NCBI RefSeq assembly: GCF_014489635.1
Contig: NZ_CP060828.1
Coordinates: 3,076,001-3,140,000 of the forward strand
Direction: 5' to 3'
DNA from: Streptomyces roseirectus
GTDB lineage: Bacteria; Actinomycetota; Actinomycetes; Streptomycetales; Streptomycetaceae
DNA: 64,000 nucleotides
Shown piece after piece: positions 1-64,000 of this stretch. Positions within the stretch are counted from its first letter, which is position 1. Each line of letters begins with the position of its first letter. The position numbers and the translations under genes were made by a program. Below the pieces are notes generated by a model that was not told the origin of the DNA, did no database searches, and was given only the letters and a program-made list of their open reading frames with translations.

Positions 1-3000
1 ACCTTTCCAGTGAAAGACTTACCTCCGATTGAGTACGGTTCAAGAGATCCTTCAAGCTTCCCTTGGCGCCACAGTTGAACTATTTCTTCTCGCTGGGCAG
101 CCGATATGTCAGTCTTCATTACCTGCTCGGCCACACGACTATCTTCCCCGTAAGTGGCACTTCCCTCCAAGAGTCCAGCCGCCCACTTAAATCCGATCAC
201 TCGAAGATCGTCACTCCCTCCTCCGAGAATCGCATCACCCGGATTACATTCCAGCAGCACGGGCTGTCCGGCACACTTGCGAGCCTGTAGATAATCAGGA
301 TGCGCAACACCCGGCGGAATATAGGGAAGATACATGGGAGCTGGTCCAACGACAGGTCCGGGCGACGTCACACCGCACTGGATTCTCGGAACGCAGCTCG
401 TCCCGCTTGGTGCGTTACTCCCGGAGGAAGTTCTTGAACCACTGCTGGCTGTACCGCCCTGGCCTCCGCCGCCTGTTCCAATCTTTCCCCTTCCGTTGCC
501 CTTGGCGGGGGTTGGTCGGGGCGGGTGGTTCTGCTTGACCTCGTCGATATTGCCGCCGTTGGCAGTGCAGTCGATGTAGTAGGAGCAGTTGTCGATCTTC
601 AGGCCGGTGGGGTCGCTGAAGGTGACGGGGTTGTTGCCTGCGTAGCTGTAGCCGTTGAGGGTCTGGGGGTTGGCCGGGTCGAGGACGGGGTCGACGCTGA
701 GGAACTGGCCGGTGATCGGGTCGTATTGGCGGGCGCCGATGTGGGTCAGGCCCGTCGTCACATCGCGGGTTTTGCCGAGGAAGCCCTTGTCGTTGGGCCA
801 GGGGCCGAAGACGGGAGTGCCGCGGTCAGCGCCGAAGGGGTTGGTGTACCGCTTGGTGAAGGTCTGGGCAGTGTCGGGGTTGAGGACGAGGGACGAGGTG
901 CCGTGGTGGTCGGCGGTGAGGTAGGTGAGTTTGTCGGTGCCGGACTCGTTCGAGCGCAGGGCCGCGGTCACCGAGCCCGCGGAGTAGGTGCGCTGGGCCC
1001 AGACGGTGCCGTCGGCGCGGAGGTGGAGTTCCGTGGCGCCGGTGTAGAGGACGCGTTCGCCGTTCTGGGTGGCGCGGATGAGGAGGGTGTTGTCGGCGGA
1101 GTAGAGGTAGTCCGTCGAGACGCCGTTCTCGGTGAGCTTGTTGAGCTTGCCCTCGGGGGTCCAGGTCAGGTCCTGGGGCTTGCTCACGCCGGGACGCTTG
1201 AGGGTGTTGCCCGCCGCGTCGTACGTGTACGTCTTCTGCGGGGTGGCGCAGTCGGTGCCCGTCGTGGTGCCGGTGAGGGTGTGGGGCTGGGCCGTCTTGG
1301 TGTAGCAGTAGGTGGTTTTGGTGTCGCCGGTGCTCTTGTGGACGGTCTCGCTGGTGCGCTGGCCGGCGGTGTTGTAGGTGTAGCTCGACCAGTACGGGGC
1401 CGGGCCCGACAGGTTGGCGGCGCTGCGGGTGTCCGCGCAGTTCTGCGAGGTCGGGGTCCATGCCTCGGTGAGGCGCTGGTAGCCGTCGTAGGCGAAGCAC
1501 TGGGTGTCGGCGGTGCTGGAGCCGCCCAGGAGGGTCGGGTCGCTGATCTTGGTGACGTTGCCGGTCTGGTCGTAGGTGTAGTTGAGGTCCTGCAGCATGT
1601 ACGGGTGGGTCTGGTCCGTAACGTTGCTGCGGGTCAGGCGACCGGTGCCTTCCTCGTAGACGTTGGTGACGTAGGTGTTCTTCAGGTCGGGGGAGCCGGT
1701 GCCCAGGGTGACCTGCTGGGGCTGGGCGGTCGCCGAGTAGGAGACGTCCCGGAGGTAGCCGGTGGCGCCGCCGACGGACTTGACGTTGCCCAGGTCGTCG
1801 TAGCCGTAGCCGATGATCTCGGACGGCAGGCCGCCGAGGGCGGGTTCCCGGGTCTGCTGGAGGGTGCCGTCGAGGTTGTAGTACGACTCGAAGGTCAGCT
1901 TGGCAGGCTGCTTCGCCGTCACAAACGGGTCCGTGGCCGGGAGTTGGAGATCTGTGCTGGTGGCGCGGCCGAGGGTGTCGTAGGCCGTGACCGTCTGGCT
2001 GTACGCGGCGCCCGTCTTGCCGCCGACGTAGCGGGTGGAGGAGGTGGGCTGGCCCTTGAGGAGGGTGTCGTAGGTGTAGCCGGTGAGCTGGTTGGCGTCG
2101 GTCCGGGTGCCCTTCCAGGTGCCGGTGACGCGGCCCAGTTCGTCGTAGCCCGTGAGGATCGACGTGTTCGTGGAGTCCGTCGCCTTCGTGGGGCGGTCGA
2201 GGACGTCGAACTCGACGCTGGATGTGCCCTTGTCCGGGTCGGATGCCTTGGCCTGGCGGCCGAACAGGTCGTAGGTGTACGTCCAGGTCGTGTTGTCGGG
2301 ACCAGTGAGTGTCTTCTGCTTGCCGTCGAGTTCGTAGGTCGACTTCGTCGTGGTGAACGCGGCTCCCGGGCCGGATCCGTACGCCGCGTCGGCCGGGCTC
2401 GTGCCGGCGTACGTGCGGGTCTCCGTCGTCTGACCGCGTACGTCGGTGATCACACGCTTGGCGGAGCCGCCTTCGAGCGCGGTCGTGGCGACCGAGTCAC
2501 CGGTGTAGCTCGTCGCGGTGGACCACTTCTGGACGCCGAAGACGTACAGCGTGCTGGTGGTGGCACGGCCCGCGCCGTCGAAGACGGTTCGGGTCTGGAC
2601 GGGCGACCCGCCGTACTCGACCCGCTTGTAGATGCCGTCGGGTGTGGCGGTGGATTCGAAGGCTTCCGCGTACGACTCGTAGGCGAGGCCGCGTGTGTCG
2701 TAGCGCGTGTCCGTCAGCATCCGGCCGCCCTGCGGGGTGGGCGACTGGGTCTGCAGGGGGCGCAGGAGGGCGTCGTAGAGGGCGTAGCTGGTGTTGTAGG
2801 TGTCGCCGTCCCGCTTCAGGGTCGACGTGGAGACCCAGGAGGGGGTGCCGGTGTTGAGCTTGTAGTCGAACTTGTAGCTCGGGACCTGGCTGCTGCTGAC
2901 CCGGTTGGGCAGCCACACCTGGGTAAGGCGGCCGAGAGCGTCGTAAGAGCTCTCCGTCTTCTTCGAGTTGGGGTCGTACACGCGCAGGGTGAGGCCGCGG

Positions 3001-6000
3001 CGCGGGTCGAGGAAGCTGGTGGTCTTGTACTGCTTCGCGTTGGCCGTGACCGTCCGGGTCAGCGGGCCCGCGTCGGCGGGGGTGTACGTGGTGGTGTTGG
3101 CCACGGTGCCGGATGCATCGCTGACGGTGAGGGGGCGGCCCAGGGTGTCGTACGTGGTGGTGGAGAGCTTCTGCCAGCCGGAGGGGGCACGGTCGCCCGT
3201 TGCGGCGTAGCCGGTGGCGCGGCCGGTCCAGGTCGGCAGGCCCTTGGTCGGGGTCTGGTCGGCGGACCAGGTGGCCGCGTTCGCCGTGTCGTAGACGGTG
3301 GCGACGTCCGACAGGACGTCACCGCGCGCGGGGGCGGTCGGGCTCATGGACGTCGGGAGGCTCAACGCGCTGTCCGCCGTCGCGCAGGTACGGCCGACCG
3401 TGCGCGCCCGGGAGACGAGGGACGTGAAGCTCCCGCCGCGTGCGTACCAGGTGCGGGTGCAGGTCTCGTCGCCGTCCTTGGCGGCGTCGCCGGAGTCCTC
3501 GGCGGTGACCGGCATGCCGTAGCTGTCGAACGTCGTGGTCGTCTGGCGCTTCCGCCACGTCTGGGGGACCGTCAAGTACGTGTAGGAGTACGCCTTTTCG
3601 GTACGGACATAGCGGGCGACGTGGGCCGTCGCGTCGGGGGCGGTCTGGGTGGCGGTCTGCTTCGACCACGGGTCGTTCGCCGATGCGGAGACGGCGGTGT
3701 TGCCGTCGTAGGTGACCTGCTGGCGCAGCTGGCCGGCGAACTCGTTCGTGTCGGTGACCGTGGGCACGCCCAGGGCGGGTGCCGGCAGCGGGGCGAGGGA
3801 GACGGACTTGGTTGTGCCGTCCTTGTTCTTGTCTCCGTCCATGCCCTGGAAGTAGAGGGAGACGGTGCGGGAGCGGGTGACGTCGGTCGCGCCGGTCCAG
3901 GCGGTGACCTGGCGGTAGCCGCGCCAGTCCGACCAGGTCCGCTCGTCCTTCGGGGTGAACGGGTCGTCGCTGTGGTGCCAGGCGGCGCCGCTGTAGGAGT
4001 AGGCGTGCTCGACGGCCTCGTTGTTGGCGGCCGGGTCAGAGACCGTGACGGCCAGGACCCGGTACTTGTGGAACCAGTCGATCGAGGCGTTCTCGGCTCC
4101 GTTGATGTGCCAGAACTGGGGGTAGCAGGAGCGGGTGTTGGTGTCCGGGGCGGCGTTCAGGACCTCGCTGCGGACGCACTCCTGGCCCGAGAGGGTGACG
4201 CGGGTGATCGCGCCGGTCTCCGAGGTGATGGTGGAGATGCGCGGCAGGGACAGCGGCAGGATGTTGTCGGTGGCGTCGACCCGGTTGGGCAGCATTCCGT
4301 ACGTGAAGCTGATCGGGTTGAGCCCGATGGCGCTGTCGCCTGCCCTACCGGTCCGCTTCAGGGACGTCAGGGTGAGGACCCGGTCGGAGGGGTCGGCCAG
4401 GTCGCCGGACTGCAGGTACTTGCCGGTGAAGGCCCAGGAGTCCACGGCGTCGTAGCCGGCCGAGGTGGCGTTGTACGAGAACGTGTTGATGCCGGTGAGG
4501 CGCTTGCGGGAGAAGAAGGACGGACCGGCGGAGTTGCACTCGTCGTCGTCCTTCGAGCAGATCGCGTCGAAGGGGACGTCCGGCCACCTGTCGGCGGTGT
4601 CCTTGGTCAGGCTGGAGCAGTCCGCGTCCGTGCAGCGCTCGGCGTAGTCGAAGTCGACCTTGGCGTCGGCCTTGTCGGTGAACAGCGCGTCGGCGCGCAG
4701 GCCGTACTCGATGCGGTCGAGGTAACCGCCGCGGGTGTAGAGGGAGTTGGCCGTCGTCGACTTGTTCTTCTTGTAGTAGTTCGACTCCTTCGTGTACCAG
4801 TACGTGGCCGCGTTGCCGCGCGGGTCCTCGACGTAGTCGAGGTTCCAGCGCCACGCCTGCGTCAGCGCCCGGTCCGCGAAGGCGCTCCCCTGGTCGTAGC
4901 CGGGCTCCTTCTCGTCGTCACCGAACACCGCGACCGTGGCGACCGAGTTGGTGCGCTGGGCGCCGGCACCGGACAGCTTGTTGAGGCCGAACTCGTAGGT
5001 GGTGCCGTCGCCGGTGACGACGGTCCAGTGCTCGCCGTCGTTGTCGTCGTTGTCCGCGCCAAGGGTGCGCGTCACCTTGGAGGCGTCGTCGTCCTCCAGG
5101 CGCCAGACGCTGGTCTTGTCGTCGTCGGAGACCTTGACCAGCCGGCTGGACTTGCCGTTCAGGACCAGGCGGGCGTTGTCGTACTTCCAGCACAGGTCGT
5201 GGACGTCGTCGTGGCCGTCTTCGTCGCAGGAGCCGTAGGTGCGCTCGATGTAGGACTCGGTGAGGTTGAAGCCCTCACCGACCGAGGTGCCCTGGTTGTT
5301 GGTGGTCGCCGTGCGGCCGTCCACACTCCCCGAGTCGTACGACAGCGACAGCGGAGGCACCGGGCCCGCGGCGGCGGGCGGCAAGGTGAAGCCGTACGAC
5401 CAGGTGAAGGCCCCCGAGTTGCCGCCGGCCTGCCAGGACGAGGACTCCGACAGCGGGGTGGCCGAGTAGTCGCCGCCGCCCTTGGGCGACTCGCCGGCCC
5501 CGGCCGAGGCGGCGGTGACCGCGAGGACGGTGGCGGTGGAACCACTCGCCAGCTGGGTGGACGTCCCACCCGGAGCAGCGGCGAGGCGTACCTTCGCCGA
5601 GACCGTCCGGTCGGCGGTGTCGTTGTCGGAGGGGAGCGGAGTCTGGGTGCGGCACTCGGGCTTCAGCGGCGTCGTCAGGACACAGGCCGGCAGCTGCACC
5701 ATGCGCAGGCGCTGCGACCAGTTGCCGCCGACGGCCGAGGCGAAGTCGCCGTAGTCGACGCTGACCTCGGTGTTCGAGGCGGTGTCGGACTCGGCGGTCA
5801 GCACAACGCCGATGATCCCCGCGTCACGGGCGGCCTTCTGGTCGAGGACCGTCACACGGGCCTTGCCGTCGGCCGACGGGGCCAGGGTGACCGGGAGACC
5901 GCTCGGCTCGACGGCGGTCTCCTTGCCCCGGGTAAGGGTGAGCGTCGACTCTCCCTCACCCGGCCAGGTGGCCTTGTGACCGGAGCGGGCACGCTCCGCC

Positions 6001-6257
6001 TGCGCGGCGTTGGCCTTGACGTCCTCCGCGACCTTGCGGCGGGCCTCCTTCGCACCGGGGCCGTCGAAGTCCTTGAACTTGCCCTGCCTGGTCTTGGGCA
6101 CGTCCGGGCGCCCCAGACCCTGCGGACCGGCCGCCTGCGCGACCTGCGCCACACCCAGGGGCACGACGAGCGCCAGAGCCAGCGACTGCCCGAGCAGCCG
6201 GCCGGTGCGGCGTCTCCCCCCACCCCGTCTTCTTGAAGTGCCTATGCCAAAGCTCAT
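1..6257 (-). CDS. Secreted RHS/YD-repeat polymorphic toxin, 3' end cut by window edge
   Basis: The minus-strand frame is open from the ATG at 6257 to the window edge, so at least 2085 residues are visible and the C-terminus is missing. The N-terminus (MSFGIGTSRRRGGGRRRTGR) is an Arg-rich n-region followed by a hydrophobic stretch, a signal peptide. Next come an SpvB/Rhs-type N-terminal part and long runs of YD repeats forming the RHS shell. The core ends with the RHS motif DPTGL near 612-640. After it are a Gly/Ser-rich linker (about 400-480) and a tip with no Hint domain in view. GC drops clearly in the last 300 bases, as is typical of exchangeable toxin tips. It lies 106 bp downstream of the LamG gene, probably in one operon. 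Tip activity is unknown; an immunity gene is expected just beyond the edge. Confidence 0.9.
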   Translation of the reverse strand, partial: MSFGIGTSRRRGGGRRRTGRLLGQSLALALVVPLGVAQVAQAAGPQGLGRPDVPKTRQGKFKDFDGPGAKEARRKVAEDVKANAAQAERARSGHKATWPGEGESTLTLTRGKETAVEPSGLPVTLAPSADGKARVTVLDQKAARDAGIIGVVLTAESDTASNTEVSVDYGDFASAVGGNWSQRLRMVQLPACVLTTPLKPECRTQTPLPSDNDTADRTVSAKVRLAAAPGGTSTQLASGSTATVLAVTAASAGAGESPKGGGDYSATPLSESSSWQAGGNSGAFTWSYGFTLPPAAAGPVPPLSLSYDSGSVDGRTATTNNQGTSVGEGFNLTESYIERTYGSCDEDGHDDVHDLCWKYDNARLVLNGKSSRLVKVSDDDKTSVWRLEDDDASKVTRTLGADNDDNDGEHWTVVTGDGTTYEFGLNKLSGAGAQRTNSVATVAVFGDDEKEPGYDQGSAFADRALTQAWRWNLDYVEDPRGNAATYWYTKESNYYKKNKSTTANSLYTRGGYLDRIEYGLRADALFTDKADAKVDFDYAERCTDADCSSLTKDTADRWPDVPFDAICSKDDDECNSAGPSFFSRKRLTGINTFSYNATSAGYDAVDSWAFTGKYLQSGDLADPSDRVLTLTSLKRTGRAGDSAIGLNPISFTYGMLPNRVDATDNILPLSLPRISTITSETGAITRVTLSGQECVRSEVLNAAPDTNTRSCYPQFWHINGAENASIDWFHKYRVLAVTVSDPAANNEAVEHAYSYSGAAWHHSDDPFTPKDERTWSDWRGYRQVTAWTGATDVTRSRTVSLYFQGMDGDKNKDGTTKSVSLAPLPAPALGVPTVTDTNEFAGQLRQQVTYDGNTAVSASANDPWSKQTATQTAPDATAHVARYVRTEKAYSYTYLTVPQTWRKRQTTTTFDSYGMPVTAEDSGDAAKDGDETCTRTWYARGGSFTSLVSRARTVGRTCATADSALSLPTSMSPTAPARGDVLSDVATVYDTANAATWSADQTPTKGLPTWTGRATGYAATGDRAPSGWQKLSTTTYDTLGRPLTVSDASGTVANTTTYTPADAGPLTRTVTANAKQYKTTSFLDPRRGLTLRVYDPNSKKTESSYDALGRLTQVWLPNRVSSSQVPSYKFDYKLNTGTPSWVSTSTLKRDGDTYNTSYALYDALLRPLQTQSPTPQGGRMLTDTRYDTRGLAYESYAEAFESTATPDGIYKRVEYGGSPVQTRTVFDGAGRATTSTLYVFGVQKWSTATSYTGDSVATTALEGGSAKRVITDVRGQTTETRTYAGTSPADAAYGSGPGAAFTTTKSTYELDGKQKTLTGPDNTTWTYTYDLFGRQAKASDPDKGTSSVEFDVLDRPTKATDSTNTSILTGYDELGRVTGTWKGTRTDANQLTGYTYDTLLKGQPTSSTRYVGGKTGAAYSQTVTAYDTLGRATSTDLQLPATDPFVTAKQPAKLTFESYYNLDGTLQQTREPALGGLPSEIIGYGYDDLGNVKSVGGATGYLRDVSYSATAQPQQVTLGTGSPDLKNTYVTNVYEEGTGRLTRSNVTDQTHPYMLQDLNYTYDQTGNVTKISDPTLLGGSSTADTQCFAYDGYQRLTEAWTPTSQNCADTRSAANLSGPAPYWSSYTYNTAGQRTSETVHKSTGDTKTTYCYTKTAQPHTLTGTTTGTDCATPQKTYTYDAAGNTLKRPGVSKPQDLTWTPEGKLNKLTENGVSTDYLYSADNTLLIRATQNGERVLYTGATELHLRADGTVWAQRTYSAGSVTAALRSNESGTDKLTYLTADHHGTSSLVLNPDTAQTFTKRYTNPFGADRGTPVFGPWPNDKGFLGKTRDVTTGLTHIGARQYDPITGQFLSVDPVLDPANPQTLNGYSYAGNNPVTFSDPTGLKIDNCSYYIDCTANGGNIDEVKQNHPPRPTPAKGNGRGKIGTGGGGQGGTASSGSRTSSGSNAPSGTSCVPRIQCGVTSPGPVVGPAPMYLPYIPPGVAHPDYLQARKCAGQPVLLECNPGDAILGGGSDDLRVIGFKWAAGLLEGSATYGEDSRVAEQVMKTDISAAQREEIVQLWRQGKLEGSLEPYSIGGKSFTGK

Positions 6258-6363
6258 AGTTCTTGTCCCCACCCAGTTGTGCTGAAAAGTCGTCAACGTG
6301 GTTGTGTCTGCCGCGTCCGCCGGTGGGGGCAGCCTCAGAAGGGCTGTCCCCACCGGCATACGG

Positions 6364-9300
6364 TCAGTCGCCCACGGTCTCTTCGATCTGTTCGAAGCCG
6401 CCCATCGCCCCGGCCCACAGCCTCACCTCGGCGATGTGACCGGGCACGTAGTGCTGCCACGTGCCGCCCGTGAACCCCTTGCCGACCGCGAAGTCGCCGG
6501 AGCCGACCTGGGCGGTGAACGCCTTGGCGTCGTCGTTCTGGACAGCGCCGAGGTAGAGGCTGATCGTGCCGTCGGAGGCGTTGTGGACGCCGGTCAGCCG
6601 GACCCTGCTGTCCAGGACGGCGCTCTCCGTCGAGTCGACCGTGGTGAACGTCTTGCCGTCCGCGCCGAGGCGGCCGAAGCGCCAGAAGCCGACGGGGACG
6701 GTCTTCTCCGCCGCCGCTTCCTCGTTCCACACGGTTTCCTTGCCGGTCAGCTCGTACCAGAAGCCCCAGGACGATCCGTCCGCGGTGCGCTGTCCGAGCA
6801 CCTGGCCCTTGTAACCGACGCCCTTCGCCAGGAGTGCGTCGCCGTCCAGCGCGACCAGGGTCGTCGCGGTGAACGAACCGGAGTCGTCGACCACCGGACC
6901 GGCCGTCGTCGCCGCCGCGTCGGTGCCGTTGAGGACGACGGACTCGCCTTCCAGCTTCGCGCCGCCGCTCAGCGTCAGCGACCTGCCGTAGCCCGACGTC
7001 GTGTCCGCGACGGTCGTGCCGCTGCCCCGCTCCGCCGACCAGTCCGCCACCAGCTCGGCCCCGTTGAAGTCCGCGCTGGTCTTCAGCAGCGCCTCGTCCG
7101 CGATCTGCTCGTCCGTCAGCGCGGACTGCCAGGTCGCGGCCTCGTCGACGGAACCGGGGAAGTAGTCGGTGTAGGTGTCACGCCACAGCGCCCGGCCGAT
7201 CTGCAGCGGCCCGCTCGCGGCCCAGGACGGTGCCACCGGATCGCTGCCCTGCAGCTTGCCGTTGACGTACAGCCTGATCTCCTTGACCGACGCGTCGTAG
7301 ACCATCGCCAGATGGGTCCACGCCCCGGCGACCGCCGGCTGCTTGGCCACCACCGTCTGCTGGCTGATGTTGCCGTTCGCGTCGTCGGTCGGCGACGTAC
7401 GGACCGTCCACGTGCCCACCGCGCTCTGGTAGGAGAGGTAGAAACCGCTGTAGTAGGCGCCTTCCTGCGCGAGCACGGTCTTGTTGCCGTCAGGCAGACC
7501 GTTCAGCCGCGCCCAGGCCGACACCGTGTACGAGGCACGCGTGTCGACGACCGGGGCACTGGTCGCCGCGTGACCCGCGGAACCGTCCAGGGCCAGGCCC
7601 TTGTCGGTCACCGGAGCCGTCAGCGCAGTACCCGATGCGTCACGCGTCAGAGTCCCGCGCCGCCCCCGGTCGTCCCGCGCCGCGCCTCCGGCGAGCGTCG
7701 CGTTCTGGGCACCGCCGTCCGCGGTGACCGCGTCGACCGCCGCCCCGCTCGCCTCGCCGAAGTTCCAGCGGCCCGTCCGCTGGTCGTCGTTGCTGACCAG
7801 GAAGTCGACCTGGTTGGTCGCGCCGATGCGCCCGCTGCCCACGTTGTCCTTGGCCCGCACCTGAAAGGTGAACGTCCCCGAACGCTTCGGCACCAGGCTC
7901 ACCTTGGCCGTCGAACCGCTCACCGCGGACCACGTGCTCGCCGTGGAGAGCTTGTACTCGTAGGAGACGACGTTCGTGTCCGCCGTGTTCGGCGCCAGCG
8001 AGAACGTCACCGCCTGGTCCGGACGGCCGGCGGCCACACAGGAGTTGGGCAGGCACTCGGAGTACGGACTGCCGATCGTGATCCGCGGGGCCTTCGGCGC
8101 CGTCGAATCGACCTTGAAGTAGCAGTACGCGGTCGTCTCGGGGCTCATCAGGTAGCTGGCGCCGTTGTTGTAGTACGACCAGCTCCAGGCGTGGTAGCGG
8201 TACAGCGTGCCGTCGGTCAGCTTCGACCACTTCAGCGCGACGGCGGCGTTGTCGGCCGCGTAGCCCGTCGAGGGGCGCAGCGAACCGTTGCCCGCCGTGG
8301 TGTCCGACCAGGTGCCGTCGGTGTTGCGGTGGTCCAGGTCGAAGTAGATCCGCAGCTGCGCGTCCTTCTCGCCGCCCGGTTTGGTCTGTGCCACGGCCCG
8401 CAGCGTCGGTTCGGGGTCGGAGACGACCGCCGGCTTCGTGATGTCCTTCTCGCACGCCGTGCCCGACCCCGTGGCCAGGCCCACGCCGGTCGGCCGGTCC
8501 GGGAGTCCCACGAAGTCGACGGCGAGCGTCGCGTCGTTCTTGAACCGCTTCCACGCCGACGGGTCCGACTCGTCGTGCGCCCGGACCTCCAGCGTCAGCC
8601 GGGAGAACTTCCCCGCCGCGAAGTCCGCGACCGTGGGCGTCAGGTTCTCCCACGACTGCTTCGGATCGTCGTTGAACTCGATCTGGGCGTTGGGAGAATC
8701 CGGATCGCACAGGGAACCGCGCCCGGCGGACACGTTCACGTCCACCATCCAGTCCCGTTCCTTGGGACGCGTCGCCCAGGTGGTGGCGGACGAGATGTTG
8801 TCGGTACGAACCAGGTCCACCACGCGCGGGGAGCACTGGAACGCCCACGGCTCGGTGATCCGGAACGTGGCGTCCAGGACCTTCTTGCCCTTCAGGCTGT
8901 CCGGCGCGAACTCGAAGTACAGCTTCTGCACATACCCCGGGCCGCAGTAGTACCCGCTCCAGGTACCGCACTTGCCGGCACCCTTGCCCTGGTTGTCGTC
9001 GCCGTTGTCCCACCCGTACGACTCGTAGCCGTCGCTGCGCAGGAGCGTGCGCTCCGACTCGCCCCAGGAGACGACCGGGTCGATGAAGACCGGGAACGAC
9101 GCTTTGTCGGTCCTGGTCAGCATGTCGCCGTCCGGGATGACCGAGAGGGAATCCTCGGTCACCTCGACGTTCATGCGGGCAACGGCATCGCCCTGGGCGG
9201 GCTCCAGACTCTTGCTGGAGAGGGCCTTGGCTGCAGGGGCGTCGAGTTCGGTGGCGTCGGCTGACGCCTCGGTCTCGGCGGCTGTCGTCCTCACCAACTG

Positions 9301-10086
9301 CGTCCGGGTCTCGGTCGTCGAGCCCGCGGAGTCCCACATGCGGGCGGGCGGCGCCTTGAACACGGTCTGGCCGTTGCCGTCCACGGCTATCAGGTTCTCG
9401 GCCGGGCCCTCGTGTACGTCCAGTCCCTCGGCCTTGAGCCCGAAGGTGAGCTTCTTCAGCTCCTCGGCCGCCGCGGCTTCGGGCGTCTTGACGACGAACA
9501 CCGGCTGGAAGCTCTCGGGGGTCGCGGTCACCTTCAGGTCGATACCCGGCAGCACCTCGGCATACAGGGCGCTGGGGCCGTCCAGCGTGGGCGTCGGAAG
9601 CGTGCCGGGCCAGCTGAGCTCCAGCGATCTGCCCTGATCCTCGATCCGGGCCAGGGGTGTCGTGTCCCCGCCCGCTGAAAGGTCGATCCGCACCGCCGCC
9701 GCTTTGGGTGACAGCGTGCCGTCCGACGCCTTCACCAACGTCGCGTCGGGTGCCTGCCAGCCGCCGCCCGGCTTGGCCACCCGGACCGGGACGATCGACT
9801 GTTCCAGCGTGAACGTGTATCCGTCCGGGTTCGCGAAGACCGTCGTCTGCTCGGTGCGTTCACCGGTGACCTCGACACGTCGGCCGGACTCCTGCGCCTT
9901 GGCCAGCGCCTCCTGCCCCTCGCTCAGCGGAGCCGGCTCGGAGTCCGTGCCGGACGCGGACGCCTGCGGCACAGGAAACGCCACGACAGTCAGGGCCATG
10001 CCAAGGACGACCGCAGCACCCGCCCCCCTTCGCCGCCCACGTCTCAGACGTCCGACCGTACCTCTGTCTCCCCACCCGAACCGCAT
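6364..10086 (-). CDS. Secreted LamG-domain protein associated with RHS toxin
   Basis: A 1240-residue exported protein. I chose the ATG at 10086 over one 48 bp upstream because GGGGGGCGGAG lies just before it and the product then opens with an Arg-rich n-region and a hydrophobic core ending near PQASASG, a good signal peptide. The first 350 residues contain a beta-rich region ending in FPVFIDP. Later parts carry Fn3-like strands and two concanavalin/LamG-type regions (about residues 820-1000 and 1040-1235). Such lectin-like proteins often sit directly upstream of RHS genes in Streptomyces and may bind glycans or help surface delivery; that role is inferred. The N-terminal third is recognisably similar to the FG-GAP protein at 45.8-48.9 kb. 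Confidence 0.88.
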   Translation of the reverse strand: MRFGWGDRGTVGRLRRGRRRGAGAAVVLGMALTVVAFPVPQASASGTDSEPAPLSEGQEALAKAQESGRRVEVTGERTEQTTVFANPDGYTFTLEQSIVPVRVAKPGGGWQAPDATLVKASDGTLSPKAAAVRIDLSAGGDTTPLARIEDQGRSLELSWPGTLPTPTLDGPSALYAEVLPGIDLKVTATPESFQPVFVVKTPEAAAAEELKKLTFGLKAEGLDVHEGPAENLIAVDGNGQTVFKAPPARMWDSAGSTTETRTQLVRTTAAETEASADATELDAPAAKALSSKSLEPAQGDAVARMNVEVTEDSLSVIPDGDMLTRTDKASFPVFIDPVVSWGESERTLLRSDGYESYGWDNGDDNQGKGAGKCGTWSGYYCGPGYVQKLYFEFAPDSLKGKKVLDATFRITEPWAFQCSPRVVDLVRTDNISSATTWATRPKERDWMVDVNVSAGRGSLCDPDSPNAQIEFNDDPKQSWENLTPTVADFAAGKFSRLTLEVRAHDESDPSAWKRFKNDATLAVDFVGLPDRPTGVGLATGSGTACEKDITKPAVVSDPEPTLRAVAQTKPGGEKDAQLRIYFDLDHRNTDGTWSDTTAGNGSLRPSTGYAADNAAVALKWSKLTDGTLYRYHAWSWSYYNNGASYLMSPETTAYCYFKVDSTAPKAPRITIGSPYSECLPNSCVAAGRPDQAVTFSLAPNTADTNVVSYEYKLSTASTWSAVSGSTAKVSLVPKRSGTFTFQVRAKDNVGSGRIGATNQVDFLVSNDDQRTGRWNFGEASGAAVDAVTADGGAQNATLAGGAARDDRGRRGTLTRDASGTALTAPVTDKGLALDGSAGHAATSAPVVDTRASYTVSAWARLNGLPDGNKTVLAQEGAYYSGFYLSYQSAVGTWTVRTSPTDDANGNISQQTVVAKQPAVAGAWTHLAMVYDASVKEIRLYVNGKLQGSDPVAPSWAASGPLQIGRALWRDTYTDYFPGSVDEAATWQSALTDEQIADEALLKTSADFNGAELVADWSAERGSGTTVADTTSGYGRSLTLSGGAKLEGESVVLNGTDAAATTAGPVVDDSGSFTATTLVALDGDALLAKGVGYKGQVLGQRTADGSSWGFWYELTGKETVWNEEAAAEKTVPVGFWRFGRLGADGKTFTTVDSTESAVLDSRVRLTGVHNASDGTISLYLGAVQNDDAKAFTAQVGSGDFAVGKGFTGGTWQHYVPGHIAEVRLWAGAMGGFEQIEETVGD

Positions 10087-11223
10087 GAAGCTCCGCCCCC
10101 CAGAATCAACAAGATTCACAAAAAGTAAGCACATTCAAACCACACCCTTACTTGCAGTCAAGGAATCTCTACCGTCCGCAAGGGCGGTCGACCGCCACGC
10201 CTTGGGAAGCGCGACGCGGCGACACTCCACAAGAGGAGGCGACAGCAAGAGCCACTCGGGCACCCCGGGCGGCCTTGACCTCATCGAACTCGCGTGCGAA
10301 TCAAGACAGTTCGGAAGGGCGGGACGGGAGGAGAGGCGCCCAAGCCTCAGAAGCTGTGGGTCGCTCCCGGAAAATCCCCCGCCCAGATCCATGGACCGAA
10401 CCCCGGTCCAGTGATGAAGGTCACGTCAGATGGCGGATCGCTCTCGGGCGGGACGCGACCCCGCCGGGGAAACGATCAAGCCCAGGACACCCGGCCCAGA
10501 CCGGACCTCCTTGCCGTCAACCCTCGGGCACCGAGTCGACGACACGAACGAGTTCGGCGCGAGACAGCGGACATCCCACAGGGCCAACGTCCACTGCCAC
10601 GTACTGCCCTCCCAGTAGTGCACGAACGCCCGAGGGTCCGCGGCCCAGGGTGGCGTCCCGCCGAGTGATGTAGCCATGCCAGCCGTGTGGCTCCGCCCAG
10701 GGGCGAGACGGCGCCGACCGGCCGGCTCATGCGGCCGCAACGCGTGCTGCTCGCGTGCGTAAGCACCCGATCCGGCGCCGAGGCGAACACGTCGGCCAAT
10801 TGACCTGCGGAGTCAAGAACCCTGCGCCGCTACACCACTCGGCGGGACACCACCCGGCCCAGCGTGGTTCAAACGGTGGGGTGCCCGAGGGCCGTCTGAT
10901 GAACACCGCCATGACAGCGCTCCTTCGGGTGCCCCGTCGTCGTACACGACAGCCCCCTCAGCCGACCCGCGCCTTTGGAAGGTGCCCAACCGCAGTCACG
11001 ACAAGGAAGACAGCACAGGTCACACCCGATGTGCCACACTCAGACCCTTCCCCCGGCTCCTGTCGAGAGCTCGGACCTGCGGCCAAGGGGCAAGCGCCTA
11101 CCTCTTGAGCCCCACGACCGTCTCAATCGCAAGATCACCACCCCCGACCGCCGGTTCCCCCCGCCCCCATGTTCCGGGTCCCCCGCCGGGGGCACTCGCT
11201 GATCGCAGCGGATGCCGTTCTTG
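10087..11223. other. 1.1-kb stretch without a recognisable gene
   Basis: The first 100 bases are AT-rich and probably hold the promoter of the LamG-RHS operon. The rest has short open frames on both strands, but none has a good ribosome site together with a familiar protein sequence or clear third-position GC bias. One minus frame (10426-10740) contains a Trp-rich stretch (YWEGSTWQWTLALWDVR) that looks protein-like but is not recognised. Base composition is lower in GC than the neighbouring genes. It could be decayed DNA or hold a small RNA. Confidence 0.5.
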
Positions 11224-11262
11224 AAGAGGCCGGGAGTCACTGACTCCCGGCCTCTTCTTTTG
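11224..11262 (+). terminator. Strong rho-independent terminator
   Basis: A perfect 16-bp inverted repeat (AAGAGGCCGGGAGTCA at 11224-11239 and its complement at 11241-11256) is followed by TCTTTTGG. With a realistic loop the stem is about 13 bp. The T-run is on the plus strand, so it would stop plus-strand transcription arriving from the gene-poor 10-11 kb region and insulate the cluster that starts at 11358. Confidence 0.75.
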
Positions 11263-11357
11263 GTTTCCGGGCCGCGGCGGTAGCGGAACGGGAACGGATC
11301 GGAAACGGGGGTTCTTAGGGTCGGGGGAATTGCTGGGACGGCGTGAGGGAGGGCGAC

Positions 11358-11975
11358 GTGAGCGGGATCGTGCTGATGTCGGGGAGCGTGCGGGGCGGGT
11401 CGTACAACTCGGCGGTCGTCGCGACGGTGCGGCGGATCGTGGCGGAGCGGTTCGGCGGGGTGTGGACTGAGGTCTTGGACGCCGGGGAACTGCCGTTCTA
11501 CGACGAGGACTTGGACGCCGTGGACGGGTCCGAGGCGGTCGTGCGCATGCGGGAGCGGGTGCGGGCGGCGGACGTCGTGCTGCTCAGTACGCCGTCCTAC
11601 AACGGGGCCGCTTCCGGGGTGCTCAAGAACGCCGTGGACTGGCTGTCGCGGCCGTACGGTGAGAGTGCACTCGACGACAGGATCACCGTCGTGACCAGCG
11701 CATCTCCCGGGCCCCGTGGGGCCGTTGACGCTCAGGCGGGGCTCGTGGAAGTGCTCGGGCACGCGGGGGCGCTGGTCGTCGAGCATCCGCCGGTGGCCGT
11801 CGCCCACGCGGAGGAACTGATCACCACGCAGGGGGAGTTCGAGGACCCTCGGGTGCTGGCCGAGTTGGAGAGTCTGGTGCGGGCCGCGCTGGACGCGGCC
11901 GGGTGGGGGGCGGCTGGGCAGGACGCGGCCGGGCAGGGCTCGGCAGAGCAAGGCTCGGCCTCGCTCGCCGTCTGA
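11358..11975 (+). CDS. NADPH-dependent FMN reductase family protein
   Basis: A 205-residue flavodoxin-fold protein. It has the phosphate-binding loop GSVRGGSYNSAVV near the N-terminus and the family signature PSYNGAASGVLKNAVDWLSRP near residue 85. These features define NAD(P)H:FMN reductases of the azobenzene/chromate reductase type, cytosolic enzymes that supply reduced flavin or reduce quinones. I chose the GTG at 11358 because GAGGGAGG lies just upstream; a GTG 15 bp earlier is the alternative. The C-terminus has an odd Ala/Gln/Gly-rich tail encoded by repeats. As the first gene of the plus-strand cluster it may supply a redox step, but it could equally be an unrelated neighbour. Confidence 0.85.
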   Translation: MSGIVLMSGSVRGGSYNSAVVATVRRIVAERFGGVWTEVLDAGELPFYDEDLDAVDGSEAVVRMRERVRAADVVLLSTPSYNGAASGVLKNAVDWLSRPYGESALDDRITVVTSASPGPRGAVDAQAGLVEVLGHAGALVVEHPPVAVAHAEELITTQGEFEDPRVLAELESLVRAALDAAGWGAAGQDAAGQGSAEQGSASLAV

Positions 11976-11990
11976 CACACGCCGGGGCAC

Positions 11991-12030
11991 CCCCGGAACA
12001 CCCCGGAACACCCCGGGACGCCCCTCGGCA
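11991..12030 (+). repeat. 10-bp direct repeats upstream of ATP-grasp-like gene
   Basis: CCCCGGAACA occurs twice head to tail (11991-12010), followed by CCCCGGGACG and CCCCTCGGCA in the same 10-bp phase. The block lies in the 227-bp gap between the FMN reductase gene and the ATP-grasp-like gene. Regularly phased direct repeats are how SARP activators recognise promoters, usually with an 11-bp period, so this is a possible operator for the SARP encoded at the end of the cluster. That reading is inference. Confidence 0.35.
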
Positions 12031-12202
12031 CGCCCCAGCCCCTACACCCCGTACACACCAACACCCCCACGCGCACCGAGAACACCGCCCCACCCCTCCC
12101 CCACCGGTCCACCGCCGGGCACGGACGGCCCCCCGTCGTCCGCGCCCGGCTTTGCCGTCGTTGCGGACTTCTCCCGTCCCCTTCCGGAAAGCGTTCGTCG
12201 CC

Positions 12203-13051
12203 ATGAGTGAACTGTCCCGGCAGCCCCGGATCCTGCTGGTCGGACCGTCCGTGGAGGTCGTGCGGGCGGCCGGCGCGGCGGGGTTCGGGGTGTGGTCGTT
12301 GTGGGATGCGCGCCGCTGTCCGGACGCTCGACTCGCGGTCGTGTCCGAGCGGTTACTGCTCGCGGACTTCGCGGACGAGGCGGGGCTCGCGGACGCGACC
12401 GGCGCCGCCGCGGAGGCCGGGTTGTGCGTCAACCCCCCTGGCGCGGTGCGGCTGTTGGCGGACAAGGAGGCGGTGCGGCGGGTCGGTGAGGTCAACGGGC
12501 TTGTGGCAACGGGGAGTTCGGGGGCGGTCGGCGGGGCGCGGTTCCGAGTGGACACGTTGAGCGTGCACGGCATGCACCACACCGTGGGGATCACCGTCGA
12601 GACGCCGTACGGGGTGTTGTACCCGGCGCCGGTGACCGCGGGGGTCGCGGCGGCGCTGCGGTCCGCCGTCGCCTCGCTGCTGGATCTCGCCGGGTACCAG
12701 TACGGGCCGGCGTGCACGTCCGTCGTGCTGACGGCGCGCGGGCCGGTGACGACGGGGTGCCGGACCGTCGTCGCGGAGGAGCCGGTGGCGGGGCTGGTGC
12801 GGGTGGCGGCGGGGCGGGACGTGGTGGGGGACGCGTTCGGGGCGCTGGCCGGGCGGGACGTGGTGCCGGTGCGGGCGCGGGGGTTCGCGGTGGCGATCGC
12901 GGTCGGGGGGCTACTCGGGGAGCGGGTGCGGGAGTTGCCGTACGTGCGGGAGGTCGTGGGCGGATACGCCGTGGTGGGTGCGGAGTCGGTGGATCTGGTG
13001 GTCGAACTCGCGGGGTTTATCAGGGAGTTGGCGGGCAGCGGCGTGTGCTGA
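12203..13051 (+). CDS. Shortened ATP-grasp-like protein
   Basis: A 282-residue protein. Residues 1-90 look like the pre-ATP-grasp domain, with ILLVG and NPPGAVRLLADKEAVRR, the helix that precedes the nucleotide site in carbamoyl-phosphate-synthase-like ligases. The text then jumps to FRVDTLSVHG and ITVET, which in full-length relatives (about 400 residues) follow the ATP-binding subdomain. The lysine-bearing strand and glycine-rich loop are therefore absent. The usual Mg-binding Glu/Asn motif near the end is replaced by VTTGCRTV. Catalysis is doubtful; it may be a binding or scaffold protein. Codon 12353-12355 is TTA, rare in Streptomyces and read by the bldA tRNA, so expression may be development-dependent. 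The ATG at 12203 has only a weak GGAAAG site. The peptide genes begin 120 bp downstream. Confidence 0.7.
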   Translation: MSELSRQPRILLVGPSVEVVRAAGAAGFGVWSLWDARRCPDARLAVVSERLLLADFADEAGLADATGAAAEAGLCVNPPGAVRLLADKEAVRRVGEVNGLVATGSSGAVGGARFRVDTLSVHGMHHTVGITVETPYGVLYPAPVTAGVAAALRSAVASLLDLAGYQYGPACTSVVLTARGPVTTGCRTVVAEEPVAGLVRVAAGRDVVGDAFGALAGRDVVPVRARGFAVAIAVGGLLGERVRELPYVREVVGGYAVVGAESVDLVVELAGFIRELAGSGVC

Positions 13052-13171
13052 GGGCGTCGCCTCCCTGTCGGCGGGAACGCATCGGGATCCGTTCGGGAAG
13101 GGTGGGCGGCAGTCTTCGGGGTGTCGCCGGGAGACGGCGGCGGGGACGACTTGGCGGGAGGAGGTACTGCC

Positions 13172-13225
13172 ATGATCCGCAAGCCCGTTCGTCGGGGCGT
13201 CAGCGCCCGGAAGTCCGCGTTCTGA
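13172..13225 (+). CDS. Mini-peptide 1 of three (17 aa)
   Basis: Encodes MIRKPVRRGVSARKSAF. GGGAGGAGG stands seven bases before the ATG, an excellent ribosome site. The sequence is strongly basic (six Arg/Lys) and has no signal peptide. Two near-copies follow within 200 bp, each with its own GGAGG, so translation is very likely. It could be the precursor of a modified peptide, a carrier peptide on which a small molecule is built, or a regulatory peptide. The conserved part is residues 1-14 and the tail is variable, which in a precursor would mean leader then core. Function unknown. Confidence 0.75.
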   Translation: MIRKPVRRGVSARKSAF

Positions 13226-13268
13226 GGAACGTCCTCCGTTTCTTCGAGGCAGGGAAGGAGGAACAGCC

Positions 13269-13325
13269 ATGATCCGCAAGCCGGTTCGCCGTGGTGTGAG
13301 CGCCCGTAAGGCCGTGTCCGCCTGA
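13269..13325 (+). CDS. Mini-peptide 2 of three (18 aa)
   Basis: Encodes MIRKPVRRGVSARKAVSA. It is preceded by AAGGAGGAACAGCC and the ATG, the strongest ribosome site of the three. The first 14 residues are identical to peptide 1, but several codons differ at the third position (CCG for CCC, CGT for CGG, GTG for GTC). The protein is therefore conserved more than the DNA, evidence of selection on the peptide itself. The tail changes from SAF to AVSA. Confidence 0.77.
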   Translation: MIRKPVRRGVSARKAVSA

Positions 13326-13371
13326 GGTCGCACTCCCCCGTCCCTACGAGCTGCGTGAAGGAGGTACTGCC

Positions 13372-13428
13372 ATGATCCGCAAGCCGGTTCGCCGGGGCGT
13401 CAGCTCCCGCAAGGCCGTCGCCGCCTAA
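13372..13428 (+). CDS. Mini-peptide 3 of three (18 aa)
   Basis: Encodes MIRKPVRRGVSSRKAVAA. AAGGAGGTACTGCC precedes the ATG. It differs from the others at residue 12 (Ser for Ala) and in the tail. The 46-bp spacer before it is unrelated to the spacer before peptide 2 except around the ribosome site, so each copy appears to be maintained as a separate small gene. The next feature downstream is a hairpin and then the first propeller gene. Confidence 0.75.
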   Translation: MIRKPVRRGVSSRKAVAA

Positions 13429-13446
13429 GGCGAGGCCCCTTCCGCG

Positions 13447-13480
13447 TGGCGGGCACGGCGCCTTGGCGCGGTGCCCGCCA
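13447..13480 (+). terminator. Hairpin between peptide genes and propeller gene (attenuator candidate)
   Basis: TGGCGGGCACGGCGCC at 13447-13462 pairs with GGCGCGGTGCCCGCCA at 13465-13480 with one mismatch and a two-base centre (about four unpaired in practice). No T-run follows, which is common for GC-rich terminators. Its place, 18 bp after the last peptide stop and 62 bp before the next start, suggests partial termination so that peptides are made in excess over the enzymes. Confidence 0.5.
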
Positions 13481-13542
13481 CCGCTGTTCCGGGCCCCCCG
13501 GCCTCCTCCCGTACTGCCGAACACCCTTTGAAGGAGCCTGAG

Positions 13543-15432
13543 ATGGAGTTGACCGACCGCGTCGTACGGATCGTGCACGTGCCGGGAGCCGGACTGCTGG
13601 CGGCCGATGTGACGGGCCGTCTCCACCTGTTGGACGACGATCTGCGCATCCTGCGCTCCTCCCCCGCGCCGACGGGCAGCGTCGCCGCCGGGCACGCGCC
13701 CGTGTACACGGTGACCGCGTCCGGCGACTGGGTGGTGGGCCGCGACAAGCGGGGCACGCTGCTGCGGTGGCGACTTGACACGCTGGAGCTCGTCGACGTG
13801 CTCGACGCCGACCGGACCGCCAATCGTGGGGAGTTGCTGGACGGCGAGGAGCCGTCGCCGGTGATGAGCCGGGGCATCACGGTGCACAAGGGCAAGGTCT
13901 ACATGAACAACGGGTACCGCCAGATGGCCGTGCTCGACCTGGAGACGTTCGCGGTCGACCGGATCGAGCCGAACTTCGCCGGGCATGTGCCGCTGGAGTG
14001 GTTCTGCCAGGACCACCCGAGCATCGACGCCGCCTCGGACAAGGCCGGCCGGGTCTTCCTCGGCGACCTGGAGACCCTGGACTTCCCGACGGTCGTGCAG
14101 GCGGACGGCGGCAACATCCACCGCATCCTGTACGACCCGCTGCACGACCGGTTCTGGGCGACGCAGGACGACGGCGTCGACGAGAACAACAACATCGCCA
14201 ACGGCGTCCTCACCCTGGACGCGCGGGGCAACGTCACCGGTCAACTCCTGCTGGCCCGCGACGACGTGGAGTTCCTGGCGTTCTCGCCGGACCACCGGAC
14301 GGTGTACGTCGGCGGCTTCGACGGCGTCCTGCACCTGCTGGACAACAGCACGCCGGAGCTGAAGGTCGGCTCGACGGTCACCGGGTTCGCGCACCAGCTC
14401 ACGGACTTCGCGGTGCACGACGACGGTTCGATCTACACGCTGACCCAGGACGGCGACCTGCGCCGGCTCACCGCCGACGGCACGACGACGCTGGCCCGCG
14501 CCCCGTTCCGCCGCCAGTGCGTGTGGGACATCCAACCGGCCCTGGAGTCCGAGGAGTTGTACGTCGCGACGGACGACGGTGTCGCCGTCATGGCCGTCCT
14601 CGCCGACAACCTGGGCGAGCCCTACCTCGTGACCCGCGACCACCACGTCCACGGCATGGGCTTCACCCGGCGGGTCGTGCCGCTGCCGGGCGGGTACGCC
14701 GGCGTCACCCGTGACCAGTGGGTGCTGCGGACAGACCGCGACGGCACGCAGGTGTGGCGTCACCAGGTGCCCGCGCTCGCGCACACCGTGTCGGGCTCGC
14801 CGGATCACGCGCGGCTGCTGGCCTGCCACAACGACGGTGTCGACGAACTCGACGCGGCGACCGGCGAGTTGATCGCCCGGATCGACATCGGCCGGGCCTC
14901 CGCGTGGGCGGGCTGCTATCTGCCCGGCGGTGAGCGGGTGATCGCCTCCAGCACCGGCCTCGTCACCGTGTACGCGGCCGAAGGCGACGCCGTGCTGCGG
15001 GAGTTCGACACCGAGGAGTACCCGAAGCGGATGTGGGCCGAGGACGCCGACCACCTGATCATCACCGGCGAGAACGGCGTGAAGCGCCTGTCGCTGCTGA
15101 CGGGTGAAGTGACGCACCGCTGGACGGAGTTGCTGGACAACACCGTCGAGAACGGGGCGTTCCTCGGCGACACGGTGTACGCGGTGTCCTACGGTGCCCA
15201 ACTCTCCGCGTACGAGCGGGAGTCGACGGAGATCACGGCGCTGGTGGAGGATCTGCCGGACTTCGCGAAGGCGCTCGCGGCGGTGCCGTTCGGCGAGCAG
15301 GGGCGGCATGTCCTGCTGGCCGGGGGGCGCGGTGGCTGGATCCGGATCTTCCTGACGGCCGCCGAGGACCGCAAGGCTCCTCTGACGCGCGTACGCGATC
15401 TGATCGTGCCCCGGCAGAAGACGATGCCGTGA
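13543..15432 (+). CDS. Beta-propeller (PQQ/WD40-like) protein, ToxC-like
   Basis: A 629-residue cytosolic protein made almost entirely of four-stranded blade repeats (for example GRLHLLDDD, DGVLHLLDN, GDLRRLTADG, GLVTVYAAEG), with no signal peptide or membrane segment. The ATG at 13543 has AAGGAG six bases upstream; the frame extends further up but without a better start. Large WD-repeat proteins of this length are encoded next to GTP cyclohydrolase II and an FGE-like gene in toxoflavin clusters (toxC), where they are needed for the product but have no assigned chemistry. A second propeller gene lies at 17433. Catalytic residues cannot be named from sequence. Confidence 0.8.
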   Translation: MELTDRVVRIVHVPGAGLLAADVTGRLHLLDDDLRILRSSPAPTGSVAAGHAPVYTVTASGDWVVGRDKRGTLLRWRLDTLELVDVLDADRTANRGELLDGEEPSPVMSRGITVHKGKVYMNNGYRQMAVLDLETFAVDRIEPNFAGHVPLEWFCQDHPSIDAASDKAGRVFLGDLETLDFPTVVQADGGNIHRILYDPLHDRFWATQDDGVDENNNIANGVLTLDARGNVTGQLLLARDDVEFLAFSPDHRTVYVGGFDGVLHLLDNSTPELKVGSTVTGFAHQLTDFAVHDDGSIYTLTQDGDLRRLTADGTTTLARAPFRRQCVWDIQPALESEELYVATDDGVAVMAVLADNLGEPYLVTRDHHVHGMGFTRRVVPLPGGYAGVTRDQWVLRTDRDGTQVWRHQVPALAHTVSGSPDHARLLACHNDGVDELDAATGELIARIDIGRASAWAGCYLPGGERVIASSTGLVTVYAAEGDAVLREFDTEEYPKRMWAEDADHLIITGENGVKRLSLLTGEVTHRWTELLDNTVENGAFLGDTVYAVSYGAQLSAYERESTEITALVEDLPDFAKALAAVPFGEQGRHVLLAGGRGGWIRIFLTAAEDRKAPLTRVRDLIVPRQKTMP

Positions 15433-15460
15433 GCGAACCGGAACCACAGGAGGCCAGGCC

Positions 15461-16774
15461 GTGAGCAAGACCGATGCGGGTGGGGGCGAGGGCGTGGACA
15501 CGCCGCAGGACGGGCCCGCGCCCTTGAGCGACCCGGACGAGGCCAAGCCGTCGCCCTGGCTGGACCGGCGGTTCCAGATCTTCGCCACCGGGAACGTCGT
15601 CAACAACATCGGTGAGGCCGTCTACACCGTCGCCCTCCCGCTGTTCGTGTACGAGCGCACCGGCTCGCTCGCGATCATGTCGCTGCTCGCGGTGCTGACG
15701 CCGGCGACGCTGCTGCTGGCGCCGGTGCTCGGCGCGGTCGTGGACCGGTACGGGGCACGGGTGTTGGTGGTGCCGGGGCTGCTGGTGCAGGCCGCGGCGG
15801 CGATCGCGCTGAACCTGACGGGGCTCGCCGACGACGCGCCGGTGTGGCCGCTGTTCGTGTTCGGCGCGCTGGTGCAGATCGGCGGGGCCGGGTACCGGAT
15901 GGGGTGGATGACCGGGGTCGCGCACATGTTCCCGGACAACCCGGTGCGTTCGCGGGCGAGCCTCGGGAGCCTCTACACGGTGACCAACGTGGTGGGGCCG
16001 CTGCTGGTCAGCGCCGCGCTGCTGTGGGTCGGGTACACGGGGCTCCTCTGGTTCAACGTGCTGACGTTCTTCGCGCCGATCGTGGTGTGGCTGGTCGGCG
16101 TCCACCCGCCGCGGGTGGAGCCCGGCGGGAAGGGTCAAGTCGGGCTGGTCAAGGGGCTGTTGGACGGGGTGCGGGTGATGCGGCGGGCGCCGGTGCTGCT
16201 GCACGCCATCCTCGTCTTCGTCCCGATGCTGGTCGTCGGCACGACCGGCACGATGACGCTGTCGCTGTTCCGGCTCCAGCACGACTGGGATCTGTCGCCG
16301 CGCGCGGTGGGTCTGGTGCTGGTGGCCGTCCGGATCGCCGGGGTGCTCGGGACGATCGTCGTCTCGGAGCGCAAGACGTTCCCGTTCCGCGCGATCACGC
16401 TGGTCGGGACGGTCGGCATGGGCGCGGCGCTGCTGCTGATGGCGTCCGGGTCGGTGCACGTGTTCGTGGCCGCGATGGTCGTGATGTTCGGTTTCCAGGC
16501 GGCGCTCAGCGTGGCGAGCGACCTGATGGTGTTCAAGTTCGTCCCGGCGGACGCGCTGGGCCGGGTCGGCGGGATCGTCGACCTGGTGCTGGGGCTGCCG
16601 ATCCTGGCCGGGCCGCTGGTCGTGCCCGCGCTCGCCGATCTGCTCGGCTCGTCCGCCGTCTTCCTCGCCTTCGGCGCCGTACAGCTCGCCGGCCTGCTGT
16701 GGCTGTGGCGGACCTGGCGGCAGTGGGCGCCTTCCCCGCACACCTCGTCCCGAGAGGAGGCCGTCCCGGCATGA
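15461..16774 (+). CDS. MFS transporter
   Basis: A 437-residue membrane protein with about twelve hydrophobic segments starting near residue 35, and a typical loop between segments 2 and 3 (GAVVDRYGARVLV). It fits the drug-exporter branch of the major facilitator superfamily. The GTG start follows AGGAGGCCAGGCC. It begins 28 bp after the propeller gene and its stop overlaps the next start (ATGA), so it is part of the operon. The likely role is export of the cluster product and self-protection, inferred from context. Confidence 0.85.
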   Translation: MSKTDAGGGEGVDTPQDGPAPLSDPDEAKPSPWLDRRFQIFATGNVVNNIGEAVYTVALPLFVYERTGSLAIMSLLAVLTPATLLLAPVLGAVVDRYGARVLVVPGLLVQAAAAIALNLTGLADDAPVWPLFVFGALVQIGGAGYRMGWMTGVAHMFPDNPVRSRASLGSLYTVTNVVGPLLVSAALLWVGYTGLLWFNVLTFFAPIVVWLVGVHPPRVEPGGKGQVGLVKGLLDGVRVMRRAPVLLHAILVFVPMLVVGTTGTMTLSLFRLQHDWDLSPRAVGLVLVAVRIAGVLGTIVVSERKTFPFRAITLVGTVGMGAALLLMASGSVHVFVAAMVVMFGFQAALSVASDLMVFKFVPADALGRVGGIVDLVLGLPILAGPLVVPALADLLGSSAVFLAFGAVQLAGLLWLWRTWRQWAPSPHTSSREEAVPA

Positions 16775-17436
16775 GCGACGGCAATGGCGTGAGCGACGGC
16801 ACGAGTTCCGGTCCTGGCACAGGTGTTCGCGCCCGGGTGCCCGTCACCCTCAACAGGGCGGGCGCGGCGGCCGAGTTGGTCACCTTCCACGGCCTGACGG
16901 ACCGTCAGGAGCATGTGGCCGTGGTGGTGGCGGCCGAGCAGCAGGCCGTCCCGCTGGTGCGGCTGCACAGCGAGTGCCTGACCGGTGACGTGTTCGGCTC
17001 TGAACGCTGCGACTGCGGACCGCAGTTGGAGGAGTCGCTGCGGCTCGTCGCGCGCGACGGCGGGGCCGTGCTGTACCTGCGCCAGGAGGGGCGCGGGATC
17101 GGGCTCTACAACAAGCTCGACGCGTACGTCCTCCAGGACGGCGGCAGCGACACCTTCGAGGCGAACCGGCTGCTGGGCCGGGGCGAGGACGAGCGCGACT
17201 ACACGTCGGCGGCCGAGATGCTGCGCGCGCTGGGCCTGACCCGGATCCGGCTTCTGTCCAACAACCCTGACAAAGCTGAGCAGTTGACGGAGCTGGGCAT
17301 CGAGGTCGTGGAGCGGGTGCCGACCGGGGTCTTCCTGACCGGGGAGAACGGCCGCTACCTCGACGCGAAGGCGCGGCACGCCGGCCACACCCTGCCCGTA
17401 CCGAACCCCGACTCCCTGGAGGTGTCTGTCCTGTGA
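16771..17436 (+). CDS. ribA: GTP cyclohydrolase II
   Basis: A 221-residue enzyme of usual GCH II length. It shows the zinc-binding segment SECLTGDVFGSERCDCGPQL with all three cysteines, the catalytic RQEGRGIGL loop and LLSNNPDK near the end. GCH II opens the imidazole ring of GTP, releasing formate and pyrophosphate, to give 2,5-diamino-6-ribosylamino-4-pyrimidinone 5'-phosphate. That compound is the entry point of riboflavin and of toxoflavin-type 7-azapteridines (ToxB). No other rib gene is nearby, and it is translationally coupled on both sides (ATGA upstream, GTGA downstream), so a pathway-specific copy is likely rather than the housekeeping one. Confidence 0.92.
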   Translation: MSDGNGVSDGTSSGPGTGVRARVPVTLNRAGAAAELVTFHGLTDRQEHVAVVVAAEQQAVPLVRLHSECLTGDVFGSERCDCGPQLEESLRLVARDGGAVLYLRQEGRGIGLYNKLDAYVLQDGGSDTFEANRLLGRGEDERDYTSAAEMLRALGLTRIRLLSNNPDKAEQLTELGIEVVERVPTGVFLTGENGRYLDAKARHAGHTLPVPNPDSLEVSVL

Positions 17437-19121
17437 TCCGCCACCACGGTCCGATCAGCGGAATCGCGGCCCACGACGGGAGGTTCGTGGCGACCGCCGG
17501 CTACGACAACCAGCTCGTGCTGTGGGACGTCTCGACGCGCCGGGCGCTGGCCCGCGCCTTCCACGACCACCTCGCCAACCAGGTCGCGTTCAGCCCCGAC
17601 GGCCGGCACCTGGTGTCGTCGTCGAGCGACTACACGGCCCGCCTGTGGTCGGTTCCCGACCTGAAGCTCCTCGCGGTCCTCTCCGACCAGGAGGACGACG
17701 TCGAGATGTCGGCGTTCCACCCGGTCAAGCCGCTCATCGCGACGGCGTCGCGCGATCACCGGGTGCGCGTGTACGACTTCTCGGGCGCCCTGCTGCACAC
17801 CTTCACCGGGCACACCGCCGACGTCATCTCGGTCGAATGGGTCGCCGGGAGCGACGAGTTGGTGTCCTCCAGCGACGACGGGACGATCAAGCGCTGGTCG
17901 GCGGAGACCGGCGCGCTGGTGTCCGACACGGACCTCGGGGAGGTCGAGACGGACACGCTCGCGGTCACGCCCGGCGGCACGGTCTTCGCGGGCAACGACG
18001 AGGGCGAGATCGTCGTCCTCGGCGCGGACGGCACGGCCACGCACCACGCGCACGAGGCCGGTATCAAGCGGCTCGTCCTGGACGCCGCGCACGGCCGTAT
18101 GGTGAGCCTGAGTTACGACCGCACGATGCGCGTGTGGGACGTCACCGACGGGCTGCGGCCGGTCGCCGCCTCGACGTTCCCGGCGGACGTGTGGCCGCGA
18201 TCGTGCGCGTTCCTCGACGAAGACACCCTGGTCTTCGCGACGTTCGGGTCCTCGTACGCCATCCACCGCATCGGCAGCGGGAGTTGGGACCTCGACCACG
18301 TCGAGCCGACGCACGGCGTGAACGCGGTCGCCGTCCACGAGGGTCACCAACTGACCATAGGTGACGCGGGAATTCTGCGGACGGACGGGGTGGTGACGGC
18401 CGAGACCGGCAGCCTCTGCAACTTCCTCACGCCGGCCGGCGGGCGGGTGTTCAGCGGCGGCCAGATGGGGACCGTCTTCGACGCGCTGACCGGCGAGGTG
18501 CTGCACCAGCACCGCTCGCCGCTCAACTGCGGCGCGGCGTTCGAGCGGGACGGTGTGCCGCACGTCGTCCTCGGCGCCTACACCGGCGAGGGCCTGGTCT
18601 TCTCGGTGGCGGCCGACGGGGCCGTCAAGCACGAGGCGACGCTGCCGCTGCACACGGGCGCGGTGAAGGGGGTCGCGGTCTCCGGCGGGCGGATCTTCTC
18701 GGTGTGCGCCGACGCCGCCGCGTCCTGGTTCTCCGTCGACGACTTCACCGAGACCGGGCGAGCCGACGCGGCGCACGACCGGATCGCCAACGGGTGCGCG
18801 GGGTTGCCGGGCGGGCGGTTCGCGAGTGTCAGCCGGGATCTGAAACTCCGGCTGTGGGACGGGAGTTCGGCGGTCGCGCACGACACTCCGCACGATCACT
18901 CCATCAAGTGCGTGACGGCTTCGGAGGACGGGCGGTATGTCGCAACCGGGTCGTACAACGGGGTGGTCGCGGTGTTCGACGTGGTGGGCGGGGTGTGGTC
19001 GGCGGTCCGGCGGCCCACCACCTCGGGGATCTCGTCGCTGACGTTCGACGCCGGGCGGGATGTGTTCCTGGCGGGGGCGTACGACGGACGGGTGTACGAG
19101 GTGCCGGGGGCGGAGGCGTGA
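17433..19121 (+). CDS. WD40-repeat protein, ToxC-like
   Basis: A 562-residue propeller with clear WD blades: LVLWDV, ARLWSV, VRVYDF, IKRWSA, MRVWDV, LRLWDG, each preceded by His- or Asp-containing turns such as TGHTADVISVEW. No signal or membrane segment. The GTG at 17433 overlaps the cyclohydrolase stop (GTGA) and has CTGGAGG upstream, so the two are translationally coupled. Two different propeller proteins in one operon is unusual; known toxoflavin clusters as I remember them have one. It may act as a scaffold or supply an unrecognised active site. Confidence 0.85.
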   Translation: MIRHHGPISGIAAHDGRFVATAGYDNQLVLWDVSTRRALARAFHDHLANQVAFSPDGRHLVSSSSDYTARLWSVPDLKLLAVLSDQEDDVEMSAFHPVKPLIATASRDHRVRVYDFSGALLHTFTGHTADVISVEWVAGSDELVSSSDDGTIKRWSAETGALVSDTDLGEVETDTLAVTPGGTVFAGNDEGEIVVLGADGTATHHAHEAGIKRLVLDAAHGRMVSLSYDRTMRVWDVTDGLRPVAASTFPADVWPRSCAFLDEDTLVFATFGSSYAIHRIGSGSWDLDHVEPTHGVNAVAVHEGHQLTIGDAGILRTDGVVTAETGSLCNFLTPAGGRVFSGGQMGTVFDALTGEVLHQHRSPLNCGAAFERDGVPHVVLGAYTGEGLVFSVAADGAVKHEATLPLHTGAVKGVAVSGGRIFSVCADAAASWFSVDDFTETGRADAAHDRIANGCAGLPGGRFASVSRDLKLRLWDGSSAVAHDTPHDHSIKCVTASEDGRYVATGSYNGVVAVFDVVGGVWSAVRRPTTSGISSLTFDAGRDVFLAGAYDGRVYEVPGAEA

Positions 19122-19149
19122 ACTCCCTTTGTGGAGCGGGGAGTTCGCC

Positions 19150-20121
19150 GTGAGCGCGGTCGTGGTGAATCCGAACGAGGTCGGGGACCGGGCGGCGATG
19201 GGGCTTCCGGAGTCCTTCGTGCGGCGCGGTCCCGAGCCGGAGTTCGACGCGGAGTTGCTGGGGGCGTCGCCGCAGGTGCTGGCCTCGGTGGCGTCGTCCG
19301 CGCACGAGCCGTTCGGGCGCAGGCTCGCCGCCGGGACCCTGCTCGCGCTCCTCGGTGACCCCCGGATCCGGGTGTTCGAACCGGAGTTGGTGGCGGTGCC
19401 GGCGGCGAAGGTGACCATCGGGATCCCGTCGGAGCGGGTCGCCGAGGTGGCCCGGCGGTGGTCGCACGTCGGCGTGCTGGAGGAGTGGATCGCGAAGGAG
19501 GCTCCCCAACACGACGTCGACATCGCGGAGTTCAGGATCGGCCGGTACCCGGTGACCAACGCCGAGTACCGGGTGTTCCTGGAGGAGACGCGGGCGACCT
19601 GGCTGCCCACCTCGTGGCGATTCGGCGTGTTTCCACGGGAGTTGGCCAACCATCCCGTGTGGGGTGTGCCGGCCGAGGCCGGGGACGCGTACGCCGCCTG
19701 GCTGGCGCGGCGCACCGGGCGGCTGTTCCGGCTGCCGACGGAGGCCGAGTGGGAGTACGCGGCGTCCGGCGGGGACGGGCGGGAGTATCCGTGGGGCGAG
19801 GGGTTCCGGGCGGAGTGCGCCAACACCGTCGAGGCGGGGCCGCTGACGACCACGCCGGTCGGGATCCACCCGGCGGGGCGCAGTCCGTTCGGGCTGGACG
19901 ATGTCGCCGGGAACGTCGAGGAGTTCGTCGCGGACGACTACCGGGCGTATCCGGGGGGTGCTCCGGAGCCGGACGACCTGCTGCTGACGCGGGGGTCGTA
20001 CCGGGTCGCGCGGGGCGGGAGCTTCACGCGGTACGGGGATCTCACGCGGTGTGCGCGGCGGCACGGGTGGTACGACAAGGCCATCTACGCGATCGGGTTC
20101 CGGCTGGCGGAGACGCCGTGA
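19150..20121 (+). CDS. Formylglycine-generating-enzyme-like (SUMF1/FGE) protein, ToxD-like
   Basis: A 323-residue protein whose second half carries the FGE-sulfatase signature: GRYPVTNAEYRVFLE, LPTEAEWEYAASGG, EYPWGEGF, GLDDVAGNVEEFVADDY, ARGGSF and a final GFRLAE. True formylglycine-generating oxidases need two cysteines shortly after GGSW/GGSF; here the text is GGSFTRYGDLTRCARR, so the first cysteine is missing and the pair is not conserved. It is therefore probably not an aerobic sulfatase activator. The first 130 residues are a separate helical region. ToxD of toxoflavin clusters belongs to this family. The GTG at 19150 has GGGGAG upstream. It lies 28 bp after the WD40 gene. Confidence 0.85.
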   Translation: MSAVVVNPNEVGDRAAMGLPESFVRRGPEPEFDAELLGASPQVLASVASSAHEPFGRRLAAGTLLALLGDPRIRVFEPELVAVPAAKVTIGIPSERVAEVARRWSHVGVLEEWIAKEAPQHDVDIAEFRIGRYPVTNAEYRVFLEETRATWLPTSWRFGVFPRELANHPVWGVPAEAGDAYAAWLARRTGRLFRLPTEAEWEYAASGGDGREYPWGEGFRAECANTVEAGPLTTTPVGIHPAGRSPFGLDDVAGNVEEFVADDYRAYPGGAPEPDDLLLTRGSYRVARGGSFTRYGDLTRCARRHGWYDKAIYAIGFRLAETP

Positions 20122-20123
20122 GG

Positions 20124-20170
20124 CCGGGTCACCGAATCTGATTCGGTCCGCATTTGATTCGGTGACCCGG
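20124..20170. promoter_or_regulatory. 15-bp perfect inverted repeat after the FGE-like gene
   Basis: CCGGGTCACCGAATC at 20124-20138 and its exact complement at 20156-20170 enclose a 17-base loop that itself contains TGATTCGGT. It starts three bases after the FGE-like stop. It can work as a terminator stem for the operon, as a dimeric operator, or both; there is no T-run. Confidence 0.6.
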
Positions 20171-20280
20171 GAAAATGTTTCGGGTCCGAACCTCGCAAAG
20201 TATTCGCCTCGTTGAACGCACCAGCCCCGCCCTGCCCCACAATCGCTCGAAACAGCGGTGCGGAACCACGCTGATTCGGT
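20139..20280 (+). promoter_or_regulatory. TGATTCGGT repeats upstream of the SARP gene
   Basis: TGATTCGGT occurs in direct orientation at 20139-20147, 20155-20163 (16 bp apart) and 20272-20280, with an inverted copy (ACCGAATC) at 20131-20138. The third copy lies 49 bp before the SARP start. Repeated short sites in a regulator's own upstream region suggest autoregulation by the SARP or control by another factor. Confidence 0.5.
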
Positions 20281-20328
20281 CATCCCCGCTCGCACTCGGA
20301 GCGGGGCACGGGGGCTGGGAGAGGGTAC

Positions 20329-23300
20329 GTGGCGTATGGGAAACCAGCAGACGTCCGCTTCAACATCCTTGGTTCGCTCGAAGGCTGGCACGGTGACCGG
20401 CGGCTGAAACTCGGCAGTCCCACCCAGGAGCGGGTGCTCGTCACCCTGCTCCTGGAACCCGGCCGGATGATCCCGGTCTCCCGGCTGGTGGCCGCCGCCT
20501 GGGACGACGAGCCACCGCAGACGGCGGCTCACCAGGTCCGCAAGGCGGTCGCGGCCCTGCGCACCCGGATCCCGGGCGGCGCGGGCCTGATCGCCACCGA
20601 CGGCACCGGCTACCGTGCCGTCCTCGCCGACGACCAGCTCGACCTGCACGAGTTCAACCGGCACACCCGGCTGGCCCGCGAGGCGTCGGCGGCCGGGCAA
20701 CTCCAGGTGGCCGTCGAGGAGTTGCGGGCTGCCGTCGGACTGTGGCGGGGCCCGGTCCTCGCGGGCGCGGGCGGGCCGGTGCTCGCCGCCGCGTCCGCCG
20801 CCCTGGAGGAGCGGCACATGGCCGCCGCCGAGCAGTACCACGGGCTGCGCCTCGAACTCGGCGAGGCCGCCGAACTCGTCGGCCCGCTCCGCGAGTTGAT
20901 CGCCTCGCATCCGCTACGGGAGGCGCTGCGCGGCCAGTTGATGCTGGCCCTGTACCGGTCGGGGCGCCAGGCCGAGGCGTTGGAGGAGTTCACCCGGGTC
21001 CGTGAACTGCTCGTCGAGGAGCTGGGGATCGACCCGGGCACCGAACTGACCCGCCTGTACGAGGCGATCCTGCGCGACGGCCCCGAGGTCGCCCCGCGTC
21101 CGGCGGCCGTCCACCCGGCGCCGGAGCCCAAACCGGCCGAGCCGCCCCGGACGTTGCCCTATGACCTGCCCGACTTCACCGGCAGGCAGGGCGAGTTGGC
21201 GCGGATCGTCGCCGCCGGACGGACGCCGGGCCGGGGAGCGGCGCGGATCGTCGGGGTGGACGGCATGGGCGGCAGCGGCAAGACCGCGCTCGCCGTGCAC
21301 ACCGCGCACCGGCTCGCCGAGGAGTATCCGGACGGCCAACTCTTCGTGGACCTTCGGGGGTTCAGCCCCGGCGAGAAGCCGCAGGAGGCGGGCCCTGTCG
21401 TCGACTCGCTGCTGCGCAGCCTGGGTGTGACGGACGACCGGATGCCCGAGGGGCCGGAGCGCAGGCTCGCCCTCTGGCAGCGGCTGTGCGCCGGGCGGCG
21501 GCTGCTGCTGGTCCTGGACAACGCCGTGGACGCCGCGCAGATACGGCCGTTGCTGCCGGCGGCGGACTCGTCGGGCGGCTGCCTGGTGCTGCTCACGAGC
21601 CGGATCCGGATGCTCGACCTCGACGGCGCGGAGTGGCTGTCCCTCGAACTCCTCTCCCCCGCCGACAGTTTCGCCCTCCTGGAACGCACGCTGGGCGCCG
21701 AGCGGGTGGCCGCCGAGCCTCAAGCGGCCCAGCGGCTCGTCCAGTTGTGCGGGGGGCTCCCGCTGGCACTGCGGATCACCGCCGCGCGGCTGCGCAACCG
21801 GCCCCGCTGGACCCTCCAGTACCTCGTCGACCGGCTCGCGGACGAGACGCGCCGGCTGTCCGAACTCAGCGCCGGGCAGCGGAGTGTGGAGGCGACGCTG
21901 CGGCTGTCGTACCAGGCGATGGAGGAGCCCCGGCGGGCCGCGTTCCGGCTGCTCGCCGAGCATCCCGGGTCCACGCTCGACGTGTACTCCGTCGCCGCGC
22001 TGCTCGGCGGCGACGTCCGCACGGCCGAGGACACGCTGGAACACCTCCTCGACAGCCACCTCCTGGACCAGCCGGAGATGGGGCTCTACAGCTTCCACGA
22101 CCTCGTGCGCACCTACGCGTTGGGGCTGCGCGGCGCCGAGGACGATCCGCTCGGCGCGATGCGCCGGCTCGTGTCGTACTACGTGCGCGCGACGGAGGCG
22201 GCCTGCGACGCGCTGTTCCCCGGGCGGACGCGGTATGCGGCCGACTCGGGTCAACAGGCTTGGCCGGTACCGGAGTTCGCGTGTGGGGAGCGGGCGTTGG
22301 AGTGGCTGCGGCGGGAGCACGACGCGTTGCGGGCGGTCACCGAGCGGGCGGCCGCGGCGGGGTTGCACCGTGACACCGTCGTCCTCGCCCGGAATCTCAT
22401 GTTCTACCTCAACCTCCTTGGCCGGCATGAGGAGTTCGGGGCGGGGGCGCGGCTCGCGGTGGCGTCGGCGCGGGCGCTCGGGGATCCGCTGCTGCTGCGG
22501 GTCAGCCTCGGGAACCTGGGGATCGCGCACTGGTGGCTCGGGGCGTTCCAGGAGGGGATCGACGCCGCCGAGGAAGCGCTCGCGGTGGACGCCGGGGACC
22601 CGTCGACCGAGGCGTTCTGTCTCGACGTCCTCGGGCTGCTGCACGGCGCGTTCGGGAACTTCGAGCGGGCGCGGGCCCATCTGGAGCAGGGGATCGCGCT
22701 GCACCGCTCGCTCGGGGCGGCGCGGATGGAGGCGGAGGCGCTGGCCAACCTCAGCTCCGTGCTGACCTGGAGCGGGCGGCACGCGCAGGCCGCCGGGCAC
22801 GCCGCGCGGGCCGTCGAACTGAACCGGCGGCTCGGGGAGCGGGGCAACGAGATCACCTCGCTGACCTGGCTGGCACTCGCCCATCTCGGGCTCGGTGAGG
22901 ACGAGCGGGCGCGGGTGTGTCTCGCGCAGGCGCTCGAACTGTGCGACGAGGGGCTGCGGCCGGGGAACGTGGCGCTGGTGCACGCGTACTGGGCGTTGCT
23001 GTGCCAGCGGCGGGGACGGGAGCGGGAGGCCGCCGAATTCGCCGAGCAGGCGCTGGAGTTGGTGTCATCGCGGGGAACGTCCGTGCGGCAGGCCGCCGTT
23101 GGGAACGTGGTGGGGGTGGTGCGGCGGCTCCAGGGTGATGCTTCGGGGGCGTTGGAGCTGCATCGGCGGGCGCATCAGCTGGCCTCGACGGTGGGGTATC
23201 AGATCGAGGCGGCGCGGGCGTTGTGGGGGATGGGGGAGGCGGTGGGGGTGTTGGGGGACGCGGAGGCTGCCGCGGGGTATCGGGGGGCGGCTGAGGTGTT

Positions 23301-23355
23301 GTTCGAGGGGATGGGGGTGGGGAGTTCGGGGCGGGGGCGTTTGGGGGTGTGGTGA
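20329..23355 (+). CDS. SARP-family regulator with NB-ARC and TPR domains (AfsR-like)
   Basis: A 1008-residue regulator. Residues 10-95 form an OmpR-type winged helix (LGSLEGWHGDRRLKLGSPTQ). Residues 100-245 are the bacterial transcriptional activation domain, with the typical LGIDPGTELTRLYEAIL end. From about 285 an NB-ARC ATPase follows, with Walker A GMGGSGKTAL and Walker B LLLVLDN. The last 350 residues are tetratricopeptide repeats rich in paired Ala/Leu helices. AfsR-type proteins bind direct repeats and recruit RNA polymerase to antibiotic genes; nucleotide and TPR parts modulate this. The GTG start has GGGAGAGGG upstream. Its position at the end of the operon marks it as the likely pathway-specific activator. 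Confidence 0.92.
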   Translation: MAYGKPADVRFNILGSLEGWHGDRRLKLGSPTQERVLVTLLLEPGRMIPVSRLVAAAWDDEPPQTAAHQVRKAVAALRTRIPGGAGLIATDGTGYRAVLADDQLDLHEFNRHTRLAREASAAGQLQVAVEELRAAVGLWRGPVLAGAGGPVLAAASAALEERHMAAAEQYHGLRLELGEAAELVGPLRELIASHPLREALRGQLMLALYRSGRQAEALEEFTRVRELLVEELGIDPGTELTRLYEAILRDGPEVAPRPAAVHPAPEPKPAEPPRTLPYDLPDFTGRQGELARIVAAGRTPGRGAARIVGVDGMGGSGKTALAVHTAHRLAEEYPDGQLFVDLRGFSPGEKPQEAGPVVDSLLRSLGVTDDRMPEGPERRLALWQRLCAGRRLLLVLDNAVDAAQIRPLLPAADSSGGCLVLLTSRIRMLDLDGAEWLSLELLSPADSFALLERTLGAERVAAEPQAAQRLVQLCGGLPLALRITAARLRNRPRWTLQYLVDRLADETRRLSELSAGQRSVEATLRLSYQAMEEPRRAAFRLLAEHPGSTLDVYSVAALLGGDVRTAEDTLEHLLDSHLLDQPEMGLYSFHDLVRTYALGLRGAEDDPLGAMRRLVSYYVRATEAACDALFPGRTRYAADSGQQAWPVPEFACGERALEWLRREHDALRAVTERAAAAGLHRDTVVLARNLMFYLNLLGRHEEFGAGARLAVASARALGDPLLLRVSLGNLGIAHWWLGAFQEGIDAAEEALAVDAGDPSTEAFCLDVLGLLHGAFGNFERARAHLEQGIALHRSLGAARMEAEALANLSSVLTWSGRHAQAAGHAARAVELNRRLGERGNEITSLTWLALAHLGLGEDERARVCLAQALELCDEGLRPGNVALVHAYWALLCQRRGREREAAEFAEQALELVSSRGTSVRQAAVGNVVGVVRRLQGDASGALELHRRAHQLASTVGYQIEAARALWGMGEAVGVLGDAEAAAGYRGAAEVLFEGMGVGSSGRGRLGVW

Positions 23356-23386
23356 ACGCCGGGGCGGTGAGGGGGCGTTCGTGGTG

Positions 23387-23419
23387 AAGGCGGGCCGCCT
23401 TGGTGAGGGGGCCCGCCTT
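23387..23419 (+). terminator. Terminator after the SARP gene
   Basis: AAGGCGGGCC at 23387-23396 pairs with GGCCCGCCTT at 23410-23419, ending in CGTTTCC. It lies 32 bp after the SARP stop and closes the plus-strand cluster. Confidence 0.7.
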
Positions 23420-23624
23420 CGTTTCCGTCCGTGTGGGCGTTCAGGACTCCACGTTGCCGGGGCCCCGGTCGTCCGTGTGGGTCGGCTTGGTGCGCTGCGT
23501 GGTCGTCCGCATCGGGGTCCCCCTGTGTCGCGATGTCGCTGTGTCGCCGTGTTCCTGTGTCACCGATGGTCGGGGGCGGCGTTCCCCGTCGCTTCCCGGG
23601 TCGTTCCCGTTGTGGCGGGGGCGG

Positions 23625-24116
23625 TCAGAGGGCCGTCCAGGTGAACGCCACCGAGTCGCCCGCGTTCAGCTTGAACTGGCAGCCGCCCACGGGGGTTTGG
23701 ACGCCGTTGACCGAGATGCTCCAGTAGGCGGTGGTGCTCGCGGGGACGCCCTTGACGGACTCCACGAGGTAGTCGTCGAACGACGGGTACCAAGTGCCGT
23801 CCCAGGTGAAGCCGTTGAGCTTCGCGGCGTCGTCCAGGGCGGCCGTGGGGGTGGGGACGGGCGAGGGGTTGGCGCCGGCGTTCGTGCCGTCGCAGGTGTG
23901 GGTGCCGCCGGTCGCGGGGGTGACGTCGTGACCCTTCGTCTTCACCTTGCCCTTGAACAGGGTGCCGTCCGGGCCCCGCACGGTCAGCTTGACCTTGACC
24001 GGGGCGTTGGTGTCCGTCCGGGCGGCCGACGGCCACTCCGTGTTGGCCTGGGCTGTCACCGGGGCGGCGAAGAGGGCGAGGGTGAGGACGGTCGTGGTGA
24101 TCGCGGTGCGGCGCAT
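23625..24116 (-). CDS. Secreted DUF4430-type protein
   Basis: A 163-residue exported protein. The ATG at 24116 gives MRRTAITTTVLTLALFAAP and an Ala-x-Ala-like site, a clear signal peptide; an upstream start would lengthen it without reason. The C-terminal half (YWSISVNGVQTPVGGCQFKLNAGDSVAFTW) matches the DUF4430/transcobalamin-like beta-sandwich, which binds small ligands or acts as a cell-surface module. A conserved Cys pair (HTC and GGC) may form a disulphide. It stands alone between converging and diverging neighbours; function unknown. Confidence 0.82.
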   Translation of the reverse strand: MRRTAITTTVLTLALFAAPVTAQANTEWPSAARTDTNAPVKVKLTVRGPDGTLFKGKVKTKGHDVTPATGGTHTCDGTNAGANPSPVPTPTAALDDAAKLNGFTWDGTWYPSFDDYLVESVKGVPASTTAYWSISVNGVQTPVGGCQFKLNAGDSVAFTWTAL

Positions 24117-24182
24117 CTGCGGTGCCTTCCTGTACGGAACTCGGATCAACGGCCGTAAGGAGTCTACGGGTTGATGGGGGGC

Positions 24183-25022
24183 CTACCGTTTCTGGGAGGC
24201 GAGTATCAGCTCGGCCGCGCGTGCCTTGAGCGCGGCGTCCGCCTTGGTCGCGTCACCGGCGTCGAAGGGCGGCTGGGGGTCGTACTCGATGCCCAACTGG
24301 ATGGCGCGCGCGGTGTGTTCGTCGGTGAGGCGGGCGGCGAGGTACAGGGCCATGTCGATGCCGGCCGAGACGCCGGCGGCGGTGATGATGCGGCCCGACT
24401 CGACGTACCGCCGGGGCAGGTACGTGACGTCGTAGTGCGTCTCCAGGTACTCCGCCGCCGACCAGTGCGTCGTCGCCTCACGGCCGTCGAGGATGCCCGT
24501 CGCCGCGAGGATGACGCTGCCGGTGCAGACGGATGTCGTCCAGCGGGTGCGGCGGTGGATCGCGCGGATCCAGTTCTGGAGGGCGGGGTCGGTCATCGCG
24601 CCGATCGTGCCGCGTTCGTCTCCGCCGGGGATCAGGAGGACGTCGAGGTGGTCGACCTCGGTGAACGCGCGGTCCGCGAGGACGGTGGTGGCGAGGGTGT
24701 CCGTGCTGATGGGGCGGCGGCGGTCGGCGATCATCGTGACCTCGGCGCCGGGGAGGCGGGACAGGACCTCGGTGGGGCCGGTGGGGTCGAGGAGGCTGAA
24801 GCCGTCGTAGAGGTAGACGCCGATGCGGAGGGTGGGGGTGGCGCGGGTGGTAGAGGTGGTGGGGGTCGTACGGGTATGAGGGGTTGTACGGGTACTAGGG
24901 GTTGCCTGGGCTCGGCCGACGGTGGTGGCGGTGAGGGCTGCGGCGGCGGTCGCGCCGAAGAGGGTGCGGCGGGCGAAGGTGCTCTGGGCGGGGTGCGCGT
25001 TCGTGGCGTGATCGTTTGTCAT
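24183..25022 (-). CDS. Exported DJ-1/PfpI-family protein
   Basis: A 279-residue protein with a DJ-1/PfpI (type-1 glutamine amidotransferase-like) domain from about residue 65. It has VYLYDGFSLLD at the start and the nucleophile-elbow segment SVCTGSVILAATGILDGREATTHW. The N-terminus holds FARRTLFGATAAAAL, a twin-arginine-like signal, followed by a Thr-rich low-complexity linker encoded by short repeats. It probably acts outside the membrane. The family includes isonitrile hydratases and chaperone-like enzymes; substrate unknown. The start overlaps the stop of the AraC-type gene (ATGA), so the two are coupled. Confidence 0.85.
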   Translation of the reverse strand: MTNDHATNAHPAQSTFARRTLFGATAAAALTATTVGRAQATPSTRTTPHTRTTPTTSTTRATPTLRIGVYLYDGFSLLDPTGPTEVLSRLPGAEVTMIADRRRPISTDTLATTVLADRAFTEVDHLDVLLIPGGDERGTIGAMTDPALQNWIRAIHRRTRWTTSVCTGSVILAATGILDGREATTHWSAAEYLETHYDVTYLPRRYVESGRIITAAGVSAGIDMALYLAARLTDEHTARAIQLGIEYDPQPPFDAGDATKADAALKARAAELILASQKR

Positions 25023-26026
25023 GGGGCCGGAGTCTGGCGTGGTGGGGCCGGGAGCGGGGCCGGCATGTCCGGGATCCTGCGAAGGGTGTCCCCCGTGACC
25101 CCGTAGTGGTCGAGGAACGCCTGCCTCAGGGTCTCCGGCGTGCGGAATCCGCAGCGCAGGGCGATCGCCGCGAGCGGGAGGGAGCTGGTGCGGGCGAGGT
25201 GCGCGGCGGCCTCGGCGCGGGCCCGGCGGACCGCTCGCGCGGGGGTCGTGCCGAGGTGCGCGGCGAACAGGCGGGTGAGGTGGCGGGTGCTGACGCCGGC
25301 TCGGGCCGCGAGGGCGGGCGGGGTGAGGTCGTCCGCGAGGTGCGCGTTGATGTGGGCGGCGAGGTCGCGCACGAGGCGGTCCTCCGGGGGCGGGGCCGCC
25401 AGGAACGTCGATATCTGCGCCTGGTCCGCCGGGCGGTGCAGGTGGGTGACCAGTTCGCGGGCGACCTGGCGGGCGAGGGTGGGGCCGTGGTCGTCCTCGA
25501 TGAGGGAGAGGGTCAGGTCGAGCGCGCTGGTGACGCCGGCCGAGGTGTAGACGTCGCCGTCGCGGATGTAGAGCGGGCGGGCGTCCACGGCGACCTCCGG
25601 GTGTCTGCGGGCCAGCCGCTCGCCCCACGCCCAGTGGGTCGTCGCCCGTCTGCCGTCCAGGAGGCCCGCCGCCGCGAGGACGTAGGCGCCGGTGCAGACC
25701 GAGGCGAGGCGGCGGGTGTGCGGGGCGAGCCTGCGTAACTGGGCGAGGAGACGGTCGTCCGCCGCCGCTTCCTCGCAGCCCGCGCCCCCTACGACCATCA
25801 GGGTGTCCACGGGGCCGGTGACCGTCGTCAGGTTGTGCGCGGCGGTGAGGAGGATGCCGGCGGAGGTGCGGGTCACGGGTGGGCCGGTGGTGGCGAGTTC
25901 GATCGTGTACGGGGGTTCGGCGCCGAAGCGGTTGGCCAGGTCGAGGGCGCCGCTGGGGCAGGCGATGTCGAGGATCTGGGCGTCGTCGTAGGCGATGAGG
26001 AGGACTCGGCGGGGGGTTGGGGGCAT
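25019..26026 (-). CDS. GlxA-family AraC-type transcriptional regulator
   Basis: A 335-residue regulator. Residues 1-190 are a DJ-1/PfpI-like sensor domain (VLLIAYDDAQILDIACPSG, SVCTGAYVLAAAGLLDGRRATTHW). Residues 225-320 are an AraC double helix-turn-helix (ARAGVSTRHLTRLFAAHLGTTPARAVRRAR, then IALRCGFRTPETLRQAFLDHYGV). It is co-translated with the exported DJ-1 protein, which shares the same sensor fold, suggesting a common ligand. It probably regulates its own operon. Confidence 0.9.
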   Translation of the reverse strand: MPPTPRRVLLIAYDDAQILDIACPSGALDLANRFGAEPPYTIELATTGPPVTRTSAGILLTAAHNLTTVTGPVDTLMVVGGAGCEEAAADDRLLAQLRRLAPHTRRLASVCTGAYVLAAAGLLDGRRATTHWAWGERLARRHPEVAVDARPLYIRDGDVYTSAGVTSALDLTLSLIEDDHGPTLARQVARELVTHLHRPADQAQISTFLAAPPPEDRLVRDLAAHINAHLADDLTPPALAARAGVSTRHLTRLFAAHLGTTPARAVRRARAEAAAHLARTSSLPLAAIALRCGFRTPETLRQAFLDHYGVTGDTLRRIPDMPAPLPAPPRQTPAP

Positions 26027-26089
26027 GGGGGTGGGGTCCTGGGTGGGTGGGGTGAGAGGGGTGGGAACGCTGGGTGGGAGGGCGGGGGT

Positions 26090-26150
26090 ATTACGGGGTG
26101 TACGGGGTGGTGGGCCGTAGCTCTGGAGTACTACGGGGTGTACGGGTGCC
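26090..26150. repeat. Two copies of the TACTACGGGGTGTACGGG repeat downstream of lacI-type gene
   Basis: Two copies (around 26090 and 26131) of the same element that forms the 40-bp array at 27.4-27.7 kb. A 28-base stretch including GTAGCTCTGGAGTACTACGG is identical to part of that array (27490-27522). The lacI-type gene is thus flanked on both sides by the same repeat. Confidence 0.7.
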
Positions 26151-26155
26151 CCGGC

Positions 26156-27226
26156 TCACGGGCGGTACGGTGCCGTGCTCGCGCGGACGATCAGGTCGAC
26201 CGGGATGACCGTCGGGGGCGTCTCGGGGTCGGGGCCCGTTTCGATGCGGTGGAGGAGGGCGTGCAGGGAGCGCGTGCCGATCTCCTGGAAGTCCGTGCGG
26301 ATCGTGGTGAGCGGCGGGAGGTAGTGCGCGGCCTCGGGGACGTCGTCGTACCCGACGATGCTGACGTCCTCCGGCACCCGGCGGCCCGCCTCGTGCAGGG
26401 CGCGCAGCACGCCGAGGGCCATCTGGTCGTTGGACGCGAAGACGGCCGTGACCTCGGGGTTCTCGGCGAGCCGTCGGCCGAGGTCGTACCCGGAGTCCGC
26501 GCTCCAGTCGCCGACGAGGGGTTCGGGGACCGGCGCGCCGGCCGCCTTCAGGGTCTGTGCCCAGCTCTCGGCGCGGCGGCTGGCGGAGGTCCAGCCGGTG
26601 GGGCCGGCGACGTGGTGGACGGTGGGGTGGCCGAGGGAGAGCAGGTACTCGGTGGCCTTGCGGGCGCCGGTGTGCGCGTCGGCGGTGACCATGGGGGTGC
26701 CGTCGCCGAGGTCGTTGTCCATCATGACGAGCGGCAGGTCGAGGTGGGCCTCGGCGAGGGCGGCGGCCATCCACAGCTGGGGGGCGATCGCGATGATGCC
26801 GTCCGCGCCCTCGGCCGACAGCCGCTCGACCGCTTCGACGACGGTGTCGGGGTCGGCGGTGTCCAGCGCGATCGAGCTGACGAGGTAACCGGCTTCCTGC
26901 GCGGCCGTGTTGACGGCGGTGAGGGTGGAGGCGGGGCCGTAGCGGGCGGCGTCGAAGGAGATGGCGCCGAGCATCCGGGTCCGGCCGCTGGCCAGCGAGC
27001 GCGCGCTGCGGCTGGGCCGGTAGCCGAGGGTCCGCATCGCCGCGCGCACCGCTTCGCGGGTCTCCGCCCTGACCGCCGGGTTCTCGTTCAGCACGCGGGA
27101 CACGGTCTGCTTGCTGACCCCCGCCAGCCGGGCCACGTCCTCCATCACCGGCCGGTTCCCCGCGAAGTTCCGCCGACTACGCCCGGCTCCCTTCGTCCCC
27201 GGGTTCCCGGCAGCGCCTCTCGTCAT
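26156..27226 (-). CDS. LacI-family transcriptional regulator
   Basis: A 356-residue repressor. The helix-turn-helix (MEDVARLAGVSKQTVSRVLN) begins at residue 28 after a basic, disordered-looking extension. The hinge and a periplasmic-binding-protein-like core follow, with MDNDLGDGTPMVTADAH and VSIVGYDDVPEAAHYLPPLTTIR, both typical. It should bind a sugar and control glycoside hydrolase genes; the two GH35 genes upstream of it on the same strand are the obvious targets, with a palindromic operator at 32086-32103. The ATG at 27226 has only a modest ribosome site; starting at the Met at residue 28 is possible. Confidence 0.9.
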   Translation of the reverse strand: MTRGAAGNPGTKGAGRSRRNFAGNRPVMEDVARLAGVSKQTVSRVLNENPAVRAETREAVRAAMRTLGYRPSRSARSLASGRTRMLGAISFDAARYGPASTLTAVNTAAQEAGYLVSSIALDTADPDTVVEAVERLSAEGADGIIAIAPQLWMAAALAEAHLDLPLVMMDNDLGDGTPMVTADAHTGARKATEYLLSLGHPTVHHVAGPTGWTSASRRAESWAQTLKAAGAPVPEPLVGDWSADSGYDLGRRLAENPEVTAVFASNDQMALGVLRALHEAGRRVPEDVSIVGYDDVPEAAHYLPPLTTIRTDFQEIGTRSLHALLHRIETGPDPETPPTVIPVDLIVRASTAPYRP

Positions 27227-27340
27227 GGTGGGTGCTTCTTCCCTCGGCCGTCCCCCGGCCCCGTCCGTCCCGGGACCCCTGGGCCGCCGGCGCTGGGGTG
27301 GCCGACGGATTCACAGGATAGGACGGGGGTGGGTGGCTCT

Positions 27341-27680
27341 GAGGGGGTACGGGGCGTACGGGTGGGGTGGGGCGGGGGTCGGGGGTGCTACGGGGTGTAG
27401 GGGGCGGTCGGGGGAGCTCCGGGGGGCTACGGGTCGTACGGGACGGTGGGGAGTAGTCCCGGGGGACTACGGGTCGTACGGGGCGACGGGCCGTAGCTCT
27501 GGAGTACTACGGGGTGTACGGGCCGGCGGGCCCTGGCTCCGAAGTACTACGGGTCGTACGGGGAAGCGGGCCGTGGCTCCGAAGTATTACGGGGCGTACG
27601 GGTCGGCGAGCCTCGGCCCTGAAGTACTACGGGTCGTACGGGTCGGCCAAGGGCACCCCGGAGTACTACGGGTCGTAGGA
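27341..27680. repeat. Tandem array of 40-bp units upstream of lacI-type gene
   Basis: Seven well-phased copies (about 27427, 27467, 27506, 27547, 27587, 27627, 27665) and two or three decayed ones (27345, 27387) share the core AGTACTACGGGTCGTACGGG. Spacing is 38-41 bp. Between cores is a variable segment often reading GGCCGTGGCTCC or GGCCCTGGCTCC. The cores contain GTAC and CGTACG palindromes. The array fills the gap between the GH35 operon and the lacI-type start. It is not CRISPR, since spacers are near-repeats too. Confidence 0.85.
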
Positions 27681-27757
27681 GTCAGGCGCGGCCTCGGCCC
27701 TGGCCACCGCGCGCCCCACCTCACCCCGGCCCACAACCTCACCCCCACCCCAACCCG

Positions 27758-27796
27758 CCCCGCCTCGCCCCCGGACAGGTCAGGGGCGAGGCGGGG
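27758..27796 (-). terminator. Terminator of the GH35 operon
   Basis: CCCCGCCTCGCCCC at 27758-27771 pairs perfectly with GGGGCGAGGCGGGG at 27783-27796, with an 11-base loop. It lies 14 bp past the stop of the second GH35 gene. There is no T-run, as is common in this genus. Confidence 0.7.
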
Positions 27797-27810
27797 GCTG
27801 GGTCGGTCGG

Positions 27811-30156
27811 TCAGCGGAGAGTCCAGACCCTGGACGTGACGATCTCCGCGTCGTGGATCTCGGCCGTCTCCGCGCGCTCGACCGGCAGGGACACCCGGGC
27901 GGACGGGTCCGCGGGCAGTATCCGTACCGTCAGCGGCTCGTCCTCGGGGAGCAGGTCGAGGCCGATGTCCCAGGGTCGGCCGGAGTAGAACTGGTCGGCG
28001 ATCAGCCGCTCCCCCGCGTACGCCCGTGCCACGTCGCCGCGCCAGTGGAGGCGCAGGACGCCGGGCCGGCCGGTGGGCGGGACGTGGACGCGGTGGACGG
28101 CGGCCGAGTCGGCGTACGCGTGGTCGCCGGGCGCGCTGGCCCGTCGGAGGACGCCGGTCTCGGGCCGGGGCGCGTCCCCCGCGGGTCGTACGGGTTCGAC
28201 GACCGGCAGGGGTACGGGTACGGGGTCAGTGGTGCCGGTCAGGGTGTACCGCGTGAGGACCCCGTCCGGCGCCGCCGTGACCCCGTGTCCCTCGGGCGTC
28301 CGCTCCGGCGCGGGGAAGACGGCGAGGGAGACGGTCTCGGCGCTGTGCGGGGTGCGCCCGTGCAGCCGCACCTCGTCGCGGTGTGCGTCGAGGACGACGC
28401 CCTCGGCGGAGAGGATCAGGCGTTCGGCGCCCCAGGCGTGCCCCTTGTAGGCGGTGCGGGCGGTGGCGGCGTCGAGGACGAGGACGGCGACGCGCTCCTC
28501 GTCGGGGTTCTCCGCCTCGATCCAGGCGTCGGTGCCGGGGCGGATGCCGGTGATCAGTACGCCGTTCCCGTCCTCGTGCGCCGGTCCGGCCTCGGCGCCT
28601 TCCGGCGCGGCGAGCAGCCCGGCGCCGCCTCCGAGGGCGACCTCGACCGGCACGCCGTCGGTCGCGGCGAGCACGAGGACCGTGCGGCCGCCGTCCTGAA
28701 CGGTGCACACCGGCTGGGCAGTTGCCCAGTCGATCCGCAGTCCGGCGAACGGCATTCTCAACGGCCAGCAGAAGTAGGCGCCTTGGGGGATGGTGACGGG
28801 CCGGCTGGGGAGGGTCAGCCCGTCGACGGTGAACGTCGTGTCGGGGTGGGCGGTCAACTCCTCGTGCGGTTGGTGGTTGTTGACGAACAGGAACCCGGCC
28901 TCCCCGTCGGTCCGCACGGCCCACCGGAGTGTGGTCAGGTCGTGCTGTCCCGTCGGCGCCGCGTCCGGCAGGACGGAGTCCATCGGTGCGAGGCGGTCTC
29001 CGAAGTCGGCCAACATCAGGTGTTGGAGCCGGAGTTCGTCGTAGGAGTCGCGGTACTGGCCGTACTCGCCGAGCGGTGCCTGGAAGTCGTAGGTGAGGGC
29101 GGGGAGGTCGTTGGGGTAGCCGGTGGCGTGGGACTCCTGGAGGCCGGGGCCCGGGTTGGTGCCGCCGTGGAACATGTAGTAGCCCTGCCACACGGATCCG
29201 CAGCCGATCTTCGTGAGCCCGAGCGCCCCGACGTCGGCGGCGTCGACGCGCGGCCTGCGGTGGTAGGCGACGGCCATGCCACCGCCCAACTCGCAGGTGG
29301 CCCAGGGGAATCGCTCGGCGTAGGCGGCGGAGTCGACGCCGCGCACGGTGGTGGGGCGGAGGTCGGCGCCGATGCCTTCGTCGTCGCGCTGGTGGGTGAA
29401 GAAGAAGTGCTTGCGGCAGGTGTCGGGCCAGCCGCCGTCGGCCTCGGTCCAGAAGGTCTCGGGGTAGCCGCCGTAGAGCGGCATGAGTTCGTCGCCGGGA
29501 AGCTGAACGCCGCCCCAGGCGGTGGAGGTCCACAACGGGGCGTCCAGGCCCGCCTGTTGGGCCGTCCGCTTGAGAGTGAGCAGGTGGTCCGGCTGGTCGT
29601 ACAGCTCGTTCTCGATCTGGATCGCGACGATCGGTCCGCCCGACGCCCGGTCGAGTCCGGCGAGTTGGGTGGCGATGGCCTCGAACCAGGGCTGGACGGC
29701 GGCGAGATAGGCGGGGTCGTCGGTGCGGGTGGCGTCGGTGCGGGCGAGGACCCAGTCGGGCAGGCCGCCGTTGCGTACCTCGGCGTGGGACCAGGGGCCG
29801 ATGCGGGGGATGAAGTCGAGGCCGTGGCGGGCGCAGAGTTCGGCGAAGCGGCGCAGGTCGAGGTCGCCGTCGAAGCGGGGCTCGGCCTCGGTCCGCTGGT
29901 GGTGGATCCAGATGACGTACGAGGCGACGGCGGTGACTCCCGCCGCCTTCATCTTGAGGAGTTCTTCCTCCCAACTCCCGTTCGGGTAGCGGGAGTAGTG
30001 GAACTCGCCGGATACGGGGAACCAGGGCCGCCCGCCCCGTGTGAGCCAGCGGCTGGTGACCTCGACGGGGTCGGGGACGCCGGGGGCGTCACGGAAGGGG
30101 AGGTGTCCGGTGCGGGGTGGGGCGGGCGGGGCGGGGAGGCGCAGGTGGTGCTTCAA
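27811..30156 (-). CDS. GH35-type beta-galactosidase-like protein
   Basis: A 781-residue protein with a GH35 TIM barrel in the first 400 residues. It shows WFPVSGEFHYSRYPNGSWEEELLKMKAAGVTAV, RIGPWSHAEVRNGGLPDW, the acid/base segment IVAIQIENELY and the probable nucleophile in WATCELGGGMAV. The YYMFHGGTNPGPGLQESHATGY loop is a GH35 hallmark. C-terminal beta domains follow. No signal peptide, so it is probably cytosolic and acts on imported oligosaccharides. The start is a TTG three bases after the stop of the preceding GH35 gene, indicating an operon. The sequence is diverged from classical beta-galactosidases, so the sugar is uncertain. Confidence 0.88.
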   Translation of the reverse strand: MKHHLRLPAPPAPPRTGHLPFRDAPGVPDPVEVTSRWLTRGGRPWFPVSGEFHYSRYPNGSWEEELLKMKAAGVTAVASYVIWIHHQRTEAEPRFDGDLDLRRFAELCARHGLDFIPRIGPWSHAEVRNGGLPDWVLARTDATRTDDPAYLAAVQPWFEAIATQLAGLDRASGGPIVAIQIENELYDQPDHLLTLKRTAQQAGLDAPLWTSTAWGGVQLPGDELMPLYGGYPETFWTEADGGWPDTCRKHFFFTHQRDDEGIGADLRPTTVRGVDSAAYAERFPWATCELGGGMAVAYHRRPRVDAADVGALGLTKIGCGSVWQGYYMFHGGTNPGPGLQESHATGYPNDLPALTYDFQAPLGEYGQYRDSYDELRLQHLMLADFGDRLAPMDSVLPDAAPTGQHDLTTLRWAVRTDGEAGFLFVNNHQPHEELTAHPDTTFTVDGLTLPSRPVTIPQGAYFCWPLRMPFAGLRIDWATAQPVCTVQDGGRTVLVLAATDGVPVEVALGGGAGLLAAPEGAEAGPAHEDGNGVLITGIRPGTDAWIEAENPDEERVAVLVLDAATARTAYKGHAWGAERLILSAEGVVLDAHRDEVRLHGRTPHSAETVSLAVFPAPERTPEGHGVTAAPDGVLTRYTLTGTTDPVPVPLPVVEPVRPAGDAPRPETGVLRRASAPGDHAYADSAAVHRVHVPPTGRPGVLRLHWRGDVARAYAGERLIADQFYSGRPWDIGLDLLPEDEPLTVRILPADPSARVSLPVERAETAEIHDAEIVTSRVWTLR

Positions 30157-30159
30157 CGG

Positions 30160-31923
30160 TCACTGGCCTTTCGGGCCCAGGTCGGGGGTGTCGACGAGGC
30201 GGGCGTGGTTGCCGGTGGTCGCCTGGAGTTCCAGGACGATCAGGGTGTTGGTGCCGGGGCGCAGGACCGGGGCCGGGACGTAGAGGGTGTGCTGCGGGCC
30301 CCGGTTCCAGTACCGGCCGAGCGAGAAGCCGTTGATCCACGCCTGTCCCTTCGTCCAGCCGGGCAGGGAGAGGAAGGTGTCGGCGGGGTCGGTGACCTCG
30401 AACGTCCCCCGGTGGAAGGCGGGTTCGGCGCAGGCGGCGCCGTCCGACTCGGCGAACAGGGCGGCGCCGAGGGGTTCTTCCAGCGGGAGGGGGCGGCACT
30501 CCCAGCCGGTGACGGGTGTCCCGTCGAAGGTGACCGGGCCGAGCAGGCCCTTGGGTGCGCCGATGCGGGGGCCGTAGTTGACCCGTCCCATGTTCTCGAC
30601 GAGCACTTCCAACACGGCGCCCCTGCGGAGGACTTGGACGGGCAGGCTGGTCTCCTGCCGTTCGTTCTCCAGGACGCCGACCGGTGCTCCGTCGATATAC
30701 ACCTGGGCCCGGTCCCCGACGCCGCCCGAGAAGTGCAGGACGCCGAGACCGACGTTCGACAGGCTGGTCCGGTAGAGCACGTATCCGGCGCGTGTCCCCA
30801 ACTCGTCGGCGGTGACGGGGTCTTCGGACCGTACGGTGCGCCCGGACAGTTCGGAGACGTACGGGAGCAGCAGGGCGCGCTCGGTCAACTCGACGTCGGT
30901 GGCCGGGAGTTTGGAGGACGGGGCGGGCAACTCGTCCGGGACGGGTGCGTACTTGGCGATGACCTCGCGGAAGGCGTGGTACTTGGGTCCCGGGTCGCCG
31001 TTCTCGGTGAGGGGGGCGTCGTAGTCGTACGAGGTGACGGTGGGGGCGTAGGTGTGGTGGTGGTTGGCGCCGTTGGTGAGGCCGAAGTTGGTGCCGCCGT
31101 GGAACATGTAGATGTTGACGGAGGCGCCGGCGGCGAGGAGTTTGTCGAGGTCGGCGGCGACGTCGGCGGTGTCGCGGGTGTGGTGCGGGCCGCCCCAGTG
31201 GTCGAACCAGCCGATCCAGAACTCGGCGCACATCAGGGGGCCTTCGGGCTGGTGGGCGCGGAGTGTGGCGAGCGCGGTGTCGATCTTTCCGCCGAAGGTG
31301 CCGGTGGCGAGGACGCCGGGGATGCCGCCGGCCTCCTGGTGTTCGGGGTTGACCTGGTCGCAGGTGAAGAGGAGTTCTTCGATGCCGCGCGAGCGGAACG
31401 CCTCGACGAGGTGCTTGAGGTAGGCGGTGTCGTTGCCGTACGCGCCGTACTCGTTCTCGACCTGCACGGCGATGACCGGGCCGCCGGACGCGGCCATGTG
31501 CGGCAGGAGCGGGGGCAGGAGCAGGTCGAGGTAGCGGTCGATGATCGCCGTGAACTTCGGGTCGCTGCTGCGGAGTTGGACGTCCGACTCCGACATGAGC
31601 CAGTGCGGGAGGCCGCCGCCGTCCCACTCCGCGCAGATGTAGGGGCCCGGCCGCAGCAGCACCTTCAGGCCCTCGGCCTGCGCCAGCCGCAGGAACCTCG
31701 GCAGGTCGAGCAGGCCGTCCAGCACCAGCGTCCCCGGTTCCGGCTGGTGCAGGTTCCAGGGGACGTACGTCTCGACGGTGTTGAGCCCCATCAGCCTCGC
31801 CTTGCGCAGGCGGTCCGCCCACAGGTCCGGGTGCACCCGGAAGTAGTGCAGCGCCCCGGAGATGATCCGGAAGGGCTCGCCGTCTAGCTCGAAAGATGTA
31901 CGGGTAGTGGTCAGGGCGGACAT
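30160..31923 (-). CDS. GH35 beta-galactosidase
   Basis: A 587-residue cytosolic enzyme of classical GH35 layout. The barrel starts at FRIISGALHYFRVHPDLWADRLRKAR and includes TYVPWNLHQP, LRPGPYICAEWDGGGLP, the acid/base Glu in VIAVQVENEYGAYG and the nucleophile Glu in CAEFWIGWFDHWGG, followed by MFHGGTNFG. Two beta-sandwich domains finish the protein. It should remove terminal beta-galactose residues from oligosaccharides. The ATG at 31923 follows GAAAGGA. It is the first gene of the operon, behind a promoter with a LacI-type operator. Confidence 0.93.
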   Translation of the reverse strand: MSALTTTRTSFELDGEPFRIISGALHYFRVHPDLWADRLRKARLMGLNTVETYVPWNLHQPEPGTLVLDGLLDLPRFLRLAQAEGLKVLLRPGPYICAEWDGGGLPHWLMSESDVQLRSSDPKFTAIIDRYLDLLLPPLLPHMAASGGPVIAVQVENEYGAYGNDTAYLKHLVEAFRSRGIEELLFTCDQVNPEHQEAGGIPGVLATGTFGGKIDTALATLRAHQPEGPLMCAEFWIGWFDHWGGPHHTRDTADVAADLDKLLAAGASVNIYMFHGGTNFGLTNGANHHHTYAPTVTSYDYDAPLTENGDPGPKYHAFREVIAKYAPVPDELPAPSSKLPATDVELTERALLLPYVSELSGRTVRSEDPVTADELGTRAGYVLYRTSLSNVGLGVLHFSGGVGDRAQVYIDGAPVGVLENERQETSLPVQVLRRGAVLEVLVENMGRVNYGPRIGAPKGLLGPVTFDGTPVTGWECRPLPLEEPLGAALFAESDGAACAEPAFHRGTFEVTDPADTFLSLPGWTKGQAWINGFSLGRYWNRGPQHTLYVPAPVLRPGTNTLIVLELQATTGNHARLVDTPDLGPKGQ

Positions 31924-32085
31924 GGGGGTCCTTTCGGAGCTGAGGGGGATGCTTGAGCGAGGGGAACGGCCGTCCACGAGGGCACACCGCCGGCAGCACT
32001 CCGCACCGCGACACGATCGGGCACACAGCCTCCAACGACGGCCCACATCGGCGTGGGGACGGGTCTCACAACCTCCGACGCGGCC

Positions 32086-32114
32086 GATGTTACCGGTAAC
32101 ATCTCTGACGTCAA
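32086..32114 (-). promoter_or_regulatory. GH35 operon promoter with LacI-type palindromic operator
   Basis: GATGTTACCGGTAACATC at 32086-32103 is a perfect 18-bp palindrome with the central CG typical of LacI-family operators. On the minus strand TTGACG (32109-32114) and TAACAT (32087-32092) are spaced by 16 bp and make a good promoter. The operator covers the -10 box, so a bound repressor would block polymerase. The start codon lies about 160 bp downstream. Confidence 0.75.
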
Positions 32115-32295
32115 CAGGGTTTATACGGGGGTTTTCGGAAGGGGTGGACGGAGGGGCTGGACGGAGGGGGTCCCGCCTCAGGTCATACCTGGGAGTGACG
32201 GCGAAACCGCTGTCGCCGCGCTTGCCCGCAGCCCGGCGGGGGATCCGGCTCCGCCGGTTCGCGCGTCCTGGTACTGCGGGGTTAGGCCGCCGTCG

Positions 32296-32877
32296 TCAGA
32301 TGCTCGGGCGGGTGCCGTACAGGCTGAGGCCGGCCGTTCGCAGGTCGCCGCCGAGCTGGGCGGGCAAGGGCACGTCCTCGCCGTACTTGCCATGGGTGAC
32401 GCTGTTGTACTGGCCCTCCGCCGGTCTGCCGAACAGGGACCATGTGCCCGTGCGGGGGTCGATCTGCAGCAGCAGGGGGACGCCCGCTGCCGCGTACCAG
32501 GCGGTCTTCTCGTTGATCCCCTTCAGGCGTTCGTTCGGGGAGATGACCTCTACGGCCAGCTCGACCGCGTCGGCGTCCAGGAGCCAGCCGTCGTCGTCGC
32601 GGAACGCGCGAGGGCCGATGGTGAGGTCGAGGGTCGCGTAGTCGTCGGGGTCGCCGGGCATGGGGACGGACACGTTCTCGAACGCCTCGTTCTGGCGCGG
32701 GAGTTGAGGGCGGTTGGCGTCGCGCAGGCCGATGACGATCCCGGCGTGCCTGCCGCTCGGGTTCGGGGGGATCACGAGCGTCCCGCCGATGATCTCCACG
32801 CTCACACCTGCGAGTTGTTCGATACGCCCCGCCGCCTCCCTCAGGCGTCCACGACGTACGGGAATGAGGGGACTCAC
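32296..32877 (-). CDS. Uma2-family (DUF820) putative nuclease
   Basis: A 193-residue protein with the PD-(D/E)XK-like Uma2 fold: TLVIPPNPSGRHAGIVIGL, DLTIGP, then the core AVELAVEVISPNERLKGINEKTAWYAAAGVPLLLQIDP. The VEVISP glutamate and the following Lys are the presumed metal-site residues. Such proteins are abundant in Streptomyces and of unknown biological role. GTG start at 32877 after GAGAGG. A second Uma2 gene lies at 35.3 kb. Confidence 0.82.
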   Translation of the reverse strand: MSPLIPVRRGRLREAAGRIEQLAGVSVEIIGGTLVIPPNPSGRHAGIVIGLRDANRPQLPRQNEAFENVSVPMPGDPDDYATLDLTIGPRAFRDDDGWLLDADAVELAVEVISPNERLKGINEKTAWYAAAGVPLLLQIDPRTGTWSLFGRPAEGQYNSVTHGKYGEDVPLPAQLGGDLRTAGLSLYGTRPSI

Positions 32878-32927
32878 AGTGCACCTCTCACTGTCTGGCC
32901 GGAGACGTCGCGCGAACGGGCCCCGTT

Positions 32928-33557
32928 TTACCGTCCGTCGGCCAGTTCCTTCAGCTCGATGACCTCGAAGGAGTGCAACCGGCGGACCATCTGGGAGGCG
33001 AGGTACCAGCGCAGGAAGGGGTGGCCGTACGGGAGGGAGCCGAGGTCGACCGGGGCAGGGCGGATTCGGGGGCCGGCGGGTTCGTAGAGGGCGCCGACCA
33101 CTCCGTGTAGGCGGGGTGCGGGGACGAGGAGGACGGTCGGGTCCTCGCGGAGGTAGGGGCAGAGGGCAGCGGCGGTGCGGGTGTGCCTGCGGCAGACCGG
33201 GGGTTGGGCGGTGAGGAGGGTGGTCTCTCCTGGCTTCAGCTCGCCGGGGGCGATCAGGAAGACGAATCCCTTTGGCGTGCGCGCCGGTTGGGCGCACACC
33301 TGGCACAACAGGCGTTGCATGCACTCGCGTTGGCGGGCCGGGTGGACGTCGCGCCACTGGGGGTCACCGGTGGGGAGGCCGTCGGGGCCGCGCCGCTGGG
33401 GGCAGCGGGCCCAGAGGACGTCCTGGAGGTCTCTGTCGCCGGGGAGTTCGGTGCGGTAGGCGAGCCGGGGACGTCCGTCCGGGCCCCAACTGGCGCGCAG
33501 TTCCCTCTGTTTGACGGGCACCTCGCCTTCACGGCAAGTGATGTACGGGACGATCAC
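32928..33557 (-). CDS. Conserved hypothetical protein coupled to anti-sigma-type ATPase
   Basis: A 209-residue protein I do not recognise by name. It contains possible metal-binding cysteines (CREGE, WARCPQRRG, LLCQVCAQPARTPKGFVFL, PPVCRRH). The segment LLCQVC...GFVFLI resembles HNH-like or zinc-finger folds, but no complete motif is visible. Its GTG start at 33557 overlaps the stop of the ATPase gene (GTGA), so both are made together; genes of this pairing are common in Streptomyces and probably belong to one regulatory unit. Confidence 0.7.
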   Translation of the reverse strand: MIVPYITCREGEVPVKQRELRASWGPDGRPRLAYRTELPGDRDLQDVLWARCPQRRGPDGLPTGDPQWRDVHPARQRECMQRLLCQVCAQPARTPKGFVFLIAPGELKPGETTLLTAQPPVCRRHTRTAAALCPYLREDPTVLLVPAPRLHGVVGALYEPAGPRIRPAPVDLGSLPYGHPFLRWYLASQMVRRLHSFEVIELKELADGR

Positions 33558-33970
33558 GACGCCGTCCCCTCGGCGTTCGGGACGCGCAGCCCGCAGCGCA
33601 CGTCCTTGCCTGTCTCCGTCGGCTCTGCCCGCCACCACTCCGTCAACCCGGCGACCAGTTGCATGCCGCGTCCCGACTGCGCCTCCCAGTCCGGCTCCCG
33701 CACGGTCGGGAGGGCGCGGGAGCGGTCGCTGACGGTGATGCGCAACTCGTGTGCGGTGACGCGCAGTACGAGGAGAGCGAGGCCGCCGGCGTACCGGTGG
33801 ACGTTGGTCAGCAGCTCGGTGACGACTTCGAGGACGTCGTCCAGAACGGCGTCAATCCCCCACGCCCGAACGTGAGTTCCGACGACCCTCCGCACCCAGC
33901 GCAGCTCCTCCGGTTCGACTAACAGGGGCAACCGGAACTCGTGGTGCACCTGTTGGGCTTGTTGGGCCAT
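33554..33970 (-). CDS. Anti-sigma-factor-like ATP-binding protein (HATPase_c, RsbW/AbaA type)
   Basis: A 138-residue single-domain protein with the GHKL ATPase fold: the N-box helix DVLEVVTELLTNVHRYAGG, the G1 segment LRITVSDRSRALPTV and the G2 loop SGRGMQLVAGL. Stand-alone domains of this type act as serine kinases or partner-switch regulators of sigma factors. The ATG at 33970 has GGAGG four bases upstream. It is divergent from an XRE/DUF397 pair, the arrangement seen in abaA- and whiJ-like loci that influence differentiation and antibiotic production. Confidence 0.85.
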   Translation of the reverse strand: MAQQAQQVHHEFRLPLLVEPEELRWVRRVVGTHVRAWGIDAVLDDVLEVVTELLTNVHRYAGGLALLVLRVTAHELRITVSDRSRALPTVREPDWEAQSGRGMQLVAGLTEWWRAEPTETGKDVRCGLRVPNAEGTAS

Positions 33971-34212
33971 ATCGCCTCCAGCTGGGGAGATGGCAGCCAA
34001 GGTCGGCCCAGGTCAGGGCAGTTGATGCCGCCGAGTTGGGCCGGGCTGCCGGGGCACCAGAGTGGGGTAGCTCGAAGCCGCTCCGCAACATACTTCGCGG
34101 AATAAGTCCCAACGGGTGAAGTCCCATGAGACTCTGGCATATGTCGAGACGAGAGAAAGCCTCCCCACGGCTTACGCCGTACGACAGACTTGGTCCCGAT
34201 CAAGGAGGGAAA

Positions 34213-35085
34213 GTGGCAAGTCGGCAAGGTCCAACGCTCAGGCAGCGCAAACTCGGAGCCGATCTCAAGCGACTGCGCGAGGCCGCAGGCATCGGACAGA
34301 AGGAAGCCGCCGCCGAACTCGACGCCCAGCAGAGCAAGATGTCCAAGATCGAGACCGGCAGACTCCGTCTCCGCCGACTGGAGCTCCAAGCACTGCTCGA
34401 CCTGTACGGCGTGAAGGACGAACGGGTTCGCACGGACCTGATCACACTGCTACGGGAGAGCGGGCAGCGGCAGTACTTCCCCGAGTACAACCTCGGTGTG
34501 AACCTGCGCGAGATCGTGGAGCTGGAAGCCGAGTGCACACGCATCGAGGCGTTCTCGGCCATGCACCTGACGGGACTGCTCCAGATACCGGAGTACGCGC
34601 ACGCCATGATCTACGGGTTCGATCCATGGCGCACCCCGGAGAATGTGCAGCACTACGTCGACCTCCGCATGGCCCGGCAGAAGATCTTCAAGCAGGAGAA
34701 GCCGCCGCAGGTGGTGTGTGTCCTCGACGAAGGCGCCATCCGCAGGCCGGTAGGCGGTCCCGCCGTCATGAGGAAGCAACTCGGCCACCTCCTTGAGCTG
34801 ACCAACGAGTCCTACCTCACCATCCAGGTCGTCCCGTTCGAACAGGCGGTCTACGCCGGACTCCACGGAGCCTTCCGGACGATCATCAACGATGACGCCA
34901 CCACCCTCGACGTCGTGGAAGTCAGCACCAGAGCCAAGGCCCTCTACATGCAGGACGCCGCTGATGTGGAGGTCTACCGGAAGCTCTTTGACGACATTCG
35001 AGCATCCGCCCTATCGTCACGACAGACCGCCGACTTGATCAGGCGGGTGATGAAGGACTTCGAGGGAGCTGACGAGAGCCGATGA
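34213..35085 (+). CDS. XRE-family regulator with DUF5753 domain
   Basis: A 290-residue regulator. Residues 5-65 are a Cro/C1 helix-turn-helix (LGADLKRLREAAGIGQKEAAAELDAQQSKMSKIETGR). Residues 100-280 are the DUF5753 ligand-binding domain common in actinomycetes, with TGLLQIPEYAHA and an LTIQVVPFEQAVYAGLHGAF-like segment. I chose the GTG at 34213 because AAGGAGGG precedes it; the frame extends upstream to 34126. It is coupled to the DUF397 gene by an ATGA overlap. Such pairs control morphological development (WhiJ-like). Confidence 0.88.
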   Translation: MASRQGPTLRQRKLGADLKRLREAAGIGQKEAAAELDAQQSKMSKIETGRLRLRRLELQALLDLYGVKDERVRTDLITLLRESGQRQYFPEYNLGVNLREIVELEAECTRIEAFSAMHLTGLLQIPEYAHAMIYGFDPWRTPENVQHYVDLRMARQKIFKQEKPPQVVCVLDEGAIRRPVGGPAVMRKQLGHLLELTNESYLTIQVVPFEQAVYAGLHGAFRTIINDDATTLDVVEVSTRAKALYMQDAADVEVYRKLFDDIRASALSSRQTADLIRRVMKDFEGADESR

Positions 35086-35294
35086 TGCGCAAGGACCTCC
35101 CGGCAGGTGGCTGGACGAAGAGCAGCTACAGCGACGGAGCCGACGCCGACTGCGTCGAATACCTCCCCCTCCCCGCCGGCGAGGTCGCCATCCGCGACTC
35201 GAAGGCCCCCTCCCACGGGGCCTTCATCTTCCCCGTCCCCGCCTGGCTGACCTTCGTGAACGCCGTCAAGTCGGAGCACGTCCAAGGCATCTGA
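35082..35294 (+). CDS. DUF397 protein
   Basis: A 70-residue protein with the DUF397 signature: W-TKSSYSDGADADCVEYLPL, VAIRDSKAP, and a hydrophobic end PAWLTFVNAVK. These small proteins are partners, probably antitoxin-like or inhibitory, of the XRE/DUF5753 regulator encoded just upstream. An ATG at 35085 is an equal alternative start. Confidence 0.88.
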   Translation: MMRKDLPAGGWTKSSYSDGADADCVEYLPLPAGEVAIRDSKAPSHGAFIFPVPAWLTFVNAVKSEHVQGI

Positions 35295-35310
35295 CCGGCA
35301 GCGGACAGGA

Positions 35311-35874
35311 ACGAGCATCACCATCGACCCCACTGCCCCCTGGACCGTCGTCGATGTCCTGGATCTGCCCGAAGACCGCACCGCCCGTTACGAGTTGCTG
35401 GCGGATTCCCTCATCGTCTCCCCCACGCCCGGCGTCCGCCACCAGCGGGCCTCGTTCCGTCTCCACGTCGCCCTTGACACGGCCGCCCGGGCCGACGGCG
35501 CGCCGGTGGAGATCCTGGAGGGTGTCAACGTCGTCCTACCGTCCGGGCTGGTCGTGCCCGACCTGGTCGTAGCCGACGCGGGCGCGACCGCCGACGACCC
35601 CGTCACCGTCGACATCGACGCGGTCCAGCTCGTCGTCGAACTCGTCTCCCCCGGCAACCGCACCATGGACCGCAAGATCAAGCCCCTGCTGTACGCGGAG
35701 GCCGCGGTCCCGCACTTCTGGCGTCTGGAGTTCGATCCGGCCCCGATGCTCGCGGTCTACGAACTCGAAGGCGGTCGGTACGTAGAGCGAACGACAGCCC
35801 TGGCAGGCGCAACGACCCGCCTGGACACCCCGTTCCCCATCGAGATCGACCCCGCCACACTCTCCCGCCAGTAG
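35311..35874 (+). CDS. Uma2-family (DUF820) protein without a normal start codon
   Basis: The Uma2 domain is intact: RYELLADSLIVSPTPGVRHQRA, GLVVPDLVVAD, VQLVVELVSPGNRTMDRKIKPLLYAEAAVPHFWRLEFD. Homology would place the start around SITIDPTAPWTVVDV, yet the codon there (35311) is ACG, and no ATG, GTG or TTG occurs in frame between the preceding stop (35257) and the TTG at 35395. Starting at the TTG would remove the first 28 residues of the fold. Either ACG or CTG is used, or the start has mutated and the gene is dying. It lies 16 bp after DUF397. Confidence 0.7.
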   Translation, partial: TSITIDPTAPWTVVDVLDLPEDRTARYELLADSLIVSPTPGVRHQRASFRLHVALDTAARADGAPVEILEGVNVVLPSGLVVPDLVVADAGATADDPVTVDIDAVQLVVELVSPGNRTMDRKIKPLLYAEAAVPHFWRLEFDPAPMLAVYELEGGRYVERTTALAGATTRLDTPFPIEIDPATLSRQ

Positions 35875-36057
35875 CTCCGGAGATGATCGGCAGCCAGGGC
35901 TGTCGTAGTAGCCGGGGTGGTCAGGCGATACCAAGCTGAAGTGGTGATTCAACAGAAAGGAAGCCGGCGCCCCGCTGGTCCGCCACACCGAAGCCTTTCC
36001 GTCAGACACCCTAGAAGACCCACCGAAAGCACCCCGACGAATCCCTTGAGTTTATAA

Positions 36058-36933
36058 GAGGTTGCCTCATGTGGTGATGGTGCGAGCTGCGGCATGGTGT
36101 CTCTTCGTGAGTGCCGATCTGTCGCAGCGGCTGGTTCCTAGCGGTCTGTGGGAACTGGTCGCCCCGTTGCTGCCGTCGTTCAACTCCCGTCCGCAGGGAG
36201 GCGGTACCGCTCCCCTGGACGAGCGTGCCGTGTTCACGGCGGTGGTGTACGTGCTGACCAGCGGGTGTGCCTGGAGGCATCTGCCGGAGACGTTCGGGGT
36301 ATCGCCCGCGACGGCGCACCGCCGGTTCACCGCGTGGACGGAGGCGGGGCTGTGGCGGCGACTGCACCGGGCAGTGCTGGACGAACTCGGCGCCCGGGGT
36401 GAGATCGACTGGACCTCGGCGATCGTGGATGCCGCGTCGGTGCGGGCGAAAAGGGGGGTTCGCTGACCGGGCCGAACCCGGTCGACCGCGGGAAGAAGGG
36501 CAGCAAGCTGCACGTGCTGTCCGAGGCCCAGGGCCTCCCGCTCGCCGTCGCCGTGTCCGGCGCGAACATGCACGACAGCCTCGCCCTCAAGCCGCTGGTC
36601 CGCGGCATCCCCGCCATCCGCTCCCGGCGCGGGCCCTGTCGGCGCCGGCCGGTCAAACTCCGTGCCGACAAGGCGTACTTCTCCACCGACCATCTCTCCT
36701 GGCTGCGGGAACGGGGACTGGTCCCGCACATCGCCCGGCCCGGCATCGAGTCCGGCGAACGGCTCGGCCGGCACCGCTGGAAGATCGAGCGGTCCATCGC
36801 CTGACTCTTCGGCTACCGACGTCTCACCGTCCGATACGAGCGAAAGGGCTCCCACTTCCTCGCCTTCCTCGGCCTGGCCGCCGCCCTGACCTGCTACAAG
36901 AAACTCACGAAGATCACCACGCGAGACAACCTC
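36058..36933 (+). mobile_element. IS5-family insertion sequence (IS427-group type), apparently inactive
   Basis: An 876-bp element bounded by imperfect inverted repeats. The left end is GAGGTTGCCTCATGTGGTGAT; the right end reads GAGGTTGTCTCGCGTGGTGAT on the other strand, with three mismatches in 21. Both sides carry TAA (36055-36057 and 36934-36936), a 3-bp target duplication typical of this family. It contains a single transposase in two frames. It sits 10 bp beyond the stop of the DUF6193 gene, on the flank of the RHS toxin locus. Confidence 0.85.
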
Positions 36934-36936
36934 TAA
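36077..36936 (+). pseudogene. IS5-family transposase, two frames plus a nonsense codon
   Basis: The first frame (to 36466) encodes the DUF4096-type N-terminus (LWELVAPLLPSFNSRP, CAWRHLPETFGVSPATAHRRF) and the first catalytic Asp in IVDAASVRAK. At AAAAGGGGGG (36449-36458) a -1 shift continues into GGSLTGPNPVDRGKKGSKLHV, with the second Asp in LRADKAY and the Glu in KIERSIA. Frameshifting there is normal for this group. The next codon, however, is TGA (36802-36804) where relatives have Trp (IAWLFGYRRL), cutting off the last 44 residues. The copy is probably dead. Confidence 0.82.
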
Positions 36937-36943
36937 AGGCGTA

Positions 36944-37624
36944 TCATTCATCACTCACCAGAACTTCGGAAGCCACGTCAAGGGCCTTCTTCAGAGATTC
37001 CGGAAAAGCCGAGTCAAGCAACCGAAGATTCTCTACACGATAAGAGCCTCCAGAAAGTGGAGTGACACTCACTTCCCTGGCCTTTTGCTGTAGCCCCACC
37101 GATCTAAGCCGCAGCGCCCCATGGCTGAGAATTGGGAAGAAGCGGTTAAATCGACCATCTGCATAGAATGCCTCCACCAGCGAACGCTCATCGTGAAACT
37201 CCTCAGCAGTCCGCAACCAATTCCACTGAGCGGGTACCGGGTCTCCCGACTCGCGGATCCTCGCCAGCCGCCCCGGCGTCATAAAATGGAATTTTTCGAC
37301 AAAGTCACCAATCGAAATACCATCCCGCCAGGCAGCCAATGCTTCGATCAGATCTCCTAGATCATCAGTGGCACCCTCGGCCCACGTGAATCCATCTCCC
37401 CGAATAGCCACGTAGAAGGTCCTGCTTTGACTACCGAGCTGAACAGAAGCCCTTCCGCGACTCGAATCCAGTCCAGCCGTGACTAGCCGACCGGGTTCCG
37501 ATGCGTAGTGACTGTAGAGCCGACCTAGATCGAGATTCTTCTTCTCCGAAGCTAGCTCCATCGCCGCGATAAGACCGCCTGCGGCGAATAGGTCTGGGTA
37601 GAGAGCAGAGTCGAGCGCATTCAT
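36944..37624 (-). CDS. DUF6193-type protein, likely immunity to the upstream RHS toxin
   Basis: A 226-residue cytosolic protein resembling DUF6193: LYPDLFAAGGLIAAMELA, RGRASVQLGSQSRTFYVAIRG, LIEALAAWRDGISIGDFVEKF, LVEAFYADGRFNRFFPILSHGALRL. No signal peptide. It starts 27 bp after the stop of the RHS toxin gene, the position of immunity genes in polymorphic toxin systems, and shares that tip's lower GC. DUF6193 proteins are sometimes labelled natural-product related without proof; immunity is my inference from position. Confidence 0.75.
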   Translation of the reverse strand: MNALDSALYPDLFAAGGLIAAMELASEKKNLDLGRLYSHYASEPGRLVTAGLDSSRGRASVQLGSQSRTFYVAIRGDGFTWAEGATDDLGDLIEALAAWRDGISIGDFVEKFHFMTPGRLARIRESGDPVPAQWNWLRTAEEFHDERSLVEAFYADGRFNRFFPILSHGALRLRSVGLQQKAREVSVTPLSGGSYRVENLRLLDSAFPESLKKALDVASEVLVSDE

Positions 37625-37651
37625 GCTCGCGAATCCCTTTCGATTCTTTTG

Positions 37652-40600
37652 CTAGCAACCACAGAACCTTGTCGAATCTGATATGAAGGGTCGAAGTCGA
37701 CCAAAGCTCGCCCAATCCGGTTCCGCGACATCGACTCTTTCAAGAACCCCCTTCGCGTTCGGACGATAGAAGTGGACAGAAGACCATGATCGTTCGCCAT
37801 TAGCGACAGCTCTGGCGATCCAGCCCATCTCCATATCAGTGGCGTACGCTCCAGGCTGGAGCCCATCCCTTGCCGAATCGGTGAAGTTTCCCAGCCCTCG
37901 GAGATTTACGTGAAGCGTCACCGATGAATCCCGGATCGCATTCTCCACTGGGCCCTGCCACGCGTCGGGGGCGTAGTCACCAAAGTGCTTGAACCCATTG
38001 TTGTCCGCCCATGAATAGGTTCCTTCTGCTTTCTGCCCCAATGCCACGTCGCAGTTGTGAACGAGGACCGGCGTAGCCCCCGCCAGCACATAGTACGTAT
38101 GAACGTCACTGACCGTCAGGTTGTGAACAGCCGACGCCCGTGCCGTCCACCGCTCAACCCTCGCAACCTGGACCAACGTCCCCGCACTGGTCCGCAGCCA
38201 CTCCCCGCCCCGCAGGTCGGTAGCGTCCACCCACTCCCGCAGCTCGGGAACCCAGAAGGGGTGCCCGTCGGTGGCGGTGACCGAGGCGGTCTTGGTGCCC
38301 CTCTTGCCGTCGACGTCGACCGTCACCTTGACGAGGTGCTTGAGCCCCCGCCCCTTGATCTCGGCTGTGACGGTCTGAGCGCGGGTCTCGCCGGACTGTT
38401 CGTCGGTGGCGAGGACCTTGTCGCCGGCCTTGACCTTCTCGATCGGCTTGGTGGAGCCGTCGGCCATCAGGACCTTGGTGCCGGGGACGAAGCTGTTGCA
38501 GGTGCCACCGCTCTCGGCCTTCCCGGAACCCCCGCCCCCGCTCGACCCGCCGCCGGAGCGTGAGGACCCCCCGGAGTTGCCGCCCGGCTTGGAGCCGCCG
38601 CTCTTGCCGGAACCCCCGCCCCCGCCGGCGCTCTTCGCCGTGGAAACCTTGGGCGCGGCCTTCGCCTGGGCCTGCTTCTGAACCGGATTCCCGGTCTTCC
38701 GCTTCTGCGCCGCAGCCGCGTCAGCAGTACGTTTCGCCTGTTCCGCAGCCTTCTTCTTCGCCCGCTGAGCAGCCTCCCGTTTCGCCTTCTCGATCGCCGC
38801 CTTCTTGGCGTTCAGCGCGGCCGTCTCGGCAGCCTTCGCCGCCTTCAGCACCAGCTCCGCCGCCTTCTTCGCCGCACGGAACGACTCGATCGCCTTGATC
38901 GTGCGGTTGACGGCCTTCAGGACCCCCGGGATCTTGTGAGCCTTGAGCCAGGGGATCGCGCCGATGATCAAGCTGCCGCAGGACCACATGTCCCCGCCGA
39001 AACAGGCCATCGCGTCGTTGATGCCGACGAAGTCCTTCAGCGTGTCCCAGGCGACCGAAAGGATCACCGACGTCAGCGACTTCCCCATCGTCGCCTGCGC
39101 CTGCGCGACCTGTGCCGCCGAGAGGCCCGCCCCCGCCAGCGCAGCCGCCCGCTCAGACGCCGTCAGCGAGATCGCCAACCCCGTCGGATCGGACATCGTC
39201 ACCGGGTTGTTGTGGGCGTAGGAGTAACCGTTGGACTGCAACACGTCGTTCAGGTCCAGGACCGGGTCCGCCGACAGGAAACGCCCCACCACCGGGTCGT
39301 ACAACCGCGCCCCCAACGGCTGGAACCCCGACGCGTCGTCCCGAGTCGCCCCCAGGAACCCCTTGTTGGACTGGAAGTCGACACCGACGGTCCCGGTACC
39401 CCGCTGGTTCCCGAAGGGATCCTGCTTACGCATCCGCACCGGCATCGCATCGCCGAGCCCGACCTCGACGTACGTACTGCCCTGATGGTCACCGGCGAGC
39501 GCGACAAGGTACTCCGTGCCCGCGCCCTGCGCGTACCGCATCACCGCGCCACCCGGAACGGCGTACGTACGCTGGGAGTTGATCAGCGCACCACCAGCGG
39601 CGACCGTCACCTCCGTGTCACCCAGGAACAGCGTCGCCTGCTTGCCCTTGAGCGCCAGCAACTGCGAACCGTCGGGCCCGTACACATACCGCGTGTCGTT
39701 CTGCGGCGCCCACAACTGCTCGACCTTCGACGCGTCACACGCGGCCAGCACGATCGCCGTGGAGTTCACCGACGACGCGTCCCTCACCGCGAAGCACAAC
39801 CCCGAGGCGGCGTGCACCAGTTGACCTGCCGCCGTCCGCTTCAGCTGCTGCCCCGCCGCGCCGGACGCGCACTTCTGGAGCTGGACGGCGGAACCCGCCG
39901 TACCGGAAGCCGGCTGGGCGCACCAGTCGTCGTAGATGGTCAGCGTGCCCGCGTCGGCGTCCGCCTGCCCGGGAGTGACGGCGAAGCTCCAGCGCTGGGC
40001 CGGGGTGCCGTTGCAGGAGTACAGCTGGAGCGGCTGGCCCGGAGCCGTGACGCTGCTCCTGAGGTCGACGCACTTGTCCGCGAGGCCCACGTACGGGGTC
40101 CTGCCGCGCGTCCCCTGGCCGGTGATCCGCTCGACCTTGCCGTCGTACGTCCAGGACAGCTCCTGCTTGTCGCCGTTCTGGACGGACGTGATCGACTTCG
40201 TCTCGCCGGTCAGCTCGTACAGGCGCGTCGCCTCGGCCGTGACCTCCGGCCCGGACAACGACGTCCGGTACTTCTTCGCGACCGTCGTGAGGGTGTGCGG
40301 CTGGCTGCCGTCGGCCTTGCCGTACGCGTACGAGGTGACCGCGTCCAGCTCCGAGGTGCCCGCGAGGTTCTTCTCCGTGAGCTTGGTGCGGTTGCCGACG
40401 AGGTCGTACTCGTACTCCTGCCAGTAGCCCGAACTGTCCGCGCCGGCGGCCACGTTGAGGGAGCCGTCGGGCTTCTTGGGGCCGACGCAGGAGTCGTGAT
40501 CCGCTGCCGTCCACGCCGTCTTCAGCTGGCCCAGCGGGTCGTACGTGAAGCACTGCCGCTCGGCCGCCTTGCCCACGGCGTTCTCGCGGATGGCCGTGAC

Positions 40601-43600
40601 GTTGCCCGAGGGGTCGTAGGCGTACGTCCGGCGGGAGACCAGGGTGCCGCCGACGATCGCCTTGTCGTCCGACTTCTCGCGGTGGACCGACTGCTCGGTC
40701 AGCTCGCCGCTGCCCTCGTCGTACAGGGCGCTCGTCCAGACCCGGTAGGGCTGGGCGCCGAGGGTGGAGCGCAGGACCTGGCCGTGGACGTCGTAGACGG
40801 TCTCCGCGCCGTACCAGTCCTTGCCGCTGACGGAGAGCGGCTTGCCGTTCTCGTTGTAGCGGACGACCAGCGTCTCGGCGTCGAAGCGGCCCGCCTTGGG
40901 GAGGGTGGACTGCTCCAGCGCGCCGGTGTCGGTGTACGTGTAGTCGTACTTGTACGTGGTGTCCAGGCCCCAGGCGTCCTTGAGGGACTGTGGGAGGGTC
41001 AGCGTCGTGGCCGTCGGCTGGTAGTCCTTGGTGTAGCCCTCGACCTTCTGCGTGTACGCCTCACCGCCGGTGTACCGGGTCGCCGAGTACGGCATGCCCT
41101 TGCCGCCGGGCGCCTTGTCATAGTCGAAGGACGCCAGGAGCGTGCCCTTGTCGTCGTTCAGGCGCTGTTCGGTGGGGCGGGAGAGGACGTCGTAGCCGTT
41201 CCAGACGGTGGCCCGCTGGGTGATCGTCTTCAGCGGCCGGTCGAGGTGGTCGTACTCGGTCCGCGTGGTACCCGTGTCGGGGTCGGTCGCCGTGATCCGG
41301 CGGCCCCGGTGGTCGTACGTCCAGGTCCAAGCCTGCGTGGATTCCGCCGAGTTGGACGCACTCGACAGGCGGCCGTGGCGGTCATACGTGTACTTCGTGG
41401 ACGTGAAGCCCTGCGGCGCCTGGGGGTTGAAGGTGTCGAGGCGGGACGTACGGCCCAGCGCGTCGGTGAAGACGCGGTAGGACGAGGTGCCCTGCGGGTT
41501 GACGACCTCCGACCAGTCCTCGCCGTACTTGTAGCGGGTGGCCCGCTCCGGCACCGGCTCCGAAGTCGCCTCGCCCGACTTGGACTTCACCTTCAGGACC
41601 GGCGTCTCCGCGAGGACGCGGCCGAGGCCGTCGTACGTGTAGCGGGTGATGTTGGGGACGACGGTGTCGGCGAGCGGGGTGAAGAGTTCGCCGGGCTTGG
41701 CTTCGAGCGTGAAGTAGGCGTTGTTGGTCTGCCAGATCTCACCGGAGGAGTTGTAGAGCGTGTCGGTGATCAAGTGGCCGCCGCCGTCGGCCTCTTCCTG
41801 CGTCTGGCGTTCGCGGCCGAGGCCGTCGTAGAGGGTGACGGACTTCTCGACGCGGTTCTCGTGGCCGCGCGTGTAGGCGGTGACGTACGGCGGCTTGGTC
41901 TCCTCGCGCTGCGCGTTGGGCACGGGGATCGTGTAGACGGCCCTGAAGTCGGGGACGGCCGACGCGGACGGGGTGCGGCCGGCGCCCCACGCCTCGACGA
42001 GGCGGCCGAGCGCGTCGTACTTCGCCTCGCTGGTATGGCCGTTGGCGTCGGTGGTGCGCAGGGAGGTGCCCCGGCCCGGCTCCAACTCCTGTACCTGGGT
42101 GTGCCCCACGGCGTTGGTCTCGGTGACCTTGAAGACCTGGCCGGTGGGCGGCTCGTAGCGGATCGTGCCCGCATTGCCGTCCGGATCCGTCTGCTTGACG
42201 ACGCGGCCGATCGCGTCGAACTCGGTGCGGCCGTTCGGCTGGAAGCCGGTGCCGTCGCCCTTGAGGGACCAGGTCTGGCTCGCCTCGCCGAGGGTGTCCG
42301 CGAGGAGGGCGGCGCCGTAGGACTGGCCGTCGTAGGCGGTGCGGGTGGCGCCGCTGAGGGTGGAGAGGTCGGCGAAGTCCGCCGCGGCACAGGTCGTTGG
42401 GGAGATCAGGACCTGTTTGGTGAGGCCGATCAGGTTCTTGCCGGTCTGGTGGACGTACTCCAGCTTGGTGCAGGACTCGTCGTCCGGCTTGCCGGTGTCT
42501 CCGAGGGATTCGACGAGGGTGGGCAGACCGTGCGTCGGCTCGTACGTCGTCGTGGACCTGACGACGCGCAGCGTGCGCTTGTCGTCGCCGGTGCCGGAGG
42601 AGCGGGTGTAGGCGATCTCCTCGGGCTCGGTGACCCGCCAGGCCCTCAACGGGCTGAGGCCGTCGTCGCGTTGACGGGTGGCGAGGACGGTGGCCTCGGG
42701 GACGGTGACGCTGCGCGAGAGCCAGTCGGTGTCCGCGTCGGTGGCCTCGGAGTACGTCAGCTCCTCGGCGATGCGGCCCGCGAACGGCTCGCGGTCCTTG
42801 GCTATTTCGGCACCGGTGATGTCCTTCACCGGGACGTCGTCGCCCAAGCCCCGGAAGAAGCGGGTGACGGCCTTGGAGCGCTTGCTGCCGATGGACGGGG
42901 CGTCGGTGCCGGTGATGACGGTGGTCTGCTCGAAGCCCGCGAACTGGGAGTACGTGCGCGTGGCCTTCTTCGTGAACTCCGCCTCGGCCAGGCGCCAGCC
43001 CGCGTTCTTGTACGCGTAGGCCGTCCGCGTGGCGAACGCGCCGTCCACGTTGGGCAGTTCCTCGATGGTGTCCACGACGTACTTGTGGAACCAGTCGATG
43101 TCCTCGACCTCGGGGTCCGGGTGCCAGTAAGTCGGGTAGCAGAGACGGGTGTTGGCCTTCAGCGCGGCCTTGTCGTCCTTGCCGGGCAGGCCGGTGCCGG
43201 TCTTGCAGTCGCCCTCGGGCGTCTTGTAGGTGACGACAGTCTCGCCGCCGTACTCGTTGATGACACGGCCGATGCGCAGACGGGAGAAGCCGGGGGCGGC
43301 GTCCGTCTTCACGCGGTTCGGCATGTCCTCCTGGTTGTGCTCGAAGCGGACCGCGTTGAGGGTGATGCTCGCGCCGCCCGGTTCGTAGCCGGTGCGCTGT
43401 ACCGACTCCAGCCACAGGGCCGTGTTCGGGCCGGTCAGGAGGGTCGGGAAGTCGTGGGTGAGCGTGTACTTGTCGACCGGCCGGCGGTCGGTGGAGCCCG
43501 CGACGCGCTGGGTCTCGGTGGTGATCGTCGTCAGGCGCTTGCGGGTCCAGAAGGACGGGCCCGCGTTCCAGCACTTCTTGCCGGACGCGCAGCGCAGATC

Positions 43601-45463
43601 GGCCGGGGTGTCGTACCAGATGCGGTACTTGCCGGGGTCCTTGTCGGTGAAGTCGGCCTCGGAGCAGACGCCGTACTTCGGGAGACAGCGCTCCTCGACG
43701 TGGAACAGGACGCGGGAGGTCGCGGGGGTGCGGAAGATGCTCTTCTCGACGTTGCGCTGGCCGTACTCGATGCGGTCGAGCCAGGCGCCGCGGTCGTACT
43801 CGACCGGGGCCTTGAAGTTGAAGTTGCGGGCGTAGAAGTTCTGTTCCTTCTTCCACCACAGGGACATGGCGTTGCCGTGGACGTCCTCGACGTAGTCGAG
43901 GTTCCAGCGCCAGCCCTGGGTGCAGGCGGAGTTCTTCCACTCGGACTGGTAGCAGTCCTCGCCGTCGTGGTTGCCGTACACCGGGACCGTCAGGACGGAG
44001 TCGGTGACCGTGCCGCTCGGGGCGCCCGGCAGCTTGTGCAGGCCGAAGTGGTACTTGGTGCCGTCGCGGGTGGTGACGATCCAGTACTCGCCCTTGTGGG
44101 CGCCGTTGCCGGTGGAGTCGTCGCGGATCTGCTGGACGACGGCGCCGTCACCGTTGGCGGTCGTCCACTTGCCCTGGTCCCACACGAGTTCGGTGGTCGT
44201 GCCGCCGAGGGAGAGGGTGGCGTTGTTCGAGCCCCAGCACAGGTCGGAGGTGCGGTGGGTCTTGTTGTTCGACCCCGCCTTCTTGGAGTCCTCGCGGCAG
44301 GTGGCGTACGAGCGGGTGATGGAGCCGGGGTTGTAGTCCCAGCCGTCGCCGATCCAGGACGCCTGGTTGTTGGTCGCGGAGGTGCGGCCGTCGACCGACT
44401 GGGAGGAGTAGCCGAGGCTGACCTTCGGTGTGAGGCCGCCCGCAGACTCCGGGACCTGGACCTGGTAGCCGTAGGTGAAGGCGCCCGAGGAGGAGCCCGC
44501 CGACCAGGAGCCGGAGGAGAGCAGCGGGGTCGCGGTGAAGTCGCCGGAGGTGGAGGAGCCGGTGTCGAGGGCGCCGACCACGCGGGAGCCGGCGGCGGCG
44601 ACGGCGGGGAGGACGGCGGTGGCGGCGGCCGTGCGCACCGAGGCACCGGAGGTGACCGGGGCTCCGGCGTCGTCGGCCAGCAGGGCTGCGACCGGCACGG
44701 AACCCGTCAGGATCGTGCGGGTCTTCTCCTGCTTCGCGGCGGTGATCCTGGCCGGGGCGTCGGCCGCCGGGACCTCCTCGACCGAGCTGGACAGCCGCTC
44801 GGGCCGCGCCTCGGCCGTGCCCGACATGGTCGTCACGCCGCTCTCGGCCGCGCAGTCGCCCGTGCCCGGGGAGTCCAGCACGCAGTCGGGGAGCAGCAGG
44901 AGGCCGAAGCGCTCGGCGGCCTGCGGTCCGTAGAGGTCGGCGAAGGCGGTGGTGTCGACGGCGATGGCGACCTGGGCGGCGGGGTCGGCCGTCGCGGGCG
45001 GGGTGACGCGCATGATCAGGCCCGCGGCGCCGGCCTCCTGGGAGGCGGCCGGTGAGGCGAGGTCGACCTTCCAGTCACCGGCGACGGCCGCCGGTGCGGT
45101 GCCCTCGGGTACGCCGACCGCGATCGGCAGGTCCTCGACGGGGACGGTGGTGCCGGGCGCGGTGTCCGTCTTGAGCGTCGCGACGCCGCTGTCCTCGGTC
45201 CACGGGGTGACGGCCTTCGGCACGTACGGCTCGACGGGGACCTCGGGGGCGGTGGTGAGGTTCTTCTCCGCCTCCTCGTCGCCGTCGAGCGGGGCGGTCT
45301 TCGGCAGCTCGGGCAGGTCGATCGTCCGCGTCATGCCGGGCGCCGGTATCGCCCACGCCTGGGAGTTCAGGCTGGTCACGGTGAGTACCGAGGACAGCAG
45401 CAGGACGGTCGCCACGCGGCCGTGGCGGCGCCGCAGCCATGTCACAGGACCTTGAGCACGCAT
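37652..45463 (-). CDS. Secreted RHS polymorphic toxin with ricin-B, Hint and C-terminal toxin domain
   Basis: A 2603-residue protein. The ATG at 45463 gives an Arg-rich signal peptide (WLRRRHGRVATVLLLSSVLTV). An SpvB-like N-terminal part and long YD repeats follow. A ricin-B lectin (about 1790-1922, with QxW-like APAQRWSF and VEQLWAPQ) is inserted before the last repeats. The core ends at DPTGL near 2090. Then come an Ala/Lys-rich helix, a Gly/Ser linker and a Hint autoprotease from Cys 2322 (CNSFVPGTKVLMADGS, TDGHPFWV) to VHNC at 2471. Self-cleavage would free the last 132 residues (GTYSWADNNGFKHFGDYAPD, TLHVNLRGLG), which resemble polymorphic toxin type 27. GC falls in this tip. DUF6193 follows. 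Confidence 0.93.
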   Translation of the reverse strand: MRAQGPVTWLRRRHGRVATVLLLSSVLTVTSLNSQAWAIPAPGMTRTIDLPELPKTAPLDGDEEAEKNLTTAPEVPVEPYVPKAVTPWTEDSGVATLKTDTAPGTTVPVEDLPIAVGVPEGTAPAAVAGDWKVDLASPAASQEAGAAGLIMRVTPPATADPAAQVAIAVDTTAFADLYGPQAAERFGLLLLPDCVLDSPGTGDCAAESGVTTMSGTAEARPERLSSSVEEVPAADAPARITAAKQEKTRTILTGSVPVAALLADDAGAPVTSGASVRTAAATAVLPAVAAAGSRVVGALDTGSSTSGDFTATPLLSSGSWSAGSSSGAFTYGYQVQVPESAGGLTPKVSLGYSSQSVDGRTSATNNQASWIGDGWDYNPGSITRSYATCREDSKKAGSNNKTHRTSDLCWGSNNATLSLGGTTTELVWDQGKWTTANGDGAVVQQIRDDSTGNGAHKGEYWIVTTRDGTKYHFGLHKLPGAPSGTVTDSVLTVPVYGNHDGEDCYQSEWKNSACTQGWRWNLDYVEDVHGNAMSLWWKKEQNFYARNFNFKAPVEYDRGAWLDRIEYGQRNVEKSIFRTPATSRVLFHVEERCLPKYGVCSEADFTDKDPGKYRIWYDTPADLRCASGKKCWNAGPSFWTRKRLTTITTETQRVAGSTDRRPVDKYTLTHDFPTLLTGPNTALWLESVQRTGYEPGGASITLNAVRFEHNQEDMPNRVKTDAAPGFSRLRIGRVINEYGGETVVTYKTPEGDCKTGTGLPGKDDKAALKANTRLCYPTYWHPDPEVEDIDWFHKYVVDTIEELPNVDGAFATRTAYAYKNAGWRLAEAEFTKKATRTYSQFAGFEQTTVITGTDAPSIGSKRSKAVTRFFRGLGDDVPVKDITGAEIAKDREPFAGRIAEELTYSEATDADTDWLSRSVTVPEATVLATRQRDDGLSPLRAWRVTEPEEIAYTRSSGTGDDKRTLRVVRSTTTYEPTHGLPTLVESLGDTGKPDDESCTKLEYVHQTGKNLIGLTKQVLISPTTCAAADFADLSTLSGATRTAYDGQSYGAALLADTLGEASQTWSLKGDGTGFQPNGRTEFDAIGRVVKQTDPDGNAGTIRYEPPTGQVFKVTETNAVGHTQVQELEPGRGTSLRTTDANGHTSEAKYDALGRLVEAWGAGRTPSASAVPDFRAVYTIPVPNAQREETKPPYVTAYTRGHENRVEKSVTLYDGLGRERQTQEEADGGGHLITDTLYNSSGEIWQTNNAYFTLEAKPGELFTPLADTVVPNITRYTYDGLGRVLAETPVLKVKSKSGEATSEPVPERATRYKYGEDWSEVVNPQGTSSYRVFTDALGRTSRLDTFNPQAPQGFTSTKYTYDRHGRLSSASNSAESTQAWTWTYDHRGRRITATDPDTGTTRTEYDHLDRPLKTITQRATVWNGYDVLSRPTEQRLNDDKGTLLASFDYDKAPGGKGMPYSATRYTGGEAYTQKVEGYTKDYQPTATTLTLPQSLKDAWGLDTTYKYDYTYTDTGALEQSTLPKAGRFDAETLVVRYNENGKPLSVSGKDWYGAETVYDVHGQVLRSTLGAQPYRVWTSALYDEGSGELTEQSVHREKSDDKAIVGGTLVSRRTYAYDPSGNVTAIRENAVGKAAERQCFTYDPLGQLKTAWTAADHDSCVGPKKPDGSLNVAAGADSSGYWQEYEYDLVGNRTKLTEKNLAGTSELDAVTSYAYGKADGSQPHTLTTVAKKYRTSLSGPEVTAEATRLYELTGETKSITSVQNGDKQELSWTYDGKVERITGQGTRGRTPYVGLADKCVDLRSSVTAPGQPLQLYSCNGTPAQRWSFAVTPGQADADAGTLTIYDDWCAQPASGTAGSAVQLQKCASGAAGQQLKRTAAGQLVHAASGLCFAVRDASSVNSTAIVLAACDASKVEQLWAPQNDTRYVYGPDGSQLLALKGKQATLFLGDTEVTVAAGGALINSQRTYAVPGGAVMRYAQGAGTEYLVALAGDHQGSTYVEVGLGDAMPVRMRKQDPFGNQRGTGTVGVDFQSNKGFLGATRDDASGFQPLGARLYDPVVGRFLSADPVLDLNDVLQSNGYSYAHNNPVTMSDPTGLAISLTASERAAALAGAGLSAAQVAQAQATMGKSLTSVILSVAWDTLKDFVGINDAMACFGGDMWSCGSLIIGAIPWLKAHKIPGVLKAVNRTIKAIESFRAAKKAAELVLKAAKAAETAALNAKKAAIEKAKREAAQRAKKKAAEQAKRTADAAAAQKRKTGNPVQKQAQAKAAPKVSTAKSAGGGGGSGKSGGSKPGGNSGGSSRSGGGSSGGGGSGKAESGGTCNSFVPGTKVLMADGSTKPIEKVKAGDKVLATDEQSGETRAQTVTAEIKGRGLKHLVKVTVDVDGKRGTKTASVTATDGHPFWVPELREWVDATDLRGGEWLRTSAGTLVQVARVERWTARASAVHNLTVSDVHTYYVLAGATPVLVHNCDVALGQKAEGTYSWADNNGFKHFGDYAPDAWQGPVENAIRDSSVTLHVNLRGLGNFTDSARDGLQPGAYATDMEMGWIARAVANGERSWSSVHFYRPNAKGVLERVDVAEPDWASFGRLRPFISDSTRFCGC

Positions 45464-45760
45464 ACGCGTCGAACCCCACCCAGGCGATGCAGACAACAGA
45501 GATGACCAGCACCCTGTGGCATGTCCACCGCAGGGTTCAAGTGTCTTGATCTGGAAGGGAATCGTCCTTTTGAGATGTGCACCACAGGCAAATTCATCAC
45601 GGAAGGTCATCGATCGGACACAAAACCGTTCCGTAAAGCCATCACCAAGCCTCCATCACGGATTTATAAAACTTTCATTTGTGGACGAGCCGTGAGAACC
45701 GTGTGATCGTGTCCGCGCCCATGTCTCCATCCGCCTGGTTCCTACGGGGAGTAGACCGCC
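45464..45760. promoter_or_regulatory. AT-rich divergent promoter region between RHS toxin and FG-GAP genes
   Basis: 297 bp of clearly lower GC than the surroundings, including TTTATAAAACTTTCATTTG near 45661-45680. It must carry the promoters of both the RHS toxin (minus) and the FG-GAP protein (plus). I do not see a convincing -35/-10 pair or a perfect operator, so no sites are assigned. Confidence 0.5.
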
Positions 45761-48700
45761 GTGCCCGCGCCGCCTCGCTTTCTCAGCCCCTTCGTGCGCA
45801 CCCGCACCCGGCTGACCCTTGCCCTCGGCCTGGTCCTGGCCGCCGTGATCGCCGCTCTGCTGCCCTGGTGGAGTGGTGACGATGCGTCAACTCCCGTCGC
45901 ACGCAAGCCGGTCGACGCCCGAAAGGCCGAGGTCGGCCCGCGGGACGAGCCCGCTGCCGTGGCCGAGTCGCGGCGGACCGGCAAGGCGGTGACCGTCGAC
46001 ACCGCGACCACGGGCACCGAGATGACGTGGGCCCTGCCTGACGGGCGGATGCGCACGGAGATCGCGGCGCTGCCCCGGCGCGCGAAGAACGCCGAGGGAC
46101 GCTGGGCGCCGATCGACAACCGGCTCCACCGGACCGCCGACGGCATACGCCCCGCCAACCCGGTGGTGCCGCTGACGTTCTCCGCCGGGACGCGGCAGGA
46201 CCGGGCCGACCGTTCCTACGCGCGCGGCATTCTGACGGCAGATCAGGACACGCCCACGGAGAGCGTGTTGGCCCAGACGGTCATCCGTGGCCACGTCATC
46301 TCCTACACCTGGCCGGGCGAGTTGCCCGAGCCGGTGCTGAGCGGTCAGCGCGCCCTGTACTCCGAGGCGCTGCCCGGCGTCGACCTCCTGCTGGTCGCCC
46401 GCGCGGAAGGCGGGTTCGCCCAGCTCCTCATCGTCAAGACCCGCGAGGCGGCGGCGAATCCGGCGCTGGCGACGCTGTCGTACGGACTGAAGTCGTCCAC
46501 AGCCGTCTTCCGGTACGACGCGACGGCGCAGCGGGTGCTGATCGCGGACGGCTCCGGCGCGGAGATCGGATCCGTGCCGACGCCGTTCGCGTGGGACTCC
46601 AGCGGGCGCGACCCCGAGCTGCCCGAGGACCCGGACGCGCCGGCCGACTCGGTCGCGACCCCGGAGGAGGTGCTGGCCCTGTCCGGGCTGAACGGCATCG
46701 AGCCGGGTTCGCGGCAGGCCCCCGCGCCCATGACACTGACCGGGGAGGGCACGGGGACGGCGCGGATCGAGGTGAAGGCCGGTCGGACGGGGCTGCTCAG
46801 CGACCCGGAGGCCCGCTTCCCCGTGTTCGTCGACCCGACGATCAATCCGGGCACATCGGGCTGGGCCGTGGCCTACGAGCCGCACCCCAACGCCAGTTTC
46901 TGGAACGGCACCAACTACAACGACGGCACGCCCGAGGCGCGGGTGGGCCACGAGAAGGACACCGGCGGCACCGCCCGTTCCTTCTGGCGGATGAACTACA
47001 GCAGCGGTCTGAAGGGCGCGACGATCAGCGCCGCGAGCTTCAAGGTCCTCAACAACCACTCCTGGTCGTGCGACAAACGGGAGTTCCAGTTCTGGATGAC
47101 GGGCGCGATCTCGTCGGGCACGACATGGCGGAAACAGCCGGCCTGGACGACCGAACTCGACCGGAAGTCGTTCGCGCACGGCTGGAAGTCCGGCAACTGC
47201 CCCGACGCGTACGAGGAGTTCGACATCAAGGCCGCCGCGCAGAAGGGCGCGGACGCCGGCTGGTCGAGCATCACCCTCGGGATGCGCGCGACCAGCGAGC
47301 GCGACACCCAGACCTGGCGCAAGTTCAAGGCGGACACGGCGGTCCTGCGGGTCGACTACAACCGCCCGCCGGCCACCCCGAGCGGCGTGACGAGCGCCCC
47401 CGGCGGCACCTGCAACACCGCCACGGCGGGGACGACGATCGGCAAGACCAACGTCATCCTGTCGGCGAAGTCCTCCGACCCGGACGGCAACCTCCGGGGC
47501 CTGCGCTTCCGGATGTGGAAGTCGGGCGCCGCCGTCCCTGCGGGCACCCTCGTCACCAGCCTGTCCAGCGGCAAGGCGACGATCACCATCGCCGCCGCCA
47601 ACCTCGTCGACAAGGGCGTCTACCACTGGGACGTCCGCGCGGAGGACTCCGGCGGGCGGGTGTCCGCGTACTACCCGACCAGCGGGAACCGGTGCACGGT
47701 GACCATCGACGGGTCGGCCCCGCCGCCGCCGACGGTCGAGAGCGAGGTGTTCCCCGAGATCACCGACGACGGGCAGACCTGGGCGAAGAAGAAGTTCGGG
47801 GAATCCGGGGCCGTCACCTTCACCTCGCCGGGCGCGGCGAGGTTCCGGTACGGCATCGAGGGCCTGTGGTGGAAGACGGTGGACGCGGTCGGCGGCTCGT
47901 TCACCGACCAGGCGCTGAACCCCCAGCACACCGGCCCCAACTGGCTGAACGTGTACGCCCTCGACACCGCGGGCAACCAGAGCGTGGTCACGAACTACGG
48001 CTTCTACGTGCCACCCCGTGACTCGGGGGACCTGCCCGGTGACGTCAGCGGCGACAAGCTGGCCGACGTCCTCCACGTGAACGGCGACGGCCAGCTCTTC
48101 ACCTGCGTCGGCCTGCCGGCCGGCGAACTCCAGGGCTGCATGCCCGCCTCGTACACCTCGGACGGGACGCTGCACCCCGCCGGCCACTGGTACGACCCGG
48201 CGACGAACCGGGCCGCGCTGATCACCCACCACACGGACGCCTACCCCGGCGACGGCATCACCGACCTGTTCGCCGTCTCCCCCGACGGCACGTTCTGGCT
48301 CTACCCCGGCGACGGGTACGGCAGCTTCGGCGTGGACGACCGGATCCGGATCATCCTGCCCGCGGACGCCCCCGCGCCCTCGACCTGGACCCAGATCAAG
48401 GCCGTCGGCGACATCACCGGCGACCGGCTGCCCGACCTCTTCCTGCGCTCCGGCACCTCCTTCTGGGTCCTCTCCGGCTACACCGGCGGGAAGTTCCGGA
48501 CGGCCACGATGATGAACCCCGACTCCTGGGCGCGCCGCGACATCGTCAACGTCGCCGACGTCAACGGCGACAAGACCCCCGACATGCTCTGGCGCAACCT
48601 CGACAACGGCTCCATGTCCGTCCGCCACGGCAAGCCCGGCCCCGTCGCCGGCAGCGCCGACCTCGATTCCCTCAAGCTCGGCTCCAGCTCCCTCAGCGGC

Positions 48701-48913
48701 CAGGACGTCGCCTACGGCACCGGCTGGGCCGAGTCCGCCGTCTCCACCGCCATCGGCATCCCCGACGTCAACGACGACGGCGTCCCCGACATCTGGGCAC
48801 GCTCCGCCACCGACGGGCAGATACGGCTCTACCTTCCGTCCCGCACCAACACGAACTCCGCGGTCAAGGTGGTGCTGTCGGCGGACTGGAGATCGGTACG
48901 CGCGATCGGCTGA
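45761..48913 (+). CDS. Secreted FG-GAP/VCBS-repeat protein associated with RHS toxin
   Basis: A 1050-residue protein with an N-terminal membrane anchor or uncleaved signal (LTLALGLVLAAVIAALLPWW). Residues 60-370 resemble the N-terminal part of the LamG protein at 6.4-10.1 kb (DNRLHRTADG, WPGELPEPVLSGQRALYSEALPGVDL, FPVFVDPTINP). The middle has DNRLRE/CBM-like beta domains. The last 300 residues are FG-GAP repeats with Ca-binding loops (DVSGDKLADVL, DITGDRLPDLF, DVNGDKTPDML, DVNDDGVPDIW). The GTG at 45761 has GGGGAG nine bases upstream. It diverges from the RHS gene and probably helps surface display or binding; role inferred. Confidence 0.85.
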   Translation: MPAPPRFLSPFVRTRTRLTLALGLVLAAVIAALLPWWSGDDASTPVARKPVDARKAEVGPRDEPAAVAESRRTGKAVTVDTATTGTEMTWALPDGRMRTEIAALPRRAKNAEGRWAPIDNRLHRTADGIRPANPVVPLTFSAGTRQDRADRSYARGILTADQDTPTESVLAQTVIRGHVISYTWPGELPEPVLSGQRALYSEALPGVDLLLVARAEGGFAQLLIVKTREAAANPALATLSYGLKSSTAVFRYDATAQRVLIADGSGAEIGSVPTPFAWDSSGRDPELPEDPDAPADSVATPEEVLALSGLNGIEPGSRQAPAPMTLTGEGTGTARIEVKAGRTGLLSDPEARFPVFVDPTINPGTSGWAVAYEPHPNASFWNGTNYNDGTPEARVGHEKDTGGTARSFWRMNYSSGLKGATISAASFKVLNNHSWSCDKREFQFWMTGAISSGTTWRKQPAWTTELDRKSFAHGWKSGNCPDAYEEFDIKAAAQKGADAGWSSITLGMRATSERDTQTWRKFKADTAVLRVDYNRPPATPSGVTSAPGGTCNTATAGTTIGKTNVILSAKSSDPDGNLRGLRFRMWKSGAAVPAGTLVTSLSSGKATITIAAANLVDKGVYHWDVRAEDSGGRVSAYYPTSGNRCTVTIDGSAPPPPTVESEVFPEITDDGQTWAKKKFGESGAVTFTSPGAARFRYGIEGLWWKTVDAVGGSFTDQALNPQHTGPNWLNVYALDTAGNQSVVTNYGFYVPPRDSGDLPGDVSGDKLADVLHVNGDGQLFTCVGLPAGELQGCMPASYTSDGTLHPAGHWYDPATNRAALITHHTDAYPGDGITDLFAVSPDGTFWLYPGDGYGSFGVDDRIRIILPADAPAPSTWTQIKAVGDITGDRLPDLFLRSGTSFWVLSGYTGGKFRTATMMNPDSWARRDIVNVADVNGDKTPDMLWRNLDNGSMSVRHGKPGPVAGSADLDSLKLGSSSLSGQDVAYGTGWAESAVSTAIGIPDVNDDGVPDIWARSATDGQIRLYLPSRTNTNSAVKVVLSADWRSVRAIG

Positions 48914-48932
48914 CGCCGGCCACACACGAACC

Positions 48933-48972
48933 GGGCCCGGCTGCTTCCTGGGAGGGAGACGCAGCCGGGCCC
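48933..48972 (+). terminator. Terminator after the FG-GAP gene
   Basis: GGGCCCGGCTGC at 48933-48944 pairs perfectly with GCAGCCGGGCCC at 48961-48972, followed by TTTCC. It lies 20 bp after the stop. Confidence 0.8.
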
Positions 48973-49012
48973 TTTCCATTTCCGCGAACTCCATTCCAGG
49001 GGCGCGTAGTTC

Positions 49013-49333
49013 ATGCACCCGCGCTCGCTCGTCACGGTGATTCCCCGATCACCCGGTAACCCTCTTCCGCCCGGTCGGGTTGTCCTGGACGACCGGGCGG
49101 GAAACGCGTCATGCGTGCCGTCGCCGGGATCGCGATGGGAGGCGTGGGTGCGGCGGGTCGGAGTCGGCGGGTTCGTGGCGGGAGTTGTGGGTGGGCTCGC
49201 GTTTTTTGGGTTTTTTCCGGGGCTGCCTCATGTCATCGACTGGGGTGCGGTGGTTGTGTCGTTGGGGGTGGGGGCGGTGGTGCGGTGGGGGTGTGTGGTG
49301 TGGGGGCGGAAGAAGGTGCGGGGGCGGGTGTAA
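49013..49333 (+). CDS. Possible small membrane protein
   Basis: A 106-codon frame whose last 70 residues (starting near VRRVGVGGFVAGVVGGLAFFGFF) give two hydrophobic segments and a basic end WGRKKVRGRV, like a small two-span membrane protein. No convincing ribosome site is seen at the first ATG or at the GTG at 49115. It converges with Ku, ending 10 bp before it. It is equally possible that the frame is chance. Confidence 0.35.
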   Translation: MHPRSLVTVIPRSPGNPLPPGRVVLDDRAGNASCVPSPGSRWEAWVRRVGVGGFVAGVVGGLAFFGFFPGLPHVIDWGAVVVSLGVGAVVRWGCVVWGRKKVRGRV

Positions 49334-49343
49334 GGGTCGGTGG

Positions 49344-50234
49344 TCAGGCTGTTCGTTTGCGGGGGGTTGTTTTCTTTGCCGTGGTCTTTTTCTTCGGGGG
49401 TGTCTTCTTCGGCCCCCGGTCGGGGAGTTGGCGGACTTCCGCTTCCTCGCCGCGGGACGCCTTCGCGGCGTTGACGCTTTTCTCCAGGGCGGCCATGAGG
49501 TCGAGGACCTTGCCGGAGGGGGACGGGGGTGCGGTGTCGGAGGGGGGCTCGCCGGAGGACTTCGTGGCGATCAACTCCTCCAGGGCTTCCCGGTATTCGT
49601 CGTGGAGGTCGGCGAGGTCGACTTCGCCGAGGGTGTCCATGAGGACGTCCGCGAGGTCCAACTCCTCTTTGCGGATGGTGACTTCGGTCTCGGGGGCGAC
49701 GCCCTCGGGGACGCGGACCTCGTCGGGCCACAGCAGGCCGTGCATGGCGATGGCGTCGCCGACCACGCGGAGCATGCCGAGGCGTTCGCGGCCCCGCAGG
49801 GCGTACTTGGCGACGGCGACCCGGTTGCTGCGCTTCAGCGCCTCGCGCAGCAGCGTGTACGGCTTCGCCGCGGGAACGCCGGACGCGGCGAGGTAGTACG
49901 CCGTGTCCATCTGGAGGGGGTCGATGCGGTCGGCGGGGACGAACGCGACGATCTCGATCGTGCGCGCGGTGGGGATGGGGAGGTGGGCGAGGTCGTCGTC
50001 GGTGATCGGGACGATCGTGCCGTCGGCCTCCTCGTACCCCTTGCCGATCTCGGCCGTCGTCACCTCGCGGTCCTCCAGTTCGCAGACCTTGCGGTAGCGA
50101 ATGCGGCCGCCGTCCTCGGTGTGGATCTGGCGGAACGAGACGGAATGGCTCTCGGTGGCGTTCACGAGCTTGATCGGGATGCTCACCAGACCGAAGGAGA
50201 TGGCGCCGTTCCAGATGGATCGCACGGTTGGCAT
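49344..50234 (-). CDS. ku: Ku homodimeric DNA end-binding protein
   Basis: A 296-residue bacterial Ku. It opens with SIWNGAISFGLVSIPIKLVNATESHSVSFRQIH, the start of the Ku beta-barrel, includes MDTAYYLAASG and KRSNRVAVAKYALRGRERLGMLR, and ends in a Lys/Pro/Thr-rich tail typical of actinobacterial Ku that aids DNA binding. Ku threads onto double-strand breaks and recruits LigD in non-homologous end joining. The GGAAAGG site touches the ATG at 50234 but is well spaced for the GTG at 50225 (VRSIWNG), which is the likelier start. The LigD polymerase gene diverges from it. Confidence 0.95.
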   Translation of the reverse strand: MPTVRSIWNGAISFGLVSIPIKLVNATESHSVSFRQIHTEDGGRIRYRKVCELEDREVTTAEIGKGYEEADGTIVPITDDDLAHLPIPTARTIEIVAFVPADRIDPLQMDTAYYLAASGVPAAKPYTLLREALKRSNRVAVAKYALRGRERLGMLRVVGDAIAMHGLLWPDEVRVPEGVAPETEVTIRKEELDLADVLMDTLGEVDLADLHDEYREALEELIATKSSGEPPSDTAPPSPSGKVLDLMAALEKSVNAAKASRGEEAEVRQLPDRGPKKTPPKKKTTAKKTTPRKRTA

Positions 50235-50276
50235 CCTTTCCGCCCGTTACACACCGGTTTGCGTGATGCTTATCGT

Positions 50277-51161
50277 ATGACGCCTCTCACCTCCGTGGAC
50301 GGCCGGCGGCTCGCGCTCAGCAATCTGGAGAAGGTGCTGTACCCGGCGGACGGGTTCACCAAGGGCGAGGTGCTGCACTACTACGCGACCGTCGCGGACG
50401 CTTTGCTGCCGCACCTGCGCGACCGCGCCGTGTCGTTCCTGCGGTACCCGGACGGGGCTGCGGGCCAGGTGTTCTTCACCAAGAACGTGCCGCCGGGGAC
50501 GCCCGAGTGGGTCGCGACGGCCGAGGTCGCGCGGGCGGAGGGCCCGGCGCGGATGGTGCTCGTGCAGGATCTGGCGAGCCTGATGTGGGCGGCGAACCTC
50601 GTCGCCGAGTTCCACACGCATCAGTGGACGGTCGTCCGGCCCGCCCTCGCCGACCGGCTCGTCCTCGACCTCGATCCCGGCCCGCCCGCCGGCGTCGCCG
50701 AGTGCTGCCGGGTCGCGCTGTGGCTGCGCGAGCGGCTTGCGGCGGACGGGATCGAGGCGCACGTCAAGACGTCCGGCGCGAAGGGGCTGCACCTCCTCGC
50801 CGCCGTCCGCGACGCGTCGCCCGGACGGGTGAGCGCGTACGCCAAGCGGCTCGCCGTCGCGGCGGAGGCGGCGCTGCCCGGTCTCGTCGTCCACCGCATG
50901 AACCGGGGCCTGCGGCCCGGCAAGGTCTTCGTCGACTGGAGTCAGAACGCCGCCCGCAAGACGACCGCCGCCCCCTACACCCTCCGCGCCCGTCCCGAGG
51001 CGACGGTCTCGACGCCGGTGAGCTGGGAGGAGGTGGCGGGGGCGGCCGAGGGCCAGGGTGATCTCTCGTTCCGGGCGGGGGAGGTCGTGCGGCGGGTCGC
51101 GGAGCACGGGGACCTGCTGGCGCCGCTGTTCGAGACGGGGCGAGCGGGGCGGGTTCCCTAG
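50277..51161 (+). CDS. ligD: LigD-type NHEJ polymerase/primase
   Basis: A 294-residue stand-alone polymerase domain of LigD (archaeo-eukaryotic primase fold). It has LSNLEKVLYPADGFTKGEVLHYYATVADALLPHL, the metal-binding Asp pair in RLVLDLDPGP, the nucleotide-binding TSGAKGLHLLA and KVFVDWSQNAARKTTAAPYTLRA. It fills gaps and adds nucleotides, preferring ribonucleotides, at broken ends held by Ku. No ligase or nuclease domain is present, which is common in Streptomyces where these are separate genes. The ATG at 50277 has no clear ribosome site and may be leaderless; only 42 bp separate it from Ku. Confidence 0.94.
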   Translation: MTPLTSVDGRRLALSNLEKVLYPADGFTKGEVLHYYATVADALLPHLRDRAVSFLRYPDGAAGQVFFTKNVPPGTPEWVATAEVARAEGPARMVLVQDLASLMWAANLVAEFHTHQWTVVRPALADRLVLDLDPGPPAGVAECCRVALWLRERLAADGIEAHVKTSGAKGLHLLAAVRDASPGRVSAYAKRLAVAAEAALPGLVVHRMNRGLRPGKVFVDWSQNAARKTTAAPYTLRARPEATVSTPVSWEEVAGAAEGQGDLSFRAGEVVRRVAEHGDLLAPLFETGRAGRVP

Positions 51162-51237
51162 GGGGTGTACGGGGGTGACGTGGACGGGGGGTGAGGGGGC
51201 CAGGGTAGGGACCCGTACCCCTCAGGTACCCCGCCCC

Positions 51238-52041
51238 TCACACCCTCCCCCACGTCCCCCGGTCCCGTGCCATCGCGTGCAGCGCCTCCACGTCCGCCGG
51301 TTTCAGCACCCCGCCCTGCCGCCCCAGCTCGGGCACCGCGTCGTCCCCTAGTACCCGCACCTCCCGTAAGGGTGCCGTGACGCGGACGTCCGTGGCGCCG
51401 ACGACCGCGAGGACCGGGCGTACCTCTGCGGTCAGGGCGTACGTCGCCCGCGCGGCGTCGGCGCGGACCCGGCGCAGCAGGGGCTGGGGGTCCCGGCGCC
51501 CCAGGGTGACCTGGGGATCGGCGACGAGGACGCGCTGCCTGCGGGCGTACAGGGTGTGGACAGCGAACAGCCCGCCGGGCCCGATCGCGAGGTGGTGGAT
51601 GCGGTCGCCGCCGGGGAGGGGGACCGAGTGCAGGGTGTGCCAGCCGGCGCCGTCGAGGGCGTCGAGCGCGTCACCGACCGCCTGCTCGGCGGCGAGCGCC
51701 TTGCGGCGGGGGTCGGGGCGCAGCCGGGGGCCGGCCGGCGGGGTGCGGTCGAGGGCGACGAGCAGGGCCTCGCCGGGGCGGTTGGGGGCCAGGTCGTCGT
51801 CGGGGTGGAGGGAGAGGAGCGCCAGTTCGGCGGGGGTGGGGACGGGGGGCGGGCCGATCGTCACCGGGCCGGTGAGGAAGGGGGCCAGCGCGGTCATGAC
51901 GTCGGCTCTGGTGTCGTCGCTCAGCAGGTTGACCCTGGCCGCCTCGCGGTCGTACCAGGCGATGTTCCGTCCGTCGGTCATACAGACGTAGAGCCGTTCC
52001 TGGCCGTGGCGCCAGGTCGGTACGACGCGCAGTCCCGTCAT
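51238..52041 (-). CDS. NERD domain-containing protein
   Basis: A 267-residue protein. The first 110 residues have a Pro-rich region. Residues 115-225 form a NERD (nuclease-related) domain: AAEQAVGDALDALDGAGWHTLHSVPLPGGDRIHHLAIGPGGLFAVHTLYARRQRVLV, with the Glu, Asp and Gln/His positions of an endonuclease-like core. The usual second lysine of the motif is not obvious. Function in DNA processing is presumed from the fold only. No signal peptide. Confidence 0.85.
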   Translation of the reverse strand: MTGLRVVPTWRHGQERLYVCMTDGRNIAWYDREAARVNLLSDDTRADVMTALAPFLTGPVTIGPPPVPTPAELALLSLHPDDDLAPNRPGEALLVALDRTPPAGPRLRPDPRRKALAAEQAVGDALDALDGAGWHTLHSVPLPGGDRIHHLAIGPGGLFAVHTLYARRQRVLVADPQVTLGRRDPQPLLRRVRADAARATYALTAEVRPVLAVVGATDVRVTAPLREVRVLGDDAVPELGRQGGVLKPADVEALHAMARDRGTWGRV

Positions 52042-52201
52042 GCACCATCACCCCTCGGACCATGGGAACAGGAGGGGTACGCCAGGGGCAAGAAGGCGGT
52101 TACCTTTGGCGCGAGTTGGGCAGGCCACTGGCAGATCCCTTGCACACGTCCCGTAGTACTTCCGAGGTAGATCCCGGTGAGCGCGCGTTGGGGAGGCGTC
52201 G

Positions 52202-52708
52202 TTGCGGAGCCGCAGGAAACAGCCCGACGTACCCGCCCCCGACAGTCCGTGGAACGAGGTCGTGCCCGGACTGTGGATGGGCGGCCACGAGTTCCGGGGC
52301 CGTTCCGGGCATGTGGAACGGGCCGTCGTACGCGATCAGTTCGACCTGGTGCAGACGTTGCTGAGGCTGCCGGGGTACGGTCCCGACGCCGGTGTCGAGC
52401 ACCATGTCTGGGACATCCCCGACGGGCCGCTGGACGGGACCCAGCTCGCCGGTGTCATCCGGCTCGCGCGGGCCGCGAGCGACGCGCTCGACGGGGGGCG
52501 GCGGGTGCTCGTCCGCTGCTACCACGGCTACAACCGGTCCGGGCTCGTCGTCGCCCACGCGCTGGAGCGGCGGGGGTACGGGGCGGAGGAGGCGATCCGG
52601 CTGATCCGGTCCCGGCGGTCGCCGTGGGCGCTGCACAACGAGCTGTTCGTCGAGTACCTGCGGGCGGGGTTGTCGACCGCCCGATTGCTGGAGGAGCTGA
52701 CGGAATGA
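52202..52708 (+). CDS. Dual-specificity/tyrosine phosphatase-like protein
   Basis: A 168-residue protein with the cysteine-phosphatase loop CYHGYNRSG (C-x5-R-S) at about residue 106, preceded by RRVLVR, and the general-acid Asp probably in VWDIPDGPLDG. Size and layout fit small protein-tyrosine/dual-specificity phosphatases. The start is a TTG at 52202 with GGGGAGG five bases upstream; no ATG or GTG in frame fits better. Substrate unknown. Confidence 0.82.
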   Translation: MRSRRKQPDVPAPDSPWNEVVPGLWMGGHEFRGRSGHVERAVVRDQFDLVQTLLRLPGYGPDAGVEHHVWDIPDGPLDGTQLAGVIRLARAASDALDGGRRVLVRCYHGYNRSGLVVAHALERRGYGAEEAIRLIRSRRSPWALHNELFVEYLRAGLSTARLLEELTE

Positions 52709-53112
52709 CGAGGTGAGTAATCGTTTCGCCTCTCGGCAGCCGGGACCTTCGGGAGGGCAGCGGCCCGGAGTGTTGTTCCGGGGACTCCTGGAATCGCCGG
52801 GCGGTGGCGTGGCAAGCGTGTACGGGGCTTCGCCGGGTGCAGGGGCTTCGCCGGGCGCCGGGACTTCGCCGGGCGCCGGGGCGCGGAAGGCGTTCGATCC
52901 GGCGTCGGCGATCGAGCCGTGCCCGGCTTCGGCGATGTCCCGCGGCACGGTGACCGGGTATGCGCCACCCCCGCCTGCCCCCGCCTGCCCCGCCGCTCGC
53001 CCCTCTCACCTCAGCCTCTTGCCCAACCCTTGGTCCACTCCGGTACGCAAAAAGGACTTCCGGCCGAATAAGGTGAACGGCGTCAGTGTTCAGTGCGGCA
53101 TGCAGGAGTCCC
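52709..53112. other. 400-bp intergenic stretch with an 18-bp tandem repeat
   Basis: No gene is supported here. At 52824-52877 three tandem 18-bp units (GGGGCTTCGCCGGGTGCA and variants) occur, with a partial fourth. The last 80 bases are less GC-rich and probably carry the promoter of the lipoprotein-kinase operon. Confidence 0.5.
52824..52877. repeat. Three 18-bp tandem repeats
   Basis: Units at 52824-52841, 52842-52859 and 52860-52877 differ at one to three positions; consensus GGGGCTTCGCCGGGCGCC. Each can form a small CG-rich hairpin. Confidence 0.8.
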
Positions 53113-53967
53113 TTGAGTCTCGCCCGGCGTCTTCGTCTCGCGGCTGTCGTCGCCCTGGTGGCGGCGGCCGGCGTGGGGTGCGGTGACGCCGGTGGGCTGC
53201 GGGGCGCGGGGCCGACGTCGACCGCGAACAGCCCGGAGCGGCTGTGGCCGCAGATCAAGCCCGCGTCGAGCCCGGCGTGGGATCTGGACGAGGCGGAGAC
53301 CGAGGTCGTACGCGGGGTCTTCGTACCCGGGGGTGACATACGCAAGGTGGACCCGGTGGCCGTCGTCCGCGCCGAGATCGCCACCGACGCGAGCAGCTAC
53401 GCGGGCACGCGGGCGCCGTACCGGGACACCAACCGGCTGATGGACACGTGCGGGACGGCCGGGAAGGGCACGTGCCCCGTACTCCAGCCGTACTACCGGG
53501 ACCTCACGGGGGACGGGCGGCCCGAGCTGACACTCGGGTTCCGGCTGCGCCCCGGCGACCTCACCGCCGTCCGCGTCTACACCGTCGAGTCGGACCGGCT
53601 CGTGCAGGTCATGGCCTGGGAGGACGCGGTGAGCGCGGTGGAGCTGGCCGGGCGGTCGGTGATCATCCGTTCGCCCTCGGACCTCGCGGACTACGAGTAC
53701 CGCCTCCAGTGGACCTGGGACCCGGAGCAGAAGGCGATGCTCCTCACGCACGACGAGATGCTGCGCACCGACGGCAAACGCGAGCCGAGCGGGAAGCACC
53801 GCTCGATGTCGCCCGTCCGCCCGTCCACGACCCCGCAGCCGTTGCCGTCCGCGACGGGGACGCCGCCGCCCGTCACCGGGTCCGCGTACGGGATACCCGA
53901 GGCGTACGGGATACCTGAGAGGTACGGGATACCTGAGAGGTACGCCGCTGGGGCGGTCCCCGCATGA
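53113..53967 (+). CDS. Secreted lipoprotein upstream of orphan histidine kinase
   Basis: A 284-residue protein. The TTG at 53113 with AGGAG five bases upstream gives the signal MSLARRLRLAAVVALVAAAGVGCGD with lipobox VGC, so it is a membrane-anchored lipoprotein. The body contains RDLTGDGRPELTLGFRL, an FG-GAP-like Ca loop, but no known domain overall. The C-terminus ends in three YGIPE(R/A) repeats encoded by 18-bp DNA repeats (53884-53937). It overlaps the kinase gene by ATGA. By analogy with CseA, which sits beside CseC, it may tune the kinase from outside the membrane. Confidence 0.8.
   Translation: MSLARRLRLAAVVALVAAAGVGCGDAGGLRGAGPTSTANSPERLWPQIKPASSPAWDLDEAETEVVRGVFVPGGDIRKVDPVAVVRAEIATDASSYAGTRAPYRDTNRLMDTCGTAGKGTCPVLQPYYRDLTGDGRPELTLGFRLRPGDLTAVRVYTVESDRLVQVMAWEDAVSAVELAGRSVIIRSPSDLADYEYRLQWTWDPEQKAMLLTHDEMLRTDGKREPSGKHRSMSPVRPSTTPQPLPSATGTPPPVTGSAYGIPEAYGIPERYGIPERYAAGAVPA
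53884..53937 (+). repeat. 18-bp coding tandem repeats (YGIPE)
   Basis: Units GCGTACGGGATACCCGAG, GCGTACGGGATACCTGAG and AGGTACGGGATACCTGAG at 53884-53937 encode AYGIPE, AYGIPE and RYGIPE at the end of the lipoprotein. Such a repeat can expand or shrink by slippage. Confidence 0.85.
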
Positions 53968-55235
53968 GCCGCCCCTCGCGCCTCATCCGCAACCCCCGCT
54001 GGACCCGCACCCTCGCCTTCAAGGCCGCGGCGTTCATCACGGTGATGTGCTGCGCGCTCGCGACGATGCTCGGCGTCCTCGTGCACGTCCAGGTCACCAA
54101 CCAGACGGTCGGCCAGTCGAGGGACGTCGCCCTGTCGAAGCTCGCGGAGGCGACGGACGCGTACGAGGCCGGCGACGCGCTCGCGCCGAACGCGAGTGTG
54201 GACCCGGACGGCCTGCCCAGGGAGCTGAAGGCGCTGGCGGCGGCGGGCGAGCGGGGCACGATGGTCGCGGACTACCGGGGCCGCCCGCTGATGTGGGCGG
54301 CGGGCCCGGCGGCCGGCGGACGGGCGCTGGCCGTCGCCGTCGAGTACGGCCAGCAGGCGCGGACGATCGAGGCGCTGGACAACGCGATCCTGTGGTCGTC
54401 GGGCCTCGCGATCGGCGTGACGCTGCTGGTCGGCGCGGTGGCGGTGGCCAGGGTGACCCGGCGGCTCCAGGCGACGGCGCAGGTCGCCCGGCGGATCAGC
54501 GCGGGCGACCTGGACGCGCGCGTGGACGACCCGCTGGCCAGGAAGTCGCGCGAGGACGAGGTCGCGGCGGTGGCGGCGGCGCTGGACCGGATGGCGACGT
54601 CGCTCCAGGGCAAGCTGCTGAGCGAGCAGCGCTTCACTGCGGACGTCGCGCACGAGCTGCGCACCCCCCTGACGGGTCTGCACGCGGCGGCGGAACTACT
54701 GCCCCCGGGGCGTCCGACGGAGCTGGTCCGCGACCGGGTGGCGGCCCTGCGGACGCTCACGGAGGACCTGCTGGAGATCTCCCGCCTGGACACCGGCAAG
54801 GAACAACTCGACATCGGTGCCGTGGAGTTGGGCGCGCTGGCGCACCGGGTCGTGGCGGCGTCGGGCGCGGCGGCGGACGTCGTCGTCGTGCGGGACCGGG
54901 TCGTCGAGACGGACCGGCGGCGGCTGGAGCGGGTGCTCGGGAACCTGGTGTCGAACGCGCACCGGCACGGTGCGGAGCCGGTGATCGTGACGGTGGACGG
55001 GCCAGTGGTGACCGTCCGGGACCACGGTGGGGGATACCCGGAGTACCTGGTGCTGCACGGGCCGCAGCGGTTCCGTACCGAGGGCGGGGCGCGGGGGCAC
55101 GGGCTGGGGCTGACGATCGCGGTGGGGCAGGCGGAGGTGCTGGGCGCGCGGCTGGCGTTCGGCAACGCGGACGGCGGCGGGGCGGTGGCGACCCTGACGC
55201 TGCCGTCGGGGGCGTCTCCGCTTGGCGCAGTCTGA
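53964..55235 (+). CDS. Orphan sensor histidine kinase
   Basis: A 423-residue membrane kinase. Transmembrane segments lie near residues 20-42 and 145-168, enclosing an extracellular sensor of about 100 residues. A HAMP domain follows (RRLQATAQVARRISAGDLDARV), then the H-box FTADVAHELRTPLTGLH, N-box NLVSNAHRH, G1 VRDHGGGYP and G2 GHGLGLTIA. No response regulator is encoded nearby, so its partner is elsewhere. It is translationally coupled to the lipoprotein. Cell-wall genes follow (SH3, FtsW, PBP), hinting at envelope sensing. Confidence 0.9.
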   Translation: MSRPSRLIRNPRWTRTLAFKAAAFITVMCCALATMLGVLVHVQVTNQTVGQSRDVALSKLAEATDAYEAGDALAPNASVDPDGLPRELKALAAAGERGTMVADYRGRPLMWAAGPAAGGRALAVAVEYGQQARTIEALDNAILWSSGLAIGVTLLVGAVAVARVTRRLQATAQVARRISAGDLDARVDDPLARKSREDEVAAVAAALDRMATSLQGKLLSEQRFTADVAHELRTPLTGLHAAAELLPPGRPTELVRDRVAALRTLTEDLLEISRLDTGKEQLDIGAVELGALAHRVVAASGAAADVVVVRDRVVETDRRRLERVLGNLVSNAHRHGAEPVIVTVDGPVVTVRDHGGGYPEYLVLHGPQRFRTEGGARGHGLGLTIAVGQAEVLGARLAFGNADGGGAVATLTLPSGASPLGAV

Positions 55236-55305
55236 CGCGCACCCACCCCGTACGACCCCTAATGTGACGATTGCCCAGCTTCACTCCCTTCCCGGAGGAA
55301 CCGTC

Positions 55306-55668
55306 ATGCGCTCCACTCTCACCCGTCTCTGCATATCCGGGGCCGGCGCCGCCCTCGCCCTCGCCGCGGCCACCGTGCCCGCCACCGCGAACGACGACTG
55401 GGGACACCACCACCATCACCACGACAACCCCCGCCTCTACAAGGGCGTGGTGACGGCGAACGGCGGGCTGGTGCTGCGCAGCGCGCCGAACCGGGGCAGC
55501 CAGGTCATCCGGGTGGCTCCCCAGGGTGAGGTCGTGACGATCTTCTGCAAGACCGCGGGCCAGACCGTCCAGGGCAACCCGCTGTGGTACCTGCTGACCG
55601 ACGGCACCTGGGCCTGGGGAGCCGCGCGGTACATCGACAACATCGGTCCGGCGCCGCGCTGGTGCTAG
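55306..55668 (+). CDS. Secreted SH3-domain protein with natural His6 run
   Basis: A 120-residue exported protein with signal peptide MRSTLTRLCISGAGAALALAAATVPATA. After the cleavage site is DDWGHHHHHHDN, six consecutive histidines encoded natively. A bacterial SH3 domain follows (GGLVLRSAPNRGSQVIRVAPQGEVVTIFCKTAGQTVQGNPLWYLL). Such domains bind cell-wall peptides; the histidines may bind Zn, Ni or Cu. GGAGGAACCGTC precedes the ATG. Confidence 0.85.
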   Translation: MRSTLTRLCISGAGAALALAAATVPATANDDWGHHHHHHDNPRLYKGVVTANGGLVLRSAPNRGSQVIRVAPQGEVVTIFCKTAGQTVQGNPLWYLLTDGTWAWGAARYIDNIGPAPRWC

Positions 55669-55709
55669 CGCCGGGCTCACGAGGAGCGACTTTTGGGTAG
55701 GTTCCGGAC

Positions 55710-57038
55710 ATGACGAGCGCCGGTATCGGGATCGCCGCGACCGTACGGCTCCCCCGGCGCCGTGGCGTCGAACTCGCCCTGCTCGTCGTCGCCGTCCTGC
55801 TCTGCGTGTCCGGCTACTGCGCCGTCGGGCTCGCGAGGAACGGCGGTGTCCCGCCCGGTGCCGCCGGTTACGGTGCCGGGCTCGGGGCGCTCGCGCTGTG
55901 CGCGCACCTCGCGGTGCGGCTGCGCGCCCCGTACGCCGATCCGCTGCTGCTGCCGATCGGCGTCCTGCTCAACGGCGTCGGCCTGGTCCTCATCCACCGG
56001 CTCGACCTGGAGACCCCGGGCGAGCGCGCGGCGCCGGCCCAACTCGTCTGGTCCGCCTTGGGAGTCGGGCTGTTCACGTGCGTGGTCCTGGCGCTGCGCG
56101 ACCACCGGGTCCTGAAGCGGTACGCGTACGTCAGCGTCGCCGCCGCCCTCGCGCTACTGACGCTGCCGGTGCTGTTCCCGGCCGTCAACGGGGCCCGGAT
56201 CTGGATCAGGATCGCCGGATTCTCCATCCAGCCGGGGGAGTTCGCGAAGGTGCTGCTGGCGGTGTTCTTCGCGGCCTACCTCGCGGACAACCGCACCGCG
56301 CTCGCGTACGCGGGCCGCCGGATCTGGTTCATGCAGCTCCCAACAGGCCGTGTCCTGGGGCCCATTGTCGCCGTCTGGCTGATCAGCGTCGGGGTGCTGG
56401 TGCTCGAACGCGACCTGGGTACCTCGCTGTTGTTCTTCGGGCTGTTCGTCGTGATGCTGTACGTCGCCACCGGACGCACCGGGTGGATCGCCGTCGGGCT
56501 GCTGCTCGCGATGCTGGGCGCGGTGGCCGTCAGCGCGCTGGAGCCGCACGTGCACAGCCGGGTCGAGGACTGGCTGCACCCGTTCGCGTCGATCGACGCG
56601 GGCCTCGGTCCGGGCCAACTCGCCCAGTCCCTCTTCGCGTTCTCGGCCGGCGGCGTCCTCGGCACGGGGCTCGGGCTCGGCCACTCCGTCCTCATCGGCT
56701 TCGCCGCGAAGTCCGACTTCATCCTCGCGACGGCCGGCGAGGAACTGGGCCTCGCGGGGCTGTCGGCGCTGTTCATCCTCTACGGCCTGCTGGTGGAGCG
56801 GGGTTACCGCGCCGGCCTCGCCCTGCGCGACCCGTTCGGGCGGCTGCTCGCGGTCGGGCTCGCGTCGATCGTCGCGCTCCAGGTGTTCGTCATCTCGGGC
56901 GGTGTGACCGGGCTGATTCCGCTGACGGGCATGGCGATGCCGTTCCTCGCGCAGGGCGGCTCCTCGGTGGTGACCAACTGGGCGATCGTCGCGCTGCTGA
57001 TCCGGCTGAGCCACGCGGCACGGACGGGGGAACGGTGA
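55710..57038 (+). CDS. FtsW/RodA/SpoVE-family peptidoglycan glycosyltransferase
   Basis: A 442-residue SEDS protein with about ten to twelve membrane segments and the family motifs NGARIWIRIAGFSIQPGEFAKVLL, ERDLGTSLLFFGLFVVMLYVATGR and FILATAGEELGL...GMAMPFLAQGGSSVVTNW. It polymerises lipid II glycan chains and works with a class B PBP, which is encoded immediately downstream with a GTGA overlap. It is probably a secondary, sporulation- or stress-related pair rather than the essential division copy, since no dcw genes are near. Confidence 0.93.
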   Translation: MTSAGIGIAATVRLPRRRGVELALLVVAVLLCVSGYCAVGLARNGGVPPGAAGYGAGLGALALCAHLAVRLRAPYADPLLLPIGVLLNGVGLVLIHRLDLETPGERAAPAQLVWSALGVGLFTCVVLALRDHRVLKRYAYVSVAAALALLTLPVLFPAVNGARIWIRIAGFSIQPGEFAKVLLAVFFAAYLADNRTALAYAGRRIWFMQLPTGRVLGPIVAVWLISVGVLVLERDLGTSLLFFGLFVVMLYVATGRTGWIAVGLLLAMLGAVAVSALEPHVHSRVEDWLHPFASIDAGLGPGQLAQSLFAFSAGGVLGTGLGLGHSVLIGFAAKSDFILATAGEELGLAGLSALFILYGLLVERGYRAGLALRDPFGRLLAVGLASIVALQVFVISGGVTGLIPLTGMAMPFLAQGGSSVVTNWAIVALLIRLSHAARTGER

Positions 57039-58540
57039 ACAGGCCATCAGGACAAGGGAGTTCGGCGTCCGGCGACCTCCGGATGACCCGGCACATCCGG
57101 CACGCCGCCGTCTTCTCCTGCCTCCTGCTGCTCGCCCTCCTCGTCAACGCGGCCCGCGTCCAGGTCGTCCAGTCCCCCGCGTACGACGACAACCCCGCCA
57201 ACCGCCGTGCGGACATCGCCCGTTACGGGGCGCCGCGCGGCGACATCCTGGTCGACGGCGCCCCGGTCACCGGCTCGCGCGACACCGGGGAGCAGTTGCG
57301 CTACGAACGGACGTACCGGGACGGGCCGTTGTACGCGCCGGTGACGGGGTTCTCCTCGCAGCGGTACGGGACGACGCTGCTGGAGCACAGCGAGGACGGC
57401 GTCCTGTCCGGCGCCGACCCGGCGCTGTCGGCGTTCCCGCTCATCGACGGGGTGACGCGGGCCCGGCCGCCCGGCGGGCAGGTCGTGACGACCGTCAACC
57501 GCCGGGCGCAGCGGGCGGCTTACGAAGGGCTCGGTGGGCGCAAGGGGGCGGTCGCGGCCGTCGAGCCGTCCACGGGGCGGGTGTTGGCGCTGGTGTCGAC
57601 TCCCTCGTACGACCCGGCCGCGCTGTCGGGGAACGGGGGCGCTGTGCGGCGGGCGTGGGCGCGGCTCAACACGGACCCCGATCAGCCGATGCTCAACAGG
57701 GCTGTGCGGCAGACGTATCCGCCGGGGTCGACCTTCAAAGTGGTGACCGCCGCCGCCGCGTTGGACGCCGGGATCGTCAACGACCTTGACGCGCCCACGG
57801 ATTCGCCCGCGCCGTACACGCTGCCGGGGACGACGACGAGTCTCACCAACGAGGGGTCCGGGTGCGAGGACGCGCCGCTGCGGGCCGCGTTCGAGTGGTC
57901 GTGCAACACCGTGTTCGCGAAGCTCGGGGTGCGGGTGGGGGTGCGGAACATGGTGGCGAGCGCGGAGGCGTTCGGGTTCAACGACCCCGGTGTGCGGATC
58001 CCGTTCGCGGTGGTGCCGAGCACCTTCGACAAGGCCGTGGACCAGGCGCAGTTGGCGCTGTCCGCCATCGGGCAGTACAACACGCGGGCCACGCCGCTCC
58101 AGATGGCCATGGTCGCGGCGGCCGTCGCGAACGGGGGGCAGGTGCGGACGCCGTACCTGGTCGAGCGGACGACGCGGCGGGGCGGCATGACCGTCTCGAC
58201 CGCCGGGTCCCGACCGGCCCGGCAGGCCATGCACCCCTCAACTGCCCTGCGCCTCAAGGAACTCATGCGGGACGTCGTCCGCGAGGGCACCGGGACCAAC
58301 GCCGCCATCCCCGGCGCCGTCGTCGGCGGCAAGACCGGCACCGCGCAGCACGGCGTCGGCAACTCCGGTACCCCGTACGCCTGGTTCATCTCCTGGGCGC
58401 AGGGCGAACGCGACATCGAACCACGCGTCGCCGTCGCGGTCGTCGTCGAGGACAGCTCCCTCGACCGCGGCGACATCACCGGCGGCGACGTCGCGGCCCC
58501 GATCGCGCGCGGCGTGATGGAGGCGGTGCTCACTTCGTGA
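57035..58540 (+). CDS. Class B penicillin-binding protein (PBP2/PbpA-type)
   Basis: A 501-residue transpeptidase with one N-terminal membrane anchor (AVFSCLLLLALLVNAARV), a dimerisation region with GDILVDG, and the catalytic domain. The serine is in PPGSTFKVVTAAAAL, the SxN motif in FEWSCNTVFAKLG and the KTG motif in VGGKTGTAQ. It cross-links peptidoglycan stems and is the likely partner of the FtsW-like protein. The GTG start overlaps the preceding stop. Confidence 0.94.
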   Translation: MNRPSGQGSSASGDLRMTRHIRHAAVFSCLLLLALLVNAARVQVVQSPAYDDNPANRRADIARYGAPRGDILVDGAPVTGSRDTGEQLRYERTYRDGPLYAPVTGFSSQRYGTTLLEHSEDGVLSGADPALSAFPLIDGVTRARPPGGQVVTTVNRRAQRAAYEGLGGRKGAVAAVEPSTGRVLALVSTPSYDPAALSGNGGAVRRAWARLNTDPDQPMLNRAVRQTYPPGSTFKVVTAAAALDAGIVNDLDAPTDSPAPYTLPGTTTSLTNEGSGCEDAPLRAAFEWSCNTVFAKLGVRVGVRNMVASAEAFGFNDPGVRIPFAVVPSTFDKAVDQAQLALSAIGQYNTRATPLQMAMVAAAVANGGQVRTPYLVERTTRRGGMTVSTAGSRPARQAMHPSTALRLKELMRDVVREGTGTNAAIPGAVVGGKTGTAQHGVGNSGTPYAWFISWAQGERDIEPRVAVAVVVEDSSLDRGDITGGDVAAPIARGVMEAVLTS

Positions 58541-58585
58541 GACGGGGGGGTGGTCCGGTCGCGGATGCCCGCCTAACGTCCCGTC

Positions 58586-58822
58586 ATGACCTCCTACCAA
58601 CTCGCCCAGGTGAACATCTCCCGCCTCAAGTTCCCGCTCGACTCACCGGAGTTGAAGGACTTCATCGACGCCCTCGAACCGGTCAACGCGGACGCCGACT
58701 CGGCGCGGGGGTTCGTGTGGCGGCTAGGGCGGCACCGGGAGTTGTCGCAGCGGCGCCCTGGGGGTCCCCCCTGCTCGAAGAGCTTGGGGGAGGTGCCGGA
58801 GGGGTTGGGGTGCGGGGTGTGA
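58586..58822 (+). pseudogene. Truncated DUF3291 gene fragment
   Basis: The first 48 codons (MTSYQLAQVNISRLKFPLDSPELKDFIDALEPVNADADSARGFVWRL) match the N-terminus of DUF3291, a family of about 150 residues with a ferredoxin-like barrel. From about 58735 the homology stops, and the frame runs through a GC-rich palindromic repeat into a stop at 58822. The remaining two thirds of the family are missing, so this is a remnant. Confidence 0.7.
58757..58796. repeat. Streptomyces-type palindromic repeat inside the DUF3291 remnant
   Basis: GGGGGTCCCCCC followed by TGCTCGAAGAGCTTGGGGGA makes an imperfect hairpin (CCCCC..CTC-GAA-GAG..GGGGG). I recall this sequence as a dispersed repeat in many Streptomyces genomes. 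Here it sits exactly where DUF3291 homology ends. Confidence 0.6.
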
Positions 58823-58841
58823 GGGGGCGTGCTCGGGTCGG

Positions 58842-59702
58842 TCAGATCGGTTGCCGGGTCTCCTCGCGGACCTGGAGGGTCGCCTTGGCCGCGGCCTCCA
58901 TGTCGACGTCCTCGGGGGACTGGGTCGCCGTCGCCGCCGACACCTCGGCGACCGTCGCGCCGGTGTTGCCGTCGACCCAGGCGCAGACGGGGTAGGTCAG
59001 CTTGGTGCCGAGCTGGTTCTGGACGATGACCTCGCAGGTCACGGTGGTGTCGGCGCCGGCGAGGTCGTAGTCCTTGGGAGGGACGGCGACGGTCGCGCTG
59101 TCGGCCTCGCCGGCACCCTTCATCATGCTCCGCCGGGAACTCGCGGTGTCCTTGAAACGCCCGTACATCCCGGAGAGGACGAGGGTGCCCTTGGTCTGGT
59201 CGCCGTCGACGTCGTACTGGCCGACGACCGCCGTGATGTCGCGCGCGTTCCAGGCGCCGCTCTCGGCCTCGATGCGCTGCCCGAGGGTGTCGGACATGTC
59301 CTTGGTGAACCGGTACTTGCCGTCGAGCAGCGTCTTCGGCAGCGTCAGCCGGTACTTGGCCTCGGGGAACCCCTTGTCGGAGCCGGTGACGACGACCAGG
59401 GAGACGACGGCCACGGCGAGCAGGGCCAGCACGGATCCGATGATCGCGAGGATCAGGCCGAGTCGCCGCTTGGGCGGGGCCGGCGGCGGGGCCGGCGCAC
59501 CCCAGGGGGCCTGCCCGTAGGGGGCTTGTCCGTAAGGGGCCTGCCCGTAGGGGGCCTGCGGGGGCTGCCCGTAGGGGGTGCCGTACGCGGGCTGTCCGTA
59601 CGGCCCCGGCGCGGACGGCCCCGGCGCGGCGGGCGGCGGCTGCCCGTAGGGGTTGTGCTGGGGCGGACCGTAGGGGCCTTGGGGCGGCGGAGGCGTGGAC
59701 AC
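58842..59702 (-). CDS. Pro/Gly/Tyr-rich membrane-anchored hypothetical protein
   Basis: A 286-residue protein. Residues 1-75 are a low-complexity tail with repeated PYGQ/APYGQ units. One membrane helix follows ([25 protein letters not shown]) and then an extracytoplasmic domain of about 185 residues ([50 protein letters not shown]). This architecture is frequent in Streptomyces with no assigned role; a Cys pair may form a disulphide. GTG start. Confidence 0.82.
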
Positions 59703-59876
59703 GCCAGAACCGTACTCCAGCCGGGGGACGCCCCCATACCGGGCGTAGGGGACAGCCCCGTCCGGGCTGAGCGGACAACCCCGTCCGGGCTAGGGGGCGC
59801 CCCTGTCATACCTGAGCGCCAACAAGTGCCGTACGAGGGATTGACGCCCTTGCTGACAGGCAGTCTCATAAGTGCC

Positions 59877-60815
59877 ATGACGACCCTCACTGAGACCGAC
59901 GCCGTCGACGGTCTGCGGGACGCGCTCGGGCTGCTCAAGGACCGGGAGCAGGTGGCCGAGCGGCTGCTCGCCTCCTCCGCGAAGCATTCGTTCGACCCGG
60001 ACAAGGAACTCGACTGGGACGCGCCCTTCGAGGAGGGCAAGTGGTTCTGGCCGCCGGAGCTGGTGTCGCTGTACGACACCCCGATGTGGCGGCGGATGAG
60101 CGAGGAGCAGCGCATCCTGCTCTCCCGGCACGAGGCCGCCGCGCTCGCCTCGCTCGGCATCTGGTTCGAGCTGATCCTCATGCAGCTGCTGGTCCGGCAC
60201 ATCTACGACAAGGCCGCGACCAGCGCGCACGTGCGGTACGCGCTCACCGAGATCGAGGACGAGTGCCGGCACTCGAAGATGTTCGCCCGCCTCATCACGC
60301 GCGGCGACACCCCCTACTACCCGGTCAGCCGCGCCCACCACACCCTGGGCCGGGTCTTCAAGACCATCTCGACGACGCCGGGTTCGTTCACGGCGACGCT
60401 GCTCGGCGAGGAAGTCCTCGACTGGATGCAGCGCCTCACCTTCCCGGACGAGCGCGTCCAGCCGCTGATCCGGGGCGTGACGCGGATCCACGTGGTCGAG
60501 GAGGCCCGCCATGTCCGGTACGCCCGCGAGGAGTTGCGCCGGCAGATGCTCACCGCGCCCCGCTGGTCGCAGGAGTTCACACGGGTGACGTCCGGGGAGT
60601 TCGCGCGGGTGTTCTCCGTCGCCTTCATCAACCCCGAGGTCTACACGAACGTCGGGCTCGACCGGCGTGCGGCGATGGAGCAGGTCCGGCTGAGCGGGCA
60701 CCGCCGGGAGGTCATGCAGAACGGCGCGCGCCGGCTCACCGACTTCCTCGACGACATCGGGGTACTACGGGGCGTAGGGCGCCGGCTGTGGCGCTCCTCC
60801 GGGCTGCTGGCCTGA
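59877..60815 (+). CDS. AurF-like diiron oxygenase
   Basis: A 312-residue soluble protein with diiron-site motifs in a helical bundle: EIEDECRHSKMF (ExxH), ATLLGEEVLDW and HVVEEARHVRYAREEL (EExxH). These match the AurF/CmlI family of N-oxygenases, which oxidise arylamines to nitro compounds with two irons and O2. Most Streptomyces carry a housekeeping-like member of unknown substrate next to a TetR gene, as here, so nitro-group formation is not certain. The ATG at 59877 lies 30 bp after a TTGACG and close to a TCATAA box, suggesting a short or absent leader. Confidence 0.87.
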   Translation: MTTLTETDAVDGLRDALGLLKDREQVAERLLASSAKHSFDPDKELDWDAPFEEGKWFWPPELVSLYDTPMWRRMSEEQRILLSRHEAAALASLGIWFELILMQLLVRHIYDKAATSAHVRYALTEIEDECRHSKMFARLITRGDTPYYPVSRAHHTLGRVFKTISTTPGSFTATLLGEEVLDWMQRLTFPDERVQPLIRGVTRIHVVEEARHVRYAREELRRQMLTAPRWSQEFTRVTSGEFARVFSVAFINPEVYTNVGLDRRAAMEQVRLSGHRREVMQNGARRLTDFLDDIGVLRGVGRRLWRSSGLLA

Positions 60816-60849
60816 GGGTTTCCCCGTAGTACCGGCTACGCTGCGAGAC

Positions 60850-61500
60850 ATGCCGCCCCCCGCAGTGCCCGCCTACCGCCGTCTCAGTGTCGAGGAGCGC
60901 CGCAGCCAGCTCCTCGACTCCGCGCTCACCCTGTTCGCGCACCGCGCCCCCGAGGACGTCTCGCTCGACGACGTCGCGGAGGCGGCGGGGGTCTCCCGGC
61001 CGCTCGTGTACCGGTACTTCCCGGGCGGGAAGCAGCAACTGTACGAGGCGGCGCTGCGCTCGGCCGCCGAGGAGCTGCGGCACTGCTTCGACGAACCCCA
61101 CGACGGCCCCCTCCTCACCCGCCTCGGCCGGGCCCTGGACCGCTACCTCGGCTTCGTCGACGAGCACGCCACCGGTTTCAGCGCGCTGCTCCAGGGCGGC
61201 AGTGTCGTCGAGACGTCCCGGACGACGGCCATCGTCGACGGGGTCCGGCGGGCCGCCGCCGACCACATCTACAGCCACCTCGGGGTCACCGACCCCGGCC
61301 CGCGCCTGCGGATGACGGTCCGGATGTGGATCACGGCCGTCGAGGCGTCGTCGCTGATCTGGCTGGACGAGGAGAAGCAGCCTCCCTCCGGAGAGCTACG
61401 GGACTGGCTGGTCGAGCAGTTCGTGGCCGTCCTCACGGTCACCGCGGGCCGCGACCCCCAGACGGCCGCCCTCCTCGCGGCGTTCACCCCTGGTACCTGA
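60850..61500 (+). CDS. TetR-family transcriptional regulator
   Basis: A 216-residue repressor with the TetR helix-turn-helix RRSQLLDSALTLFAHRAPEDVSLDDVAEAAGVSRPLVYRYF in the first 60 residues and a helical ligand-binding domain. It starts 34 bp after the AurF-like gene and probably regulates it. Confidence 0.9.
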   Translation: MPPPAVPAYRRLSVEERRSQLLDSALTLFAHRAPEDVSLDDVAEAAGVSRPLVYRYFPGGKQQLYEAALRSAAEELRHCFDEPHDGPLLTRLGRALDRYLGFVDEHATGFSALLQGGSVVETSRTTAIVDGVRRAAADHIYSHLGVTDPGPRLRMTVRMWITAVEASSLIWLDEEKQPPSGELRDWLVEQFVAVLTVTAGRDPQTAALLAAFTPGT

Positions 61501-61510
61501 GACTGATCCC

Positions 61511-61804
61511 GTGAAGAGCCAGCAGACCCCCTTCGAGGGCGGCCCCATGGACGGCCGTAGCCTCCCTGTCCTCCTCGGCCCCACCGGGCACCCCCCGAAG
61601 ACGTACCGCATCCCGGTCCCCGACGCGGCAGGCGGCCCCCCGACGGTCCTGGTCTACCGCCGCGTCCCCCGGGGCCACAGCAAGCGCCTCGGCGTCCCGA
61701 CGGGCTGGAAGTACACGTACGACCCGGACGGCAGGGGTGGACCGTCGAAGCCGCGCTGGCCCTGGTCGAAGCCGGAGAAGCAGGGCCGCGAGGAGGAGAG
61801 CTGA
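61511..61804 (+). CDS. Conserved hypothetical protein
   Basis: A 97-residue basic protein with FEGGPMDGRSLPVLLGPTG near the N-terminus, a VYRRVPRGHSKRLGVPTGWKYTYDPDG middle and a charged tail. I do not recognise a family with function. GTG start 10 bp after the TetR stop, with a modest ribosome site; coding bias fits. Confidence 0.65.
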   Translation: MKSQQTPFEGGPMDGRSLPVLLGPTGHPPKTYRIPVPDAAGGPPTVLVYRRVPRGHSKRLGVPTGWKYTYDPDGRGGPSKPRWPWSKPEKQGREEES

Positions 61805-61909
61805 GGAGAGCTGGGGCCACCCCCTAGGGGCCGCTCCTTGGAAGCCGCTCCCTGGAGGCCGACCCCTGAGGGCCGGCCCTGTCAGGGGTCAGGCCGGCCC
61901 TGTCAAGGC

Positions 61910-62458
61910 TCAGCGTTTCAGCGTGAACGTGAAGTCGTCCGAGAGCCGGCCGCTCAGCCGGACCGTCGAGACGATCTTCCCCTCCTCGATCAGCCGCTCG
62001 ACCTCACCCCGGGTGAGCCCGAACCCCTCGGCGATCAGCCGGACGGGCCGGACCGGGATGCGGGCGGCGAACCGGACCTCGACGTCGGCCGTCTCCTGGC
62101 CGAGGTGGTCCGAGCCCCCGGTGTCGAGACGCCAGGCGCCCGCCCAGTCGAGAGCGACGCGGTTGCGCCGCCGGACGACCGGGTCGCACAGCAACTCGGC
62201 TGCCAGGCCAGGGTCGTTGGCGTGCGCCCGGTCCAGCAGCTCGGGCGGTACGGAGCGCACGTTCGTCCGCTCCAGGACCGTCAGCTTCGCGGTGTCGCCG
62301 CAGCCGTCGCACAGCAGGAGGAGCCAGACGTCGAGGAGTTTGTGGTTGGCGTTGACGCGAAAACGGCCGTCCGCGTGGAAGCGTTCGCCCGCGCAGGCGT
62401 GGCATCGGCGAAGGACGGCGGGAAGGCAGGTGGGCATGACCGCCCAGCTGGTGAGCAC
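61910..62458 (-). CDS. DUF1062 protein
   Basis: A 182-residue protein. It has a zinc-ribbon-like pair RRCHACAGERF and LLLCDGCGDTAKL, then LTVLERTNVRSVPPELLDRAHANDPGLAAELLCDP, characteristic of DUF1062, and a C-terminal S4-like segment GEVERLIEEGKIVSTVRLSGR. Function unknown; RNA or nucleic-acid binding is plausible from the zinc ribbon. The GTG at 62458 keeps the N-terminus seen in relatives; an ATG at 62437 is the alternative. Confidence 0.8.
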   Translation of the reverse strand: MLTSWAVMPTCLPAVLRRCHACAGERFHADGRFRVNANHKLLDVWLLLLCDGCGDTAKLTVLERTNVRSVPPELLDRAHANDPGLAAELLCDPVVRRRNRVALDWAGAWRLDTGGSDHLGQETADVEVRFAARIPVRPVRLIAEGFGLTRGEVERLIEEGKIVSTVRLSGRLSDDFTFTLKR

Positions 62459-62663
62459 AGAAGTACACCGGTTCCGTGAGAAATCCGCAGCAAGAAGGAG
62501 CGCGGCGCACAGGTGCGACGCGCGACAGATCAGCGCTCGGGGTGTCTCACGCGGTGTACAACGGCCCGCCTTTCAGCAGACGACTCGGTCAGGCGGCACG
62601 GTAACGGCGCACGGCAACACCGCTCCACCGATTTTTTGGGCTCCGGTTCAACGACGCGGCCGG

Positions 62664-63140
62664 TCAGCCGGCCTGCCCCCGCTTCGCCGTGTCCCGGCGC
62701 GAGATCGCCTCGGCGACCTCCTCGATCGCGGTCCGCAGCAGGTCGCCGTAGGCGTCCTCGGCCAGTTCGCGGACGTGTGCCCTGGCCGCGTCGATGTGTT
62801 CGGCGGCGGCGTCGAAGGAGCCCAGGCGGCGGTGGTCGTCGGCGAGGTTCAGGTGCAGGGACGGCTGGAACGCGGCGAGGCGCAGGCCGGCGTGGTGGTC
62901 CTGGAGGCGCCGGTCGGTCAGGTCCGCCGCCGCGTCCAGGGCGCGGATGTCCCAGGTCAGGGCCTGTGCGGGGTCCTCGTACAGGTCGGCCAGGTGGTGG
63001 GCGAGGGTGCAGCGGTGCAGGGGGTCGGTGAGCGTCGGCCACAGGGTCAGGAGGGTGCGGCGGGCGGCCTCGGTGTCGCCGGCGCGGCCCTCGGTCACGG
63101 CTCGGCCGATGGCCTCCATGGTCGGGTCGGGGGTGGTCAC
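62664..63140 (-). CDS. Helical (TPR-like) hypothetical protein
   Basis: A 158-residue all-helical protein with TPR-like pairs (DTEAARRTLLTLWPTLTDPLHRCTLAHHLADLYEDPAQAL, SLHLNLADDHRRLGSFDAAAEHIDAARAHV). The GTG at 63140 has GAGGAGC eight bases upstream. It lies 10 bp after the clamp-like gene and is probably in the same operon. Function unknown. Confidence 0.75.
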   Translation of the reverse strand: MTTPDPTMEAIGRAVTEGRAGDTEAARRTLLTLWPTLTDPLHRCTLAHHLADLYEDPAQALTWDIRALDAAADLTDRRLQDHHAGLRLAAFQPSLHLNLADDHRRLGSFDAAAEHIDAARAHVRELAEDAYGDLLRTAIEEVAEAISRRDTAKRGQAG

Positions 63141-63150
63141 GGGGTGCTCC

Positions 63151-64000
63151 TCAGGGTCGTACGGGCATGGCGAGGGTGGTGAGGTCGCCCCGGTCGGCCG
63201 ACCGGATCGTGACGGGCAGGTCTGGTCCCCGCAGGTCGAGCAGCACATCCGGGCCGATCGCGGTGCTGACGGCCGGGTAGAGGGTGGTGACGTCGAAGGT
63301 GATTCGCAGGGCCGGGCCCGTCACGTGTGCCGGGAGCGGTACGCCGGACCCGTAGTCCCCGGGCGGGAGGACCCGTAGGACGTGCGGGGTAACTCCCACG
63401 TCCCCCACCCCCGGCTCCCCCACGCCCCGCGAACCGACCCCCAGCACCACCCGCTCCCCCGCCTGCTCCCCCAACGCCCCCAGCAGCTCCCCCTTCGCCA
63501 CCGTCACCCGCGTCACCACCTCCGGCAGCGACGCGAGCATCAGCCTGTGGTCGGGAAACTCCGCCGCCAGCACGGCGCAGTACCGGTCCTCCCGCCCGGC
63601 CATCCGCAGCCGCACCCCGTGGGGCCCCGCCTCCACCCGGACGACGGCACTGCGCCGGATCTCCGCGACGACGGCCCGCAGCTCGTCCCCGTCGACCGTG
63701 GCCGCCCAGTCCGTGGCCGCCCCCTCGGTGGGGGCCAGGGTCCGGGTGGCGAGCCGGTACCGGTCGGTGGCGGTCAGGATGAACGCCTCCGCCGTCGCCT
63801 CGACGCGCACCCCGCCGAGCACCGGCAGCCCAGGCTCCCGCACGGTCGCCGTCAGCACCTGCTCGACGGCGTCGGCCAGCACCGGCCCCTTCAGCACGGC
63901 GACCGGCAGACTCGGCACCCCCGCGCTCGGCACCCCCGCGCTCAGTGCCCCCGCGAGCGACGCCTTGACCGAGACGGCCCTGCGCCGCACCTCCGCCGCG
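63151..64000 (-). CDS. DNA polymerase III beta-clamp-like protein, 5' end cut
   Basis: At least 283 residues are visible and the frame is open at the window edge. LPVLGGVRVEATAEAFILTATDRYRLATRTL, EFPDHRLML and LRITFDVTTLYPAVSTAIGPDVLLDLRGPDLPVTIRSADRGDLTTLAMPVRP match domains II and III of the sliding clamp. It is a paralogue rather than DnaN, since a complete domain I is not seen. In Streptomyces similar clamp domains are fused behind a MerR DNA-binding domain, which could lie beyond the edge. The GTG at 63990 may be internal. Confidence 0.78.
   Translation of the reverse strand, partial: AAEVRRRAVSVKASLAGALSAGVPSAGVPSLPVAVLKGPVLADAVEQVLTATVREPGLPVLGGVRVEATAEAFILTATDRYRLATRTLAPTEGAATDWAATVDGDELRAVVAEIRRSAVVRVEAGPHGVRLRMAGREDRYCAVLAAEFPDHRLMLASLPEVVTRVTVAKGELLGALGEQAGERVVLGVGSRGVGEPGVGDVGVTPHVLRVLPPGDYGSGVPLPAHVTGPALRITFDVTTLYPAVSTAIGPDVLLDLRGPDLPVTIRSADRGDLTTLAMPVRP

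Follow-up and report, generated by a model that had tools for sequence, protein, structure and literature searches.

Inside a biosynthetic operon in the 64-kb stretch of Streptomyces roseirectus DNA analysed here (hereafter the window), three very short open reading frames follow one another on the + strand. Are they genes, and if so, what would such small peptides contribute to the pathway in which they are embedded?

Three micropeptide genes and their neighbours

The three frames, micropeptide genes 1 (13172..13225, 17 codons, MIRKPVRRGVSARKSAF), 2 (13269..13325, 18 codons, MIRKPVRRGVSARKAVSA) and 3 (13372..13428, 18 codons, MIRKPVRRGVSSRKAVAA), occur at the positions and with the lengths given in the original prediction, and the ATG of all three copies is preceded, as it had also noted, by GGAGG at the same distance of 7 nt. 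The third-position variation on which it had built was found in six of the seven variable columns of codons 1–14, but the companion statement that residues 1–14 are kept is not exact, residue 12 being Ala, Ala and Ser in the three copies. Selection on the peptide, which had been deduced from this pattern, is supported by the low number of amino acid changes compared with random placement and by the conservation of the family in related clusters. In codons 1–14, the ratio of synonymous to nonsynonymous changes is 6/0 between copies 1 and 2 (P = 0.0001), 4/1 between copies 2 and 3 (P = 0.017) and 3/1 between copies 1 and 3 (P = 0.065), where P is the simulated probability of obtaining as few amino acid changes when an equal number of changes is placed at random.

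A DNA pattern covering the first nine residues has three perfect matches in the genome of origin (9.95 Mb, one contig), which are these three genes, and the sole further place among the matches listed at up to two mismatches deviates from the pattern at two positions. Across 392 Streptomyces genomes, the same pattern was found in three, namely the window's own and two others. Within the window, the three ORFs are the only matches on either strand to a tight peptide pattern combined with a ribosome-binding site.

The surrounding genes, all on the + strand, are arranged in the order FMN reductase-like, ATP-grasp-like, the three peptides, a β-propeller protein (PROP1), MFS transporter, GTP cyclohydrolase II, WD40 protein, FGE-like protein and regulator. 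The conserved cluster opens with the NADPH-dependent FMN reductase-like gene (11343..11975; Pfam FMN_red, E 7e-31), relatives of which lie 5′ of the peptides in eight more Streptomyces loci (L028–L033, L036 and L038). PROP1 (13543..15432; Pfam PQQ_2, 29.6 bits, with WD40 below the cut-off), the constant partner of the peptides, is followed by the MFS transporter (15461..16774; Pfam MFS_1, E 2e-27), GTP cyclohydrolase II (16771..17436; Pfam E 5e-56, NCBIfam RibA 260 bits), the WD40 protein (17433..19121; Pfam WD40), which accompanies GTP cyclohydrolase II in other loci, and the FGE-like protein (19126..20121; Pfam FGE-sulfatase, E 1.5e-42). A BTAD/NB-ARC/TPR regulator recognized by Pfam (20329..23355) closes the cluster.

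The original prediction had placed the peptides between an ATP-grasp-like gene and a propeller gene. The propeller is indeed their constant partner, but the ATP-grasp-like gene (12197..13051) lies outside the conserved set, and its assignment comes from a weak match to NCBIfam PRK02186 (20 bits, where the cut-off is 625), with no Pfam match. Among the loci searched, a 60% relative occurs in the S. griseoruber locus only (represented by L001 and L024, which are the same contig), with an FMN reductase relative close by and no match to the peptide in stretch L001. Because the S. griseoruber gene lies about 7 kb from PROP1, the ATP-grasp-like protein cannot be regarded as a constant partner; it is possibly a peptide ligase restricted to this sub-branch.

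A peptide family that accompanies PROP1

When the 900 nt 5′ of PROP1 were searched for short ORFs preceded by a ribosome-binding site, with no motif imposed, at 15 PROP1 places outside the window and in one further contig, the family already emerged, beside some other short frames. In total, the family comprises 31 genes in 15 loci, with one to five copies per locus, encoding 24 distinct peptides of 12–18 residues, and its ORFs are preceded by good ribosome-binding sites. L029 carries five near-identical copies (MKKIVRRVV[RK]N[DN]I), L033 three copies of MTKVVRRITRNEI, L025 the two peptides MIRKPVRRGVSSRKSVIN and MVRKPVRRGVSSRKAAF, and L032 two identical copies of MRKIVRRCPWPWIS (at 9090-9131 and 9295-9336), a peptide whose C-terminal part, alone among the 24 distinct sequences, contains Cys and Trp. 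Other members are MTIVRRVTRAAI in L035, MTKPVRRNVRMVR in L037 (added by the motif scan), MKKPIRRNVRNNK in a plasmid record of Streptomyces sp. NBC_00316, MKKATKKPVRRVVNVEQ in a plasmid record of Halobacillus litoralis (Bacillota) and MFVKPVRRNVKAGIVTPV in L047, a Streptomyces locus from the class sample in which the peptide gene is flanked by GTP cyclohydrolase II and WD40 and does not precede PROP1. In neither of the two plasmid records do the peptides appear among the genes listed. The tripeptide [VI]RR is present in 31 of 31 genes, a figure that is by selection, because these loci served to shape the tight pattern. The residues that follow it are kept inside sub-groups (NEI, NDI, NNI); no side chain is constant beyond VRR, and hence no modification site is pointed to.

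The co-occurrence with PROP1 is close. Of 19 PROP1 loci, 16 are assessable; L024 was excluded for unread bases (L001 is the same contig) and L026 because its contig starts 140 nt before PROP1, while another contig of the same genome begins inside a peptide gene, and L039 was counted separately. Searching small frames near propeller homologues, as had been suggested, yielded family peptides in 15 of the 16, the Bacillota plasmid included, so that the conservation expected of genuine genes extends across related clusters. They stand directly before PROP1 in 14 loci and before WD40 in L047. The single miss is L034, in which PROP1, GTP cyclohydrolase II and FGE are present; there, another ORF (at about 100-590) replaces the peptide, with a start that by eye resembles a signal peptide and an acidic C-terminal part. 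L039, which encodes a 36% PROP1 relative, has neither a peptide nor any other cluster gene in the stretch, and its genome, G069, is the sole one of eight searched in which no FGE relative was found at E 1e-40. The three loci obtained after a loose pattern had been fixed (L040, L041 and L047) all contain a family peptide, and one Streptomyces genome (G297) has three PROP1 loci (L035, L036 and L038) with three different peptides. G297 also carries two tox-like cores (L060 and L061) that are PROP1-free in the stretch examined.

Homologues of PROP1 at E 1e-40 were detected in 13 of 392 genomes of the genus; 2 of 394 of the class, 1 of 396 of the phylum and 7 of 395 relatives of G297 also had homologues (the own genome counted in each case), the last seven all belonging to the genus set already. 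PROP1 homologues are also recorded for Paenibacillus, Bacillus and Pectobacterium, whereas the viral contigs contained no relative. One gene common to L030, L031 and L038 is another MFS transporter.

In the 16 loci, all 36 matches to the tight pattern (nested starts counted) are family peptides, with none elsewhere in 572 kb of strand sequence. The loose pattern also matches by chance: it has 35 matches in the 11.2 kb made up of the 700 nt 5′ of PROP1 versus 12 in the 635 kb outside (nested starts counted); matches unlike the family occur once each in L041, L042, L043 and L044, twice in L047 and not at all in L057-L061. Copy 2 of L025 and the copies of L033 were flagged as lying in a called gene, which we put down to the caller extending the PROP1 ORF upstream. 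As a comparison, we inspected eight cores of GTP cyclohydrolase II, a WD40-type protein and FGE that are PROP1-free in their stretch (L042 from Azospirillum, L043 from Streptomyces BHT-5-2, L044 from Rhizobium and L057-L061 from Streptomyces genomes that carry PROP1 elsewhere). No free match to the tight pattern was found in any of them, one match in L043 having a GTG start and lying within a called gene; L061 and the L035 copy of PROP1 are separated by about 17 kb, so that L061 is not a fully separate control. Fisher's test on an earlier count (15 of 16 versus 0 of 4) gave P 0.001, which is a guide only, since related loci are not independent. The possibility that the peptides are part of the tox core itself was accordingly rejected: they travel with PROP1 rather than with the azapteridine core.

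The azapteridine-like core and a plasmid-borne relative in Halobacillus

The joint presence of GTP cyclohydrolase II, WD40 and FGE-like proteins likens the window to the tox and psd clusters. The FGE-like protein matches ToxD (PDB 7spq, E 4e-130, over residues 13-330 of 331), the cyclohydrolase would have a ToxB/PsdD-like role, and the WD40 protein, likened to ToxC by family and gene neighbourhood alone, a ToxC/PsdE-like one. According to the portion of PMC9911603 available, psdC, psdD and psdE of the seven-gene pseudoiodinine operon encode a sulfatase-modifying-factor protein, a GTP cyclohydrolase II and a WD40 protein, respectively, and PsdE and/or PsdC are suggested there to create, with glycine, the N-N bond of 1,6-didesmethyltoxoflavin; the same portion of the paper does not mention a peptide. 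Relative to tox and psd, the window adds the peptides, PROP1, the FMN reductase and the MFS transporter. Neither a RibD-like deaminase (ToxE/PsdG) nor a SAM methyltransferase (ToxA/PsdA) is among the eight window genes scanned with Pfam, and for this reason we apply the term toxoflavin-like to the core alone and do not classify the whole cluster as a toxoflavin pathway.

The core is not uniformly linked to the peptides. FGE relatives were not found in stretches L028, L029, L030, L031, L035 and L038, and GTP cyclohydrolase II was not found in L025, which ends at a contig border, and L038. The notion that FGE always belongs to the peptide locus was thus abandoned, although the genomes concerned have the gene elsewhere: G289, G321, G071, G134 and G297 each encode at least one FGE relative, which in G321, G071 and G134 stands beside another GTP cyclohydrolase II.

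On plasmid pLDW-31 of Halobacillus litoralis (L041:2585-13654), one set of genes encodes the peptide and PROP1 together with an MNIO, a small partner protein and an MFS pump; divergent from this set are AKR, FMN reductase, PLP enzyme, GTP cyclohydrolase II, WD40 and FGE genes. In all five PROP1-less cores L057-L061, FGE adjoins a gene related to the Halobacillus PLP-dependent enzyme. The Halobacillus peptide lies directly 5′ of PROP1, the next gene after PROP1 encodes the MNIO (PF05114, E 9e-27), and after it comes a protein of 257 residues that weakly matches a winged helix. MNIOs are described as a family of RiPP-modifying enzymes, and the position of this one after PROP1 supports a substrate role for the peptide in that cluster. 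The arrangement resembles that of MNIO (DUF692) RiPPs, in that an MNIO follows PROP1 with the peptide just upstream; it differs in that the precursor is only 12–18 residues long and that tblastn with the Halobacillus MNIO found no relative in the window or in the other loci tested. Consequently, in the Streptomyces loci any chemistry would fall to PROP1, FGE, WD40, FMN reductase or something unlinked. In the MNIO landscape paper (PMC12452194), none of the words propeller, WD40, cyclohydrolase and SUMF1 occurs.

Precursor or carrier versus regulator

We consider it probable, with considerable room for doubt, that the three ORFs are genuine genes of a new 'KxVRR' family, and that their products are RiPP-type precursors or ribosomal carriers which are paired with PROP1 and join an azapteridine-like product. 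Several features are RiPP-like, namely a gene-encoded precursor conserved with the pathway, a conserved N-terminus and a variable C-terminus. The conserved N-terminal part, M..K.VRR, would serve for recognition, probably by PROP1, leaving the variable C-terminal residues to be modified or released, a division that leads us to read the peptide as a precursor or carrier. Its co-occurrence with the peptides makes PROP1 the likely receptor, and our guess from the same co-occurrence is that it may bind them. GTP cyclohydrolase II, WD40 and FGE-like proteins would build the core from GTP, the peptide would join the product of that core, and the MFS pump would export the outcome, whereas in Halobacillus the MNIO and its small partner might add a further modification. 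Since no RiPP maturase, protease or ligase was recognized among the window cluster genes with Pfam and NCBIfam, RiPP membership is not established.

Peptide output may also be favoured at the RNA level. A GC-rich hairpin (13446..13481, + strand, identified as an inverted repeat and by folding) occupies the gap between the last peptide gene and PROP1, and a hairpin at the corresponding position is predicted for each of the 14 loci that were folded (L047 not among them). A perfect stem of at least 10 bp is present in 12 of the 14, a length that no more than 1.7% of random stretches from the same locus attain; the stems of the window and L025 contain a mismatch and are not scored as unusual by the perfect-stem measure, the single mismatch being why the window stem does not stand out in the control. 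The hairpin could act as a partial terminator or stabilizer favouring peptide output, and together with the several gene copies it would yield more peptide than enzyme, as the need for a stoichiometric substrate would demand.

The same hairpin invites a different interpretation, in which the ORFs encode leader peptides for translational or transcriptional attenuation and ribosomes stalling or pausing on the Arg-Arg codons control the propeller gene by way of the hairpin. Short cationic ORFs directly 5′ of PROP1 in 14 loci, each folded locus with an intervening hairpin, would be expected of such a device, and the ribosome-binding site of PROP1 is predicted to be mostly paired (mean unpaired probability below 0.45) in 11 of 13 loci, L036 being left out because no such site was found there. 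This pairing, however, does not exceed that obtained when the upstream sequence is shuffled (mean unpaired 0.33 observed versus 0.35 over the 13 loci; the lowest fractions of shuffles were 0.08 for L029 and 0.13 for the window), so that conserved hiding of the site was rejected. Attenuation also fits poorly with the five near-identical copies in L029 and the three in L033, with the L047 peptide preceding WD40 instead of PROP1, with the conservation of C-terminal residues after VRR within sub-groups, and with the lack of a fixed codon signal, [VI]RR being written by 15 different codon triplets in the 31 genes; we regard it as unlikely. Regulation could alternatively proceed through the peptides themselves, for example, as signalling ligands of the TPR regulator at the cluster end, given that short-peptide ligands are known for TPR regulators of other families. 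ORF clustering recovers this regulator from just 6 of 16 loci (some being truncated at a contig end), whereas the peptides track PROP1; no TPR regulator is among the annotated genes listed for the Halobacillus stretch, and the peptides have no secretion signal by eye, all of which makes such a function improbable.

The close pairing with PROP1 and the mean net charge of +4.35 (K, R, D and E counted) would equally suit non-enzymatic helpers, that is, cationic chaperones or stabilizing subunits of PROP1 that are never modified. C-terminal parts as different as CPWPWIS and RNEI, as well as the MNIO of the Halobacillus cluster, fit a substrate better, and we give this explanation little chance. 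Finally, the frames might be non-coding direct repeats that resemble ORFs by chance, inasmuch as the repeat unit includes the ribosome-binding site and some arrays, such as the identical copies of L032, are recent duplications. The same peptide core written in different codons in Actinomycetota and Bacillota, along with the synonymous bias in codons 1–14, speaks against chance ORFs, which we rejected as scarcely credible. Overall, we favour a role as substrate or carrier over one as regulator.

Two known strategies offer parallels for this precursor or carrier role. Microcin C-type peptide-nucleotide antibiotics come from operons that, like the cluster in the window, pair a very small precursor gene with a purine-derived partner; the window differs in that none of the eight genes scanned with Pfam encodes an MccB/ThiF-type adenylating enzyme, and the microcin C peptide is not known to be related in sequence to the window peptides. 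PEARL scaffold peptides and the ATP-grasp ligation of pheganomycin employ a ribosomal peptide as scaffold or ligation partner, and an ATP-grasp-like gene adjoins the peptides in the window; here the differences are that no LanB-like PEARL ligase is among the eight genes scanned with Pfam and that, among the loci searched, the ATP-grasp-like protein has a relative in just one other locus, that of S. griseoruber. The original prediction that no described peptide has this sequence agrees with our survey of the open literature (subscription papers being outside its scope), in which none was recognized. The peptide family appears to be previously unnoticed, and its closest kind are ribosomal precursor or carrier peptides.

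More speculatively, a micropeptide of 12–18 residues, held via VRR by a dedicated β-propeller, might be the scaffold or conjugation partner for a GTP-derived azapteridine, giving a peptide-azapteridine class with a new kind of maturation, a proposal against which we would still lean. If such conjugation is true, it would constitute a new class. Within the loci examined, the peptide partner is confined to the PROP1-bearing branch. The 'KxVRR' peptides would add a precursor family that is likely to have been missed by ORF callers with a length cut-off.
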